In this document: positions 1 through 56,268 of the stretch, in pieces | Layout: every line of letters starts with the position of its first letter | Position numbering within the stretch: the stretch's first letter is position 1 | DNA from: Nitrososphaeria archaeon | Lineage (GTDB): Archaea; Thermoproteota; Nitrososphaeria; Nitrososphaerales; JAAOZN01 | Assembly (NCBI GenBank): GCA_029775855.1 | Contig: JARVJZ010000005.1 | Location: 135,817 to 192,084 of the forward strand | Direction: 5' to 3' | Length of the DNA: 56,268 bases | Notes under the pieces: generated by a model | Told to the model about the DNA's origin: nothing | Seen by the model: the letters and a program-made list of their open reading frames with translations, nothing else | Databases searched by the model: none | Position numbers and translations under genes: made by a program

Positions 1-3000
1 AATTGAAAGTATCGTTTGAAATAAGGGCTTCTTGACCATACATCTTAGGAATCTCACATAGAGAATTGAAAGATTACGAATAGTCCGATGACCATGGCTA
101 CTCCAGCTATGGAATCTCACATAGAGAATTGAAAGTGAATACTTCCTAATCAAATATAAAAAATATGCAAGATGGCGAATCTCACATAGAGAATTGAAAG
201 TTTCTTGCTCCTTTTGGCTATTTGAGGGGTAAAATGAGCGAATCTCACATAGAGAATTGAAAGAAGGTCTCCACCCGAGGAGTCGGCGGATGAGTTAGTA
301 GAATCTCACATAGAGAATTGAAAGATAGCTTATCAGCCATTGTTCGACACCCCTGTGTGTGGAATCTCACATAGAGAATTGAAAGTCACGCTTCTTAACA
401 ACAGCAACCCCCCACTTTGCTTTCTGAATCTCACATAGAGAATTGAAAGTAAGCTGCAGTGTGCGGTCAGGCTTCACGATAATAGCTAACCGCATGGAAT
501 CTCACATAGAGAATTGAAAGTCAATTCTTCTTTGCGCCTTCATCAAAGAAATGCTGTTAGAATCTCACATAGAGAATTGAAAGCTAACAACTCTCTATGG
601 CGAACAGGGAGTTGGCTTAACAAGAATCTCACATAGAGAATTGAAAGTGTGATTGCATTTGTTTGTGGACTTTTTGAATTAGCCTTGAATCTCACATAGA
701 GAATTGAAAGCCTCCTACACCACCTTTTAGGTAGTGCGATATAAGTAGAATCTCACATAGAGAATTGAAAGAGGCATTACGGGTTCACCTCAACCCACCT
801 TCGCCTACTATAAGGAATCTCACATAGAGAATTGAAAGCCTCTAAGAAGATGGCTTTAGTCTTCGATGACGCAACATGAATCTCACATAGAGAATTGAAA
901 GAACCCATTTTTATTCACGCTACGGAGACCACACTAATGTGGAATCTCACATAGAGAATTGAAAGTTAAGTATAACACGCCTTGTGGCACCGCTTCTCTT
1001 CTCTTCGAATCTCACATAGAGAATTGAAAGACCACAGAAATTTAAAAGATTACCCAGAATACTTCCTAATGAATCTCACATAGAGAATTGAAAGCGGATG
1101 GGGAGGATACGCCCCCACAATGGAGAAGTTGAGGAATCTCACATAGAGAATTGAAAGTCTTTTGGGTTGGCTAGGGCAAATGGGATGGTTCCCTAGAATC
1201 TCACATAGAGAATTGAAAGTGTTGTGTAAGATGAGGGGTAGCACCACAAAAAGCAGAAAGGAATCTCACATAGAGAATTGAAAGTGGCAAAGAAAGGTCA
1301 CTGAACCGCCTCAAGTAATACCAAGAATCTCACATAGAGAATTGAAAGCCCCTATAAAGTGTTGAGGATCATTTGTGATAAGATAGGAATCTCACATAGA
1401 GAATTGAAAGTCTCCACAACCTTATTCCCATCAAACTTGCTCTCTAGAATCTCACATAGAGAATTGAAAGAATTCGCTTAGATCACCACTTAAAACCTTA
1501 GTTATGTCGAAGAATCTCACATAGAGAATTGAAAGTCAGACCGTAGTTGAAGTTTATATAGCTTCAGCGTCGTTCGAATCTCACATAGAGAATTGAAAGG
1601 AAGAAGTGAACCGCATAGGGGTGTGTGTATGGTGAAGCTAGAATCTCACATAGAGAATTGAAAGCATGCTGACACATTAGCTAAAGCCCTCTTCTTAGGC
1701 TTCTGAATCTCACATAGAGAATTGAAAGCTTAAAGTAGATGGGGCATTAGGAATAGGAACTTGGTATTCGGAATCTCACATAGAGAATTGAAAGTCTGTA
1801 TTGTTTAACCCCCTCTTTTTCAACCCGATAGTCTTGAATCTCACATAGAGAATTGAAAGCACCAACCATTAGCAACTAAGTGAACATTACCATCTTGAGT
1901 TAGAATCTCACATAGAGAATTGAAAGTGAATTGACGTATCGGTGAACGTTTCGACGGATCAATGTGGAATCTCACATAGAGAATTGAAAGAATTGGAAGA
2001 CTGAGTATCGTGCTACTAAGCGGTAGAACTTGAATCTCACATAGAGAATTGAAAGCTCAGTAACGATGTATGAGTTATTAAGTGAAGCGGTTTTGAAGGA
2101 ATCTCACATAGAGAATTGAAAGTTCATCCTTTCTTTTTCACCTCCTACACCACCTTTTTCTTAGAATCTCACATAGAGAATTGAAAGATAACTTACCTCC
2201 GACTCTTTAGAGTCGAGATCGACGAGAATCTCACATAGAGAATTGAAAGCGACTCAAAAATGGTGCGGTAGAAAGTAGTTGATACACCGTTGAATCTCAC
2301 ATAGAGAATTGAAAGAATTAGTTTCAAAGTCGTGAATGTAGTATGTTTTAAGTTGAATCTCACATAGAGAATTGAAAGACTCCACTTGAAGCGATAATTT
2401 CAAGCTTCCAAATCAGAATCTCACATAGAGAATTGAAAGTCAGCACTCCAGCTTCCATCATATCTCCTATACACTATTGTGGAATCTCACATAGAGAATT
2501 GAAAGAGCAAGTTAGCAACGCTGGTCAAGGAATATTTGCTGGCTTAAGAATCTCACATAGAGAATTGAAAGTAGAACACATGCCATTTTAAATACACGCA
2601 TAAATTAGCAGAATCTCACATAGAGAATTGAAAGATGTGAGTTAGGCTATCGAGTGCCTCCTGAACCTCAGGAGAATCTCACATAGAGAATTGAAAGGCC
2701 TCAGCAAAAGCATCATCGTGATTTGCCTCTTTGTTAGAATCTCACATAGAGAATTGAAAGCATCGAGCGCTACAGCGCATAACTAACCTAACGACTTAAG
2801 AATCTCACATAGAGAATTGAAAGTCTAATTAATGCAATACATACACCTCTGAGTAAAAATGGAATCTCACATAGAGAATTGAAAGATAACTTCCCTTGGG
2901 CAGTGGATCCTAAATTACGCGATGAATCTCACATAGAGAATTGAAAGCTAATCGTTCCTGAGCTTCCAGCCCAAGATCCTCTACCAGCTTGAATCTCACA

Positions 3001-5817
3001 TAGAGAATTGAAAGTCAGAGACTCGAATAACCAAAGCTTAGGCTCTATTCAACCGAATCTCACATAGAGAATTGAAAGACCACTTTTGGAGGAATTGAAA
3101 GCATAAGCTCTCCGGTGTGGAATCTCACATAGAGAATTGAAAGTAATATTGCTCCGCCTTCTGAGTGGAAGCTGTGATAAGGAATCTCACATAGAGAATT
3201 GAAAGAACACGCTATCAAAGCAGCACACAAAAAAGCATACCTAGAATCTCACATAGAGAATTGAAAGTTTGTAGTATCTTCCACCTTATTTGATATGGCA
3301 CTCTCCTGAATCTCACATAGAGAATTGAAAGACTTCAGGAATTGAACCCGTCGTCGCTGACTTTGTAAATGGAATCTCACATAGAGAATTGAAAGCAAAC
3401 ACTTTAACCTTGGAAAGTGAGCAGATCGCATACCCAGAATCTCACATAGAGAATTGAAAGTCAGTGGAGAATCTGTGCGGACATGCGAATCCATGTTCGA
3501 ATCTCACATAGAGAATTGAAAGTTGTAGGTTGACTCTACTTGAGTGATGTCATAGAAAGACGAATCTCACATAGAGAATTGAAAGTAGATGTGAACCAAA
3601 TCATCCCAGATAACGTTGAGAAGCCTCAGCAGAATCTCACATAGAGAATTGAAAGCCAGAAACATTAAAAGCCAAAAGGCTCACACCATAATTGAATCTC
3701 ACATAGAGAATTGAAAGACGAACAATAGAAAGTCTCTGTCGTTAGGTGATAACTCGGGAATCTCACATAGAGAATTGAAAGTCTACCTTATCTTTATCCT
3801 CAAAATTAATGTCATTAATGTCGAATCTCACATAGAGAATTGAAAGAACCCATTCATACCACCTCCTATACCCACACTTGACCTCCTGAATCTCACATAG
3901 AGAATTGAAAGAACAGTAGCCTTTATGGTGTATGAGTCTGAGCCCCCTCTGCCCTGAATCTCACATAGAGAATTGAAAGGAGCAGCTATGTTAAATCTCG
4001 TCTGTGAAGCAGGATTAATGAATCTCACATAGAGAATTGAAAGTTGTTAACTATGACCCAATCAAGCCCAACAAAATTCAGATGAATCTCACATAGAGAA
4101 TTGAAAGACAAAATCAGAAACAGTAGCTAAAACAAGGTAATACATAGGAATCTCACATAGAGAATTGAAAGAGAGTCTTTGAACTTCCCCCTACTCTACA
4201 ACGCGAGAAGTTGGAATCTCACATAGAGAATTGAAAGTCGGAGCAGATTCCGCTTTGAAAAGCGTCTTCCCAATCCGGAATCTCACATAGAGAATTGAAA
4301 GTCCTTTTAGCGGCGTTTAAGAGCGCCGTGCCGACTCCCCTGAATCTCACATAGAGAATTGAAAGCTTAGGTTAATTTTGGTGTTAAGCGTGAACTCTAA
4401 CCCGCGAATCTCACATAGAGAATTGAAAGTGTTCTTAACATCACTAGGTATATTGCTTATATGCAGTATTTGAATCTCACATAGAGAATTGAAAGCGTGC
4501 ATATTCCCCTATCGTCTTACCCTCTGACATTTTACCAGAATCTCACATAGAGAATTGAAAGATTTGATGAGTTGTACTTCTGGTACGTCATAATTGACGA
4601 ATCTCACATAGAGAATTGAAAGTTTAACTCGTCTTGTATCGTACTCATGTTCTCAGAATCTCACATAGAGAATTGAAAGGATATAACTTTGTAGATTGGA
4701 TTTTCTTTTGGGTTCAGAATCTCACATAGAGAATTGAAAGTTTGAAATCTGTGGTGGAGGGCTTACAATACCCTCTACACTCGAATCTCACATAGAGAAT
4801 TGAAAGTCTGCTGGTATGCTTCTAAGCTGCCTTCTTCAGAGAAAGAATCTCACATAGAGAATTGAAAGAGAAAGCGAATCAACTATAGAGACTGATACGC
4901 TAAGCGACCTGAATCTCACATAGAGAATTGAAAGTTTTGGCTGTGTGGATGATACCAAAGGATGGATGGCACTGTTGAATCTCACATAGAGAATTGAAAG
5001 AAGAAGTCTTCAAGTGTGACGAAAGCCTTTTCGCAGTCGAATCTCACATAGAGAATTGAAAGTGTGAAATGTTTTTGGGGTTTGGTTTCTTAGAAATCAC
5101 GAATCTCACATAGAGAATTGAAAGTGATGCGAAATGAAAAAGCAGAAACAGAATCAAATAAGAATCTCACATAGAGAATTGAAAGGATTCTATAGTAGCG
5201 AGGGTTCGCATGACGACTTGGCGTAGAATCTCACATAGAGAATTGAAAGTTTGTTTGTCAATTTGTAGCAATTCGCAACTGTCATGAATCTCACATAGAG
5301 AATTGAAAGAGGTCCTAACAGCCAACAACCACCACAACCACAGCCTATGAATCTCACATAGAGAATTGAAAGTGAAAATATTGATTGCTTGCAAATCAAA
5401 CTCGTCCGCTTCAGAATCTCACATAGAGAATTGAAAGCACATGGAGGACTACTTCCTCCTCCTTTTTCTCTTCAGTGAATCTCACATAGAGAATTGAAAG
5501 CCATCTGGTCTTTAAATATGGCAGCTTGTTCACTGGAGAATCTCACATAGAGAATTGAAAGAAGGTCTTGGCTGACGACCCCACAGCTACATTTGAAATA
5601 TAGAATCTCACATAGAGAATTGAAAGACCCTACTCTAACGACAAAAAATTAATAAGAAACCTAAGAATCTCACATAGAGAATTGAAAGATTGGTATTTGC
5701 GCTTCATCTATGTTTCCTTTCTCTTCTATGAATCTCACATAGAGAATTGAAAGGTGTAGCAGAACTGGCATACTCCCCTGAGTCCTTTGTGAATCTCACA
5801 TAGAGAATTGAAAGTCA

Positions 5818-5852
5818 GCTGGGTTTAGGGGGACTAACCCAGCCGCTTTTTT
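5818..5852 (+). terminator. Terminator-like hairpin plus T-run inside the last spacer
   Basis: GCTGGGTT (5818-5825) is a perfect inverted repeat with AACCCAGC (5836-5843), 8 bp with a 10-nt loop, followed after 3 nt by a run of six T (5847-5852). It lies in the spacer between the last good repeat and the degenerate one, exactly where array transcription would have to stop. It could equally be a spacer captured from a foreign terminator. Confidence 0.5.
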
Positions 5853-5853
5853 A

Positions 5854-5877
5854 GAATCTCATATAGAGAATTTGAAG
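5854..5877 (+). repeat. Degenerate terminal CRISPR repeat
   Basis: Compared with the consensus this copy has C to T at position 9 and a shifted 3' end (TTTGAAG instead of TTGAAAG), so the crRNA handle is destroyed. It marks the leader-distal end of the array. Confidence 0.95.
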
Positions 5878-6001
5878 TAGTTGTTTTAGATGGTTTCGCG
5901 TGGAGGGTTGGAAGTGTTGTACTGCGCTTGTTGATGTGTTAGGTAAACACCGCTAAACTTTGGAGAGTCGGTAGCTCATGTTGTGTAGGTTGCTTCAGCC
6001 T

Positions 6002-6199
6002 CTATGGTTGTGTGTAGTGGGTTCTGTTTCTAGTTCGTCTCTGTGTATGGTTCTTAATACTGTTGTGTAGAAGCAACACGGCGAAGATCAATGAATAAGC
6101 GACAAGAACCGCCGACGCTACAAACAGTGCTTATATCCATAGTTGAGGATCTGCTAAAGTGTATGTGCTATTTACATTAGCCAGCTCTTTACCCGCCAT
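6002..6199 (-). pseudogene. Small single-TM protein ORF interrupted by an in-frame TAA
   Basis: On the minus strand an ATG at 6199 opens 22 codons (beginning MAGKELANVN) that end at a TAA at 6131-6133. The same frame then stays open for 42 codons to a TAG at 6002-6004. That second part reads as one clear membrane helix (ALFVASAVLVAYSLIFAV and on) followed by a basic tail rich in Arg, Asn and Thr. Read together they would give a 65-residue protein with a polar N-terminus, one TM helix and a cationic tail. It follows the ferritin-VIT1 gene by 43 bases on the same strand. I do not recognise the family. It may be a decayed gene, a sequencing error, or chance. The remainder of the gap (5878-6001 and 6200-6241) shows nothing I can name. 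Confidence 0.35.
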
Positions 6200-6241
6200 T
6201 TTACAGTAGCGTTCCAGCAACTTAACCAAACTTAAATCAAT

Positions 6242-7123
6242 TTAGAGTACTGGGCGTAGGCCGAAGATTCTACCTAAGAAGTCGCCGAAGAGGAAGGTTG
6301 CGAATGCTGTGCCTAAGGTTAGGGTAACGCTTTCAGCGAACTCTCTTGGGAAGCTTCTTTCACCAATCACAGAGCCGTATAGAGTGAAGAAGAATACCAA
6401 TGCCATGGCTAACACTAGCGAGCCGCCGAATGCGTATGTCATGACTTCGGTTAGAAAGTAAGGTGATGCTAATAGGGCTACTGCACATAGATACGCTACG
6501 CCTGTGCTCAATGCTGAAGAGAATGGGTTGCTTGATGTCTGCTGCTTTGCTTGAAGATAGGCTGCTGACCCCATCGAGATCGCTGCTGCAAACCCTACAA
6601 CCAATCCCGCTATGCCAGCTATGAGTGTGGAGCTAGTTACACCTAGGAAGCCTGCGTGTACACCAGTTATCTCCACTATCGCATCAGCAAGCCCTAATAC
6701 TATGAAGCTGAGGTATTTGACTATGCGCTCATCTATTTGATCCATAAACGCCTTTTCATGCTGCTCCTCATCCTCTATTATCCTTAAGAGTGTGACTCTG
6801 TCTTCACCAGAAAGATCTTCCACAGTCTTCTTGTATGCTTCGATAACCCTCTTTTCGTGCCTTTCAAGGAACTTTAGCGTAAACATAAGCCCAAAGATGA
6901 ATCTGAGCACCACCATCCTTGCAATCAATAATCTGCTGACCTTAGGCTTAAACCCTCCAGCCAACCTACTCCAAAATAGGTAATGCCCTTCCTCTGCCTT
7001 AGAGAGTTCTTCTAATATCCTCCTTCTACCCGCGTGTTTCTCGCGTTTGGCTAACTCGAGGTATAGTTGGTAATCTGCATACTCATCCTCACAGAACTGC
7101 TTGAACTTCTCCGTAGAGAACAC
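6242..7123 (-). CDS. Ferritin-like/VIT1 fusion membrane protein (MbfA/Ccc1-type iron or manganese transporter)
   Basis: The 293-residue product has two parts. Residues 1-130 are a rubrerythrin/ferritin-like four-helix domain with diiron motifs: E44-x-x-H47 in the segment KAEEGHYLF and a second E-x-x-H in IIEDEEQHEKAF. Residues 135-293 are a VIT1/CCC1-type membrane domain with about five TM helices and the typical ADAIVEITGVHAGFLG start. Fusions of this kind (bacterial MbfA) export or sequester iron and manganese and limit Fenton damage. The start is GTG at 7123, 9 bases after the OsmC gene stop, so the two are probably one transcript; together they suggest a metal/peroxide defence unit. The domain calls are firm; the metal and direction of transport are inference. 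Confidence 0.88.
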   Translation of the reverse strand: MFSTEKFKQFCEDEYADYQLYLELAKREKHAGRRRILEELSKAEEGHYLFWSRLAGGFKPKVSRLLIARMVVLRFIFGLMFTLKFLERHEKRVIEAYKKTVEDLSGEDRVTLLRIIEDEEQHEKAFMDQIDERIVKYLSFIVLGLADAIVEITGVHAGFLGVTSSTLIAGIAGLVVGFAAAISMGSAAYLQAKQQTSSNPFSSALSTGVAYLCAVALLASPYFLTEVMTYAFGGSLVLAMALVFFFTLYGSVIGERSFPREFAESVTLTLGTAFATFLFGDFLGRIFGLRPVL

Positions 7124-7132
7124 CTCGCTAAT

Positions 7133-7546
7133 CTAATTTATCTCGTAGCTTGTTGTTATCTTTGATACTCCTCTTAAATTCGCCATAACAGAGCAGTACT
7201 TCTCCTCAGAGAGGCGTATAGCCCTTTTGACAGCGTCTTCGCTTAGGGCATCGCCCTTCAAAATATACTTCAACCTAATTTGCGTGTAGTATTTCGGAGG
7301 CTCTTCAGCTCTGTCGCCATCAGCATGAACTTCAAGTAAAGATAGATTCTGCCGCTGCTTTTTTAAGATATTTATTATGTCTAACGCTGTGCATCCTGCG
7401 AGGGCAACAAGGAGCAGCTTCATCGGCGTGAAGCCTGCGCCTTCTCCACCGAGATCTTTGGGGAGATCCATCGCGACGCTATGCCCCTCTTCATCCAGGC
7501 CTTCAAGTTTAAAGCCTTCTATCATCTTCACCTTGATAGTTGGCAT
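7133..7546 (-). CDS. OsmC/Ohr-family peroxide-detoxifying protein
   Basis: The 137-residue product shows the OsmC fold signature: a first reactive Cys in LVALAGCTALD and the second in EEKYCSVMANLR, which together reduce organic hydroperoxides. An N-terminal beta stretch (KVKMIEGFKLE) and the loop GGEGAGFTPMKLLL are also typical. The length is normal for the family. It starts at ATG 7546 with a TATA box 24-30 bases upstream, consistent with a leaderless message, and is the first gene of a two-gene unit with the ferritin-VIT1 gene. OsmC and Ohr subtypes cannot be separated by eye here. Confidence 0.9.
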   Translation of the reverse strand: MPTIKVKMIEGFKLEGLDEEGHSVAMDLPKDLGGEGAGFTPMKLLLVALAGCTALDIINILKKQRQNLSLLEVHADGDRAEEPPKYYTQIRLKYILKGDALSEDAVKRAIRLSEEKYCSVMANLRGVSKITTSYEIN

Positions 7547-7568
7547 AACTTTGAGGTTTTTGGAAATC

Positions 7569-7576
7569 TATAAAAG
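7569..7576 (-). promoter_or_regulatory. TATA box of the osmC gene
   Basis: CTTTTATA on the minus strand, 23-30 bases before ATG 7546. The spacing fits a leaderless transcript. Confidence 0.6.
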
Positions 7577-7652
7577 ACTATCGAAGACAACCTTAAAAGC
7601 AGTTTAGGCGCTAAACTAATGTGGATAGCATCATTTGGTGTAGGCGAGAAGC

Positions 7653-8657
7653 TTGAAGATAGCGATAGTGGGTATGGGTGTGGCTGGCTCCTACCTTGCA
7701 GCGAGGCTCAGAGATGAACATGAGGTTGTTGGGTTCGAGCGTCTACCTAAGGATAAGTTCGATGCTGTATGCGCTTGGGGCACATCAATTAAAGGTATAG
7801 AGCGCTTCATAAAGAATGTAGGGTTAAGCTTTGACGACTATATTCTGCACAAAGGCAGGGAGATGCGCGTAGATATCTTCAGACGCTCACTCTACATTAA
7901 GCTAGGTGGGCTCTGCTCATTTGATAAACTTCGATTAATCCAAGATATAGCAGAAGGCAGCAACATTAACTACGGCAGATTTATCCCAAAAAATCACAAG
8001 TTAGAAGGGTATGACTTGATTATAGACGCTACTGGCTTAAGTAGACCGCTCCTACCAAAAGTGAAGCACGACATATTCATCCCCTGCCTACAGTATAAGG
8101 TTAAGTATAGGGAGAAGCCCTTCGACGACTTCTACATAAAACCATTCCCAGGCTTAACAGGGTATCTCTGGTATTTCCCACTCGACGATGGATACGCTCA
8201 CATCGGTGCTGGAGACTTCAGGAAGAGGCATGTTGCTGAGCTCACCTCATTCCTTAGGAGATATCCGTGTGAAGTTGTGAAGAAGACGGGTAGAGCGGTC
8301 AGAATAACACCACCAAGCCTATGTAGACCATTCAGCGTTGGAAGAGTGGTTGGTGTAGGTGAGTCAATAGGCACGGTCTACCCTATGCTCGGCGAAGGTA
8401 TCATCCCTAGCCTACAGTGTGCCGAACTTTTAATAGATAATTTGGGTAATTTAGATGCGTATGAGAAGGCTGTTTTGAGAAAGTTTTCTATCTACAGCAA
8501 GGTCTTTAGCTTCATCTACTCTAAGTTGAATAACACATTCAACCTAACCTCTCAACTGAGAAACATACTTTCTATCTTTCTGCACATGAAGCTTAACGAA
8601 GCACGCTACGGTCTACAGATCAGACTCAAAGATGTTTTGAAGGTGGTGGTCTCTTAA
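7653..8657 (+). CDS. Geranylgeranyl reductase-family FAD-dependent oxidoreductase
   Basis: The 334-residue protein begins with a Rossmann FAD-binding motif (VGMGVAGSYLAARL) and carries DATGLSRP and, near residue 235, the second FAD motif GESIGTVYPMLGEGI. This order is that of geranylgeranyl/digeranylgeranylglycerophospholipid reductases, which saturate the isoprenoid chains of archaeal membrane lipids; related flavoproteins act on other substrates. It is shorter than the usual archaeal lipid reductase (about 390-450 residues), so the substrate is open. The start is TTG 7653, preceded by GGCGAG. Its TAA stop shares the four bases TTAA with the stop of the convergent neighbour. Confidence 0.78.
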   Translation: MKIAIVGMGVAGSYLAARLRDEHEVVGFERLPKDKFDAVCAWGTSIKGIERFIKNVGLSFDDYILHKGREMRVDIFRRSLYIKLGGLCSFDKLRLIQDIAEGSNINYGRFIPKNHKLEGYDLIIDATGLSRPLLPKVKHDIFIPCLQYKVKYREKPFDDFYIKPFPGLTGYLWYFPLDDGYAHIGAGDFRKRHVAELTSFLRRYPCEVVKKTGRAVRITPPSLCRPFSVGRVVGVGESIGTVYPMLGEGIIPSLQCAELLIDNLGNLDAYEKAVLRKFSIYSKVFSFIYSKLNNTFNLTSQLRNILSIFLHMKLNEARYGLQIRLKDVLKVVVS

Positions 8658-9709
8658 ACACCGCTCAAACCCTTAGCGTATTTGAGGAAGCGTTCCTCAC
8701 CCACAGGAGCGCCTACTGATAGATAGAAGAGCCCTCTTGATACAGCCTCTGCGGAGAAGGATAGAGCGAAGTAGAGTGTGGTATAAGCGAGCCAAACGGA
8801 TACGCTGAAAACACTAGTTAGTGGGATAGATGCTATACATAGCGCTGCGGTGGCTAGGCGAAGAACCACCTTCAGTGTATACATCGATTTTTTTGAGTCG
8901 ATCTTTGCCAGACAAGCCCTCGTCTCGTCGCCTTGGGCTTTAAGGTAAAGTCTATACTTTTGATATAGAAAGAGGTCTATTATGGAGAGAGACGCAGCCA
9001 ACCCTACCACCACTAAACCAAATGGTGTGCTCTGAATCACGGTGTTAGATGCAGCTCCTATAGAAAGTTGGACAAATATTGGTCCTGATATGACCGCGGG
9101 TAATATGAATGAGAATGGTGTGTAGAGGTGCCTCCAGCAAGGTCGTGCTGGTATTACATATATGCCGACCATAGCAGCTAACCCTAAGATGCCGGTTGCC
9201 ACGCTTATGTAGTCGTGGATGATGTTGACGGTCTGCTCTGGAAGGATCATGTTTCTGATTGGGTATAGGAGAAGTAGAAGCGTGAAGAGCCCAAGCAGCA
9301 CAACCTCCCTACCTAAGTAAGATGATCTAAGGCTTGTGGCTATGCGTAGTAAAGATTTTAGGTTCTTACCGTGCCCGACTGAGACGATTAGCCCTAAGAG
9401 CGCTGGAGCCCAAAGTGCGCTGAGCGGCACAGACGCAAACTCCTTTAGATTTGAGAAATAATTAACTAAGAGTGTGGTCAAATACGCCCCAACTGTGAAC
9501 TGCAGAAGCAGTGTGAAGAATGTTAAAGAAGGCTCCCAACCCATCTCCGTCTCCTTAGCTAAGGAAATAGCCTCTACGCGGGCAGATAAGCCAGCCTTGC
9601 TCTTATCAACTTCGTAGCCACATTTAGGGCAGACTAAGACCTCAGCACCATAGCCAGTTCTTTTGATGCTAAAAGGAACATTACACTTTGGGCAGACCTC
9701 TTCACTCAA
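8654..9709 (-). CDS. Multi-pass membrane protein with N-terminal zinc ribbon, function unknown
   Basis: The 351-residue product starts with a zinc ribbon (CPKCNVPF at residues 6-13, then CPKCGYEVD near residue 27). After a short linker follow about eight hydrophobic helices, and the C-terminus is soluble. The layout resembles archaeal YIP1-like membrane proteins, but I see no family motif that settles the matter. The start is TTG 9709. It is transcribed towards the reductase gene and ends in a shared TTAA. No operon partner. Confidence 0.65.
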   Translation of the reverse strand: MSEEVCPKCNVPFSIKRTGYGAEVLVCPKCGYEVDKSKAGLSARVEAISLAKETEMGWEPSLTFFTLLLQFTVGAYLTTLLVNYFSNLKEFASVPLSALWAPALLGLIVSVGHGKNLKSLLRIATSLRSSYLGREVVLLGLFTLLLLLYPIRNMILPEQTVNIIHDYISVATGILGLAAMVGIYVIPARPCWRHLYTPFSFILPAVISGPIFVQLSIGAASNTVIQSTPFGLVVVGLAASLSIIDLFLYQKYRLYLKAQGDETRACLAKIDSKKSMYTLKVVLRLATAALCIASIPLTSVFSVSVWLAYTTLYFALSFSAEAVSRGLFYLSVGAPVGEERFLKYAKGLSGV

Positions 9710-9755
9710 CCTAATATACCATAGAAGCAGCGCGGAATTAAAAATTTTAGGCTAC

Positions 9756-9763
9756 CTTATATC
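9756..9763 (+). promoter_or_regulatory. TATA box of the tmk gene
   Basis: CTTATATC, 20-27 bases before ATG 9783. Confidence 0.55.
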
Positions 9764-9782
9764 AAGGCGTATCGTATAGGCT

Positions 9783-10385
9783 ATGTTTAGTTTGATCCTG
9801 GTATTTGAAGGTATAGATAAGGCGGGTAAGACGACTCAAGCACGCCTTCTCACGAGGAGGCTTAAGAAGGAGAGGTGTAGATGTAAGATGATCTCCTTCC
9901 CAGTGTATACAACACCTATTGGTAGAGAGCTTAAGCTTTTACTGCGCGGGTATAGAAACTATCCGCTGCAGGTTAGATACCTTCTCATGGCTGCGAACAG
10001 ATGGGAGATGAAAGAGGAGCTAGAGAGCAGCGGCTTGGACTTCCTAATACTAAACAGATACAAACATTCCAACATAGCATACGGCGTAGCCTCAGGCTTA
10101 GACCGAAGATGGCTTGAAACCTTAGATCAAGGTTTACCTGAACCCAATAAGGTTATACTCCTAGACATCTCACCTTCAACATCGCTGAAGAGGAAACTCA
10201 AAGGTAGAGATTTGAATGAAAAAGACCTCCAATACCTTGAAAATGTGAGAAGGATCTATCTTGAAATAGCAGAAGAATATGGGTGGAGTGTGATCAACGC
10301 CGAGCGAAGTGTAAAAGAGGTGCATAATGAGGTTTGGAGCGTAGTTAAGCAACTAATAAGTAAGCAGAGCGCACCTAACCCTTAA
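9783..10385 (+). CDS. tmk: Thymidylate kinase (dTMP kinase)
   Basis: Phosphorylates dTMP to dTDP in the cytoplasm. The 200-residue protein opens with a P-loop in FEGIDKAGKTTQA, then has the dTMP-binding SFPVYTTPIG region. NRYKHSNIAYG stands where the family usually has DRY-SSIAY, so the Asp is Asn here. A LID-like region holds R residues near LKGRDLNEKD. The length is normal. It is followed 31 bases later by an HD-domain phosphohydrolase related to dNTP triphosphatases, suggesting a small dNTP-balance unit, although a TATA-like TTAATAAC just before the next gene may give that gene its own promoter. Confidence 0.9.
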   Translation: MFSLILVFEGIDKAGKTTQARLLTRRLKKERCRCKMISFPVYTTPIGRELKLLLRGYRNYPLQVRYLLMAANRWEMKEELESSGLDFLILNRYKHSNIAYGVASGLDRRWLETLDQGLPEPNKVILLDISPSTSLKRKLKGRDLNEKDLQYLENVRRIYLEIAEEYGWSVINAERSVKEVHNEVWSVVKQLISKQSAPNP

Positions 10386-10416
10386 TAACCACTTCACCAA
10401 AAACATCTCTGAACAG

Positions 10417-11712
10417 ATGCTAGAAAGTGTAGCTGAAATAAGGGACCCAGTTCACGGATACATAAGCGTTACAGAAGTAGAGAAGGCTATAATGGATCTA
10501 CCAGTGTTTCAGAGGCTCAGAAGGATAAGGCAGCTCGCAGGGGCACATTTAACATATCCCGGCGCGCAGCACAGCAGATTTGAACACTCTCTAGGCACAC
10601 TTCACCTCTGCGGTATAGCGGTGAACATGCTTGCTCAGAAGACTCCTTTGACAGAAGAGGGTGCCCAAGAGGTTAGGCTCGCAGCCATGCTTCACGACTT
10701 AGGACATGGACCTTTCTCTCATGTTATTGAGGAGGTTATGGTTGAGAGGAGAGGAATTACGCATGAGGATGTAACTAAGCGTGTCATAAAAGAGACGGAG
10801 GTTAAAGATGTGGTTAATCGGTATGGTTTTGATGTTGAAGTGTTATCAGAATTCTCCTTAGGCCTCTCTCCTGCTCGACCAAAATTCCTTAACGAAGTTG
10901 TAGGCGGGGGGCTTAGCGTTGATATAATGGATTATCTTCTAAGGGATTCATACTTTACTGGAGTGGAGTATGGTAAGATCGATGCCCACCGCATCATAAA
11001 CTCATTCGAGGTAGTTCAAGACCACTTAGCACTCGATCAGGCTGCACTCTACGCATTCGAAGCCCTTATGGTCGCAAGGTATGAAATGTTCAGAGCGGTC
11101 TACTTTCACAGAACGGTTAGGGCTGCTGAGCTCATGCTGATAAGGTCTTTCACACTAGCAGATGATTATCTAAATATAACGGACACAACGGATTTAACAA
11201 AATACCTCTCTCAAGCAGATGAAACACTCCTAGAGGAGCTTGTAAGACTAGATACGCACGGAAGGTCAGACCTCAAGAAGGCAAAAGAACTAGCCTTAGC
11301 CTACAAGAACCGCAGCCTCTTAAAATGCGTCTTCGAAAAACTCATACACAGAAAAGATCAGCTTATGGAGAGACTTTTCAGCCAAAAGAGAATAAGGGAG
11401 GAGATAGCATCTAAGATAGCAAGTGAAGCAAACATTTCTCCCGAGGATGTTTACATAGATGTTCCAACAACCCCATCTGTGCCCTACACCTCAGATAGAA
11501 AGGCTCTGACATCAATAATATTAGCCACTCGAACTCAAGCTGGGCTTACACACCACGATATTAGACTAGATCAGCTTCCGCTGGTTGGGGCAATATCAGG
11601 CTTCTTCGATATACTAAGAGTTTATACATCTCATTCTGAGCGTCGAAGAGTTCAGGAGGCTGCTGAAAGGTTCTTCGGCAAAGAAGGTTATGTTACCAAG
11701 ATCTCAATGTAG
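10417..11712 (+). CDS. HD-superfamily phosphohydrolase, SAMHD1/dNTPase-like
   Basis: The 431-residue protein contains the full metal site of the SAMHD1-type HD family: H in QHSRFEHS, the HD pair in MLHDLGHGPFSH, and the distal D in VDIMDYLLRDS. The N-terminal IRDPVHGYI and QRLRRIRQLAG motifs are diagnostic of this branch, whose members hydrolyse dNTPs to nucleosides and triphosphate. Placement after thymidylate kinase supports a nucleotide-pool role, but substrate is inference. Start ATG 10417. The following endonuclease III gene begins 8 bases after the stop, so those two are probably cotranscribed. Confidence 0.85.
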   Translation: MLESVAEIRDPVHGYISVTEVEKAIMDLPVFQRLRRIRQLAGAHLTYPGAQHSRFEHSLGTLHLCGIAVNMLAQKTPLTEEGAQEVRLAAMLHDLGHGPFSHVIEEVMVERRGITHEDVTKRVIKETEVKDVVNRYGFDVEVLSEFSLGLSPARPKFLNEVVGGGLSVDIMDYLLRDSYFTGVEYGKIDAHRIINSFEVVQDHLALDQAALYAFEALMVARYEMFRAVYFHRTVRAAELMLIRSFTLADDYLNITDTTDLTKYLSQADETLLEELVRLDTHGRSDLKKAKELALAYKNRSLLKCVFEKLIHRKDQLMERLFSQKRIREEIASKIASEANISPEDVYIDVPTTPSVPYTSDRKALTSIILATRTQAGLTHHDIRLDQLPLVGAISGFFDILRVYTSHSERRRVQEAAERFFGKEGYVTKISM

Positions 11713-11720
11713 GTGTTAGA

Positions 11721-12395
11721 TTGCCTAAAGAGCGCTTAGATGCTGCAACTTTAGTTACAGAGATCTCTAACATGTTAAAGCAGATAGATTCTGGAGATGT
11801 GACCGCCTTAGACACGGTATCACGGAGGGCAGACCCGTTTAAGGTTCTCATAGCTACTATACTGTCACATAGAACTAGAGATAAGGCAACGATTGTGGCA
11901 TCAGAAAACCTTTTTAGGGTTTATAGTAGCGCAAAGGAGCTCTCTGAAGCTGATATAAGTGAAATCGAAGCCCTAATAAAGCCAGTAGGATTCTACCGGG
12001 TAAAAGCCAAACGGATAAAAGAGGTTTCAAAGATAATATACGAAAAGTATGGTGGAGTTGTGCCAGATGATTTCAACACACTACTCTCCCTACCATCCGT
12101 AGGTAGAAAGACCGCTAACTGTGTTCTAGTCTACGGCTTTGGAAGACCCGCGATACCAGTAGATACACATGTGCACAGAATATCCAATAGACTAGGTTTA
12201 GTCAGCACCAAAACACCGTATGAAACCGAGGAAGCGTTGAAAAAGGTCATAGATGTGAAGTTTTGGCTCGATATTAACGATCTGCTCGTAAGATTCGGGC
12301 AGAAGATATGTAAACCCATCAAACCTAAATGTGATTTCTGCACACTCAAAAGATTCTGCAGATTTTACCAGTCAATGCAGAAACAAATAGCATAA
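11721..12395 (+). CDS. nth: Endonuclease III (DNA glycosylase/AP lyase)
   Basis: Base-excision repair enzyme that removes oxidised pyrimidines and cuts at AP sites. The 224-residue protein has the helix-hairpin-helix LPSVGRKTAN with catalytic Lys130 and the catalytic Asp148 in PVDTHVHR, 18 residues apart as in E. coli Nth. It ends with a 4Fe-4S cluster loop of the classic spacing C-x6-C-x2-C-x5-C (CKPIKPKCDFCTLKRFC). Start TTG 11721 is preceded by AGGTG 6 bases upstream. Confidence 0.95.
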   Translation: MPKERLDAATLVTEISNMLKQIDSGDVTALDTVSRRADPFKVLIATILSHRTRDKATIVASENLFRVYSSAKELSEADISEIEALIKPVGFYRVKAKRIKEVSKIIYEKYGGVVPDDFNTLLSLPSVGRKTANCVLVYGFGRPAIPVDTHVHRISNRLGLVSTKTPYETEEALKKVIDVKFWLDINDLLVRFGQKICKPIKPKCDFCTLKRFCRFYQSMQKQIA

Positions 12396-12413
12396 CATCT
12401 TAGAATAAAAGCG

Positions 12414-12421
12414 TTTTATAA
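12414..12421 (+). promoter_or_regulatory. TATA box that sets the aldolase start
   Basis: TTTTATAA, 22-29 bases before GTG 12443. It lies immediately upstream of the earlier in-frame GTG at 12422, which would therefore be outside the transcript. Confidence 0.6.
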
Positions 12422-12442
12422 GTGGAGAGATTAAGGTGTGGT

Positions 12443-13228
12443 GTGAGGAACCTTCTAAAAGAGAAGCTGAAGCAGGGGAAAGCAGCGTTCGGCACCTTTC
12501 TGACCATAGGGCACCCAGATGTAGCTGAAATAATAGGTTCAGTAGGCTTTGACTTCGTAGTCTTCGATATGGAGCACGCGCCTCTTGACTTTGGTATTGT
12601 TCAATCTATGATGCAAGCTATGAGCTACTCTGAGACAACACCGCTCATAAGAGTTGCTTGGAACGACTTGGTCCTATTTAAACAAGCTCTGGATATAGGT
12701 GCACACGGCTTGGTTATACCTTGGGTAAACTCCGGAGACGAAGCAGAGTATGCGGTGAAGGCTGCTAAATATCCGCCCAGAGGCATCAGAGGCTTTGGAC
12801 CTAGGCGTGCAGCTTTAAGGGACAGAGACTACACTGCAACAGCTGACAGTGAAACTATGCTCATAGTGCAGATAGAAACCAAAACTGCATTAAATAACTT
12901 GGACAGCATCTTTTCGGTAGATGGCGTAGATGCTTGCTTCATAGGCCCTATGGACTTCACGATGTCTCTAGGTATACTTGGTCAACTTGAGCATCCATCA
13001 TTCGAAGAAGCGCTTGTGAAGGTGGTTGAGTCTTCAAAGAAGCATAACGTTATCCCAGGTATAGCGACGGTTCCGATAGAGGGTAGAGGGTATATGCCGG
13101 ATCTAGCCAAGGTTTTGGGGATGGGCTTTAAGATGATAAGCTTGGGCTATGATTTGGGTTTCCTTAGAAAGAGTGCAGCAGAATTACTGTCTTCCGCTAT
13201 AAGCCTCGCTTCTGGTCAAGCACCTTAG
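12443..13228 (+). CDS. HpcH/HpaI-family class II aldolase
   Basis: The 261-residue protein matches the HpcH/HpaI family, divalent-metal aldolases that cleave or form 2-keto-3-hydroxy acids such as 4-hydroxy-2-oxoheptanedioate or 2-keto-3-deoxy-glucarate. Visible landmarks are FDMEHAPLDFG with the catalytic His, GAHGLVIPWVNS, the Arg-rich PPRGIRGFGPRRA, and metal ligands in VQIETKTAL and CFIGPMDFTMSLG. I chose GTG 12443 over GTG 12422 because of the TATA box and because family members begin close to this point. The 3' end overlaps the convergent dehydrogenase gene by 32 bases. An aldolase next to a hydroxyacid dehydrogenase is a natural pairing, but they are on opposite strands. Exact substrate unknown. 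Confidence 0.85.
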   Translation: MRNLLKEKLKQGKAAFGTFLTIGHPDVAEIIGSVGFDFVVFDMEHAPLDFGIVQSMMQAMSYSETTPLIRVAWNDLVLFKQALDIGAHGLVIPWVNSGDEAEYAVKAAKYPPRGIRGFGPRRAALRDRDYTATADSETMLIVQIETKTALNNLDSIFSVDGVDACFIGPMDFTMSLGILGQLEHPSFEEALVKVVESSKKHNVIPGIATVPIEGRGYMPDLAKVLGMGFKMISLGYDLGFLRKSAAELLSSAISLASGQAP

Positions 13229-14189
13229 GATTGATAATCCAATATGGTTTCTCACCTTTGATGAACCTAGCTACATTTTCAGCAGCCATATTTGCTGCCT
13301 TTTGTAGAGACTCGAAGGTGCTTCCAGCTGAGTGAGGTGTAAGCATTATATTTTCTAGCTTCACTAGAGGGTTATTTGAGACCGGGGGTTCTTGTTCAAA
13401 TACGTCAAGGGCAGCGCCTGAGATCCACCCTTCTTTAAGCGCTTTGACTAAAGCTTCTTCTTTAACTATTCCACCCCTAGAGACGTTTATTAGTAGGGCG
13501 TTCTTCTTCATGCTTCTAAGTTCTTCCTCACCTATCATATACTTGGTTTCTGGCGTAAGGGGTAAGGTTAATGCCACGATGTCCGATTTTTGCAGCAGTT
13601 CTTTTAACTCAGCTCTCTCTACATTGCTCTTTAGAAATACTTCTTCTTTTTGGTATGGATCGTAAGCGACTACTTTCATCTTAAATGCGTGCGCTATTTC
13701 TGCTGTTCTCTGCCCTATGTTTCCTAACCCTATTAGCCCTAAACATTTGCCTTGTAATTCATAGCCTATTAGCGTGCGCCACCCTCCGGCTTTTATTAAC
13801 GCATTTCCTTCAATTATTCTCTTTGAATGAGCTGTTATGAAACCCCAGATGTGCTGAGCAACTGACTCAGTCATAGCCGTAGGTGTGTTGCAGACCAAGA
13901 TACCCCTTCTAGTTGCTGCCTCTACATCAATATTGTCTACACCAACACCAACTCTTTGAATTAGGTTTAGCGAGTCAGCTTTTTCTATTACCTCCTTAGA
14001 TACATTCGCTACAGTAACCACTAACACATTCTTACCTCTTATATCATCTATTAACCTCCCCTCCTCAAGCACATCCCTTAGTTCAGCGTGCACACCTTTC
14101 TCAGCCAAGGCTTCTGGAATCAGATTCCCATAAACTCTGCCAAAAACTTCTGCTAAAATATTGAATCTTTTAGATAAATCTAACCTCAT
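13197..14189 (-). CDS. D-2-hydroxyacid dehydrogenase (phosphoglycerate dehydrogenase-like)
   Basis: The 330-residue NAD-dependent enzyme has the nucleotide motif GLIGLGNIGQRTAE and the three catalytic residues of the family: Arg in INVSRGGIV, Glu in FEQEPPV and His in LTPHSAGST. There is no C-terminal ACT domain, so it is the short form; it may be 3-phosphoglycerate, glyoxylate/hydroxypyruvate or another 2-hydroxyacid dehydrogenase. The open frame runs back to 14285, but a TATA box (TTTAAATT) sits 24-31 bases before ATG 14189, and the upstream residues are hydrophobic and unlike the family, so I start it at 14189. Overlaps the aldolase gene by 32 bases at the 3' end. Confidence 0.85.
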   Translation of the reverse strand: MRLDLSKRFNILAEVFGRVYGNLIPEALAEKGVHAELRDVLEEGRLIDDIRGKNVLVVTVANVSKEVIEKADSLNLIQRVGVGVDNIDVEAATRRGILVCNTPTAMTESVAQHIWGFITAHSKRIIEGNALIKAGGWRTLIGYELQGKCLGLIGLGNIGQRTAEIAHAFKMKVVAYDPYQKEEVFLKSNVERAELKELLQKSDIVALTLPLTPETKYMIGEEELRSMKKNALLINVSRGGIVKEEALVKALKEGWISGAALDVFEQEPPVSNNPLVKLENIMLTPHSAGSTFESLQKAANMAAENVARFIKGEKPYWIINPKVLDQKRGL

Positions 14190-14212
14190 AGCCGGTCTCT
14201 TTCTACTATGCA

Positions 14213-14220
14213 AATTTAAA
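14213..14220 (-). promoter_or_regulatory. TATA box of the hydroxyacid dehydrogenase gene
   Basis: TTTAAATT on the minus strand, 24-31 bases before ATG 14189. This is the evidence for the shorter start. Confidence 0.6.
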
Positions 14221-14307
14221 GCTTTTAAGCATACTATGAACATAAATTTACCCGATAAATTAAAATAGCTGACAACATACACCATACTTAAACAGAAGGG
14301 CTATCCA

Positions 14308-15480
14308 TTGCTAAACCCAGCGCAAGAGCGCACCGCTATGCTAGTTGATCTTATCCTACTTTATGGACCAAGCAACTATTCACAGATCGCGCGGAGTATA
14401 GGTCTACCAGAAGAAACTGTGAGATATAAGATTAATGTTCAGCTTCCTCGTCGCGGTTTAAAGATACACGCAATACCCAACTACTTTAGGCTGGGGCTGC
14501 GTCGCAAGATTGTTGAATTAACATTTAATAGGCTTACAGCTTCTAAGGCTTCAGAGGCGTTTGCTAAATCCGCTCCAGAGCTCTATCTGACCTATATCGG
14601 TAAAGACATTCACAGCAGGAGTTTTTCACTATTCTCCGCTGTCCCTAATACATATTGGTCTTCGTATTTGGACTTTTTAAATTATTTTGTTGAACGCCAA
14701 GTCATAGAAGCATATAGCGCTGAGGATGTGTGGTGGCAGAGATACATTCCGTTTAACGCTAAACTCTTTGACTTTGAGCGTGGTGAGTGGCTCTTTGATT
14801 TGGAGAAGATAAAGTCATCTAAGGTTGAAATCCCTGTTATAAAACCCTTAGATGAAGGTTTGTTTGAGCAAGATTACCTTGATTTAGTGATTTTATCAGA
14901 GCTTCAGTTTAATGCAAGCACACCTTTATCAAAAATTGCGGCTAATATCGGGGAAAATCCAGATAACATCTACTACCATTACACCAATCATATAAAAGCT
15001 AGAGAACTTATTTCACAATATGCCGTAGGCTGGGTCGGCGAAGGCACATATAGAGCTGATAACGTCAGCCAAGTCTTGTTCACAATAAAAGAGGTTACTC
15101 AAAGCGCTTTACAAGAGGTGCGGAGACTCTTCTACAACTTCCCCTTCTCTTGGCTAGAGTTAATAACCAGAGAAGGAAACTACAACGTTTTCCTCAACAT
15201 CCCCTCACAATACCTGAACCTCTCCCTCCACTATCTAAACAGACAGTTAAATAGCATTACAGAAAGCGTCAGTGTAAAACTATTTGACCCATTCGAGTCG
15301 TTGGGCTTCCCACTCCCCCTCAAAATGTTCGATGATAAGAAGAAGTGGGTATTTAATGAGGCGCAAACCATAAGGCAGTTTGAATCCTTCTTCCTAAGAA
15401 GTATAGAAATATCACCAGTAGCCTTTCCACGAATCTTACCTGCGAACTCTGAAAGGTTAGCGACAAATATTCCCATCTAA
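14308..15480 (+). CDS. Double winged-helix regulator-like protein (AsnC/Lrp-like helices), function unknown
   Basis: The 390-residue soluble protein has an N-terminal winged helix (ILLYGPSNYSQIARSIGLPEETVRYKI) that looks AsnC/Lrp-like. A second helix-turn-helix lies around residues 195-225 (LVILSELQFNAST, then LSKIAANIGENPDNIYYHY). Between and after them are alpha/beta segments. I do not recognise a named family; such two-HTH proteins are frequent in Thermoproteota. It lacks any catalytic motif I can see. The start is TTG 14308; ATG 14338 is a possible alternative. An AT-rich TAAATTAA at 14255-14262 may be the promoter, leaving a short leader. The next gene, an unrelated 7-TM protein, has its own TATA box. 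Confidence 0.6.
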   Translation: MLNPAQERTAMLVDLILLYGPSNYSQIARSIGLPEETVRYKINVQLPRRGLKIHAIPNYFRLGLRRKIVELTFNRLTASKASEAFAKSAPELYLTYIGKDIHSRSFSLFSAVPNTYWSSYLDFLNYFVERQVIEAYSAEDVWWQRYIPFNAKLFDFERGEWLFDLEKIKSSKVEIPVIKPLDEGLFEQDYLDLVILSELQFNASTPLSKIAANIGENPDNIYYHYTNHIKARELISQYAVGWVGEGTYRADNVSQVLFTIKEVTQSALQEVRRLFYNFPFSWLELITREGNYNVFLNIPSQYLNLSLHYLNRQLNSITESVSVKLFDPFESLGFPLPLKMFDDKKKWVFNEAQTIRQFESFFLRSIEISPVAFPRILPANSERLATNIPI

Positions 15481-15523
15481 AGCGTTTTATTTAAACTTCA
15501 ACTGTTGCCCATCTTTAAAACCT

Positions 15524-15531
15524 TATATATT
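15524..15531 (+). promoter_or_regulatory. TATA box of the 7-TM protein gene
   Basis: TTATATAT, 22-29 bases before ATG 15553; supports a leaderless transcript. Confidence 0.65.
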
Positions 15532-15552
15532 CTCCCTTGAAAAAACATTATA

Positions 15553-16317
15553 ATGCTTCGCTTCGAATTACATTATACGTTATGCTTAGCTGCAGCAGTA
15601 ATTCTCGGATTAGTTTATGCCTTTCAAAACTTCTACCCAGACTTCATGTATATCTTCTCAAACGCTTCCCCGCTTTTTGTAGCTGGTGCTGCAGCCGCCA
15701 CAGCCTACATGGCTCTAAATAAGTATGCACACAATCTTAGGCTGCGTTTCTCTATTATTTGGCTCTGCTTCGCTATCGGGATAACTCTTTGGTTTCTCGG
15801 CGAACTCAGCTGGTCAATCTACACCTTGATTTTAGGTGTTGAAACACCTTATCCTTCTCTTGCAGACGCATTTTGGCTAAGTGGTTACGCCCCACTCTTC
15901 GCAGCACTACTACTGTACGTGAAAAATTTTCGGCTGGTGCTGAGTAAGCTGGTAGTAAGTGTTAATCTAACCATCATTGTTATGCTATGCATTCTTTTAT
16001 CTGTCTATGTGATTCCACAGATTGCTACTGAACAGACAAATTTAACAGTATTAATCTTAGGTCTAGCCTATCCGATTTTAGATCTTATCCTACTCTCTCT
16101 AGCGATATTTGGCTCCATAGTATTCTTCAAGGGCAGTCTAGGTAGGTCGTGGCTGCTGATAAGCCTGGCATTAATCTTCATTTGCGTGGCTGATATACTC
16201 TTCACCTACACCACTCTTCAAGAAACCTACTTTAATGGTCATCCACTTGAATTATTCTTCCACTGGGGCTACATATTGTATGCTCTAGCATTCTATGTGC
16301 ATATAAAGGAACTCTGA
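15553..16317 (+). CDS. Seven-helix membrane protein, possible sensor domain, function unknown
   Basis: The 254-residue protein consists almost entirely of hydrophobic helices, about seven: one near residues 8-25, then others at roughly 38-55, 65-90, 105-125, 135-160, 168-190 and 195-215, with a final segment near 225-250. The second loop carries LGELSWSIYTLILGVETPYPSLADAFWLSGY, a pattern I associate with 7-TM sensory modules in front of signalling domains. Here no signalling domain follows. No catalytic or transport motif is visible. Start ATG 15553 is fixed by the TATA box. Confidence 0.6.
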   Translation: MLRFELHYTLCLAAAVILGLVYAFQNFYPDFMYIFSNASPLFVAGAAAATAYMALNKYAHNLRLRFSIIWLCFAIGITLWFLGELSWSIYTLILGVETPYPSLADAFWLSGYAPLFAALLLYVKNFRLVLSKLVVSVNLTIIVMLCILLSVYVIPQIATEQTNLTVLILGLAYPILDLILLSLAIFGSIVFFKGSLGRSWLLISLALIFICVADILFTYTTLQETYFNGHPLELFFHWGYILYALAFYVHIKEL

Positions 16318-16354
16318 AGCAAATTGTTTATCAGCGTGGCGAAGAAGGTATGCC

Positions 16355-16729
16355 TCAAGTTGTTAGGTTTAAAATCGCCTTAGCAAGGTCGCCATCAGCA
16401 TCAGTAAGCGCAGCTATCGCCTTTTCTCGTGAAACATTTGCCTGCTGCATCACCAAGGCTATATCTTCCTCGCTAAACTTAGGTCGCTCCCTTAAGCGCT
16501 CCTCCAAATCCCCCCCTGAAACCTGAAAGATCCTTAACCCCTTAACACTCATCTCCGAAACACTAGGAGCCTTGATAATCAAATCTTTATCTGAAGTCCT
16601 TATGATAACTTCCTCAACATTAGGAACCTCCTGAAGGTCAACACCCATCTTCTCAAGCATTCTACGTGTCTGCCGACTATCAAAACCCATCTTCAAGGCT
16701 TTACCAAAAAGGTGAGGGAGCTTAAACAC
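16355..16729 (-). CDS. nac: Nascent polypeptide-associated complex (NAC) alpha-type protein
   Basis: The 124-residue protein is a ribosome-bound chaperone subunit that contacts emerging chains. Residues 30-75 form the NAC domain (VEEVIIRTSDKDLIIKAPSV, then IFQVSGG) and residues 85-124 a UBA domain (FSEEDIALVMQQANVSREKA). The N-terminal helix FDSRQTRRMLEKMGVD is the archaeal signature. Archaeal NAC works as a homodimer. It starts with GTG 16729 directly abutting the TAA of the upstream PUA gene, so translation of the two is likely coupled. Confidence 0.93.
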   Translation of the reverse strand: MFKLPHLFGKALKMGFDSRQTRRMLEKMGVDLQEVPNVEEVIIRTSDKDLIIKAPSVSEMSVKGLRIFQVSGGDLEERLRERPKFSEEDIALVMQQANVSREKAIAALTDADGDLAKAILNLTT

Positions 16730-17206
16730 TTAAGCGTTTCCCGTCTGCTCTGCGCCCACAGAGGCTCTAACCTTCACAGCCACACCGAGATCAAAACTCT
16801 TCATCATCTTAGCTGAAAGCACCGCTCTACCTACAGCCAACAACTTACCTTCCGCGCTGAGAATAGCAACCTCAGAACTAGGTCTCACCCTTTTACCAAC
16901 CTTGCGTACGTGCTTAGCAAAGACCGATTTACCCAACCTTATGTACTCCTCAGCTTCCCTAGAAACAGTTACGCAGTTCTCTTTGAAGGTTTTAGATCTT
17001 AGCAGCATCTGAGCACCATAGAGGGTAAGTGCTAGACCTCCGTCAGGTCTCAGCGTTGCGAGGAGCTTGCCGTCTACATATATGTGCTTCATTCTGCCCG
17101 TCTTCTTAGAGTATTCTACACTTACTTCTCTATCTTTTAGCGCTTTACCCACACCTAAACCGAATATGTAATCCAGCATAGCTTCTACAATTTTACGCTG
17201 CTCCAA
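16730..17206 (-). CDS. PUA-domain RNA-binding protein
   Basis: The 158-residue protein has an N-terminal alpha/beta part ending in LRPDGGLALTLYGAQMLL and a C-terminal PUA domain (residues about 75-150). The PUA landmarks are SVFAKHVRKV, then PSSEVAILSAEGKLLAVGRAVLSA. PUA domains bind structured RNA, for example in pseudouridine synthases and archaeosine transglycosylases; this one lacks any catalytic partner. A PUA protein immediately upstream of NAC is a familiar archaeal pair, pointing to ribosome or tRNA work. Start TTG 17206 is used; ATG 17179 is an alternative. Confidence 0.8.
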   Translation of the reverse strand: MEQRKIVEAMLDYIFGLGVGKALKDREVSVEYSKKTGRMKHIYVDGKLLATLRPDGGLALTLYGAQMLLRSKTFKENCVTVSREAEEYIRLGKSVFAKHVRKVGKRVRPSSEVAILSAEGKLLAVGRAVLSAKMMKSFDLGVAVKVRASVGAEQTGNA

Positions 17207-17317
17207 ACTATCCAGTTAGTAAAAAACTTTCAATACTAAACCTTTGCTTACAAGAGGCTTCTAACCGCTAAAGATATTATACCCATCTACTAAAGTTATA
17301 GAGAAGGACACAGATTG

Positions 17318-17731
17318 ATGCTAAGATGTGAAGTCTGCGGAAACCCCATATATGGAGCCGTGAACACAGTTCAGATAGATGGAAGCACGCTGCAAGTCTG
17401 CCAAAACTGCGTGCGCCTAGGTAAACCGACGCGCCAGACAAAAGAGGGTAGTAAATCACCGCCCTTTAAATCATCTACACCCAAACCAGTTAAACCAGAA
17501 AAGCTGCTCGACGAATTAGAGCTAAAAGAAGACTACCACAAGATAATCAAGCAGACACGTGAGAAACTAGGGTTATCCCAAGAAGCCCTCGGAAGAAAGA
17601 TCAACGAAAAACCCTCTGTCATAAGGCTGCTTGAGAGCGGTAAACTTAAACCCGATAATATGCTCGCTAGAAAACTAGAACACTTCCTAAAGGTGCAGCT
17701 ACTTGTGCCTCCGCTAGAAGAGGAACTCTAA
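17318..17731 (+). CDS. Archaeal MBF1-type transcriptional coactivator (zinc ribbon plus HTH)
   Basis: The 137-residue protein has an N-terminal zinc ribbon (CEVCGNPI, then CQNCVRLG) and a C-terminal Cro/XRE helix-turn-helix (residues about 72-125: IKQTREKLGLSQEALGRKI, then VIRLLESGKLKP). This arrangement is archaeal MBF1, the homologue of eukaryotic multiprotein bridging factor 1, which has been linked to ribosomes and to TBP. A TTG at 17315 lies directly before the ATG; I use ATG 17318. The HflX gene follows by 11 bases, and three more translation or transcription genes follow in the same direction. Confidence 0.9.
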   Translation: MLRCEVCGNPIYGAVNTVQIDGSTLQVCQNCVRLGKPTRQTKEGSKSPPFKSSTPKPVKPEKLLDELELKEDYHKIIKQTREKLGLSQEALGRKINEKPSVIRLLESGKLKPDNMLARKLEHFLKVQLLVPPLEEEL

Positions 17732-17742
17732 GAGGCTTAAAC

Positions 17743-18864
17743 ATGAGCCTTCTTAAGCGAGCCGTCCTAGTTACCTACCCTAACCAATTCATTCTCCAAG
17801 AAGCAAAGGAGCTAGCCAAAGCAGCAGGATACGAAGTAGTCGAAGTCTTGACTCAAAGATATCTGATGCACAGCAAATATGGTTTAGGCTCAGGCAAAGC
17901 AGAAGAGCTTAAAGAGATCGTGGCAAAAAGGGGCTGCAATGTCATTCTCTTTGATGAAAGCTTAAAGTCTGTTCAAATCTACAACCTCACCAAGCTCACG
18001 GGCGTAGAGATAATAGATAGAGAGAAGCTCATCCTAGAGATCTTTGCTAAACGAGCATCAAGCCGTGAATCAAAGCTTCAAGTCAGACTAGCAGAACTAG
18101 AATACGAGATGGCAAGAGCAAAGGAGAAAGTGAGGCTGGCAAAGCTCGGTGAGCAACCAGGCTTCTATGGGTTAGGGGGCTACGAAGTCGACGTATATTA
18201 CCGCGCTATAAAACGCATGACAACCTCTATTAAAGAGAAGCTGATGAAGGTGAGAAAGCATAGAGAACTGTATAGACAGAGAAGACTTAAGCTAGGAATG
18301 CCAACAATCTCCCTAGCTGGGTATACTGGTGCAGGCAAGACAACTCTCTTCAACCTCTTAACACAAGAAGATAAGGAAGTGTCAAACAGCGCATTTACCA
18401 CATTAACAACGTCAACTAGATCAATCACCTTACCACACGGCAAAGCACTACTATCTGACACAGTCGGCTTCATAAGCAGACTACCAACATACATGATAGA
18501 AGCATTCAAAGCCACACTTGAAGAAATGACTTACGCAAACCTAGTCCTACTACTACTTGACAGCAGCGACCCACCAGCAGAGCTGCGTAGAAAGTATGAA
18601 AGCTGCACAAAGATACTCTCAGAAATAGGAGTACCAATAGAAAAAACGCTGACTATCTATAACAAAGCAGACCTCTGTAGTAGAGAAGAGATTGAAGAGA
18701 AAGTCAAAACCCTACCCAACGACATAAATGAGGCAGTCTTCATCTCAGCAAAGACTGGTAAAGGACTAAAGATCTTAACTGACTTAATCGACGCTAGACT
18801 CTTTAGCACACAAGAATTACCAAAGAAAGCACTCGTAGATATTAGAAGATTAGCGGAGACTTGA
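17743..18864 (+). CDS. hflX: HflX-family ribosome-associated GTPase
   Basis: The 373-residue protein has the N-terminal HflX domain with the glycine-rich YGLGSGKAEEL and the coiled helix ELEYEMARAKEKVRLAKLGEQPGFYGLGG. The G domain follows, with G1 GYTGAGKTT, G3 DTVGFI, G4 NKAD and G5 SAKTGKG. HflX binds the large ribosomal subunit and rescues stalled ribosomes. The start is ATG 17743. The Trm56 gene begins 4 bases after the stop, so this is one operon of translation factors. Confidence 0.95.
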   Translation: MSLLKRAVLVTYPNQFILQEAKELAKAAGYEVVEVLTQRYLMHSKYGLGSGKAEELKEIVAKRGCNVILFDESLKSVQIYNLTKLTGVEIIDREKLILEIFAKRASSRESKLQVRLAELEYEMARAKEKVRLAKLGEQPGFYGLGGYEVDVYYRAIKRMTTSIKEKLMKVRKHRELYRQRRLKLGMPTISLAGYTGAGKTTLFNLLTQEDKEVSNSAFTTLTTSTRSITLPHGKALLSDTVGFISRLPTYMIEAFKATLEEMTYANLVLLLLDSSDPPAELRRKYESCTKILSEIGVPIEKTLTIYNKADLCSREEIEEKVKTLPNDINEAVFISAKTGKGLKILTDLIDARLFSTQELPKKALVDIRRLAET

Positions 18865-18868
18865 TTAG

Positions 18869-19429
18869 ATGCTGAAGCCTCAAACCTGGGTGCTTCGATT
18901 AGGGCATAGATTTGTTAGAGACGACAGATTAACCACACACGTAGGTCTTGTTGCACGAGCATTTGGAGCTTCAGGCATATACATCGTTGGAGGCGAGGCG
19001 TTCGTGAAAGCATCTATAGACAAAGTTACAGAAACATGGGGTGGCCCTTTTACAGTAGAGTTGGTAGAAGACTGGCGCACCTTAATCAGAAGTTGGAAGA
19101 ATAAAGATGGTCTTGTGGTACACTTAACGATGTATGGGGTCCCTGTTGATGAGGTGATTGATGAGATACGCTCGGCAAACAAAGAGCTGCTAATAGTAGT
19201 TGGTGCAGAAAAAGTTCCCAAAGAAATATTTCATGAAGCCGATTATAATGTTGCGATAGGAAACCAGCCTCACTCCGAAGCCGCTGCTTTAGCAGTATTC
19301 TTAGACCGCCTTTATAGAGGGGAAGAGTTTAAAAAATCGTTCAACCACTCTAAATTAAGGATCATGCCAAGCAGCAGAGGTAAGAAGGTAGTCTCCTTAA
19401 AAGAAGAAGAGGATAGTGGTGAAAAATGA
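18869..19429 (+). CDS. tRNA (cytidine(56)-2'-O)-methyltransferase Trm56
   Basis: The 186-residue protein is an archaea-specific SPOUT methyltransferase that methylates C56 of the tRNA T-loop and so stabilises tRNA at high temperature. Landmarks are the N-terminal VLRLGHRFVRDDRLTTHVGL, the GG in YIVGGEAF, and the knot region IVVGAEKVP and NVAIGNQPHSEAAALAVFLDRL. It overlaps the TFE gene by ATGA (19426-19429), a classic coupling overlap. Confidence 0.95.
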   Translation: MLKPQTWVLRLGHRFVRDDRLTTHVGLVARAFGASGIYIVGGEAFVKASIDKVTETWGGPFTVELVEDWRTLIRSWKNKDGLVVHLTMYGVPVDEVIDEIRSANKELLIVVGAEKVPKEIFHEADYNVAIGNQPHSEAAALAVFLDRLYRGEEFKKSFNHSKLRIMPSSRGKKVVSLKEEEDSGEK

Positions 19430-19929
19430 GGATAGAATATGAAGACTCCTTGGTGAAGATAGCAGGACTGCTTGGAGGCGAAGAGTACATCAAAGTAGCA
19501 AGAGCTCTACTGAACAACGAGGACTCAACTGATGAAGAGATCGCAAGCGCAACAGGTCTAAAGATTAATACAGTCAGAAGAGTGTTATACGACCTATTTG
19601 GAAGGTCATTAATAAGCGGGATAAGGGTTAGAGACCTTAAGAGAGGATGGTACGTCTACAGATGGAGAGCCCAAAGAGAGCAGGTAGATGGATTCATCGA
19701 GATGCAGAAGCGGAAGCTGATTGAGAAGTTGAGGCAGAGACTTGCCTACGAAGAGCAGCACGAATTCTACCACTGCAACAACCCAAACTGCACAAAAAAA
19801 ACCTTTGAGCAAGCAATCGAAAGCTTCTTCAAATGCACAACTTGCGGCGCTCTACTTAATAGGGTCAATAACGAAGACCTAATAAAGCTGCTGAGGTGGA
19901 AGATTAATCATATACAGTCAGAATCATAG
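19426..19929 (+). CDS. tfe: Transcription factor E, alpha subunit
   Basis: The 167-residue homologue of eukaryotic TFIIE-alpha helps RNA polymerase open promoters. Residues 1-85 are the extended winged helix (ASATGLKINTVRRVLYDLF). A coiled-coil linker follows (residues 85-112, basic), then a zinc ribbon formed by CNNPNC and CTTCG. It overlaps the upstream Trm56 gene by 4 bases. The initiator tRNA gene follows about 40 bases after the stop but has its own TATA box. Confidence 0.95.
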   Translation: MRIEYEDSLVKIAGLLGGEEYIKVARALLNNEDSTDEEIASATGLKINTVRRVLYDLFGRSLISGIRVRDLKRGWYVYRWRAQREQVDGFIEMQKRKLIEKLRQRLAYEEQHEFYHCNNPNCTKKTFEQAIESFFKCTTCGALLNRVNNEDLIKLLRWKINHIQSES

Positions 19930-19938
19930 CGTCAAGGA

Positions 19939-19946
19939 TTTAAGTA
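19939..19946 (+). promoter_or_regulatory. TATA box of the initiator tRNA gene
   Basis: TTTAAGTA, 23-30 bases before the first tRNA base at 19969. Confidence 0.55.
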
Positions 19947-19968
19947 TGTGCAAAATCAACCTTTAGAC

Positions 19969-20062
19969 AGCGGGGTGGGGAAGCCAGACAAACGTTGGGC
20001 AAGGTTATCCCGGCGGGCTCATAACCCGCAGAGCGGTCGTTCAAATCGACCCCCCGCTACCA
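19969..20062 (+). tRNA. Initiator tRNA-Met (CAU) with a 16-nt D-loop insertion (probable intron)
   Basis: All arms fold by eye. Acceptor AGCGGGG pairs with CCCCGCT, followed by A73 and an encoded CCA. The D-stem is GGGA/TCCC, the anticodon stem GCGGG/CCCGC with loop CTCATAA (CAU at 20020-20022), and the T-arm GGTCG/CGACC with loop TTCAAAT. Initiator hallmarks are the A1:U72 pair and three G:C pairs next to the anticodon loop. The D-loop (19982-20007) has 26 nt instead of about 10. Removing 16 nt between about 19986 and 20001 restores AGCC-AGGTTA with A14, G15, G18, G19 and A21 in place. CAA and TTG inside the insertion can pair, so an intron is likely, but no textbook bulge-helix-bulge is obvious. 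Confidence 0.9.
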
Positions 20063-20305
20063 TACTTATTGGCGAAGCTCCTAAGATGCATTGCGTTTAG
20101 AAAAGAAGAAATCTTCTAGCTGAGAGATTAGAACCTCAACTTATCAATAGTAGAAGAATGTTTAATGGAATTGCATTGATTTATGTAAACTTTAGCATCT
20201 TATTGAAATACTAAATCATATAGCTTAAGTTTTCTTTCAAAAAGTATATGATAAAATTCTTTGTGAAAAGGTTTATAACATCGGTAGATTCTTCTATTAA
20301 CTGAG
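20063..20305 (+). promoter_or_regulatory. Intergenic region with promoter of the radical SAM operon
   Basis: The 243 bases are AT-rich and contain no credible ORF. A TATA box TTTATAAC lies at 20272-20279, 27-34 bases before GTG 20306. AGAAGA and TCTTCT near 20104-20117 form a small inverted repeat. Nothing else stands out. Confidence 0.5.
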
Positions 20306-21802
20306 GTGGTTTACATTAGTGTCATACTTGTAAACCCGCCTCAAAGAAACGACATAGGGCGAGCATTAGGCATAAAGGCTCCACCTATAGGACTTATGTA
20401 TCTAGCAGCGGTTTTGAGGGAAGCAGGCGAAGAAGTAGAAATCCTTGACGCTGACCTACTCGAGTTAAGTGTAGAAGATGCTGCGAAAGAAGTCTGCCTT
20501 CGGCAGCCAAGTATAGTTGGGGTTACCGCGACTACACCTACAATTAATAATGCGTTAAAAGTTGTAGGCTCTGTGAGAGCTAGGAATCCTGGGGTAATTA
20601 CTGTGATAGGCGGTGTGCATCCAACATTTATGCCTGAAGAGACGCTTCAGAGCTGCCCAGCCTTAGATCTTGTAGTCATAGGAGAAGGTGAGCAGACCCT
20701 CCTTGAACTTACTCGCGCCCTAAAAGGTTTCCAATGGGATGGAAGAAGATATTCGACTGCGAAAGAGTTTGCTGAACGCGTATCTACAGTGAAGGGGATA
20801 GCCTACCGCGACCCTTCCAACCCTAATCTAATCAGATACACCCCGCCAAGACCTTACATCGATAATCTTGACAAGATCCCCCTTCCAGCCAGAGATCTTG
20901 TTCCGTTTGAACACTATAAGCTTCTAGGTAAAGAGGCTTCTATAGGTGCGATAATCACTAGCAGAGGTTGCCCCTACGGCTGCACCTATTGCTCATCTTC
21001 AAGGATTGGTGGCTTAAAGTTTAGGGCAAGAAGTGTTGATAATGTCCTCCTTGAGATACAGGAACTATACCATAAGTATCACTTGAAGCACATCGAGATC
21101 ATAGATGATATATTCACACTCAATCAGAAGCGTGCTTTCGAATTCGCGCAAAAGCTCAAGAACCTAAATCTTGATGTTGAGTGGCACGCATCTTCGAGGG
21201 TAAATACCATCTCAAGAGACCTAGTAAGAGCTCTCTTCTCAGCCGGTCTAAGGACACTCTATTATGGTGTTGAATCAGGCTCGCAGCGTATTCTAGACCT
21301 TATGAGGAAGAAGATAAGGTTGGAGCAGGTTCGCGATGCCTTCCGAATAACTCGTGAAGAGGGCGTGATGCCTTTTGGCTCTTTTATACTAGGTTATCCT
21401 ACCGAGACTCTTGATGAGATGAAGCAGACCATCAAGTTTGCAGCTGAAATAAACGCAGAGTATGCGCAGTTCTGTGTTTTAACACCCTATCCAGGCACAC
21501 CAGTATACTATGAGTTGAAGAGCAAAGGGCTTCTTTTGACAGAGGATTGGGATAGATATACCACACTAGAGCCTGTGATTAGATACGAAGTTTTCGGATA
21601 TACCGCTAAGCAGGTTAAAAAGATGCTTAACTATGCTTACCAATATTTTTACCTTAGGCCGCGGTACATACTGAGACACCTTAGGCTACTACCTACAATA
21701 TTTGGAGTGGCTTTAAGAAACTATGTTCTCCCTATGCTCGGCTTAGATCGTATTAAAGTTTCTAAACATACCAAGATGATTATTCACTCATCATCTGAGT
21801 AG
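20306..21802 (+). CDS. B12-binding radical SAM protein
   Basis: The 498-residue protein has an N-terminal cobalamin-binding Rossmann domain (residues 1-150: LVNPPQRNDIG, then GVTATTPTI and VIGGVHPTFMPEE). A radical SAM barrel follows, with the 4Fe-4S motif C-x3-C-x2-C in RGCPYGCTYCSSSR. The GVESGSQRIL and FILGYPTET motifs are typical of this group. It ends with a basic C-terminal extension. These enzymes do methylations and rearrangements on lipids, cofactors or peptides; the substrate cannot be read here. A second radical SAM gene starts 4 bases after the stop, so the two are one operon. Starts at GTG 20306. Confidence 0.88.
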   Translation: MVYISVILVNPPQRNDIGRALGIKAPPIGLMYLAAVLREAGEEVEILDADLLELSVEDAAKEVCLRQPSIVGVTATTPTINNALKVVGSVRARNPGVITVIGGVHPTFMPEETLQSCPALDLVVIGEGEQTLLELTRALKGFQWDGRRYSTAKEFAERVSTVKGIAYRDPSNPNLIRYTPPRPYIDNLDKIPLPARDLVPFEHYKLLGKEASIGAIITSRGCPYGCTYCSSSRIGGLKFRARSVDNVLLEIQELYHKYHLKHIEIIDDIFTLNQKRAFEFAQKLKNLNLDVEWHASSRVNTISRDLVRALFSAGLRTLYYGVESGSQRILDLMRKKIRLEQVRDAFRITREEGVMPFGSFILGYPTETLDEMKQTIKFAAEINAEYAQFCVLTPYPGTPVYYELKSKGLLLTEDWDRYTTLEPVIRYEVFGYTAKQVKKMLNYAYQYFYLRPRYILRHLRLLPTIFGVALRNYVLPMLGLDRIKVSKHTKMIIHSSSE

Positions 21803-21806
21803 GAAG

Positions 21807-23372
21807 GTGGTAGATGTGTCTAGGATAGTCCTCACCACCGACCGAACTCTAATTAGCGAATATCGACACATACCGTTAGGCGACTTCGCAGGCTGTGCGC
21901 CAGCAAACCGGCTACCACAAGCCCTCTTCGACTTCATAGCGCCAAAACTACCAGCAGTAAATGGTTTAACGCTCAGAGCACCCTATGGGCTTAGAAAGCT
22001 CGAAGCCGCGCTTCTAAAAGGTTTCCCAGAAGGTGACGTGGTCGTTGCACATCCAGATTATCTAGAGAACTTCATAGGACCAGAGACAAAGATCGTGGGC
22101 GTCAACACAATGGATCCATTAGGCTTAGGCCCTGTTAGCAAGCTATTCACATGGGGTGGGCCATACTTCTCCTACACAATGCTTGGTTTTTACACAATCA
22201 TCAAGAAGATTCAGAGCATCAGAGAGCGGCTTGGATCTAAATTCAAAGTGGTTGTAGGTGGTGGAGGTGCTTGGCAGTTTGAAAATAGGTTAGAGGATGT
22301 TAGACGATTCAAGATTGATCACGTGGTGCTAGGCGAAGTTGACCATATCGCGCCCACGCTATTTGAGCAGATTGAGAACGACAAACTACCTGAGTTGGTA
22401 AAGATAAGAACCTACCCTAAGCCTGAGGAAATAGTTCCTATTGTGAGACCTAGTCTGCACGGCTTGGTCGAGGTTATGCGTGGCTGTGGTCGAAACTGCC
22501 AATTCTGTGAAGCAAACCTTCGTATAGCAAGATATATCCCCTTAGAAACCATCAAAAAGGAACTTGATGTAAATACTGCTAGTGGTGTGAGCAACGCGTG
22601 GGTTCAGAGCGACGACATCTTTCTCTATGATGTTGAAGATAAACGCAATTTCACACCAAACAGAGAGAGCCTAGTTTACCTCTTTAAAACGATCATGACA
22701 CATAAAGGAATAAAGCATAGTAACCCAACACACGGAAGCTTGGCACCGGCGGCAGCAGACCCCCTGATGATGAAGCAGCTATCGGAAATACTAAGAAGTG
22801 GACCAAATAGATACATAGGCATACAACCAGGCTTAGAGACTGGTTCAATTAGGCTTCTCAAAAAATATATGGCTCAGAAAGCAAAACCGTTCTCAGTTGA
22901 AGAGTGGTGGGAAGTAGCGCTGCAGGCTACAAAGGTCTTTAACGAAAACTACTGGTTTCCAGCATACACGCTTGTACTAGGTTTACCTGGTGAAGAGGAA
23001 GAAGACATATGGGATACGGTTAGACTCATCGCATACCTAGAAGAAAAGCTACCTAAGATGATAGGTGAAAAAGCTCACTTTGTTGTCACACCGCTAAGCT
23101 TCGTCCCAGTCGGTGTGCTTAGGGGGAAAGGATTCTACAATCCAAAGAGCTTTACCGAAGCCGAGTTCAGCTTGCTCTACAGATGCTGGCGTCACAGCCT
23201 ATTAGAGGTTCAGAGGCTCTCCATAAACTTCTTCCGTGTGCATCCAGCGTTTAGAGTTATCTTCTACCCAATACTAAGACTTGGCCTCTATGTGGCGATA
23301 GACAAGCTAAAAGCTTGGGGCAAATCGATGGGCTACGACCCAGATAAACCCTTGCTCATCAAAGCAAATTAG
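21807..23372 (+). CDS. Radical SAM protein of the archaeal B12-binding-like group
   Basis: The 521-residue protein has an N-terminal half with a Rossmann-like pattern (VVAHPDYLENFIG, IVGVNTMDPLGLGP, FKVVVGGGGAWQ, DHVVLGEV) that looks like a cobalamin-binding-type domain. The 4Fe-4S motif C-x3-C-x2-C lies in GCGRNCQFCEAN near residue 230, followed by SAM-barrel features QPGLETGS and LVLGLPGEEEED. It ends with a basic region. Function is unknown. Cotranscribed with the preceding radical SAM gene; AGGAAG precedes the GTG start, and GTG 21816 is an alternative. Confidence 0.82.
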   Translation: MVDVSRIVLTTDRTLISEYRHIPLGDFAGCAPANRLPQALFDFIAPKLPAVNGLTLRAPYGLRKLEAALLKGFPEGDVVVAHPDYLENFIGPETKIVGVNTMDPLGLGPVSKLFTWGGPYFSYTMLGFYTIIKKIQSIRERLGSKFKVVVGGGGAWQFENRLEDVRRFKIDHVVLGEVDHIAPTLFEQIENDKLPELVKIRTYPKPEEIVPIVRPSLHGLVEVMRGCGRNCQFCEANLRIARYIPLETIKKELDVNTASGVSNAWVQSDDIFLYDVEDKRNFTPNRESLVYLFKTIMTHKGIKHSNPTHGSLAPAAADPLMMKQLSEILRSGPNRYIGIQPGLETGSIRLLKKYMAQKAKPFSVEEWWEVALQATKVFNENYWFPAYTLVLGLPGEEEEDIWDTVRLIAYLEEKLPKMIGEKAHFVVTPLSFVPVGVLRGKGFYNPKSFTEAEFSLLYRCWRHSLLEVQRLSINFFRVHPAFRVIFYPILRLGLYVAIDKLKAWGKSMGYDPDKPLLIKAN

Positions 23373-23470
23373 AGTGTAGAGAGAAACGTTCTAAAACGGT
23401 TTCAAATAGTAATCTTATCATCTTCTTTATATCTTCAAATAATAGTTCTCTAATCCTTCTTTTGGGACAT

Positions 23471-23734
23471 ATGCCGTACATTAAACGTTTGAAGCGAGAT
23501 GAGATTGATCCACTCGTGAAACAAGTCTTGGGTGTGTTCCAGAAGTTTCCTGATGAAGAAAGAGATGGATGCCTAAATTACTTTTTTACAAAGGTGTTAA
23601 AAGATCTTTACGAGCCGAGCTACTTTAACTATGAGCGGGTAATGGGGCTGCTGAGCTGCATTCAACATGAATTCTATAGGCGGTGGGTTGCAGTATACGA
23701 GGATACAAAGAAAGAGATGCACGGCGACATATAA
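23471..23734 (+). CDS. Small conserved-looking acidic protein, function unknown
   Basis: The 87-residue protein starts MPYIKRLKRDEIDPLV and contains FPDEERDGCLNYFFTKVLKDLY and a C-terminal helical part with CIQHEFYRRWVAVYEDTKK. It has no membrane helix and no metal motif. The pattern resembles a family of 80-100-residue archaeal and bacterial proteins of unknown function that I cannot name with certainty. I chose ATG 23471 rather than the TTG at 23462. The stop at 23734 overlaps the TATA-like ATATAAAA of the CorA gene. Confidence 0.6.
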   Translation: MPYIKRLKRDEIDPLVKQVLGVFQKFPDEERDGCLNYFFTKVLKDLYEPSYFNYERVMGLLSCIQHEFYRRWVAVYEDTKKEMHGDI

Positions 23735-23775
23735 AAGGGACTGTGAGGAATGCTGAGTGGCAAGGGTGGAATAGG

Positions 23776-24732
23776 ATGACAGCGGCCAAAATTGGGAAAA
23801 TCGATGAAACTTCGTGCGGCAGCTTGAGATGGATAAATATTGAAAAGCCGGGTCAAAAAGAGTTGGAATTCTTGGCTAGTAACTACTCATTCCACCCTCT
23901 AGCCTTAGAAGACTGCATCTCAAAAATTCAGCTTCCAAAGATCGATAAATACCGCGACTACATCTTTATCATACTCCACTTCCCTTGCCTCAAAGATGGA
24001 GGGAAACTGGTAGCCCCAAGCCAACTCTCCATCTTCTTAGGAAAGAACTATATCATTACCATCCACCAAGGAGACATTCAACCCCTAACAGACCTATTTA
24101 GAAGATGTAAAGAGGATGAGCAGACGCGAGGAGCCATCATATGCAATTCAGTTGGATATACGTTTTACCGTCTACTCGACACGTTAGTAGATGCGTTCTT
24201 TCCAATTTTAGATTATGTTTTGCGTGAGTTAGACGAGATCGAGGACATAGTCTTTGACGAAAAGGTTGAAGCTGTGCGTGAAGTCACACTACTGAGGCGT
24301 AAAATAGCAGATCTAAGGCGAATCACCTTCCCCCTAAAGCGTATAGTGAGAGAACTAGCAAGGGATGTGAATAGCTTCTCAACTTTTGACCTCACACCCT
24401 ACTTTGAAGACATCCAAGATCACATAGATAAGGTTTGGGAGACGTTGGAAGAGTGTAAAGAGACGATAGAGATATACAAAGACACAGACTTTATGCTTAA
24501 TACAGAAAAAACGAATAAGATTCTCGCTATCCTAACGATAGTCTTCACCCTATCTATTCCGGCAACAGTTGTAGGCACAATTTACGGTATGAACATAAAT
24601 CTTCCAGGAGGCGTAGAAACTGGACCTTGGGATTTCTTGGGGACTTATACAACTCTAATCATCCTCCTAATCCTATCTATTATTCCGGCTCTTTTGATGT
24701 TATGGTACTTTCACCGCGTAGGATGGATTTAA
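23776..24732 (+). CDS. corA: CorA-type divalent metal (Mg2+/Co2+) channel
   Basis: The 318-residue protein has a long cytoplasmic alpha/beta and helical funnel domain (WINIEKPGQKELEFL, then HPLALEDC and PKIDKYRDYIFI). Two C-terminal TM helices follow, the first ending in the signature YGMN. It forms a homopentameric channel for Mg2+ or other divalent cations. The open frame extends back to 23683 but overlaps the previous gene; ATG 23776 with AGG just before it is the sensible start. ATATAAAA at 23728-23735 is a likely TATA box with a leader of about 17 bases. Confidence 0.93.
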   Translation: MTAAKIGKIDETSCGSLRWINIEKPGQKELEFLASNYSFHPLALEDCISKIQLPKIDKYRDYIFIILHFPCLKDGGKLVAPSQLSIFLGKNYIITIHQGDIQPLTDLFRRCKEDEQTRGAIICNSVGYTFYRLLDTLVDAFFPILDYVLRELDEIEDIVFDEKVEAVREVTLLRRKIADLRRITFPLKRIVRELARDVNSFSTFDLTPYFEDIQDHIDKVWETLEECKETIEIYKDTDFMLNTEKTNKILAILTIVFTLSIPATVVGTIYGMNINLPGGVETGPWDFLGTYTTLIILLILSIIPALLMLWYFHRVGWI

Positions 24733-24761
24733 ACTCGGAGAACAAGGATTTATCTAAGTTG

Positions 24762-25175
24762 TTAGGTAAGTGTTTTCAGAACTTTAGGAAAAACTTTCTC
24801 TTCTTCATCCTTAAAGTGCCTCTCTAAAATGACCTTCAGCTCAGCGAATTTTTGCTTTAGAGCAGTAAGTTCCTGGGGCTTATTACATTCTTGTAGTATG
24901 TTATATATGATTCTGTGTTGCTGTAGTATTCTTATCTCCTCCTCACACTTTTCACTACCATATACGTTAATAAGACGCTTAAGTATGCTGGCTTCCTCAT
25001 CTACGATGTGCTGGAGCAAATATCTGTCAAGGCGAATCAATCCCTCCGCTACCTTCTGTGCTTCATCCCTAAGCAGTAACTCTTCAAGTTCTAAAAGGAG
25101 GCTACGAGCACCTTTATGTTCACTGAGTAGAGTCTCAACCATCTCTCTAAGCCCCAATGGTCTAGCCAAGTCCAA
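24762..25175 (-). CDS. Hemerythrin-like HHE cation-binding protein
   Basis: The 137-residue all-helical protein has the HHE residues in order: His in LLSEHKGARSLL, His and Glu in LLQHIVDEEASI, His in QQHRIIYNI and His plus Glu in ERHFKDEEEKVFP. Such proteins bind a diiron centre and sense or handle O2, NO or iron. It begins with TTG 25175, with a perfect TATA box (TATTTATC) 24-31 bases before it. It converges on CorA with 29 bases between the stops. Confidence 0.88.
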   Translation of the reverse strand: MDLARPLGLREMVETLLSEHKGARSLLLELEELLLRDEAQKVAEGLIRLDRYLLQHIVDEEASILKRLINVYGSEKCEEEIRILQQHRIIYNILQECNKPQELTALKQKFAELKVILERHFKDEEEKVFPKVLKTLT

Positions 25176-25198
25176 TTAAACTAATTACCATTTAGATG

Positions 25199-25206
25199 GA
25201 TAAATA
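25199..25206 (-). promoter_or_regulatory. TATA box of the hemerythrin-like gene
   Basis: TATTTATC on the minus strand at exactly 24-31 bases before TTG 25175; supports a leaderless TTG start. Confidence 0.65.
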
Positions 25207-25414
25207 GTTAAGCAACTTCAACCAAACTTTCTATACCCTTCTCTTTCTTTCTATGAAGGCTACTTAGGTTAGATGTTTAGGAGACGTTCCCGACTCTGCT
25301 GGTTTACGAAAACGTTAAAAGATATCAGAGAGCCTCGAGCGGGATTTACAATTGTGATTGGTGCATAGAAAACCTATAACTATAGGAGAAGACGCTTTAA
25401 AAGTGGAGAGTAAG

Positions 25415-26569
25415 ATGATCTACTTAGATAATGCTGAGACAACCGCTGTTGACCCCGAGGTCGCTGAGATTGTTTTACACTATATGGTTGAGAAGTTTGG
25501 CTTACCTGGTGGAGAGTTTGGGCATAGCTTACAAGAGGAGGCAACCGAGGCTGTTGAGAAGGCTAGAGAGGTTATAGCTTGGAAGGTAGGTGCTGAACCA
25601 AGTGAGATAATATTCACTTCAGGAGCTACAGAAAGCAATAACCTTGCCTTAAAAGGTGTGGTTCAACACCCATTATACAAGAGAAAGAAGGTTTTAACAT
25701 CAGCAATAGAGCATAAGTCTGTTCTCGATACTGCGCTCAACCTAAGAAGACTTGGCTACCAAGTTGAGGTCTTACCCGTTGACTCTGAGGGGTTTGTGAA
25801 GGTCTCTAATCTTTTGAGCAGCCTAAGCGGCGCTGGTCTAGTTTCTATACAACACGCTAACCAGGAAATAGGAACTCTGCAAGACATTAAGGTGATAGGT
25901 GAGTTGTGTAGAGAAAGAGGTGTGCTCTTCCACACAGATGCAGCGCAATCCTTCACTAAAGAGGAGATAAATGTAAAAGCCTTAAACATAGACCTAATGT
26001 CCATAACCTCACACCTCATACATGGTCCGAAGGGTGTAGGTGCGCTCTATGTCAGAGAAGGAATTGAATTGCAGCCGCTAATAGAAGGTGATGGCAGAGA
26101 AAGAGGGCTTAGGGCAGGTAGTCAAAATGTGCCAGCCATAGTAGGGTTCGCAGAAGCAGTTAAGCGAGCTAAACAAGAAGACGCTGAAAGAATGCGTAAA
26201 CTAAGAGACAGGCTTATCAATAACCTACTACAAATAGAAGATTCGAAACTCAACGGCGCTACAGGAGAAAGAAGGGTATGCCACAACGTAAATGTGACCT
26301 TCAAATACGTCGAAGGTGAAGCCCTACTACTGCAAGCAGAGATGCACGGCTTGGTATGCAACACGGGTTCAGCGTGCTACAGCCAGAGGCTTGAACCGAG
26401 CCACGTAATAACAGCTATAGGAGGCACGCACGAAGATGCGCACGGATCTATGAGGCTCAGCCTCTCTAAGATGACGACACAGCAAGAGGTTGATTTAGCA
26501 GCAGAGATATTGGCTAAGGTGGTCAATAGGCTCCGTTCGTTTAGCCCCTTGGCGAAGAGAAGGAGTTAA
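25415..26569 (+). CDS. IscS/NifS-like protein lacking the PLP-binding lysine
   Basis: The 384-residue protein is class V aminotransferase-like. It shows MIYLDNAETT, FTSGATESNN, the PLP-stacking His in AIEHKSV, the PLP pyridine Asp and Gln in HTDAAQSF, and the sulfur-relay Cys321 in TGSACYSQRLEPSHV. The usual Schiff-base motif S-x-HK is TSHL here: codon 26015-26017 is CTC, Leu201. So the catalytic Lys is missing while the Cys loop is intact. Archaeoglobus fulgidus IscS is a known case of an IscS without this lysine. The next gene encodes IscU, so it probably acts as a sulfur carrier or scaffold partner rather than as a standard desulfurase. The frame is open from TTG 25358; I prefer ATG 25415 (GGAG upstream, family N-terminus). 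Confidence 0.9.
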   Translation: MIYLDNAETTAVDPEVAEIVLHYMVEKFGLPGGEFGHSLQEEATEAVEKAREVIAWKVGAEPSEIIFTSGATESNNLALKGVVQHPLYKRKKVLTSAIEHKSVLDTALNLRRLGYQVEVLPVDSEGFVKVSNLLSSLSGAGLVSIQHANQEIGTLQDIKVIGELCRERGVLFHTDAAQSFTKEEINVKALNIDLMSITSHLIHGPKGVGALYVREGIELQPLIEGDGRERGLRAGSQNVPAIVGFAEAVKRAKQEDAERMRKLRDRLINNLLQIEDSKLNGATGERRVCHNVNVTFKYVEGEALLLQAEMHGLVCNTGSACYSQRLEPSHVITAIGGTHEDAHGSMRLSLSKMTTQQEVDLAAEILAKVVNRLRSFSPLAKRRS

Positions 26570-26620
26570 AGGGTAAGTCTTATGAAGGTAAAGAGCATTA
26601 CTTTATGTGAGGGTTAGGGT

Positions 26621-27292
26621 TTGGCTCAACGGGATGCTTCTGTGCAGAGGAAGATAGGCTACAGTGAGAAGGTTATTGAGCACTTCACTAATCCGAGGAA
26701 TGTGGGTAGGCTTGATGACGCAGATGTGACAGCTAAGGTTGGGAGCGTAGCTTGCGGAGACCTTATCAAACTCTATTTGAAGATAGATGAGAGGACTGAG
26801 CGTATAGAGAAGATAACCTTCGAATCTTATGGCTGTGCAGCAAACATCGCAACATCTTCGATGCTCACAGAGTTAGCTAAAGGAAAGACCTTAGAGGAGG
26901 CAAGAAAGATAACCTTTAAGGATATAGCTGAGGAGTTAGGAGGTCTCCCAAAGATCAAGATGCACTGCGCAGTCCTCTCGAAGACTGGGCTTGATGCAGC
27001 GATTTCAAAATATTACGCTATGAAAGGTAAGACGAAGATAGATGACACACTTGTGAAACTTCTGCTAAAAGGGGTCTTAGATCCGATTACTGGTGTCGAT
27101 ATAATATCTGGTAAAACTGCTGAGAGCATATCAGTCCAAGATCACGAAGTGACGATAGGCTTAAGGGTAGAGGAAGGTAGTAAATTAGCTGCAGAATTAG
27201 AGGGAGATATCAGAGAAGCATTCGAAGGCTTGCCTGTTTCTATAAAGATACTGTATAAAGGAGAGAAGGGTGGGCAGCCTTCAGCCGCCTAA
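26621..27292 (+). CDS. IscU-type Fe-S scaffold with a C-terminal MIP18/DUF59-like extension
   Basis: The 223-residue protein holds a complete IscU/NifU N-terminal domain (residues 12-135) with the three cluster Cys: Cys45 in SVACGD (followed by Asp47), Cys72 in YGCAAN and Cys116 in MHCAVLS. Residues 140-215 form a second domain, VLDPITGVDIISGKTAESISVQDHEVTI in pattern, resembling the MIP18/DUF59 Fe-S assembly fold but without its usual Cys-Pro. Standard IscU is about 130 residues, so the extension is real and unusual. The start is TTG 26621; its stop region overlaps the convergent proC gene by 12 bases. It follows the IscS-like gene by 51 bases in the same direction. Confidence 0.87.
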   Translation: MAQRDASVQRKIGYSEKVIEHFTNPRNVGRLDDADVTAKVGSVACGDLIKLYLKIDERTERIEKITFESYGCAANIATSSMLTELAKGKTLEEARKITFKDIAEELGGLPKIKMHCAVLSKTGLDAAISKYYAMKGKTKIDDTLVKLLLKGVLDPITGVDIISGKTAESISVQDHEVTIGLRVEEGSKLAAELEGDIREAFEGLPVSIKILYKGEKGGQPSAA

Positions 27293-28075
27293 ATCCCTCG
27301 ATATTTCATAAGCCCTCTTGGAAGCGGCTTCAACAGCCTTAATAAAAGCAGCCCTAACGCCCGCCTCCTCGAGCTTTAGCAGCCCTTCGATAGTTGTGCC
27401 CGCTGGTGTTGTGACTCTTCTCCTTAACTCTGAGGGGTCTTGGTTGCTTTCGATAACAATCTTAGAAGCCCCAAATGCTACCCACGAAGCGAGCTGAATA
27501 GCTTTGTCGTAAGGTATACCCATCTTCAAACCGCCTTCAGCCAAAGCCTCTATAACCAAGAAGATGTATGCTGGTCCACTACCGCTTAACCCAGTCACGG
27601 CATCAATAAGCGATTCATCGATTAAGATTGTTCGACCTATGCTGCTAAAGAGACTTTGGGCTACCTCAAGATCTTCTTTGCCGACATTTCTACTTGGTGT
27701 TAGGGCTGTGATAGCCGCTTTAACTACTGCTGCGATGTTTGGCATGGCTCGAATAAACCTTCCTTCAGGTATTACACTCTCAAGGTGCCTTATCTTTACA
27801 CCAGCAGCTATGGAGATTATGAGTTTACCGCCTACTAGCTCCTTTACTTCCTCTAAAACGCCTTTCACATCCTTGGGCTTAACCGCGATTACCACAACCT
27901 CTGCTTCTCTAACCGCTTCTCTACTGCTAGCATAGGTTTTGAAGCCTTGCTCTTGGAGCTGAGCTCTTCTTTCACCTTTGACCTCAGCAACACAGACCTC
28001 GATATTATCTATTGTGGAGAAGCTTCTCGCTAATGCTTCCCCCATCGTGCCTCCGCCGATTATGGCAACCTTCAT
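27281..28075 (-). CDS. proC: Pyrroline-5-carboxylate reductase
   Basis: Last step of proline synthesis: reduction of pyrroline-5-carboxylate with NAD(P)H. The 264-residue protein begins VAIIGGGTMGEALARSF (Rossmann motif) and has IAVKPKDV, IRAMPNIAA and the family signature GLSGSGPAYIFLVIEALAEGG, then RRRVTTPAGTTIEGL. Length and motifs are complete. The ATG directly abuts the TAG of an uncharacterised upstream gene, so the two are likely translated together. Confidence 0.95.
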   Translation of the reverse strand: MKVAIIGGGTMGEALARSFSTIDNIEVCVAEVKGERRAQLQEQGFKTYASSREAVREAEVVVIAVKPKDVKGVLEEVKELVGGKLIISIAAGVKIRHLESVIPEGRFIRAMPNIAAVVKAAITALTPSRNVGKEDLEVAQSLFSSIGRTILIDESLIDAVTGLSGSGPAYIFLVIEALAEGGLKMGIPYDKAIQLASWVAFGASKIVIESNQDPSELRRRVTTPAGTTIEGLLKLEEAGVRAAFIKAVEAASKRAYEISRDLGG

Positions 28076-28423
28076 CTAAACACCTTCGATGCTCCTCTTT
28101 AGAGATATGACACCATCCTTCAGCTGCAACTCATAGATCTCATTCACTTCAAACCTTATACCAAGCATTTCATACTCCGTTTCAGAGAGGAAGAGTGTAA
28201 GCTTAGGGAGAACAAGCTGAGGCATAGCTGGGAAGAAACCCATAGACTGAAACTGACTGATAATATTCTTAATAAGCCTAGATTCGTCCTCCCTTGCACC
28301 ATAAACTCCAAATTGAGCCCTGGGTCTGACCTCAACAAGCTCGATCTGTTTCCCAGGCTGCCCAGTGTCTGGATCTGTTATCGACATAATCTTGTTCACT
28401 CTAACTTTAGGATATACGGACAT
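28076..28423 (-). CDS. Uncharacterised archaeal protein (possibly arcadin-1-like)
   Basis: The 115-residue soluble protein opens MSVYPKVRVNKIMSITDP, with DTGQPGKQIELVEVRPRAQ and a central FQSMGFFPAMPQLVLPKLTLFLSE. No catalytic motif is visible. The N-terminal DPDTGQPGK-IELVE pattern faintly recalls arcadin-1 of the crenactin cluster, but that is from memory and there is no actin-like gene in the window. The frame extends to a GTG at 28432; ATG 28423 is preferred. Its stop touches the start codon of proC with no gap. Confidence 0.5.
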   Translation of the reverse strand: MSVYPKVRVNKIMSITDPDTGQPGKQIELVEVRPRAQFGVYGAREDESRLIKNIISQFQSMGFFPAMPQLVLPKLTLFLSETEYEMLGIRFEVNEIYELQLKDGVISLKRSIEGV

Positions 28424-28449
28424 ACCAATCACACCAGCATACTATTCTG

Positions 28450-29640
28450 CTATAAGATTAACTTATTGGAGTTCATACGAAGGTTCTCCCTATTGACAGC
28501 GTATGCGAAGAGCATAACAACCAAAGCGAACCAGGGTTCAAAGAATCTAGGCACCAGCAGAAGACCTATATTCATAGCTAAGAAGGTTAAGAGGTCTCCC
28601 TTCTTCTTACACATTAAAGCGAAGTAGGGTAGCGCCGAGTTAAAGAAGTATTTGTATGTGCCTCTTGGGAAGAGTAGTATAAAGAGGAGCTGAGAGTATA
28701 GAAGGTAGCGTATGAGGGCGTCGGCATCCCAGCCTCTGATTCTTAGGAAAAGAAGCGTCAAAACGATGAAAACAGCCGAGATTATGTAGATTAGATGCTG
28801 CTTCAAGAAGATAGCCAGCCAAGGTGCACCGAAAACACCAAATATTGTGCCTAAGTTAGTGGGTTTAATGATATTATACTCCCAAACAGTCAGATCCTCA
28901 GGTACATAAGGTTGAGGCGTAGGTAAGCCCGGGAAACCTAGAGCCCAAAGATAAAGCGATGGAAATAGTGCAAGGTAAGGCATAGAACCTACCACAACTA
29001 TCGCCGCAAAGATCGCTATAAACCACAAAAGGGCTCTTTTCGATTTGAACCAATATGCAGCAATAATAAAGATAGGTAGAGATGCTAATGCGGTCTGTTT
29101 ATAGAGAGAGGCTAAAGCGAGAGAGGCTGCTGAAATCTTTACCCTCTTTGACACAAGCAGATAAGTTGAGAGGAGTAGGAAGAAGGTTGAAGGCGGAGGA
29201 TTTAACCAGAGCATAGAATTATACCAAAGAGATGCTGGCGATAGTGCTGTAGCTAAGCCTATTGCAATAGCCCACTTCCCACCAACCATCTTACGCGCAA
29301 TAAGGTAAACCATAAGCGGAATAAGAGCATCAAACAACAGTAGAGGCACAGCAGCACTCCAATAAGATGGATTAATCTTAACAAAGGCTGACAAGGTGTA
29401 TATCCACAGCGGCGGATAGGCGTTGTGAAAATCTTTGTAGAGCATCTCACCATCTAGAAACCGTTTAACATCGTTAAGGTAGAGGTGCTTATAATCTTGA
29501 TAAGGCTCAAGATACTCTGGCATAGGTGGAAAATTCCCCTCAATAACTGTAGCAAACCAAGCGACTAGGCACCTAACTATGAGAGAAACCAGAAGGACAA
29601 CAAGAAAACCCTTTGAATGCTTAACGGCATCTATGCTCAA
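28450..29640 (-). CDS. GT-C superfamily integral membrane glycosyltransferase (PIG-M/mannosyltransferase-like)
   Basis: The 396-residue protein has about 10-11 TM helices. The first extracytoplasmic loop contains an acidic cluster and YKHLYLNDVKRFLDGEMLYKDFHNAYPPL, typical of polyprenyl-phosphate-sugar-dependent GT-C enzymes. These enzymes transfer sugars to lipids or proteins on the outer face of the membrane. Later segments include SPASLWYNSMLWLNPPP and FPRGTYKYFFNSALP. Start TTG 29640; it is divergent from the molybdenum hydroxylase operon and lies 17 bases upstream of the small unknown/proC unit on the same strand. The donor and acceptor are unknown. Confidence 0.75.
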   Translation of the reverse strand: MSIDAVKHSKGFLVVLLVSLIVRCLVAWFATVIEGNFPPMPEYLEPYQDYKHLYLNDVKRFLDGEMLYKDFHNAYPPLWIYTLSAFVKINPSYWSAAVPLLLFDALIPLMVYLIARKMVGGKWAIAIGLATALSPASLWYNSMLWLNPPPSTFFLLLSTYLLVSKRVKISAASLALASLYKQTALASLPIFIIAAYWFKSKRALLWFIAIFAAIVVVGSMPYLALFPSLYLWALGFPGLPTPQPYVPEDLTVWEYNIIKPTNLGTIFGVFGAPWLAIFLKQHLIYIISAVFIVLTLLFLRIRGWDADALIRYLLYSQLLFILLFPRGTYKYFFNSALPYFALMCKKKGDLLTFLAMNIGLLLVPRFFEPWFALVVMLFAYAVNRENLRMNSNKLIL

Positions 29641-29740
29641 CTATCCCAACGCACCTAACAAGCGAGAAAAACAGTTAGAAGATGTTGATAAACTTAAATA
29701 ACAAGTTTGAGCATACACTTTTTGCAGGGTGTAAGTATAG

Positions 29741-30607
29741 ATGATTCCTAGAAGTTTTGAATATCTACGCCCATCAACGCTACAAGAAGCGGTTCAACTT
29801 CTTGACAAATACGAAGAATCAAAGATACTGGCAGGCGGACAAAGCCTCATCGCATTAATGAAACTAAGATTAGCATCACCAAAATACATCATAGACATAA
29901 CAAGGATACCTGGACTATCATATGTAAAGGAGGAGGGCAACAAGATTCTGATAGGTCCATTAACAACCCACGACACAGTAGAAAACTCACCCATAATACG
30001 CAATAAGTGTCCCATCCTCTCTGAGGCAGCTAGTAGAATAGGTGACCAGCAGATAAGAAACAGGGGAACAATCGCAGGCACACTATGCCACGCCGACCCC
30101 TCAGCAGATGTGCCGACAACCTTCTTAGCACTCGACGGCGAAGTTGTAGCAATGGGTAAAGATGGTGAGAGGGTGATAAAGGCGAAGGACTTCTTCCAAG
30201 ACTTCTTTACAACAGCCCTCAACCCAAATGAAGTAGTTAAAGAGGTGAGAGTTCCAGTGCTTCCACCTAAGACAGGAACAGCATACATAAAGCACGCTAG
30301 GAGGGAAGGAGACTTCGCTATAGTAGCAGTAGCTGCAATAATAACTCTGGATGAAAATAATGTTTGTAAGTCTGCTTCGATATCATTAGGTTCAGTAGGA
30401 CCAACGCCGCTTAGAGCAGTAGAAGTTGAGAATGCGTTGGTAGGTAAGAAGCTCACCGATGAAGTAATAGTTGCTGCATCTGAACTGGCTGATAGAGGCA
30501 TAAGCCCGCCTTCAGACATACATGGAAGCGCTGAATACCGCGCTGAAATGGCTAAAGTCTTCACTAAGAGGGCTATAAGGCTGGCTCTGAGTAGAATAGG
30601 AGGTTGA
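29741..30607 (+). CDS. Molybdenum hydroxylase FAD-binding subunit (CoxM-like)
   Basis: The 288-residue protein is the medium subunit of a xanthine oxidase/CO dehydrogenase-type enzyme. The FAD-binding motifs [13 protein letters not shown] (residues 32-44) and [18 protein letters not shown] are clear, as is the C-terminal CoxM fold ([13 protein letters not shown]). It passes electrons from the Fe-S subunit to FAD. It starts at ATG 29741, first gene of M-S-L-G, with 4 bases to the next gene. CTTAAATAA at about 29693-29701 is the likely TATA box. Confidence 0.92.
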
Positions 30608-30611
30608 GAAG

Positions 30612-31088
30612 ATGGCTGAAAAGAGAAGGATTAAGCTAACAGTAAATGGTGTAGAGATGGAGGGCGAAGCCGAACCAAGAACCCTACTTGTTCACTTCAT
30701 CAGGGACACACTTGGTCTAACAGGCACCCACATAGGATGCGACACAGGACACTGCGGATGCTGCACCATAATAATGAATGGGGTATCTGTCAAATCATGT
30801 ATGGTGTTAGCGTATCAAGCCGAAGGCGCAGACATACTGACTATAGAGGGGCTCGCTAAGGATGGGAAGCTGCATCCAATCCAAGAAGCTTTTTGGGAGA
30901 ATCATGGTCTACAATGCGGCTACTGCACACCAGGTCAAATAATGTCAGCATACTTCCTGTTGAGTAGAAACCCGAAGCCAACAGAGGAAGAGATTAGGAG
31001 AGGTTTAGAAGGAAACTACTGTAGATGCACAGGCTATGTTAACATAATCAAGTCAGTTAAAGCCGCGGCAGAAAAGATGTCCAAGTGA
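30612..31088 (+). CDS. Molybdenum hydroxylase 2Fe-2S subunit (CoxS-like)
   Basis: The 158-residue small subunit has two 2Fe-2S clusters: the plant-type one in [16 protein letters not shown] plus KSCM, and the helical one in [12 protein letters not shown] plus NYCRCTGY. It relays electrons from the molybdenum site to FAD. It lies 4 bases after the FAD subunit gene and about 10 bases before the large subunit gene. Confidence 0.95.
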
Positions 31089-31097
31089 AGGCGGTAT

Positions 31098-33530
31098 GTG
31101 ATGACTGAGGCGCTATTATCAAAAGAGATACCAGTGCCGCGTAAATGGGTAGGCACACCTATCAAGGCAAAAGAGTTCCCAAGACTTATAACAGGTCAAG
31201 GCAGATATGTAGATGACATCAAGATACCCAATATGCTCTACGCTGCGCTACTACGCAGCCCATATGCACACGCCAAAATTAAGCGCATAGACACATCCAA
31301 AGCTGAAAAACTCCCTGGAGTCGTAGCAATAGTCACTCAAGAAGATGTCTTAAAATACTGCAAACCCTACCCACAAATAGTACCTCCGCCAGCAGATAAG
31401 CTGCTTGACTACTGTATAGCTGTGGATAAAGTTAGGTTTGCTGGTGAGCCTGTTGCTGCAGTAGCGGCGACAGAGCGGGCAATCGCTGAGGATGCTTGCG
31501 AGCTTATAGAAGTTGAATACGAGCCTCTTCCACCGGTTATGGATGCTGAAGAAGCGCTTAAGCCAGATGCTCCTCTAGTACACGAAGAAGTGGGGACAAA
31601 TCTTGTGTGGCACGAAGTCTTTGATTATGGTGATGTAGACAAGGCTTTCGCTGAAGCTGATAAAGTCATTAGCTTGAAGCTTCACCACCACCGCTACGGT
31701 GGTGCACCTACTGAGACACACGCTGTTGTTGCTGATTACGATAAAGGCACAGGTGTGCTCACAATCTACTGCAACAATCAGATGCCGATGTTCTGCATGG
31801 CTCTAATAGGATTATCATTCAACATGCCAACAGACAAGATTCGCATCATAACCCCAGATATAGGTGGAGGCTTCGGCTCAAAGATACTCTCATACACCTA
31901 CATGATGCTGATCAGCATACTAGCCATGAAAGCTGGTAGGCCAGTAAAGTGGATGGAAGACCGAAGGGAGAACCTAGCATCAGGCACACACTGCAACGAG
32001 GCAACCTTCTATGTAGAAGCAGCTGTAAAGAAGGATGGCACGATACTAGGCATAAAGGCTAAGACCCTACACGATGTTGGAGCCTACCTAAGGTATGAGC
32101 CAGTAGGCGCACTCCTATGGATTCAAGTTTCAAGCGGACCATATAGGTTTAAGAACCTGAGAATGGATGTCAACGCCATAGTTACCAACAAAGGGCCTGT
32201 GGCTCCGATTAGAGGATACGGTAGAATTCAGCACCTCTGGATGCTGGAGAGGACGGTTGAGCAAGTAGCTAGGCAACTCGGCTTAGATCCGATTGAAGTG
32301 AAGCTTAAGAACTATGTCAGACCAGAAGAGATGCCTTATGTCTCCCCAAGCGGCGCAACATACGATTCAGGAGACTATCCAACTGCGCTAAAGAAGGCGC
32401 TGCAGATGATCAACTACGACGAATGGAGGAGGAAGCAGCCTGAGCTTTGGAGGCAAGGTAGGTTTGTAGGCATAGGCGCAGCGCTGTTCCAAGACTCTGG
32501 AACCAACAACTTCGCTCAGGTTAGGTTGATCTACAAGAACAACCCCTTCTCAGGGAACAGCAGGATGGCTGAGATGTGGATGGATGAGTTCGGAAGGATA
32601 ATAGTTGCTGTTGGCTCGAACCCGCATGGGCAATGCCACGAAACCGTGGTAAGCCAAGTAGTTGCTGATGTCTTCGGTGTGACACCTGATGATGTGTTTG
32701 TGGTTCCTGGGTTTGACTCTTGGGTGCACGGTTGGACTGGGCATTCAGGCAGCTACGCCAGCCAATTCGCGGTCTCTGGGATAGGTGCTGTCTTGGGTGC
32801 CGCCAAGAGGCTTAGAGAGAAGATAGCAACTATAGCTGCGCATATGCTGAAGGCTAAGCCTGAAGACCTTGAGTTTAAGGAGGGTAAGGTATGTGTTAAG
32901 GGCACAGATAGATGTGTAGCGTTCTGGCAAGTTGCAAACCTAGCGTACAGAAACAACCTTGAGCTACCTGAAGGAGTAGAACCTGGTCTAAGGGTAATCT
33001 ACACGTGGAAGGCGCCGTTTAAGCTCCCAGACTTAGAGAAGAAGACGGTTAACGCCACATTAACCTATTCTTATCAAGCACACGCGTGTGTAGTTGAAGT
33101 AGATCCTGAGACTGGGAAGGTGAAGATACTGGATTACGCTGTTGTAGATGATTGCGGAGTCCCGATAAATCCACATATAGTTGAGGGGCAGGTGCACGGC
33201 TCAACTATGAACGGCATCGCAGCTGCACTCTTCGAAGAATATGTTTACAGCAAGGATACTGGTCAACTTCTAGCTTCAACATTTATGGACTACCTCTTCC
33301 CCACAGCCCTTGAGATACCCGATATCAAAGTTGACCATATGATTTCTCCATCGCCCTTTACAGAGCTTGGGACTAAGGGTGTAGGGGAAGGCTCGCTTGT
33401 GCCGTTGGGTTCGATAGCTGGCGCCATAGAGGATGCGTTGTCTCCTCTAGGGGTCGTCATAACCGACTCACATAATCCTCCTGAGAGGATCTATAGGATG
33501 ATAAAGGAGGCTCAAAAGAAGCGCAAATAA
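31098..33530 (+). CDS. Molybdenum hydroxylase large subunit (CoxL/xanthine dehydrogenase family), substrate unknown
   Basis: The 810-residue protein binds molybdopterin. It has the N-terminal hammerhead (ITGQGRYVDDIKIPNML), the MPT motif GGGFGSK, and the catalytic Glu in GTKGVGEGSLVPLG. The loop that separates types is PIRGYGR, not AYRCSFR (CO dehydrogenase form I) and not the common AYRGAGR (form II). So this is not a proven CO dehydrogenase; aldehydes, purines or aromatic substrates are possible. No Mo-insertion genes (coxDEF type) follow. GTG 31098 is directly followed by ATG 31101, either of which may start the protein. Confidence 0.9.
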   Translation: MMTEALLSKEIPVPRKWVGTPIKAKEFPRLITGQGRYVDDIKIPNMLYAALLRSPYAHAKIKRIDTSKAEKLPGVVAIVTQEDVLKYCKPYPQIVPPPADKLLDYCIAVDKVRFAGEPVAAVAATERAIAEDACELIEVEYEPLPPVMDAEEALKPDAPLVHEEVGTNLVWHEVFDYGDVDKAFAEADKVISLKLHHHRYGGAPTETHAVVADYDKGTGVLTIYCNNQMPMFCMALIGLSFNMPTDKIRIITPDIGGGFGSKILSYTYMMLISILAMKAGRPVKWMEDRRENLASGTHCNEATFYVEAAVKKDGTILGIKAKTLHDVGAYLRYEPVGALLWIQVSSGPYRFKNLRMDVNAIVTNKGPVAPIRGYGRIQHLWMLERTVEQVARQLGLDPIEVKLKNYVRPEEMPYVSPSGATYDSGDYPTALKKALQMINYDEWRRKQPELWRQGRFVGIGAALFQDSGTNNFAQVRLIYKNNPFSGNSRMAEMWMDEFGRIIVAVGSNPHGQCHETVVSQVVADVFGVTPDDVFVVPGFDSWVHGWTGHSGSYASQFAVSGIGAVLGAAKRLREKIATIAAHMLKAKPEDLEFKEGKVCVKGTDRCVAFWQVANLAYRNNLELPEGVEPGLRVIYTWKAPFKLPDLEKKTVNATLTYSYQAHACVVEVDPETGKVKILDYAVVDDCGVPINPHIVEGQVHGSTMNGIAAALFEEYVYSKDTGQLLASTFMDYLFPTALEIPDIKVDHMISPSPFTELGTKGVGEGSLVPLGSIAGAIEDALSPLGVVITDSHNPPERIYRMIKEAQKKRK

Positions 33531-33586
33531 GAGACCAAAAAGGTTAAAGGAGACTCGAGAAATAGAAGAGTAGGTGAACATGAGAT

Positions 33587-34027
33587 ATGCATTTTGAAGG
33601 AACATTCGATATAAAAGCTCCACGACAAAAAGTCTGGGATTTCATCAGCATACCTAACAATGTTGCAAAATGCCTACCAGACCTACAGAAGTTAGAAGTC
33701 CCAGCACCAGACCGCTTCAAGGCAACGGTTAAGGCTGGTGTAGGTTTCGTAAAAGGCACATTCAACTTCGAATTTACCATGCTCGACATGCAGCCACCTA
33801 CACACGCAAAACTATCAGGTCACGGCTCAGGGACAGGCAGCACAGTAGACTTAGAGACCGCAATTGATCTAAGCGACCTCCCAGATGGAGGAACAAGAAT
33901 GGCTTGGAAGGCGGATGCAAAAGTAGGTGGGCTGATAGCTAGTGTTGGTCAAAGGCTGCTCGAGGGAGCGGCTCAGAAGCTAGTTAGCAATCTATTCGCG
34001 TGTCTGAAGAAGCAGCTTGAAGGCTGA
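33587..34027 (+). CDS. CoxG/SRPBCC-family protein of the Mo hydroxylase operon
   Basis: The 146-residue START-like protein shows the CoxG pattern: FEGTFDIKAPRQKVWDF at the N-terminus, a central LSGHGSGTGSTVDLE and the C-terminal amphipathic helix AAQKLVSNLFACLKKQ. CoxG proteins accompany molybdenum hydroxylases; in carbon-monoxide oxidisers CoxG is thought to help anchor or supply quinone to the enzyme. It follows the large subunit by 56 bases in the same direction. ATG 33587. Confidence 0.88.
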   Translation: MHFEGTFDIKAPRQKVWDFISIPNNVAKCLPDLQKLEVPAPDRFKATVKAGVGFVKGTFNFEFTMLDMQPPTHAKLSGHGSGTGSTVDLETAIDLSDLPDGGTRMAWKADAKVGGLIASVGQRLLEGAAQKLVSNLFACLKKQLEG

Positions 34028-34059
34028 AGTGTTATGCTGGGTGTGGTTTAACCACACCT

Positions 34060-35346
34060 CTACCTTGTTTTTGTAAGCTGTTTTAACAGATCTATGGTTT
34101 CTGCGACTGATCTGACTTCTTCTCGCCCATCCTTCATATTTTTTAAGATTAGTCTGTTAGAAGCGAGCTCTTTAGGTCCTATTATTATCACATAGTCTGA
34201 GTTGCGTTTAGAAGCTGCTTCGAGCTGCTTCCTCAGAGAGCGCTCCATGAGCTCTACTTCTGCTGGTAAGCCTTCTCCTCTTAGAGTTGACGCTATGTGT
34301 TGAGCAAAACTTCGAACCTCTTTACCAACATATGTGATATAGATGAGTGGTTCTCTTTGTGTGGTCGAGGCTACTTCTTTCTTGAGCGCGAGTATTGTTC
34401 TATCCACACCTCCTGCTACGCCTGTTGCACCTAGGTCTGGTCTACCGAATATCGCTGGTAGGATGTCGTATCTCCCCCCTCCGGCTAATGCGCCGAGTGC
34501 TTGGTCGTTTGTGAAAGCTTCGAAGACGACGCCTGTATAATAGTCGAGCCCTCTGACTATTGATAGATCTATGACCGTATTTTTGACACCTCTGTGCTTT
34601 AGTAGGTCTACAAGGTCGATAAGAGTGGTTGTAGATGTTAGATGGTATTCTTTTAAGCGATTTAGAACCTCTTCGATATCGCCACTTATTTTGCCGAATT
34701 CGAGTAGTTGGTTAAGTATTGAAGGTTCAACCTTTGAAGAGTATTCTTCTAATATTTCCTGTGCTGTTTTCTTTCCGAGCTTGTCTAATGCGCGCATCAT
34801 CTCGGCGACTAAAGGCTCGTCTTTCACACCAATATTCTTCTCTAAATATTCTTCAACCAGCCTCCTATCCCCTATATGAATAGATATATCCTCTAAACCC
34901 AGCCTTCTGAATAGGCTGTAAGCAAAATCGATTACTTCAGCATCAGCATCTACGTTGGTAGGCCCGAAGATCTCAGCATCCCACTGATAAAACCAGCGGT
35001 ACCTACCATACTGAGGCTCATCATACCTCCAGAGCCCGGCGAAAGAGCCTATCTTAACAGGAAACTGTAGAGCGCGGTTAGAGACGACCCACCTTGTTAG
35101 CCCAACTGTCAAATCGAATCTTAACCCAACTTCTCTACCACTCTTATCTTTGAAAGCGTATATCTCATCTCTTATAGATGAGCCACTCTTGGCTTCAAGC
35201 GTTTCCAGCATCTCAAGTGGAGAAGGCTCCATAAGACTGAACCCAAAGAGCTTACACGTCTGGATGAAAGCATCTCTAATACGCTCCATCAGCTCGAAGT
35301 CTGCTGGCTCGATGTCTCTAAGTCCTCTGGGTAGGTTGAACTTCAA
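34060..35346 (-). CDS. hisS: Histidyl-tRNA synthetase
   Basis: The 428-residue class II enzyme has PRGLRDIEP at the start, motif 1 around residues 35-60, motif 2 with the segment YDEPQYGRYRWFYQWDAEIFG, the HisRS-specific VRGLDYYTGVVFEA, motif 3 GATGVAGGVDRT, and a C-terminal anticodon-binding domain (residues 330-428). The start is TTG 35346, supported by a TATA box 26-33 bases upstream. It lies 33 bases downstream of rfcS on the same strand but has its own promoter. Confidence 0.95.
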   Translation of the reverse strand: MKFNLPRGLRDIEPADFELMERIRDAFIQTCKLFGFSLMEPSPLEMLETLEAKSGSSIRDEIYAFKDKSGREVGLRFDLTVGLTRWVVSNRALQFPVKIGSFAGLWRYDEPQYGRYRWFYQWDAEIFGPTNVDADAEVIDFAYSLFRRLGLEDISIHIGDRRLVEEYLEKNIGVKDEPLVAEMMRALDKLGKKTAQEILEEYSSKVEPSILNQLLEFGKISGDIEEVLNRLKEYHLTSTTTLIDLVDLLKHRGVKNTVIDLSIVRGLDYYTGVVFEAFTNDQALGALAGGGRYDILPAIFGRPDLGATGVAGGVDRTILALKKEVASTTQREPLIYITYVGKEVRSFAQHIASTLRGEGLPAEVELMERSLRKQLEAASKRNSDYVIIIGPKELASNRLILKNMKDGREEVRSVAETIDLLKQLTKTR

Positions 35347-35371
35347 CTCTATGAGCCTTTACATCTTTCCT

Positions 35372-35379
35372 TTATTATA
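35372..35379 (-). promoter_or_regulatory. TATA box of hisS
   Basis: GTATAATA on the minus strand, 26-33 bases before TTG 35346, at the 3' end of rfcS. Confidence 0.55.
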
Positions 35380-36366
35380 CTATTTCCCCTTCTTACCTTG
35401 CTGCGCCAAATCCTTACCTAGTTGAACCAACTCCGCCAGTAGGGCAGTAAGTTGTATTTCCGGGTTAGCACCCACGATAAGTCTGTAGTCATATTTGGCT
35501 ATCGACTCAGCTATCTTATCGAGGTTAGGGGGATTCAACCTACTTATCTCCTCAAATGCGTATTTTAAGAAGTCTTGTTCAGACATACCATAGACCCTTG
35601 TTAACTCGAGCATTTTCCCTCTGGCGGCGTTAAAGTCTCCATTTAACGCCTGCCTTACAATTTCAGAGACAAGGGCTTTGCTCGATATGCCAGCAACACG
35701 TTCAACGTTTTCTACGCTGATTTCACCTGTTGCCGCTGTAGTCTGTAGTATGTTTATGGCGTGCCTAAGGTCTCCTTCGCTTATCTTGTATATTAGCGCA
35801 AGCGCATCCTCTTGATACTTTTTTATACCTTCTGACTTGCAAATATATGCCAAGTGGTTAACCACATCCTTCTCCTCCAGCTTCTGGAATCTGAATATGG
35901 CGGTTCTGCTCTGTATAGGTTCTATTATGCCGGAGCTGTAGTTGCATATCAGTATGAATCGGCATATCCTTGAACTCTCCTCCATTATACGCCTTAACGC
36001 TGTCTGAGCATCATTAGTCATTTCATCAGCTTCATCAAGTATGATTATTCTAAATGGAATGTCAGCGGCGCCCACACTATAGCTGGCAAAGATCTTAATA
36101 CGCTCCCTAACTGTCTGAATCCCTCTTTCATCTGAAGCATTAAGCTCAAGCGTATAATCCCTCCAATAATCCTTCAACACAGCTCTTGCAACGCAAAGAG
36201 CAGCGGTAGTCTTACCAGTTCCAGGGGGGCCTGCGAAGAGTAGATGAGGCATTTCAGAAGGTGCTTTAATTAACTCCTTTAACCCTGATACGACGTGCCT
36301 CTGATTAACGATTTCATCAAGGTTAGCGGGTCTATACTTCTCAACCCACATTAGAGACTGCAACAC
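35380..36366 (-). CDS. rfcS: Replication factor C small subunit (clamp loader)
   Basis: The 328-residue AAA+ protein loads the PCNA sliding clamp. It starts WVEKYRPANLDEIV, with Walker A GPPGTGKTT, Walker B ILDEADEM, sensor ICNYSSGIIEPIQSR (SRC motif region) and the clamp-loader C-terminal helices. The frame starts at GTG 36366; ATG 36351 (MWVEKYRP) matches the family more closely, but the TATA box favours the GTG. The gene for the large subunit is not in the window. Confidence 0.95.
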   Translation of the reverse strand: MLQSLMWVEKYRPANLDEIVNQRHVVSGLKELIKAPSEMPHLLFAGPPGTGKTTAALCVARAVLKDYWRDYTLELNASDERGIQTVRERIKIFASYSVGAADIPFRIIILDEADEMTNDAQTALRRIMEESSRICRFILICNYSSGIIEPIQSRTAIFRFQKLEEKDVVNHLAYICKSEGIKKYQEDALALIYKISEGDLRHAINILQTTAATGEISVENVERVAGISSKALVSEIVRQALNGDFNAARGKMLELTRVYGMSEQDFLKYAFEEISRLNPPNLDKIAESIAKYDYRLIVGANPEIQLTALLAELVQLGKDLAQQGKKGK

Positions 36367-36393
36367 ACGCTCAGAAAGCCTAGAAGGCTTTAG

Positions 36394-36401
36394 GATATAA
36401 A
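36394..36401 (-). promoter_or_regulatory. TATA box of rfcS
   Basis: TTTATATC on the minus strand, 28-35 bases before GTG 36366 and 43-50 before ATG 36351. Confidence 0.5.
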
Positions 36402-36436
36402 GTGTTACTAAAAAGAAAAGAAAGAGAGGGAAATGG

Positions 36437-36973
36437 TTATGGTTTACCTAATGTCTTTTTCCCTGGACGCCACTCAGCTGGGCAGAGTTCACCTGTCTTT
36501 AGAGCCTGTAGTGTTCTTAGGGTTTCGTCCACACTTCTCCCGATGTTCATATCGTTTACAACAACATGTCTTACTATGCCCTCTGGATCGATGATGAAGG
36601 TCGCTCTGAAGGCGCTGCCATCCTCTTCGTTCAGCACACCATACGCTCTGCTTATGGCTAGGGTGGTGTCAGCTATTATTGGGAAGTTGGCTTTCTTGAT
36701 TCTTTCGTCAGTTTCATACCAAGCCTTGTGCGAGAAGAAGCTGTCTGTGCTGGCTCCGAGCACTACTGCATTCTCCTTCTTGAATTCTGGTTCAAGGTCT
36801 GCGAAGCGCTCTATCTCCGTTGGGCAGACGAAGGTGAAGTCCCTAGGGTAGAAGAAGAGTATAACCCATTTCCCGCGGTAGTCAGAGAGTCGAATCTTCT
36901 TCGGTTTGTCCGAGTCTCTTTCATATACTTCGGCTATGAAGTCAGGTGCTACACTTCTCACTTTTAGACACAT
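36437..36973 (-). CDS. Peroxiredoxin (AhpC/TSA family, 2-Cys type)
   Basis: The 178-residue thiol peroxidase has the peroxidatic Cys in PRDFTFVCPTEI and the resolving Cys near the C-terminus in LKTGELCPAEW, so it is a typical 2-Cys peroxiredoxin that reduces H2O2 and organic peroxides. GASTDSFFSHKAWYE and FRATFIIDPEGIVRH are also family hallmarks. ATG 36973. An AT-rich stretch (AAAATATTTG at about 37002-37011) may hold the promoter. It is divergent from the membrane/TrpB2 operon. Confidence 0.95.
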   Translation of the reverse strand: MCLKVRSVAPDFIAEVYERDSDKPKKIRLSDYRGKWVILFFYPRDFTFVCPTEIERFADLEPEFKKENAVVLGASTDSFFSHKAWYETDERIKKANFPIIADTTLAISRAYGVLNEEDGSAFRATFIIDPEGIVRHVVVNDMNIGRSVDETLRTLQALKTGELCPAEWRPGKKTLGKP

Positions 36974-37170
36974 AGAAGGTCATGTTAAATTGCGGCATAC
37001 AAATATTTTAACGTTGGTGTAACGGAACCTTAATTCTTCCAACCACTCTACAATATTAAAGGTTACCGCAAATTTTCTAATATTAATTTATGTTAATCGA
37101 TTTTAACAAAGTTTTATTAGCGTAAATGACGCTTATATTCGATAAATTTATAAGCAACCCAAATTTTACT

Positions 37171-38541
37171 ATGGGACGACCTAATATGATGCCTCCGTTA
37201 AAAATATGGCAACCTTGGAGAGGCATCCTAACCCTTATCGTCGTCGTCGCTATGGGAATCATAACATTCTGGCTCACCTTCATAACACCAGGCCCAATGG
37301 GTCCCAGTGGCCCTATGAACTGGATAGGATATGTTTCGGAGTATAATATGGCCTTGGTTCTACACTTAGTCTTCCTTCTATTCTTCCTAGGAGGATGGAT
37401 AGGTCAGAGGTTCGGCTGGGGCTTAAGGAGCCTCGTCAACCTAGTTGTGCTACTAATCCTCATGCTCGTGACCTTCATAATCTTCAGGTTCACTGTTGGC
37501 CCAACCTTTCCTTGGATGCTCTTCTACGAGATCAATACGTTGAATGTCTTCCTAATTATGGCGCTGATGTTCAATAACTGGCCTCTGCATAAAGTTAGGC
37601 AGCCGTATCAAGGTATAGGGCTCTTAGTGATAGGGTTTGTGGTGAGCAGCATACTCTATGTGGTATTACACAACTATACACCATTCTACCAGCAAGCAGC
37701 AGGTCTGCCACCTGAAGTCGCTGCGGCGCTTGTGCCCGCTGGAACCGACATTGCGGCGCTGAACCCTAACGGGGTTATGGATGCGTTTGTTATGGCTACC
37801 CTTAACACCATGTTCATCCTCTTCGTCTGCATCTTCTACTTCCTCTTCGACCTATGGCCCTTTAGGCTTCTTAAGAAGCAGCCTTGGATAGGCATCTCAG
37901 CCACAGCAGCTGCTGTGATAATCAGCTTAGTCGTCTGGAATGTTGCGTTAATCGTTGTGCCTCAGATCCACCAGGTCGACATGTCTCTTATGAAGGCTGC
38001 TGGGTTCGCGCCTCCCGATGTTCCTGATGTCTTGCCGCTAGCTGCTCTTCCTCCAGCTGTTCAAGAGAATATCACGATGCTGCTTATGTTAGGTGGATTC
38101 GAAGGTAATCTGATCTGGGGTACTCTAGTCTGGGCTGCGATCTTCATGTGGTGGCCTACACTTCTATTCACTAGGGGTGGTAGGGCTCCGTTCAATAGGC
38201 AGCCTGTGAAGGGCTTCATTCTACTCGCCTTAACGATAATAACAGCATTCATAGCGTTTCAATTGCTGCATTGGTATGGATTGTATTTAGCTCCTCCTCA
38301 AGCTTGGATGGTCCCTAACCTCATACCACCACCTTACCTAATCTACCTATGGCTCGTAATTTCTTGGCTTCCAGGTCTTTCAGTCTACACCGTGTTATAT
38401 GCTGTTGCCTTAGAGTCTTGGCCTCAACCTCTGCTGCCTCCACCACCACCAGATGTGCACACCTACCTAATCGGTAAGCAACCCATTATCATGAGTTCGA
38501 AGGAGGAGTTGAAGAACAGATATGTTAGGATGGAGGGATAG
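37171..38541 (+). CDS. Polytopic membrane protein with repeated WP/QPxxG hairpins, first gene of a TrpB2 operon, function unknown
   Basis: The 456-residue protein has about 10 TM helices. A motif recurs before helices: QPWRG (residue 14), QPYQG (144), QPWIG (237) and QPVKG (344). The last three are each preceded by a TM helix ending in WP (NNWPL, DLWPF, MWWPT) and a basic stretch, suggesting a duplicated two-helix unit. The C-terminal tail is proline-rich (LLPPPPPDVHTY) and then charged. I know no family for it. The next gene begins 2 bases after the stop, so it is tied to the two PLP proteins. Starts at 37126, 37171 and 37186 are all possible; TTATATTC at about 37133-37140 favours 37171. Confidence 0.7.
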   Translation: MGRPNMMPPLKIWQPWRGILTLIVVVAMGIITFWLTFITPGPMGPSGPMNWIGYVSEYNMALVLHLVFLLFFLGGWIGQRFGWGLRSLVNLVVLLILMLVTFIIFRFTVGPTFPWMLFYEINTLNVFLIMALMFNNWPLHKVRQPYQGIGLLVIGFVVSSILYVVLHNYTPFYQQAAGLPPEVAAALVPAGTDIAALNPNGVMDAFVMATLNTMFILFVCIFYFLFDLWPFRLLKKQPWIGISATAAAVIISLVVWNVALIVVPQIHQVDMSLMKAAGFAPPDVPDVLPLAALPPAVQENITMLLMLGGFEGNLIWGTLVWAAIFMWWPTLLFTRGGRAPFNRQPVKGFILLALTIITAFIAFQLLHWYGLYLAPPQAWMVPNLIPPPYLIYLWLVISWLPGLSVYTVLYAVALESWPQPLLPPPPPDVHTYLIGKQPIIMSSKEELKNRYVRMEG

Positions 38542-38543
38542 AT

Positions 38544-39851
38544 ATGGTTGAAAAGAGGACTCATAAGATAATATTACCAACACAAGAGATGCCGAAGGCT
38601 TGGCTCAACCCAACACCCATCTTAGCGAAGATGAAGAAGGAGCCTCCTAAACCAAAGAACCCTGAGAAGGCTGATAGAGTTGCGGAGATGGAGAAGTATT
38701 GGGCTCCATCGCTTCTCGCAATCGAGAAGTCTGATGCCGCTGAAATACCTATCCCAACAGCAGTAATGAACTTACTTATATGGGCTGGGAGACCTACACC
38801 GCTACAAAGAGCCTACAGACTGGAGCAAGCACTCAACACGCCAGCAAAGATCTTCTACAAGAGGGAGGACATACAATATGCAACAACAGGCAAAACCAAC
38901 ATAGCTATACCCCAAGCATATTATGCTGCTAAAGATGGATTTAAGAGGCTTGTAGCAGGAGGAGGGGCGCAGTGGGGTACGGCTGCCTCGATAGCTGCAA
39001 GGTACCAAGACCTTCCGCTAGATGTCTATATGCCTAGGGAGAGCCTAGAGTCCAAGGAGCCTCACCGCGTAGTCATGAATGTTAACGCTGCTACTGTTCA
39101 CGGCTCGCCTTCACAAGACACAGAGGTTGGTAAGCAGATGGCTAAAGAAGATCCGAATGGCTCTATTGCGACAGCCTTCTCAGAAGCTGTTGAAGCCGCG
39201 TCTAAGAATGATGGTGCTGCGGCCATATTCGGAAACTTCTACAATACACCGATAGTCTTTCAATCTATAGCTGGGTTGGAGGCGGCTGCTCAGCTTAAGA
39301 TGGCTGGTGTGTATCCTGATGTTGTAATAGGTTCAATCGAAGGCTTCCTAGGCTTGGCACTACCGTTTATAGCAGATGTTGCAGATGGTAGGAAGACAGG
39401 GACAAAGTTTATCGTCGCTGGCTCTAAGTATGTGCCTTCGCTGACCGAGGGTAAGATTGAATTCGACTACCCAGATTACGCGGGGTTGATGCCGCTCTAC
39501 AGATTCCACACATTAGGCTGTAAGCGCACCATACCCTTGATACATGCTGGTGAGCTGAGATACCACGGCGTTTCACCAATATTGAGCACTCTTGTGGAAT
39601 CTGGTTTAGTTACTCCAAAGATGTATGGGCAGACCGAGCTCTATGAGAGCGGCACCATCTTCTGCAGGAACCAAGGCGTAATACCTTCACACGAAGCGCA
39701 GTATGCGATTAAAGCAGCTATAGATGAGGCTCTACAGGCAAAATCTGAGGGGAAAGAGAAGGTCATACTCTTCAACCTCTCAGGACACACCATGCTTGAG
39801 CATAAAGGGTACTTAGAGTACATAATTCAGAAGAAGTTAGAGTTGCCTTGA
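38544..39851 (+). CDS. TrpB2-like PLP-fold protein with degenerate active site
   Basis: The 435-residue protein clearly belongs to the TrpB2 branch of tryptophan synthase beta chains (WAGRPTPLQRAYRLEQAL, FYKREDI, AYYAAKDGF, HAGELRYHG, NLSGH). Key positions differ from its neighbour: GSHKPN became TTGKTN, which keeps Lys117. The catalytic Glu of ETGAGQWG is Gly in GGGAQWG. The PLP phosphate loop GGGSN is missing, with GSIEGF from residue 263. It can hardly work as a normal tryptophan synthase; a regulatory or structural partner of the second TrpB2 is likely. Starts 2 bases after the membrane protein gene. No trpA occurs in the window. Confidence 0.85.
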   Translation: MVEKRTHKIILPTQEMPKAWLNPTPILAKMKKEPPKPKNPEKADRVAEMEKYWAPSLLAIEKSDAAEIPIPTAVMNLLIWAGRPTPLQRAYRLEQALNTPAKIFYKREDIQYATTGKTNIAIPQAYYAAKDGFKRLVAGGGAQWGTAASIAARYQDLPLDVYMPRESLESKEPHRVVMNVNAATVHGSPSQDTEVGKQMAKEDPNGSIATAFSEAVEAASKNDGAAAIFGNFYNTPIVFQSIAGLEAAAQLKMAGVYPDVVIGSIEGFLGLALPFIADVADGRKTGTKFIVAGSKYVPSLTEGKIEFDYPDYAGLMPLYRFHTLGCKRTIPLIHAGELRYHGVSPILSTLVESGLVTPKMYGQTELYESGTIFCRNQGVIPSHEAQYAIKAAIDEALQAKSEGKEKVILFNLSGHTMLEHKGYLEYIIQKKLELP

Positions 39852-39854
39852 AAA

Positions 39855-39862
39855 GGAGGTGA
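39855..39862 (+). promoter_or_regulatory. Strong Shine-Dalgarno that decides the second TrpB2 start
   Basis: GGAGGTGA is a full match to the 16S 3' end. It overlaps the possible GTG start at 39859, so that codon cannot be the start; TTG 39871, 8 bases further on, is well placed. Confidence 0.65.
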
Positions 39863-39870
39863 GAAAAAGG

Positions 39871-41277
39871 TTGGAATCTAAAGAAGAAAAGAGGATTGAG
39901 AAGGCGAAGCAAGTATTCGAATCAGCGAAGGAAAAGTTCGAACCCAAAAGCGTAATAAGAGTAGACCTACCAGAAGACGAACTACCAACATCCTGGTATA
40001 ACATAAACGCAGACCTACATAAATGCGGCATGAAGACACCCTTCCCAACCGGGCCTGGGTTAGCGATATTACCTAAGATCTTCCCACCCTCTCTCCTAGC
40101 GCAAGAGCTATCACACGACCGCTGGATCAAGATACCAGACGAGCTGCTTGAATACTACAAGATCTGGCGCCCCACACCACTACATCGGGCGAAGAGGCTT
40201 GAAGAGTTCCTAAAGACGCCTTGCAGAATCTACTATAAGCAGGAGTATGTGAGCCCACCTGGAAGCCACAAGCCGAACACAGCTATAGCGCAAGCGTACT
40301 TCAACAAGAAGGATGGCTATGAAGGGCTTGCAACAGAGACCGGAGCAGGTCAATGGGGTTCTGCATTAAGCTTCTCAGGCGCCTTGACCGGCTTAAAGGT
40401 CGATGTATTCATGGTTAGGGTCTCCTACTACCAGAAGCCAGGTAGGCGTGTGCTTATGGAGTCTTGGGGTGCGAGGTGTGTTCCATCTCCTTCTGTGCCC
40501 CCAGAGAGGGTCTATCCTGATATGGCAACTGAGTTCGCAAAGAAGGTCTTGGAGAAGGATCCAGATAGCCCAGGTTCACTGGGTATCGCGATATCTGAGG
40601 CTATAGAGCATGCGTTGAAGAAGCCCTATCCAATAAACTACTCTCTTGGTAGTGTTTTGAACCACGTGCTTATGCACCAGACCATAATTGGATTGGAGGC
40701 GAAGAAGCAGTTCGAACTCATCGACGAGTATCCGGATGTGCTCTTTGGATGCACAGGAGGGGGCTCAAACTACTCTGGCTTCACCTTCCCCTTCACCCAA
40801 GACAAGCTTGACGGCAAAAAACCTGACTTGAGGTTCGTGGCAGCCGAAGCTGAGTCTTGCCCAAGATACACCAAACCCAAGTATATTGGCTACGACTATG
40901 GCGACACAGCTGGCATGACACCTATGATATGGATGTATACACTTGGACACGACTTTGTGCCCCCTCGAATTCACGCCGGTGGGTTAAGGTATCACGGTAA
41001 TGCGCCTCAGCTCTGCACATTGGTCTACAAGAAGGTGCATGAAGTCGTCGCCATACCTCAGACCGAAATCTTCCAAGCCGGTCAGATCTTGTCTCAGACA
41101 GAAGGGTTCCTTAGTGCTCCAGAGACGCTCCACGCTTGGGCTGCTTTGATAAGAGAAGCTAGGAGATGCAAAGAGACTGGGGAGAAGAAGGTACTCGCCC
41201 TTAATGATAGCGGCCACGGTTGGTTGGATGTAAGAGGATACGACGAGTTTCTCAAGAAGAAGCTTGAGGTGGCTTAG
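39871..41277 (+). CDS. trpB2: TrpB2-type tryptophan synthase beta chain, active-site residues intact
   Basis: The 468-residue PLP enzyme has the TrpB2 N-terminal extension (LPEDELPTSWYNINADL) and then WRPTPLHRAKRLEEFL. The Schiff-base Lys134 is in GSHKPN, catalytic Glu156 in ETGAGQWG and the PLP phosphate loop in CTGGGSNYSGF from residue 294; HAGGLRYHG and NDSGHG follow. TrpB2 enzymes condense indole with serine or phosphoserine. I use TTG 39871 because of the Shine-Dalgarno at 39855-39862. No trpA or other trp gene is near, so indole salvage or another beta-replacement reaction is as likely as biosynthesis. Overlaps the convergent tatD gene by 4 bases. Confidence 0.92.
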   Translation: MESKEEKRIEKAKQVFESAKEKFEPKSVIRVDLPEDELPTSWYNINADLHKCGMKTPFPTGPGLAILPKIFPPSLLAQELSHDRWIKIPDELLEYYKIWRPTPLHRAKRLEEFLKTPCRIYYKQEYVSPPGSHKPNTAIAQAYFNKKDGYEGLATETGAGQWGSALSFSGALTGLKVDVFMVRVSYYQKPGRRVLMESWGARCVPSPSVPPERVYPDMATEFAKKVLEKDPDSPGSLGIAISEAIEHALKKPYPINYSLGSVLNHVLMHQTIIGLEAKKQFELIDEYPDVLFGCTGGGSNYSGFTFPFTQDKLDGKKPDLRFVAAEAESCPRYTKPKYIGYDYGDTAGMTPMIWMYTLGHDFVPPRIHAGGLRYHGNAPQLCTLVYKKVHEVVAIPQTEIFQAGQILSQTEGFLSAPETLHAWAALIREARRCKETGEKKVLALNDSGHGWLDVRGYDEFLKKKLEVA

Positions 41278-42044
41278 CCACCCTCACCTTTATTTTTTAA
41301 GCTTAGGTATCTTAGGGTGTTTTCGAATATTATGCTGCGCATATCCTCGAAGTCTAGTCTATGTAGTGTTGATAGGGTGTAGACGACGCTCGGTATGAAT
41401 GCTGGCAAAGCCGGCTTGTTTTGGAAGGCTGCGCCGAAGGAGACCGGACCATCTGTTTCGGTTAAAATTGATGTAGGTGGGGTGCTTAAGGCTAGGCGTT
41501 GGATCTTCTTCGAGTAGACGGTTGATGGGCCGTATGAGATGAAGTAGCCTCGCTCACAAGCTTCTTTCAGCTGCTGTGGTGTCCCAGCGAACCAGTGTAG
41601 CAGCACATTTCGTAGATTATATGTGCTGAGAGTAGCGAGGACATCGTCTACACTGCTTCTTGAGTGTATCGAAAGGGGTTTCTGAAGACGCTCAGCCAAT
41701 TTAAGCATAGATTCAAAGACCTCTTTTTGCCTCTTATATTCAACTTCATCCTTCGCGTATTTTCTATCTAAACCAACTTCACCTATACCAGCGAGGTTGG
41801 AGGGGTCTAAAACTGCTCTAAGAGAATCAGCATCTTCGCTCTGCGCTGACCAGGGATGCACACCTCCAAACGCTCTAACTGTTCCCCCAGCTTTGGCTTC
41901 GAGCTCTAGGTTTAGCTTAGAAGTTATGGCGTCAACAGCGACCGCAATCAGAATCTTGCTAGTAGCTTTAGCCTCTAAGAGGATTTGGTGTAAGAGACTC
42001 TTTAGTTCTGGGTCAGAGAGGTGGATATGCGCATCAGCGAACAT
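41274..42044 (-). CDS. TatD-family metal-dependent deoxyribonuclease/hydrolase
   Basis: The 256-residue protein is a TIM-barrel amidohydrolase-like enzyme with ADAHIHL (HxH), the metal-bridging Glu in GIGEVGLDRKY, His in LSIHSRSS and LLHWFAGT, and the final Asp in ETDGPVSF. TatD proteins are DNases with 3'-5' exonuclease activity. The family length is 250-270. ATG 42044; it is divergent from the histone gene. Confidence 0.9.
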   Translation of the reverse strand: MFADAHIHLSDPELKSLLHQILLEAKATSKILIAVAVDAITSKLNLELEAKAGGTVRAFGGVHPWSAQSEDADSLRAVLDPSNLAGIGEVGLDRKYAKDEVEYKRQKEVFESMLKLAERLQKPLSIHSRSSVDDVLATLSTYNLRNVLLHWFAGTPQQLKEACERGYFISYGPSTVYSKKIQRLALSTPPTSILTETDGPVSFGAAFQNKPALPAFIPSVVYTLSTLHRLDFEDMRSIIFENTLRYLSLKNKGEGG

Positions 42045-42081
42045 AGTTTAATCTACTTTGCTAAGCTATTTAGCCTTAGAG

Positions 42082-42089
42082 TTAAATAC
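42082..42089 (+). promoter_or_regulatory. TATA box of the histone gene
   Basis: TTAAATAC, 26-33 bases before ATG 42115. Confidence 0.5.
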
Positions 42090-42114
42090 TCGAGATTAAG
42101 ATTTAGCTAATGTG

Positions 42115-42339
42115 ATGGGTATGTCTGAGCAAGAGCTCGGTTTGGCTGCGGTCTACAGGCTCATAAAGAAAGGTGGCGCTGAGAGGGTTAGTGATGAAGC
42201 AGCTGAGGAGCTAAGAGTTATTCTAGAGGAGTTGGCGGTTAAGATAGCTCAATACGCTGTTGAGTTGGCAGAGCACGCTGGTAGAAAGACGGTTAGAGCG
42301 ATTGACATAAGGCTCGCGTCAAAGAACATTCTCAGATAA
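42115..42339 (+). CDS. Archaeal histone
   Basis: The 74-residue protein is a single histone fold: helix 1 AAVYRLIKKGGAERV, long helix 2 SDEAAEELRVILEELAVKIAQ in pattern, the loop GRKTVRAID with the DNA-binding RKT, and helix 3 DIRLASKNIL. It dimerises and wraps DNA. Starts at GTG 42112, ATG 42115 and ATG 42121 are all in frame; 42115 agrees best with the TATA box. Histones are absent from many Thermoproteota orders, so its presence next to Cdv genes fits the Nitrososphaeria/Aigarchaeota side. Confidence 0.95.
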   Translation: MGMSEQELGLAAVYRLIKKGGAERVSDEAAEELRVILEELAVKIAQYAVELAEHAGRKTVRAIDIRLASKNILR

Positions 42340-42344
42340 CCGTT

Positions 42345-43208
42345 TCAAATAGACACTAAGGCGATTCCTAAAGCTATAGCCATACACCCCAATATGAGCG
42401 CTGGTGTCAGACGCTCCTTAAGTAGTAGAGTTGCTAAAAACACGGTCATAAAAGGGTAAGAATTCGAAACTGGCAGAACTATTACTATAGGTGCATTTTC
42501 AAGAGCGTGTATAAGCGCTATCGAACCAACAGCATTAAAAAAGCCTGATAAAGCGTAGAAGAAAGCTGCCCTCTTAGGGACGCTACGCACATCAGGAGGC
42601 TTCTTAAATGCAGTCATAAGCAGAAGATAAAGAGCTAGGCTGAAGATAAAAGATAACATAGCGCCTTCAGCTGCGTGTCCACCTGCATCTAGACCTACTC
42701 TCATCAACACTGGAAAGAGTGTGAAGCCAAACATCGCTAAAAGTGCATATAGAAAACCTCTACTCGAACTGGAAGTTGTAGCCTCTCCCTTTATAACAGT
42801 CAAAATTCCTAATGTTACTAGAACCATCCCAGATAAGATACCGAGTGAGATTTCCTCTTGAAAGAGTGGGACAGAGATCGCTGCTGCGAGAAAGGGTCTG
42901 AGAACATTCACCATAGTAGTTCTACCAGCGCCGATAGTGTTTATAGCAGCATAGTAGCTCAGATACCCTACAACACCACCAAATATTGATGCAGCGAAAA
43001 AAGATAGCAGCACAATCGGCTTTAAGGTCAAAACCTGTTGAGTGGCAAGAAAGTATAGTACGGTAAAGAAGATCGATGAAAACCTGTCTACCACATAGCC
43101 GCTTAGCGTCTTACCTCCGTGAACACGCGCTTTAGCCATAGAGAGAGCGCCTAAGGCCCAAGCGAGAGAACATGTTAACGCTAGTATGACGCCGATGGTT
43201 GTGTTCAA
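42345..43208 (-). CDS. EamA/DMT-superfamily transporter
   Basis: The 287-residue protein has ten predicted TM helices in two homologous five-helix halves, each ending in the EamA-type pattern (FLAAAISVPLFQEEISLGILSGMVLV in the first half, FMTVFLATLLLKERLTPALILGC in the second). DMT proteins export or import metabolites such as amino acids or nucleotide precursors; the substrate is unknown. The start is TTG 43208. It converges on the histone gene with 5 bases between the stops. Confidence 0.85.
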   Translation of the reverse strand: MNTTIGVILALTCSLAWALGALSMAKARVHGGKTLSGYVVDRFSSIFFTVLYFLATQQVLTLKPIVLLSFFAASIFGGVVGYLSYYAAINTIGAGRTTMVNVLRPFLAAAISVPLFQEEISLGILSGMVLVTLGILTVIKGEATTSSSSRGFLYALLAMFGFTLFPVLMRVGLDAGGHAAEGAMLSFIFSLALYLLLMTAFKKPPDVRSVPKRAAFFYALSGFFNAVGSIALIHALENAPIVIVLPVSNSYPFMTVFLATLLLKERLTPALILGCMAIALGIALVSI

Positions 43209-43259
43209 TCTTAGAACTGATTGCTTAACCTACTATTAAACTATGAGTTTAAAGCGAGG

Positions 43260-44072
43260 CTAGGTTATGTAGCTAGGTCCGCTGCGCATATCATACTCTA
43301 GCTCGAGGCTTCTAACCAGGCTTGTTAAAGCAGAGTCTTGAGCGACTTCCTTATCTAGGGTCTCTTTTAACCTCTTTGCTTCATTCTCTAGCTCCGTTAG
43401 GTTAAACTTTGTGTTCAGAAGGTCTGAGAGCCTTCTAAGTAGGTGGAGGCTTGTGTTCGCATCTGTGTGCGCTATGTATTGCGGGACATGCCCCCATAGG
43501 CTTGCTCCAAGTATGCCTTTTTTACGCAGTTCTGTAAGGAGATAGGTGTAGAGGCTGGCTGGTCCTTCATAGTCTATCATCTTAAGATTCTTGCTTGTTA
43601 AAAGAGGTGCTAATGATGGATCATTCACTACCGCGGAGATTAAGGGTGGGCGTGTATGAGGAACTCTATCGAGGAGCCCTCCAAGCGCATAGCAGAATTT
43701 CACACCAAGTTTAGATGATATATCCACAATCTCCCGCACATATTTAGCCCACCTTAGGTGAGGCTCAACTCCAGTAAGTAAGATTAAATCTATATTTATG
43801 CCGCTCTCTTTCCCTATTAGGTAGTAAAGTTCGTTGGTGGCGAACTTTAAATCCTCTATGACGCCCAGATTTATTGCTGTAGTTGGGCGTTCTATGTTGA
43901 AGGTGTAGTATTCATCTGGGTCTATCGAGGCAAACTTGGTCATTTTAAGCGCTCTAATAAGGTAGCGTGTTGAATGTGAGGCAACTAATCCTGCGTCTGT
44001 CCATCCGGCTAATCCTACAATCAAGTAGGGTGATGATAGGGTTGGTAGCTCGGTGTAGATTATGCTCGTCAT
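43260..44072 (-). CDS. PAC2-family protein (proteasome assembly chaperone-like)
   Basis: The 270-residue protein has the PAC2 family layout: PYLIVGLAGWTDAGLVAS, a central IDLILLTGVEPHLRW, YALGGLLDRVPHTRPP and the SLWGHVPQYIAHTDANTSLHLL segment. A C-terminal helical part is rich in Glu and Lys. Archaeal homologues of eukaryotic PAC2 are conserved but their role in proteasome assembly is not proven. ATG 44072. The CdvC gene lies 49 bases upstream on the same strand. Confidence 0.88.
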   Translation of the reverse strand: MTSIIYTELPTLSSPYLIVGLAGWTDAGLVASHSTRYLIRALKMTKFASIDPDEYYTFNIERPTTAINLGVIEDLKFATNELYYLIGKESGINIDLILLTGVEPHLRWAKYVREIVDISSKLGVKFCYALGGLLDRVPHTRPPLISAVVNDPSLAPLLTSKNLKMIDYEGPASLYTYLLTELRKKGILGASLWGHVPQYIAHTDANTSLHLLRRLSDLLNTKFNLTELENEAKRLKETLDKEVAQDSALTSLVRSLELEYDMRSGPSYIT

Positions 44073-44121
44073 CTTCAGCCTATCTTATTGACATAAGGGC
44101 TCCTTAAACTTACCTTTCAAC

Positions 44122-45282
44122 TTAAAGTGCTTGGAACTTTTCAGACCAGCTTATGTAGGCGTTCACCATCTCTTTTGAGACGCTGGATTTTCTGCTTCGA
44201 AGTATCTCCTTAAAGTCTGCAAGAGTTATCTCCCTAGGTTGGGCTGATTTATCGCTTGCTTTACCGCTTTCAAAGAGCTCAACAACCACTCGGATCTGGG
44301 CGGCTTGGCATATATCTCTGATGTCGCTTCCAGTGTAGCCTTCCGTATATTTCGCCAGCTCTTCGAGCTTAAGTGAGGGATCAATCTTAAGAGGCGCGGT
44401 ATAGTAGCGGAACATGCTTATTCTAGCGGCAGTATCAGGGAGGGGTATGAAGATCCGCTTCTGAAACCTTCTTATGAACGGCCAATCTAGAGACCAAGGT
44501 TTGTTAGTTGCGCCTATGATGTAGAGGTGTAGATACTTACCTTTATCCGCTATACCATCCATTTCTTTAAGGAACTGGTTTCTAACTCTTACTTCACCAC
44601 CAACTTCTTGGTTTCTCGTTCCAAGCAGCGAATCTAACTCATCTATGAAAATGATAACAGGAGTGTTATCTTTTTCAATTATGCTCCTCGCTGTAGAGAA
44701 GAGGCGTTCAACATTCTTCTCAGCCTCACCAAGCCACTTCGACATAATGGATGCAGCATCAACCGTCATAAAAGTAGCGTTAATTTCAGCAGCAGCCGCA
44801 GCAGCCAACATGGTTTTGCCGCAGCCTGGCGGCCCATAGAGTAGTATCCCTCTAGGCCAACCTAGTGGGAAGAGGTCTGGTCTCTGAACTGGGAAGATTA
44901 TGCTTTCTTTTATGGCTTGTTTTGCTTGGTCTAAGCCTATGACTTCATCCCAACTTACTTTTGGTTTTTCATGTAGTACTAGGTCGTTGTAGGTTGCTTT
45001 GAGTGATTCCACTACTTTTGGCGTTGATTTACGGTGTTCTGATTCATCTTGGCTATCATCTAACCCTTGTAGAGCCTTTATTCTTTCTTGGTAGGCTTTT
45101 GCGCGTTCGATATATAGTTTGTTGAGATTGTAGTCTGGGTAGATCTTGGCTAGTGTGATGAGTGTCTGTATGGCCTTCTGATACATTTGTATAGCCATTC
45201 CTCTAGAGCCTTGTGAATCCAGTCTAATTGCTTCTGCTGCATATCTTCTTGCCGCTTCTTCAAGCTCTTGTGCTGCAGACAA
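44122..45282 (-). CDS. cdvC: CdvC, Vps4-type AAA ATPase of the archaeal cell-division machinery
   Basis: The 386-residue protein has an N-terminal MIT domain (residues 1-75, three helices, ending YIERAKAYQERIKAL) that docks on ESCRT-III tails. The AAA domain follows with Walker A GPPGCGKTM, Walker B IIFIDELDSLLG, sensor GATNKPW and arginine finger region RRFQKR. A C-terminal helix typical of Vps4 ends the protein. It disassembles ESCRT-III filaments during division. The TTG start lies 1 base after the CdvB stop, with GAGGTGG a few bases upstream. Confidence 0.95.
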   Translation of the reverse strand: MSAAQELEEAARRYAAEAIRLDSQGSRGMAIQMYQKAIQTLITLAKIYPDYNLNKLYIERAKAYQERIKALQGLDDSQDESEHRKSTPKVVESLKATYNDLVLHEKPKVSWDEVIGLDQAKQAIKESIIFPVQRPDLFPLGWPRGILLYGPPGCGKTMLAAAAAAEINATFMTVDAASIMSKWLGEAEKNVERLFSTARSIIEKDNTPVIIFIDELDSLLGTRNQEVGGEVRVRNQFLKEMDGIADKGKYLHLYIIGATNKPWSLDWPFIRRFQKRIFIPLPDTAARISMFRYYTAPLKIDPSLKLEELAKYTEGYTGSDIRDICQAAQIRVVVELFESGKASDKSAQPREITLADFKEILRSRKSSVSKEMVNAYISWSEKFQAL

Positions 45283-45283
45283 C

Positions 45284-46111
45284 CTATGCCACCTCTGGGG
45301 CTAACTTTATACTGCTCTCTTCACTTATCATCTTCAGAGCGACTTCCTCGACTAGGTCTATGGGTAGATTCAGCACCACCGAAGCCTCGATTATATTATA
45401 TTCACCTCTCTCTTTGAAGAATCTTCTAACTTTTTCCTCAACCTTACCACTTAGGGTACTGCTATTTGCAGCATAGATTGCATTCTGTGAATCTGTTAGG
45501 TTTGTAAGGCTTCGCATCTTCTTGAATAAGGAGCGTCCTTTCGCTTGCTGGATAGAGGAAGGTATGGGTTCGTTTATTTCGCTTGCTAAATACAGAGCGT
45601 ATCTTTCAGCGTCTTCAGTAAGCCCATCTACACTGCTGTTAAGGTCGAAGTCGAATCCGCAGGAAAGGTTGCTCAGGTCTGCTAGAGTTTCGGATAGGGT
45701 TCTGGTCGCTTCAGAGGCTATGTTTTCAAGCGCGGGTGTGGGCTCCTCTTTACCGTATATGTGCTTTATTATATCAGCTGCTGAAGACATATGTTTCATC
45801 GCTTCGCTTATATCACGAATACTTTCAAACCGCGTTATTATCTGTGTTAGAGCAACCTCACATAACGAAACAGCATTTATCACCTTCTTTAACTCGCTAC
45901 ATTCATCTGTGAATAGCGTGATCCTAACGGAGTCATCTAGTTCCCTAGCCTTTTCTAGAGCCTCTATTAGATTCTGCATTCTTGCTTCAAGTCTGCTCTT
46001 CAAGATGTGGAGTTGATGCCTACGCTCTTCAATCTTTAAGATAGCAGATCCAAGCCTATCCTTAAGTTCACCACGCCCAAACTTAACGACCTTTCTAAAT
46101 GAACTAAACAT
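45284..46111 (-). CDS. cdvB: CdvB, ESCRT-III-like division protein with winged helix
   Basis: The 275-residue protein has an N-terminal basic helix (MFSSFRKVVKFGRGELKD), the ESCRT-III core helices (residues 20-150, HQLHILKSRLEARMQNL and on), a linker with EPIPSS that may be the MIT-binding motif, and a C-terminal winged helix (residues 215-270, RGEYNIIEASVVLNLPIDLVEE) characteristic of CdvB. It forms division-ring filaments. The frame starts at 46126, but TGTTTAAT at 46135-46142 lies 24-31 bases before ATG 46111, which I prefer. CdvC follows directly. No CdvA gene is in the window. Confidence 0.92.
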   Translation of the reverse strand: MFSSFRKVVKFGRGELKDRLGSAILKIEERRHQLHILKSRLEARMQNLIEALEKARELDDSVRITLFTDECSELKKVINAVSLCEVALTQIITRFESIRDISEAMKHMSSAADIIKHIYGKEEPTPALENIASEATRTLSETLADLSNLSCGFDFDLNSSVDGLTEDAERYALYLASEINEPIPSSIQQAKGRSLFKKMRSLTNLTDSQNAIYAANSSTLSGKVEEKVRRFFKERGEYNIIEASVVLNLPIDLVEEVALKMISEESSIKLAPEVA

Positions 46112-46159
46112 ACTCACCATCTCCATATAGAGGAATTAAACAAAAAGGTGGGGAATTGA

Positions 46160-46194
46160 GCTGCCACAACCGCTTCTTTTGCGGCTGTGGTAGC
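46160..46194 (-). terminator. Strong stem-loop between the two ESCRT-III genes
   Basis: Arms 46160-46173 and 46181-46194 pair over 14 positions with one wobble and one mismatch, around a 7-base loop; 46142-46146 gives TTTTT on the minus strand about 14 bases later. It lies after the stop of the upstream ESCRT-III gene and before the cdvB promoter, so it may end or stabilise the first transcript. Confidence 0.5.
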
Positions 46195-46219
46195 ATCGCA
46201 TCTCTATTATTCTATATTC

Positions 46220-46873
46220 TTAGCTGATGCCTTCGACTGTATCTGAAGCCTTTACAGAGCTGGGTAGGTCAGGGAACCTTTCACGCATCTTCTGCTCAGC
46301 TACCGCAGACGCTTCGGCAAGTATCTTCTCAGCATCCTCATTAGCCGCTTCGAAGTTGATTGTGCTTGAACCTAATTGACCAGCATCGACCAATATGCTT
46401 CCGAGCAGGTTGCTTATGTCGCTTATCTCATTCTCAGCCTCAGGCAAGACTGACACAAGACCGCTCTTTATGTTTCTAATCACACCCATCGCTGGCGCTA
46501 ATGTTACCACGATATCTCCGAGTTCTTGAACAGTGTTGAGCCTCAAGACGATCTGCTCCAGCGCGAGCTTCGCAGATGTGACCATCTTATTCATCTTTCT
46601 GATTTCAGCAAGCTCATTAGCGAAGACTGAAGCGTGCTGCATGTCGTGCTTCTGTATAGAAGCAACAACTTTGTTGAAGATTGCTGCATCTCTCTCCTTC
46701 AGCTTTAGTGATGTTGCGTCTAGCTTAGATATCTGGATCTGAATCTGTCTTATGGCTGCTTCTAACCTAGGCTTCAGAGGACCTACTGGTCGGACTGCTT
46801 CACGCACTCTTTCTCCGAAACCACCGCCGCTGGGCTTATTCCATTTAGATACGAATTCGGACATTTTAAGCAC
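46220..46873 (-). CDS. Second ESCRT-III-like protein (CdvB paralogue without winged helix)
   Basis: The 217-residue protein has the ESCRT-III core (residues 30-180: LEAAIRQIQIQISKLDATSL, then FNKVVASIQKHDMQHASVFANELAE and LALEQIVLRLNTVQELGDI) and an acidic C-terminal helix (NEDAEKILAEASAVAEQKM). It ends without the winged helix seen in CdvB, as in the CdvB1/B2 paralogues. The start is GTG 46873 (a second possibility is ATG 46864). It is transcribed towards cdvB-cdvC and separated from them by a stem-loop. It is likely a filament component with its own timing. Confidence 0.88.
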   Translation of the reverse strand: MLKMSEFVSKWNKPSGGGFGERVREAVRPVGPLKPRLEAAIRQIQIQISKLDATSLKLKERDAAIFNKVVASIQKHDMQHASVFANELAEIRKMNKMVTSAKLALEQIVLRLNTVQELGDIVVTLAPAMGVIRNIKSGLVSVLPEAENEISDISNLLGSILVDAGQLGSSTINFEAANEDAEKILAEASAVAEQKMRERFPDLPSSVKASDTVEGIS

Positions 46874-46880
46874 CGTGTTG

Positions 46881-46889
46881 AATATTATC
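46881..46889. promoter_or_regulatory. Near-palindromic TATA element between the ESCRT-III and TrmB genes
   Basis: AATATTATC is nearly self-complementary. On the + strand it begins 31 bases before GTG 46912 of the regulator; on the - strand it lies 17-25 bases before ATG 46864 of the ESCRT-III gene. A further minus-strand box, GATAAAAAA (about 46897-46905), suits GTG 46873. Confidence 0.4.
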
Positions 46890-46911
46890 GACCTTCTTTT
46901 TTATCGGGGTT

Positions 46912-48168
46912 GTGTCGTCAGATAGAGTAACCACGGTTACAACAGAAGGAGTGACATCTAGGATGGTCAAATCTGCATTAGAGAACTTTGGTTTAAGCGA
47001 GTATGAGTCTAGGGCATATGTTACACTGCTAAAACATGACTCACTTACAGTAAGCGAGCTGGCATATAGAGCTCAAATCCCACGCACTAAAGCTTATTCT
47101 GTGGTTAGGTCGCTCGTCAGAAAAGGGTTGGCTGAGCTTCTGAACAAGAAGCCTACTAAATGCCGCGCTCTACCCCCAGAAGAAAACCTCGAGAACCTAG
47201 TCTTAATTGAAGAGAAGCGTCTCAAAGCTATGAAAAAGGAGATAGGAAAACTTAGACAAATATACGAAGAGGTTAGGAAGCCAGCAGACTACATAAACTA
47301 CAAGTATATGGGAATAGGTGCTAGAGCGCTAGCAACAAAAGTCTCAGAGATGATAACACTCTCCAGAACATCCATAAGATGCATCGTTGGCAGCTGGGGG
47401 TTAAGAATGCTCAGCGAATGTAAAGATGCGATGCTCAACGCACGCCTCAACGATGTAAAGCTTCAGATAGTTAGACTTTGGAGATACGGCGAAGATTGGC
47501 GTGAAGACGAACTGCTTTCAGGATTTGATCTACGCGTCGTTAGATACCCTCTTGAACTGAACCTCTTCTTATTTGATGAGCACACAGTCATCATCGCCGA
47601 GGAGTTGACTGGCAGAGGTGTCCTTATACCCTCAAAAGAGGTTAACACTGTAATTTCAACGGGGTTGTTTAAGAGGCTCTGGTCTATCTCCATGCCTCTT
47701 CAAAACGTTACAACAATCTTATCTCTGAAGGATGGTGAGGATGTGCTTGAGCTTCTTGACCCAGATTGTGTAAACCAAGCATTCATCAGAGCGGTAGCTG
47801 CAACTCTGCAAGACGAAGAGCTGATAGCTCAAATAGGTTTGAGGTTCATCGAGGAGCTTGAGAGCGGTATGAATGTCGCCTTGTTTAGTAAGCCTCTGGA
47901 TATCAACCTACCTATAATACTCAGCCTACTCACCCAGAGCCTAGGTGAAGAGAGCTTCGTTAGATTCGACCCCTTGACGAAGTTGATAAACATCGAAGCG
48001 CCAGACACAAAGATGCTTGTACCAGCATCTATCTGGTTCTTCGCGTTAAGCGGGGTATTGAAGAGAAATGAGACACCTTTGATCATACTGCAGAGCACAT
48101 TACACCCAGATGAGCATAAGCATATACTCCAAGCTAAAATATCTGCTAAGAGCACAGCTAACCCTTAA
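46912..48168 (+). CDS. TrmB-family transcriptional regulator
   Basis: The 418-residue protein has an N-terminal winged helix (residues 18-90: FGLSEYESRAYVTLL, then SELAYRAQIPRTKAYSVVRSLVRKGLAELL) followed by a coiled helix (KRLKAMKKEIGKLRQIYEEV). The TrmB effector domain comes next (IGARALATKVSEMITLSRTS, then GSWGLRML, like a phospholipase D-like fold). A further 180 residues at the C-terminus are unassigned. The protein is longer than the basic TrmB. It starts at GTG 46912 and is divergent from the second ESCRT-III gene, so it may control division or its own gene; that is inference. Confidence 0.8.
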   Translation: MSSDRVTTVTTEGVTSRMVKSALENFGLSEYESRAYVTLLKHDSLTVSELAYRAQIPRTKAYSVVRSLVRKGLAELLNKKPTKCRALPPEENLENLVLIEEKRLKAMKKEIGKLRQIYEEVRKPADYINYKYMGIGARALATKVSEMITLSRTSIRCIVGSWGLRMLSECKDAMLNARLNDVKLQIVRLWRYGEDWREDELLSGFDLRVVRYPLELNLFLFDEHTVIIAEELTGRGVLIPSKEVNTVISTGLFKRLWSISMPLQNVTTILSLKDGEDVLELLDPDCVNQAFIRAVAATLQDEELIAQIGLRFIEELESGMNVALFSKPLDINLPIILSLLTQSLGEESFVRFDPLTKLINIEAPDTKMLVPASIWFFALSGVLKRNETPLIILQSTLHPDEHKHILQAKISAKSTANP

Positions 48169-48195
48169 AACACTGTTTACACATGTATACCTCAG

Positions 48196-48882
48196 ATGCG
48201 GGCTGTCTTCATCTCAGACATCCATAGCAACTTGGAGGCGTTAAACGCTGTCGCCGCAACTATACCTGATGCACCTATCTACTGCTTGGGTGATGTTGTT
48301 GGCTACGGTGCAAACCCTAACGAGGTTATTGAGTGGGTGAGGGAAAACGTTGAACTCTGCATCCTAGGCAATCATGATGTGGCTGTTTTGAGTGGCGATG
48401 TATCTTGGTTCAACCCAGCCGCAGCGAAGGCTATAAAATGGAGTAGGGGTGTAATCAAACCAGAGAATCTAAATTTTCTGAAGAGCTTAGCTGATAGAGC
48501 GAGGCTGAACATAGTTGGCTTGAAGACACTACTTGTTCACGGAAGCCCAGACGACCCGATAAGCGAATATGTTTACCTCGAAACTCACTCCCAATTATTC
48601 AACATCTACCTACATAGAGAAGGTGTTGACTTAATAGGTATGGGGCATACACATATACCCTATGCTTGGCGCTCAAGTAGTGGAGTGGTCTTTAACCCTG
48701 GTTCTGTAGGTCAACCACGCTCAGGAAATCCACAAGCGTGCTACGCAATATTAGAGTATGATGGCGCCACTCTAAATATAGAGCATAAGCTGATACGATA
48801 CGATATCGAATCCGCAGCGAGCAAGATACTTGCGTCTGGTCTTCCTACCTTTTTAGCGAGTAGACTATTTTCAGGTATCTAA
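48196..48882 (+). CDS. Calcineurin-like metallophosphoesterase (YfcE/MJ0936-like)
   Basis: The 228-residue protein shows all five motifs: D-x-H in ISDIHSNLEAL, GDVVGYG, GNHDV, VHGSPDD and GMGHTHIPY, giving a binuclear metal site. It ends with the NPGSVGQPRSG loop of the MJ0936 group, which are phosphodiesterases of uncertain natural substrate. ATG 48196, about 30 bases after the TrmB gene, with TTAAAACA about 28 bases upstream. Confidence 0.92.
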   Translation: MRAVFISDIHSNLEALNAVAATIPDAPIYCLGDVVGYGANPNEVIEWVRENVELCILGNHDVAVLSGDVSWFNPAAAKAIKWSRGVIKPENLNFLKSLADRARLNIVGLKTLLVHGSPDDPISEYVYLETHSQLFNIYLHREGVDLIGMGHTHIPYAWRSSSGVVFNPGSVGQPRSGNPQACYAILEYDGATLNIEHKLIRYDIESAASKILASGLPTFLASRLFSGI

Positions 48883-48925
48883 AGGGAAGCCTAAAGGCTT
48901 TAAACCAAGTATCTTATGCCTCAAG

Positions 48926-51900
48926 ATGAGCAAGGTGTTGGCTAGCGAACCGCAGAACATCATCCTACCAGAGTTGAGCAGCAGATTCGCACCTAAGAGT
49001 ATTGAGGAGAGCGTAAGGAAGAGATGGGAAGACATAGGCTTGTTAAAGCTGGTTAAGGAGCGTAGGAGAGGCTGTAAAAAGCTTGGATTTGTAGAGGGGC
49101 CGCCTACTTTGAACGGTGAGCCGCATATAGGGCACGTTAGAGGGAGGATAATAAAAGACCTTTGGTTTAGATTTATGACGCTTAAAGGGTTTGATGTAGT
49201 GTTTAGAGCGGGTTGGGATACACAAGGGCTGCCTGTTGAACTGCAGGCTGAGAAGGAACTTGGGTTGACGGGGAGCAAATCTGATAACCTTAAAGCTGTG
49301 GGTGAAGAGAAGCTGGTTGAAGCGTGTAAGAAGCTGATACAGCACTACTACGCGAAGTGGCGTGAAGCAGATAGACTCCTTGGTCTCTCTATGGATTATG
49401 ATGCAGCCTACTGGACATATAAGGATGAGTATATTGAGAGAGAGTGGCGATATCTCGAGGAAGCGTGTAAACGCGGACTGCTCGGCGAAGGATTTAGAGT
49501 GGTAGCCTTCTGCCCAGGCTGCCAGACTTCACTGAGCCACGCTGAGGTGAGCCAAAGCTACGAGTTGGTTGAAGACCCATCGCTCTACTATAAGGTGAAG
49601 GTGCGTGAGTTGGACGCTTACTTGGTGCTATGGACTACGATGCCTTTTACAGTGGTTACTGATGTTATGGTTGGTGTTAAGCCTGATGCTGAATACTGCT
49701 TCGTTTTAGTTGGTGGAGAGCATTGGATAGTTGGAAAGGATAGGTTAGATGAGTTGATGAAGGAGCTTGGTGTAAAAGAGTATCAAGTGCGAGGCGTGAA
49801 GAAGGGCTATGAACTTGAGGGATTACGCTACATACACCCTCTACAAGACTTCATACCAGCTCAGCTCGAGCTGGATCAAAACCCAAAGGCGCATGTGGTT
49901 GTTGCTGAGGAGTTTGTTGACACGACTACTGGCTCTGGCATAGTTCACATGTCTCCGGCTAATGGTCAAGAAGACTTTGAGACAGCTGTGAAACGCGGTC
50001 AACCCATATTTAACCCCATAGATGACCAAGCCAAGTTTACTGATGAGGCTGGTGTCTTTGCTGGGATGTTTGTGAGAGATGCTGACGCTAAAGTCTGTGA
50101 ACTTCTTCGTGAGAAAGGGGCTCTGCTTAAGCTCGGAACCATTAAGCATCAATACCCTCTGTGTTGGCGTTCACACCACAAGATAGTTTGGCTTGCGAGG
50201 AGAGAATACTTCTATTGGATAGATAAATTAGGAGACTTGGCTTATGAGGCTGCATCCAAGGTAGAATACTTTTATGAGCCGCCTAGAAATAGGTTTCTCG
50301 AAATAATAAAGGAGAAGGTTCCGTGGTGCATATCAAGGGAGAGGGTCTGGGGCACACCACTACCTATCTGGGTCTGCAAAGACTGCGGCCATAAACAAGG
50401 ATACTTTAGTCGGAAGGCGATCTTAGAGAACGCGATTCACCTACCAGATGGACCAAATTTTGAGCTACATAGACCTTGGATAGATCGTGTTATCATTCGC
50501 TGCCCTAAGTGTGGGGGAAAAAGTGAACGCGAGCCCTTTGTGTTAGATACTTGGCATAATAGTGGTGCAGCACCTTACGCCGCCCTTGGCGACGAATACG
50601 CTGAACTTGTTCCAGTAGCATTTCTCACTGAGGGCATAGATCAGACGAGAGGCTGGGCCTATACTCTTTTGATAGAAAATGTTATTTTGAAGGGTGCTCC
50701 AGAGGCACCCTATAAGGCTTTTCTCTTTCAAGGGCATGTTTTAGATGAGAAAGGCAATAAGATGAGCAAAAGCCTTGGAAATATTGTTGAGGCCTTTGAA
50801 GCGTTATCTAATTACCCAGTCGATGCATTACGCTTTTACCTTATGTGGAAAGCCTCGCCTATCGACAGTATAAACTTCTCAGCAGAGGAGCTAAAAAGGA
50901 GACCTTACCAAATTATCAGCACCCTTTATCACTTGCACATCTACTATTACCAGAATAGCAGCTACGACTCCTATAACCCAGCGTCGCACAGCCTATCTTG
51001 GTTTAGATCTAGGGGGCTGCTGAAGCCGACAGATCTTTGGCTCCTATCTAAGATTCAGAAGCTCAAGAAGCTGGTCAGCGAAGCATATGAACGCGGACGC
51101 TACCACGAGGGGTTAAGAGCGATAGAGGAGTTTCTGATAGACGATCTGAGCCAGACATACATACCTATGACGAGGACAATAATATGGGATGACAGACCAG
51201 AAACTGTTTATTCAAGGTTTGCCGTCTACGCGGTGTTAAAGGAAGCCTTAACCACTTTAGACATACTCCTACACCCAGTCTGCCCATACACTACAGAATA
51301 CCTATACCTTAAAGCAAGGATAGGTGAGCAAGAGTCGATTTTACTTGAATCTTGGCCTGAAGTAAATGAGGAATTAGTGAACACCGAGTTAGAAGATGAA
51401 TACGACGCCCTAAGAACACTTGTATCTTTAGCGAACAGCGCGAGAATGGCGGCTAAGATAAAGAGGCGCTGGCCTCTTAAGAAGGCCCTTATCTTCGCTA
51501 GCGGTGTTTCAGCTAGGGCTGTGAAGAGGCATCTGAACACGCTTCTCGAGATGGTAAATGTCAAAGAGATTGAGTTAAGAGAAGATAGTTCAGCGGCGCC
51601 ACTTATATACGAGGTTAAGCCTAGAATGGACCTTTTGGGTAGAAACTTTAGGGAGAAAGCGTTTACATTAGCGAGTGCGTTAGCGAGTAAGCCGGCTTCT
51701 GAGGTTGCTGAGGAGATTAAATCTAAGGGGTTTGTAGAAGTCGAAGTAGGTGGGGTTAGATACCGCATCGAAAAGGAGATGGTGGTGATAGATGCGAAGC
51801 CTAAGATGGGCTACACCTATTCTTCAAAAGATGAGGTTATGCTCTTCTTAACAGTTGAGAGAGATAAGGATCTGATGGCTGAAGGTATGCTCAGAGATGT

Positions 51901-52138
51901 AGCGCGAAGGATACAAGCGCTGCGTAAAGAATTAGGCTACAACCCCACAGCAATATTGAATTCAGCAAAGATCTGTGGGTTGAATGTTGAATGGGAAGAG
52001 GCGCTTAAACCTCTACTTGATAGGTTGGCATACTTGGTAAGAGTTAAGAAAGTAGAAATAGTGAAGGAAGCCGATGCAAGGTTAAGATGGTTTGAATCTG
52101 AAGTAGATGGTGTGCCGATAAAGATAGCTCTAGGGTGA
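48926..52138 (+). CDS. ileS: Isoleucyl-tRNA synthetase
   Basis: The 1070-residue class I enzyme charges tRNA-Ile. It has PHIGH in GPPTLNGEPHIGHVRGR, the CP1 editing domain (WTTMPFTVVTD, then TGSGIVHMSPANGQED), DTWHNSGAAPYA, GIDQTRGWAYTLL and KMSKS in KMSKSLGN, followed by the anticodon-binding helical domain. A zinc-binding set CPGCQTS and CKDCGH/CPKCGG is present. The start is ATG 48926 with CTTTAAAC about 21-28 bases upstream. Overlaps the convergent kinase gene by 9 bases. Confidence 0.96.
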   Translation: MSKVLASEPQNIILPELSSRFAPKSIEESVRKRWEDIGLLKLVKERRRGCKKLGFVEGPPTLNGEPHIGHVRGRIIKDLWFRFMTLKGFDVVFRAGWDTQGLPVELQAEKELGLTGSKSDNLKAVGEEKLVEACKKLIQHYYAKWREADRLLGLSMDYDAAYWTYKDEYIEREWRYLEEACKRGLLGEGFRVVAFCPGCQTSLSHAEVSQSYELVEDPSLYYKVKVRELDAYLVLWTTMPFTVVTDVMVGVKPDAEYCFVLVGGEHWIVGKDRLDELMKELGVKEYQVRGVKKGYELEGLRYIHPLQDFIPAQLELDQNPKAHVVVAEEFVDTTTGSGIVHMSPANGQEDFETAVKRGQPIFNPIDDQAKFTDEAGVFAGMFVRDADAKVCELLREKGALLKLGTIKHQYPLCWRSHHKIVWLARREYFYWIDKLGDLAYEAASKVEYFYEPPRNRFLEIIKEKVPWCISRERVWGTPLPIWVCKDCGHKQGYFSRKAILENAIHLPDGPNFELHRPWIDRVIIRCPKCGGKSEREPFVLDTWHNSGAAPYAALGDEYAELVPVAFLTEGIDQTRGWAYTLLIENVILKGAPEAPYKAFLFQGHVLDEKGNKMSKSLGNIVEAFEALSNYPVDALRFYLMWKASPIDSINFSAEELKRRPYQIISTLYHLHIYYYQNSSYDSYNPASHSLSWFRSRGLLKPTDLWLLSKIQKLKKLVSEAYERGRYHEGLRAIEEFLIDDLSQTYIPMTRTIIWDDRPETVYSRFAVYAVLKEALTTLDILLHPVCPYTTEYLYLKARIGEQESILLESWPEVNEELVNTELEDEYDALRTLVSLANSARMAAKIKRRWPLKKALIFASGVSARAVKRHLNTLLEMVNVKEIELREDSSAAPLIYEVKPRMDLLGRNFREKAFTLASALASKPASEVAEEIKSKGFVEVEVGGVRYRIEKEMVVIDAKPKMGYTYSSKDEVMLFLTVERDKDLMAEGMLRDVARRIQALRKELGYNPTAILNSAKICGLNVEWEEALKPLLDRLAYLVRVKKVEIVKEADARLRWFESEVDGVPIKIALG

Positions 52139-52708
52139 ATACTGGAAATACTTCTGAAGAAGACCCTTTTCAGCTACCTTTGTAAGCCAATCGATCTTAG
52201 GAGCATTCAAAGGAGCCTTACCTAAGATTACCTCCAACACTTCCGCGAAGGTATCTGAAGGGCTTTTATTGGATGTGTCGTGTTCACTAACCTTCTTTAC
52301 ACCAAACCTCTTAAGCGCTTCAGCAGCAACCACACCCAGAATCTCAGCTGCAACATTCTCTCTAATCTTATCTTGGCTGTATCCTCTTTCAGCCAATCTT
52401 TTTTCAAGCACCTCTGGCGCACACCTTAAGAGTATAACCAACTCCACTTCACTCTTATTCAAGACAGAGGGTATAAGATGACCGCTCAAGATCATAGGTT
52501 TTCCTACGCTCATAGGTAGCAGAATTCTCCTCAGTTTACTTGTTGAAACCACATACTCTTCACCATCTTTACCTATCACTGCACCCTTTTGAATCGCAAC
52601 CTCGTTAACATCCAGATACTCTACTTGTAGGTGTGAGGATAAAAGGCGTGAAAGGGTCTTCTTACCCGTTCCTGGCGTGCCTACAACCGCTATGATGCCT
52701 TTAATCAT
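52130..52708 (-). CDS. Fap7/AK6-family adenylate kinase-like NTPase
   Basis: The 192-residue protein has the P-loop GTPGTGKKT, LDVNEVAIQKGAVIG, an NMP-binding segment LSGHLIPS and the LID region RCAPEVLEKRLAERGYSQDKIRENVAAEI with its conserved Arg and Asn-Glu pair (ENVAAE). Fap7/AK6 proteins act in the final steps of small-subunit rRNA maturation and have adenylate kinase activity. The start is ATG 52708, and the queT-like gene is 3 bases upstream on the same strand, so the two are cotranscribed. Overlaps ileS by 9 bases. Confidence 0.9.
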   Translation of the reverse strand: MIKGIIAVVGTPGTGKKTLSRLLSSHLQVEYLDVNEVAIQKGAVIGKDGEEYVVSTSKLRRILLPMSVGKPMILSGHLIPSVLNKSEVELVILLRCAPEVLEKRLAERGYSQDKIRENVAAEILGVVAAEALKRFGVKKVSEHDTSNKSPSDTFAEVLEVILGKAPLNAPKIDWLTKVAEKGLLQKYFQYSP

Positions 52709-52711
52709 ACC

Positions 52712-53203
52712 CTACTTTACCATCCGCAACCTAATCGCCTTCACCAGCAGATAACCTATTATGTTTATTGATATTGTGGAGCCTATTAACACACCTACAA
52801 TAGGGATCTCCCACAGCGGTGAATCCAAAGGTATCTGGGCGAGCCAAGTTATATACCCACCTACTATAAGGCTGACTACAATATTGGCAGATGTGCACCC
52901 AAGTAGCCAAGAGCCTTTGAATCTTAGAGAAGCAACACGCATAGCAAGATACGATGCAACAAGATTAGCAACAGTTCCACCAACCACATCCACAACACCA
53001 AAAGGGCTACCCAATGCATTCGCCACCAAGTTCCCTAAAGTCACACCTACAACAACAGGAAAACCCCTAACGATAGATAGCGGAATAAGCGCATCAGCAA
53101 CCCTAACTTGAAAAACACCAAAGCTTATGGGAAGCAGCGCAAGAACACCAATAGCATAGAGCGCAGCAAAGAGCGATGCTTCCGCAAGACTTCTACTTTT
53201 CAC
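52712..53203 (-). CDS. QueT-like ECF/queuosine-precursor-type membrane transporter
   Basis: The 163-residue protein has about five or six TM helices. It opens SLAEASLFAALYAIGVLALL and has GVFQVRVADALIPLSIVRGFP and LGNLVANALGSPFGVVDVVGGTVAN, the pattern of the QueT (COG4708) substrate-binding components that import queuosine-type precursors. The archaeal counterpart would serve the archaeosine/7-deazaguanine pathway. I start it at GTG 53203 rather than GTG 53212, because GGAGGTG (53210-53216) overlaps the latter and stands 6 bases from the former. The leader before it is structured (see 53204-53275). The Fap7-like gene follows by 3 bases. Confidence 0.78.
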   Translation of the reverse strand: MKSRSLAEASLFAALYAIGVLALLPISFGVFQVRVADALIPLSIVRGFPVVVGVTLGNLVANALGSPFGVVDVVGGTVANLVASYLAMRVASLRFKGSWLLGCTSANIVVSLIVGGYITWLAQIPLDSPLWEIPIVGVLIGSTISINIIGYLLVKAIRLRMVK

Positions 53204-53275
53204 ATACACCACCTCCTTACCCGGGGTTTATTAGGCGGAACGGGTGGAGGTGCCCCCACTCACCCGCCTAAGCAG
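53204..53275 (-). ncRNA. Structured 5' leader of the queT-like gene, candidate riboswitch
   Basis: The TATA box at 53293-53301 (minus strand) places the transcript start near 53270-53275, about 70 bases before GTG 53203. The leader contains an 8-bp stem, TTAGGCGG (53271-53264) with CCGCCTAA (53238-53231), enclosing about 25 bases. These include CACCTCC (53252-53246), an exact 7-base complement of the downstream Shine-Dalgarno GGAGGTG (53216-53210). Pairing of the loop with the Shine-Dalgarno would give an H-type pseudoknot that hides the ribosome site, the mechanism of the preQ1-II riboswitch in front of bacterial queT genes. The primary sequence does not match that class. Confidence 0.55.
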
Positions 53276-53292
53276 AGTGGTTAAAGAAGCAT

Positions 53293-53301
53293 CTAAATAA
53301 G
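53293..53301 (-). promoter_or_regulatory. Promoter of the queT-like operon
   Basis: CTTATTTAG on the minus strand just after the sucD stop. A start site about 25-30 bases downstream leaves a leader of about 70 bases, unusual beside the many leaderless genes here. Confidence 0.5.
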
Positions 53302-53308
53302 TGTATTG

Positions 53309-54193
53309 CTACGCTCTGCGTTGGATAGCTTTTTTGAGGAGTATGGGGATCTGTGAAGGCAGTTCTGCTACATTTACGCCGGCGTCGATTAAGGCTGCTC
53401 TCTTCTCCTCTGCTGAGCCTGAGCCTAGTGATATTATGGCGCCTGCGTGCCCCATCCTCTTACCTTTGGGCGCTGATCTACCTGCGATATAAGCTACTAT
53501 TGGCTTCGCTAACCCTTGTCTGCGTATGTATGCTGCAAGCCTTTCTTCTGCATCTCCTCCAATCTCACCTATAACAACTATGGCATCAGTTTCAGGGTCT
53601 GCTTCAAACATCTGAACGACATCAACGAAGCCTAAACCTACCACCGGGTCTCCACCTATGCCTACAGCTGTGCTCTGCCCGAAGCCGCTTCTAGTTAGAG
53701 CCCAAGCTACTTCGTAAGTTAGTGTGCCGCTCCTTGAGACTATACCAACCCTACCTTTCTTAAATAGGTGCGCAGGCATTATCCCAACTTTAGCCACTTC
53801 TGGTGTTATGACCCCTGGGCAGTTCGGGCCTATGATTTTAGCCCCCTTCCTCTCTGCGTGCGCTACTAGGTTTATGGTGTCGTGTATGGGTATTCTTTCG
53901 GTTACTATGATTATCAGCTTTATACCTGCGTCTATCGCCTCATATACCGCTTCCGGCGCCGCTGATGCTGGGACAAAGACTATTGATGTGTTGATTTCTG
54001 GGTGTGATTCTACTGCTTCTGAAACCAAGTCGTAGATAGGCACACCACTAACTGTAGAGCCGCCTCTGTTAGGTGTGACTCCTGCCAGAATCTTTGTGCC
54101 GTAGTTGAGCATAGATGCTGTGTGTGTTGAGCCTTCTCTGCCTGTCGCTCCTTGCACCAACACCCTTGTTTTAGCGTCGATTAGAATCGCCAT
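53309..54193 (-). CDS. sucD: Succinyl-CoA synthetase alpha subunit
   Basis: The 294-residue protein has the CoA-binding Rossmann fold (VLVQGATGREGSTHT), GVTPNRGGS, NCPGVITP, SRSGTLTYEVAW, GIGGDPVVGLGF and the phospho-histidine segment KRMGHAGAII near the C-terminus. With the beta subunit it interconverts succinyl-CoA and succinate with ATP or GTP. The start ATG lies 3 bases after the sucC stop. Confidence 0.95.
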   Translation of the reverse strand: MAILIDAKTRVLVQGATGREGSTHTASMLNYGTKILAGVTPNRGGSTVSGVPIYDLVSEAVESHPEINTSIVFVPASAAPEAVYEAIDAGIKLIIIVTERIPIHDTINLVAHAERKGAKIIGPNCPGVITPEVAKVGIMPAHLFKKGRVGIVSRSGTLTYEVAWALTRSGFGQSTAVGIGGDPVVGLGFVDVVQMFEADPETDAIVVIGEIGGDAEERLAAYIRRQGLAKPIVAYIAGRSAPKGKRMGHAGAIISLGSGSAEEKRAALIDAGVNVAELPSQIPILLKKAIQRRA

Positions 54194-54196
54194 TCA

Positions 54197-55324
54197 TTAA
54201 TCGCCTCTTAACGCTTTTACAGCGGCTTCAGCAGCTTCCTCCATGCTCTCGTAGTATCCTATACCGGCTTCTCTGAGGAGTCTACGCCCCGCTTCCTCAT
54301 TTACACCCACAAGCCTAACCACAATCGGTATGGTTCGGTTAGCTTGTAGAGCGTTTACCAACCCTAATGCGACTTCGTCGCACCTAGTTATGCCGCCTAA
54401 CACATTTACGAGCAGCACCTTGACCCTTTGATTCCTTAAGGCGAGTCTAACAGCCTTCTCAACCGTTTCTGACGATGCTCCTCCGCCTACATCTAGGAAG
54501 CACGCCGGCCTACCTCCATAGTAGGTGACTGTGTCTAGTGTTGCCATAACAAGCCCAGCGCCGTTCCCTATAACACCTATGTCTCCTTCTAGATCAACAT
54601 AGCTGAAGCCCTCTTTTCTCGCTTCTCTTTCAAGCGGATTTAGGTCAAGGCTGCTCTGGGCTAACTCGCTGTGTCTGGGTAGGGCATTATCATCCACTAT
54701 GATTCTAGCATCTAAGGCTATGAGTAAATCATCTTTGCAGAGCGCTAAGGGGTTGCTTTCTAGGAGTTCACAGTCAAGGGATTTGAATAGTTGGTAGAGC
54801 TTAATAGATAAATCAACAAAGCGTATAATCGCTCCGCCCTTAAGCCCTATACCCTTCGCTAAGTGGTAAGCTTGGTACCGCATCAGACCTTTAAGCGGGT
54901 CTATATGCTCCCTAACTAATGTGAAGTCTTTTGATTTAACGAGGTCTTCAAGGTCTATGCCGCCTACCCCACATGCTAAAGCCACCGCTTTCTTTGCTGA
55001 GCGGTCGATGGTGAAACCTAAGTAGAGTTCTTTTTCAGCGTTAATCCACTCTTCTACCAACAGTGATTCTACTTTGAGACCTTTAATTTCGCTTTTGAGC
55101 AGCTTTTCAGCTTGTGCCCTAACTTCTGCTTCGCTGCTGACCTTGACTATGCCTCCGGCCTTTCCTCTGCCCGCAACCGCTACTTGAGCCTTTAGAGCAA
55201 CTGTGCCTCCAATCGCTTTGTAGGCTTCGGCAGCCCCCTCTACATCCTTGACTAAGATATGCTTTGGAACCTTAGCACCAGCAGATGCAAATAATCTTAA
55301 CGCTTCGTATTCCTGAAGATTCAC
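54197..55324 (-). CDS. sucC: Succinyl-CoA synthetase beta subunit
   Basis: The 375-residue protein is the ATP-grasp subunit (residues 1-225; NLQEYEALRLFASAGAKVP, then KAQVAVAGRGKAGGI and the ATP-grasp ESNPLALC). The C-terminal flavodoxin-like domain has GAGLVMATLDTVTYYGG, LDVGGGASSETVEKAV, NVLGGITRCDEVA and GVNEEAGRRLL. Starts at GTG 55324. Forms a unit with sucD. Confidence 0.95.
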   Translation of the reverse strand: MNLQEYEALRLFASAGAKVPKHILVKDVEGAAEAYKAIGGTVALKAQVAVAGRGKAGGIVKVSSEAEVRAQAEKLLKSEIKGLKVESLLVEEWINAEKELYLGFTIDRSAKKAVALACGVGGIDLEDLVKSKDFTLVREHIDPLKGLMRYQAYHLAKGIGLKGGAIIRFVDLSIKLYQLFKSLDCELLESNPLALCKDDLLIALDARIIVDDNALPRHSELAQSSLDLNPLEREARKEGFSYVDLEGDIGVIGNGAGLVMATLDTVTYYGGRPACFLDVGGGASSETVEKAVRLALRNQRVKVLLVNVLGGITRCDEVALGLVNALQANRTIPIVVRLVGVNEEAGRRLLREAGIGYYESMEEAAEAAVKALRGD

Positions 55325-55350
55325 GATAATATATCTGGTATAAGGTCACT

Positions 55351-55358
55351 AATATTTT
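55351..55358 (-). promoter_or_regulatory. TATA box of sucCD
   Basis: AAAATATT on the minus strand, 27-34 bases before GTG 55324. Confidence 0.5.
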
Positions 55359-55423
55359 GTATCTTATTTGGGGTAATGTTTACTTAGAAAAGGATTTAGA
55401 GGAGAGAGGTGTTAAAGCGGGTT

Positions 55424-55810
55424 ATGAGAAGCGCAGTCAAGACCGATAGAGCACCTAAACCAGCTGGTCCTTACTCTCAAGCGATTAGGGCTGGAGACTT
55501 CATCTATGTAGCTGGACAAGGAGGTGTCGACCCATCTACAGGAAAGTTCGTTGAAGGCGGCGTCGAGGAGCAGACCAGACAGACACTTAAAAACATCGAA
55601 GCCATACTTAAAGCTGCCGGCTCAAGCCTTGATGAAGTGGTTAAAGTTTCAGTCTTCTTGAAGGATGTGAAGGACTTCCAGACCATGAACAAGGTTTACG
55701 CAGAATTCTTCAAAGCACCACCTCCAGCCAGAACTACTGTAGGAGTAAGCTTTGTTGTACCTGAGATGCTGGTTGAGATAGATGTAGTAGCTTATTCGCC
55801 GAAGAAGTAG
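55424..55810 (+). CDS. RidA-family enamine/imine deaminase
   Basis: The 128-residue protein hydrolyses reactive 2-aminoacrylate-type intermediates. It has APKPAGPYSQAIRAGDFIYVAGQGG, the central EEQTRQTLKNIEAILKAAGSSLDEVVK and the active-site Arg in PPPARTTVGV plus VEIDVVAYSP, typical of the trimeric YjgF/RidA fold. The frame starts at GTG 55409, which overlaps a GGAGAGAGGTG Shine-Dalgarno, so ATG 55424 fits the family length better. Confidence 0.92.
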   Translation: MRSAVKTDRAPKPAGPYSQAIRAGDFIYVAGQGGVDPSTGKFVEGGVEEQTRQTLKNIEAILKAAGSSLDEVVKVSVFLKDVKDFQTMNKVYAEFFKAPPPARTTVGVSFVVPEMLVEIDVVAYSPKK

Positions 55811-55836
55811 GCTGCTGCCAAGCAGCCCCAAATCTT

Positions 55837-56268
55837 TTATTTCTTGCCTAGGATGAGTTTGCTCCATATTTCTTCGTTTATCCCGCTGCTGCTTCCTTGG
55901 TAAACCACTTTACCTGAGAGTAGCACCATTGTATCTTCAGATACTTGGAGAGCCTTTCTTACGTTTTGGTCAATCAACGCTATAGACACACCATTTTTGT
56001 TCAACTCAATTATTCTTTGATATAGTGTCTCTGAGAGTTTTGGTGAAAGGGCTACTGAGGGCTCATCAAGTATTAGGAGCTTAGGTTTTGTCATTAGGGC
56101 TCTACCTATGGCTAACATCTGTCTTTCACCACCGCTTAGCTTGGCTGCCTTCATACTGCTTCTCTCCTTTAATATGGGAAAGAGGTTGTAGACGTGCTGA
56201 AGATTTTCTTTTACGCTTCTTGGATCTTGAGCGCCCATCTCAAGGTTCTCTTTTACAGTTAGGTTTGG
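55837..56268 (-). CDS. ABC transporter ATP-binding protein (LivF-type), partial
   Basis: The C-terminal 143 residues of an ABC ATPase whose 5' end lies beyond the right edge. It shows the conserved PNLTVKENLE, the ABC signature LSGGERQMLAIGRAL, Walker B LLILDEPS and the D-loop region ALSP; the H-loop position reads IDQN. The ALIDQNVRKAL and DTMVLLSGKVVYQG segments are typical of LivF, the branched-chain amino-acid or urea-type importer ATPase. The Walker A motif is outside the window. Other genes of the transporter, if present, lie to the right. Confidence 0.85.
   Translation of the reverse strand, partial: PNLTVKENLEMGAQDPRSVKENLQHVYNLFPILKERSSMKAAKLSGGERQMLAIGRALMTKPKLLILDEPSVALSPKLSETLYQRIIELNKNGVSIALIDQNVRKALQVSEDTMVLLSGKVVYQGSSSGINEEIWSKLILGKK

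Follow-up and report, generated by a model that had tools for sequence, protein, structure and literature searches.

A conserved structured mRNA leader ahead of queT and other archaeal 7-deazaguanine genes, a candidate preQ0 riboswitch

The leader of the queT gene

The window, a stretch of 56,268 nucleotides of DNA from a Nitrososphaeria archaeon, carries a queT gene on its minus strand, preceded by the leader whose parts are collected in Table 1. The most likely queT start is the GTG at 53203, 6 nt past the Shine-Dalgarno sequence. An earlier note had proposed that this leader holds a stem, a loop complementary to the Shine-Dalgarno sequence and, further upstream, a TATA box. Inspection of the minus strand showed the 8-bp stem to be perfect (TTAGGCGG with CCGCCTAA) and CACCTCC to be the exact complement of GGAGGTG, each at the position claimed, and a TATA-like sequence lies ahead of the leader. 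The stem does enclose CACCTCC, as had been described, and it also encloses a second hairpin, P2, whose 3' strand is shared with the anti-Shine-Dalgarno sequence. The minimum-energy fold of the window leader uses P2.

Single-sequence folding energies were not significant for the window leader, whose isolated fold was unexceptional (z = -1.3), and were weak for the other leaders tested; folding energy was therefore left out of the evidence. Since the isolated fold is unremarkable, this one sequence proves little by itself. The case for the window leader rests on conservation, namely the recurrence of the motif in 27 families and its covarying pairs.

Table 1. Features of the queT leader in the window (positions of the whole stretch)
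Feature	Positions	Strand	Basis
TATA-like box TTATTTAG	53293-53300	-	sequence; A+T peak across 113 leaders
Complete conserved motif, covariance model R1 match of 74.9 bits	53201-53272	-	covariance model R1
P1 5' strand UUAGGCGG	53264-53271	-	sequence; P1 covariation
Conserved joiner GUGA	53260-53263	-	GTGA/GTGG in 89 of 101 distinct motifs
P2 hairpin 5' strand GUGGGG, pseudoknot competitor	53254-53259	-	minimum-energy fold; P2 covariation
P2 hairpin 3' strand CUCCAC, overlapping the anti-Shine-Dalgarno	53244-53249	-	P2 overlap statistics
Anti-Shine-Dalgarno CACCUCC, pseudoknot 5' strand	53246-53252	-	exact Shine-Dalgarno complement; co-evolution 0/5000
Near-invariant CCGUU, candidate ligand pocket (putative role)	53239-53243	-	conservation in 101 motifs
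P1 3' strand CCGCCUAA	53231-53238	-	sequence; P1 covariation
Conserved single strand AAACCCCGG	53221-53229	-	conservation; AAACCCCAAAA instead in compact variant
Shine-Dalgarno GGAGGUG, pseudoknot 3' strand	53210-53216	-	sequence; co-evolution
queT (PF06177), predicted ECF S-component	52712-53203	-	PF06177, E = 7.6e-25; open reading frame

Distribution and gene context of the motif

A first sample added 60 relatives to the window's own genome, making 61 genomes in all. QueT was present in 15 of them, and most of their QueT leaders carry the same element, in the order P1 (GCGG/CCGC), GUGA, a pyrimidine anti-Shine-Dalgarno loop, CCGUU or CCGAU, P1', 0-8 nt, AAACCCCGG and the Shine-Dalgarno sequence. 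Thirteen of these leaders were used to build a covariance model, R1, from RNA only and with no protein information; the window leader is one of the 13, so its own 74.9-bit score is high by construction. Scanned with R1, 400 genomes of the class yielded 61 strong places, spread over 57 genomes, and 300 genomes of the phylum yielded 56, spread over 54. Together these make 116 distinct strong places in 110 genomes and 27 families; the lowest accepted match scored 24.6 bits. The motif thus occurs in roughly one-sixth of the sampled phylum genomes. In two genomes of family f10 (G011 and G082), QueC and QueE homologues are present but the motif is not; the element is missing or replaced there. Elsewhere, two copies, the second degenerate, stand apparently in tandem ahead of one QueT gene (L077:874-940 and 1049-1142). 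Five pattern matches in viral contigs were dismissed as chance, only one of them matching the RNA model (10 bits, E = 0.1).

Across 113 upstream regions, A+T content rises to a peak (0.78-0.85) 23-27 nt ahead of the first motif position (53272 in the window). An archaeal TATA box lies at this distance from the transcription start; the motif is therefore the most likely place for transcription to begin and would form the beginning of the mRNA leader. For the window, the TATA-like peak predicts a start near 53270, ahead of the motif core.

Gene identities, assigned with Pfam and NCBIfam profiles, showed that 115 of the 116 strong places precede a gene that belongs, or probably belongs, to the 7-deazaguanine pathway; the remaining place is cut by a contig end. 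The first genes encode QueT (82), QueE (19), an unannotated membrane protein (8), ArcS-like DUF5591 proteins (4) and QueC (2). The matches to QueE (E about 1e-30) and to DUF5591 and archaeosine synthase alpha (E about 1e-14) pass the Pfam cut-offs but fall short of the strict equivalog ones of NCBIfam. QueC follows, on the same stretch, QueT in at least 41 cases (at least 41 queT-queC operons), QueE in at least 9 and the membrane family in at least 4. In one genome (G313) the motif stands ahead of both QueE and QueT. Apart from the place at the contig end, all places lacking a pathway gene were weak matches below 23 bits. Two loci are recorded here for their gene content: a second QueT gene in genome G002 (L016:1501-1938) has no motif and is followed by QueC, and at L144 (G015:C1:87431-88063) an open frame of 479 aa is homologous to QueC and has the size expected for an archaeosine-making GAT-QueC fusion.

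The unannotated membrane proteins are about 245 aa long (L020:1547-2281, L031, L035, L038, L039, L040, L042 and L076). One member, tested against Pfam and NCBIfam, gave no match, and the predicted structure, with a pLDDT of 44, was too uncertain to use. With the motif in front and QueC next in at least four loci, this is a probable second family of 7-deazaguanine transporters, for which the motif serves as a marker. The presence of this candidate in the regulon, along with QueE, QueC and the ArcS-like genes, points to the same pathway that the earlier note had in mind when it suggested a 7-deazaguanine response.

Covariation of the stem, the loop and the Shine-Dalgarno sequence

Pairing between the loop and the Shine-Dalgarno sequence was used by neither the covariance model nor the motif parser. 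Among 101 distinct motifs, the loop nevertheless matched its own Shine-Dalgarno tail more closely than it did permuted ones (score 15.14 against 13.58, s.d. 0.21; 0 of 5000 permutations), and this co-evolution persisted when each family was represented by one sequence (0 of 2000). Dissimilar solutions to the same pairing were found, among them ACAUCUC/GAGAUGU, ACCUCG/CGAGGU, GCUCCGU/ACGGAGC and UUUCCGAC/GUCGGAAA. In the leaders of family f9 and some of family f11, the pseudoknot is of 3-4 bp only. The co-evolution of loop and tail indicates that the loop of the stem is paired with the 3' tail, at the Shine-Dalgarno sequence, in the H-type arrangement of preQ1-I.

Compensatory changes were also identified in P1. 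Its second pair is GC in 74 motifs, AU in 15, UA in 4 and CG in 2 (0 of 5000 permutations), and the inner pair is GC in 95 and CG in 5. When the phylum set was aligned to the model, in an alignment itself fitted to the structure, seven of the eight P1 pairs changed on both sides, against 1.1 when shuffled and at most 2 when slid. The parser demanded that three of the four inner P1 pairs be complementary and so helped those four; the outer pair, the model alignment with its slid controls and the pseudoknot therefore carry the weight. The earlier note had made its reading depend on the stem and the CACCTCC/GGAGGTG pair being conserved in relatives, and both are, with compensatory changes. Its candidate, a loop that can hide the Shine-Dalgarno sequence before queT, gains support accordingly.

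The same changes bear on the dyad as DNA. The TTAGGCGG/CCGCCTAA repeat is perfect and lies near the predicted transcription start, as would suit an operator for a transcription factor, placed downstream of the TATA box. However, the core that is conserved (CCGTT, AAACCCCGG) lacks symmetry, variation at the outer dyad positions is compensated, and the loop covaries with a Shine-Dalgarno sequence about 30 nt away, a link for which a DNA site has no use. An operator is thus very improbable.

P2, a hairpin of 3-6 bp, can be formed in most extended motifs, and its 3' strand overlaps the anti-Shine-Dalgarno sequence in 35 of 38 distinct cases. This overlap makes hairpin and pseudoknot mutually exclusive, as a switch requires. 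Covariation in P2 was modest, with 5 of 5000 permutations as good, and 65 of 2000 with one sequence per family.

Conservation extends to unpaired bases. The CCG before P1' is near-invariant in the 101 distinct motifs, where the site reads CCGTT in 77, CCGAT in 21, CTGTT in 2 and CCGGT in 1. A simple stem with anti-Shine-Dalgarno pairing could in principle act as an RNA thermometer, or sequester the Shine-Dalgarno sequence constitutively with no ligand. Such conservation far exceeds the needs of a melting hairpin, and the restriction of the genes to one pathway is equally unexpected of it, so that this explanation is scarcely credible.

A compact form of about 50 nt was also found, with H-type architecture (GCGGGUGGUUU-pk-CCGUUCCGC-AUAUAAACCCCAAAA-pk) and with AAACCCCAAAA replacing AAACCCCGG. 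It serves ArcS-like, QueE and QueT genes, and its pseudoknot shows covariation, with a score reached by 0 of 500 shuffles and clearly above slid controls. A second covariance model, R2, built from the compact form, added five further loci, all ahead of QueT or ArcS-like genes. R2 also retrieves the extended form, which indicates that the two forms are one family.

Taken together, these data make it nearly certain that the motif is a conserved, widespread and structured regulatory mRNA leader of a 7-deazaguanine regulon. A structured, covarying and conserved leader ahead of genes of a single pathway is what is generally looked for in a riboswitch, and we regard the leader as probably one. Leaders controlled by proteins exist, and a regulatory protein could bind the conserved loops and so block or free the Shine-Dalgarno sequence. 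Against this, the first genes are transport and pathway genes only, with no regulator gene as a constant partner, and an aptamer is suggested both by the large number of unpaired positions that stay near-invariant across 27 families and by the compact H-type variant. A protein-read leader is therefore improbable.

Mechanism, ligand and comparison with known systems

The leader probably acts in cis, as a metabolite-sensing riboswitch that lowers translation of genes for 7-deazaguanine uptake and synthesis. Control would be exerted through the Shine-Dalgarno sequence and, most simply, would be OFF with ligand; we infer both this direction and the small-molecule nature of the effector. In the proposed mechanism, transcription would begin at about the motif and the RNA would form the P1 stem. 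When ligand is low, the loop would refold as the P2 hairpin, leaving the Shine-Dalgarno sequence free, and QueT would be made. Accumulated free preQ0 would bind a pocket formed by P1, GUGA, CCGUU and the A/C-rich tail, stabilising the pseudoknot between loop and Shine-Dalgarno sequence, and initiation would stop.

The pathway offers several possible effectors: preQ0, 7-carboxy-7-deazaguanine (CDG), bacterial preQ1 taken up, and the archaeosine base. In the window's genome, which is 98% complete, the tRNA transglycosylase TGT is present (E = 2e-80), whereas QueC and QueE gave only weak, partial superfamily matches and DUF5591 and QueF none. An EcfT family member is encoded elsewhere in that genome (PF02361, E = 6e-27). 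With TGT present and QueC, QueE and QueF undetectable, the organism probably depends on 7-deazaguanine import. Archaeal TGT inserts preQ0 (PMC5485725). QueF, which makes preQ1, was absent from all 11 genomes checked, so preQ1 is less likely than preQ0. Import dependence, preQ0 insertion by TGT and the absence of QueF together make free preQ0 the likeliest ligand, a choice we hold with moderate confidence.

The same riboswitch might instead respond to preQ1, CDG or the archaeosine base, which we consider rather unlikely. PreQ1 riboswitches are associated with QueT homologues in lactic-acid bacteria, and this favours another 7-deazaguanine effector; preQ1, however, is not made in the 11 genomes that lack QueF. 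CDG is the substrate of QueC, and queC comes after many of the queT genes that bear the motif. Together with two genomes that have QueC and no detected QueE (G265 and G012), this makes CDG import conceivable. Yet QueC is also missing from the window's genome, where imported CDG could not be converted to preQ0, while TGT uses preQ0 directly.

On balance, we favour a phylum-wide archaeal class of preQ0 riboswitches, in compact and extended forms, over uptake (QueT and the unannotated transporter-like family), synthesis (QueE and QueC) and an archaeosine-synthase-like gene. If this is true, archaea would possess a widespread riboswitch, the first to sense a precursor of archaeosine, and the leader would show how archaea unable to make preQ0 may control its import. 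Archaeal riboswitches are few, and the leader is a compact, easily made test RNA that leaves only a handful of candidate ligands to try. In 2014, riboswitch action in archaea in vivo was described as lacking direct experimental support (PMC4247193).

No Rfam family, preQ1-I, -II and -III included, was found in the window at the gathering threshold. The preQ1 models gave no match in the window leader at E ≤ 10, nor in 20 loci at E ≤ 5, in keeping with the earlier view that the sequence is neither preQ1-I nor preQ1-II; matches of the leader to Rfam at relaxed thresholds were chance only. In bacteria, preQ1-II and preQ1-III stand ahead of queT-type genes and hide the Shine-Dalgarno sequence in a pseudoknot. 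The archaeal leader differs from both (RF01054 and RF02680) in topology and conserved sequence. Its likening to preQ1-II as an H-type design was right about the loop/tail pseudoknot and imprecise about the class, since H-type is the preQ1-I topology.

Closer in architecture are the bacterial preQ1-I type III riboswitches, in which an H-type pseudoknot hides the Shine-Dalgarno sequence (PMC10622847). The archaeal leader shares with them the H-type pseudoknot, a short GC stem, a pyrimidine-rich loop pairing to the Shine-Dalgarno sequence, an A-rich 3' tail and the 7-deazaguanine pathway. It differs in its longer GUGA...CCGUU loops, a CCCCGG element, the extra P2 hairpin and the lack of QueF in the archaeal genomes checked. 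A conserved loop C is the residue by which preQ1-I binds preQ1; the near-invariant CCG ahead of P1' is what the archaeal leader shows in this respect.

Among openly licensed papers, no description of the motif was found. The nearest prior report is sRk28, a 70-nt Thermococcales RNA with a possible pseudoknot and, in Pyrococcus abyssi, a neighbouring QueC-like ATPase gene, which was likened to preQ1 riboswitches (PMC3124441). Compared by description only, it may be a relative of the leader: both are archaeal, of about 70 nt, with a predicted pseudoknot and a QueC link. In contrast to the leader, sRk28 was reported from Thermococcales only, is an orphan transcript in Thermococcus kodakarensis (PMC4247193) and has no TATA upstream in P. 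abyssi (PMC3124441, PMC4247193). Unless sRk28 is the same RNA, the leader would represent a new class within a known kind of RNA. Should its aptamer be independent of preQ1-I, it would be a further convergent case of a pseudoknot that hides the Shine-Dalgarno sequence for one ligand family.
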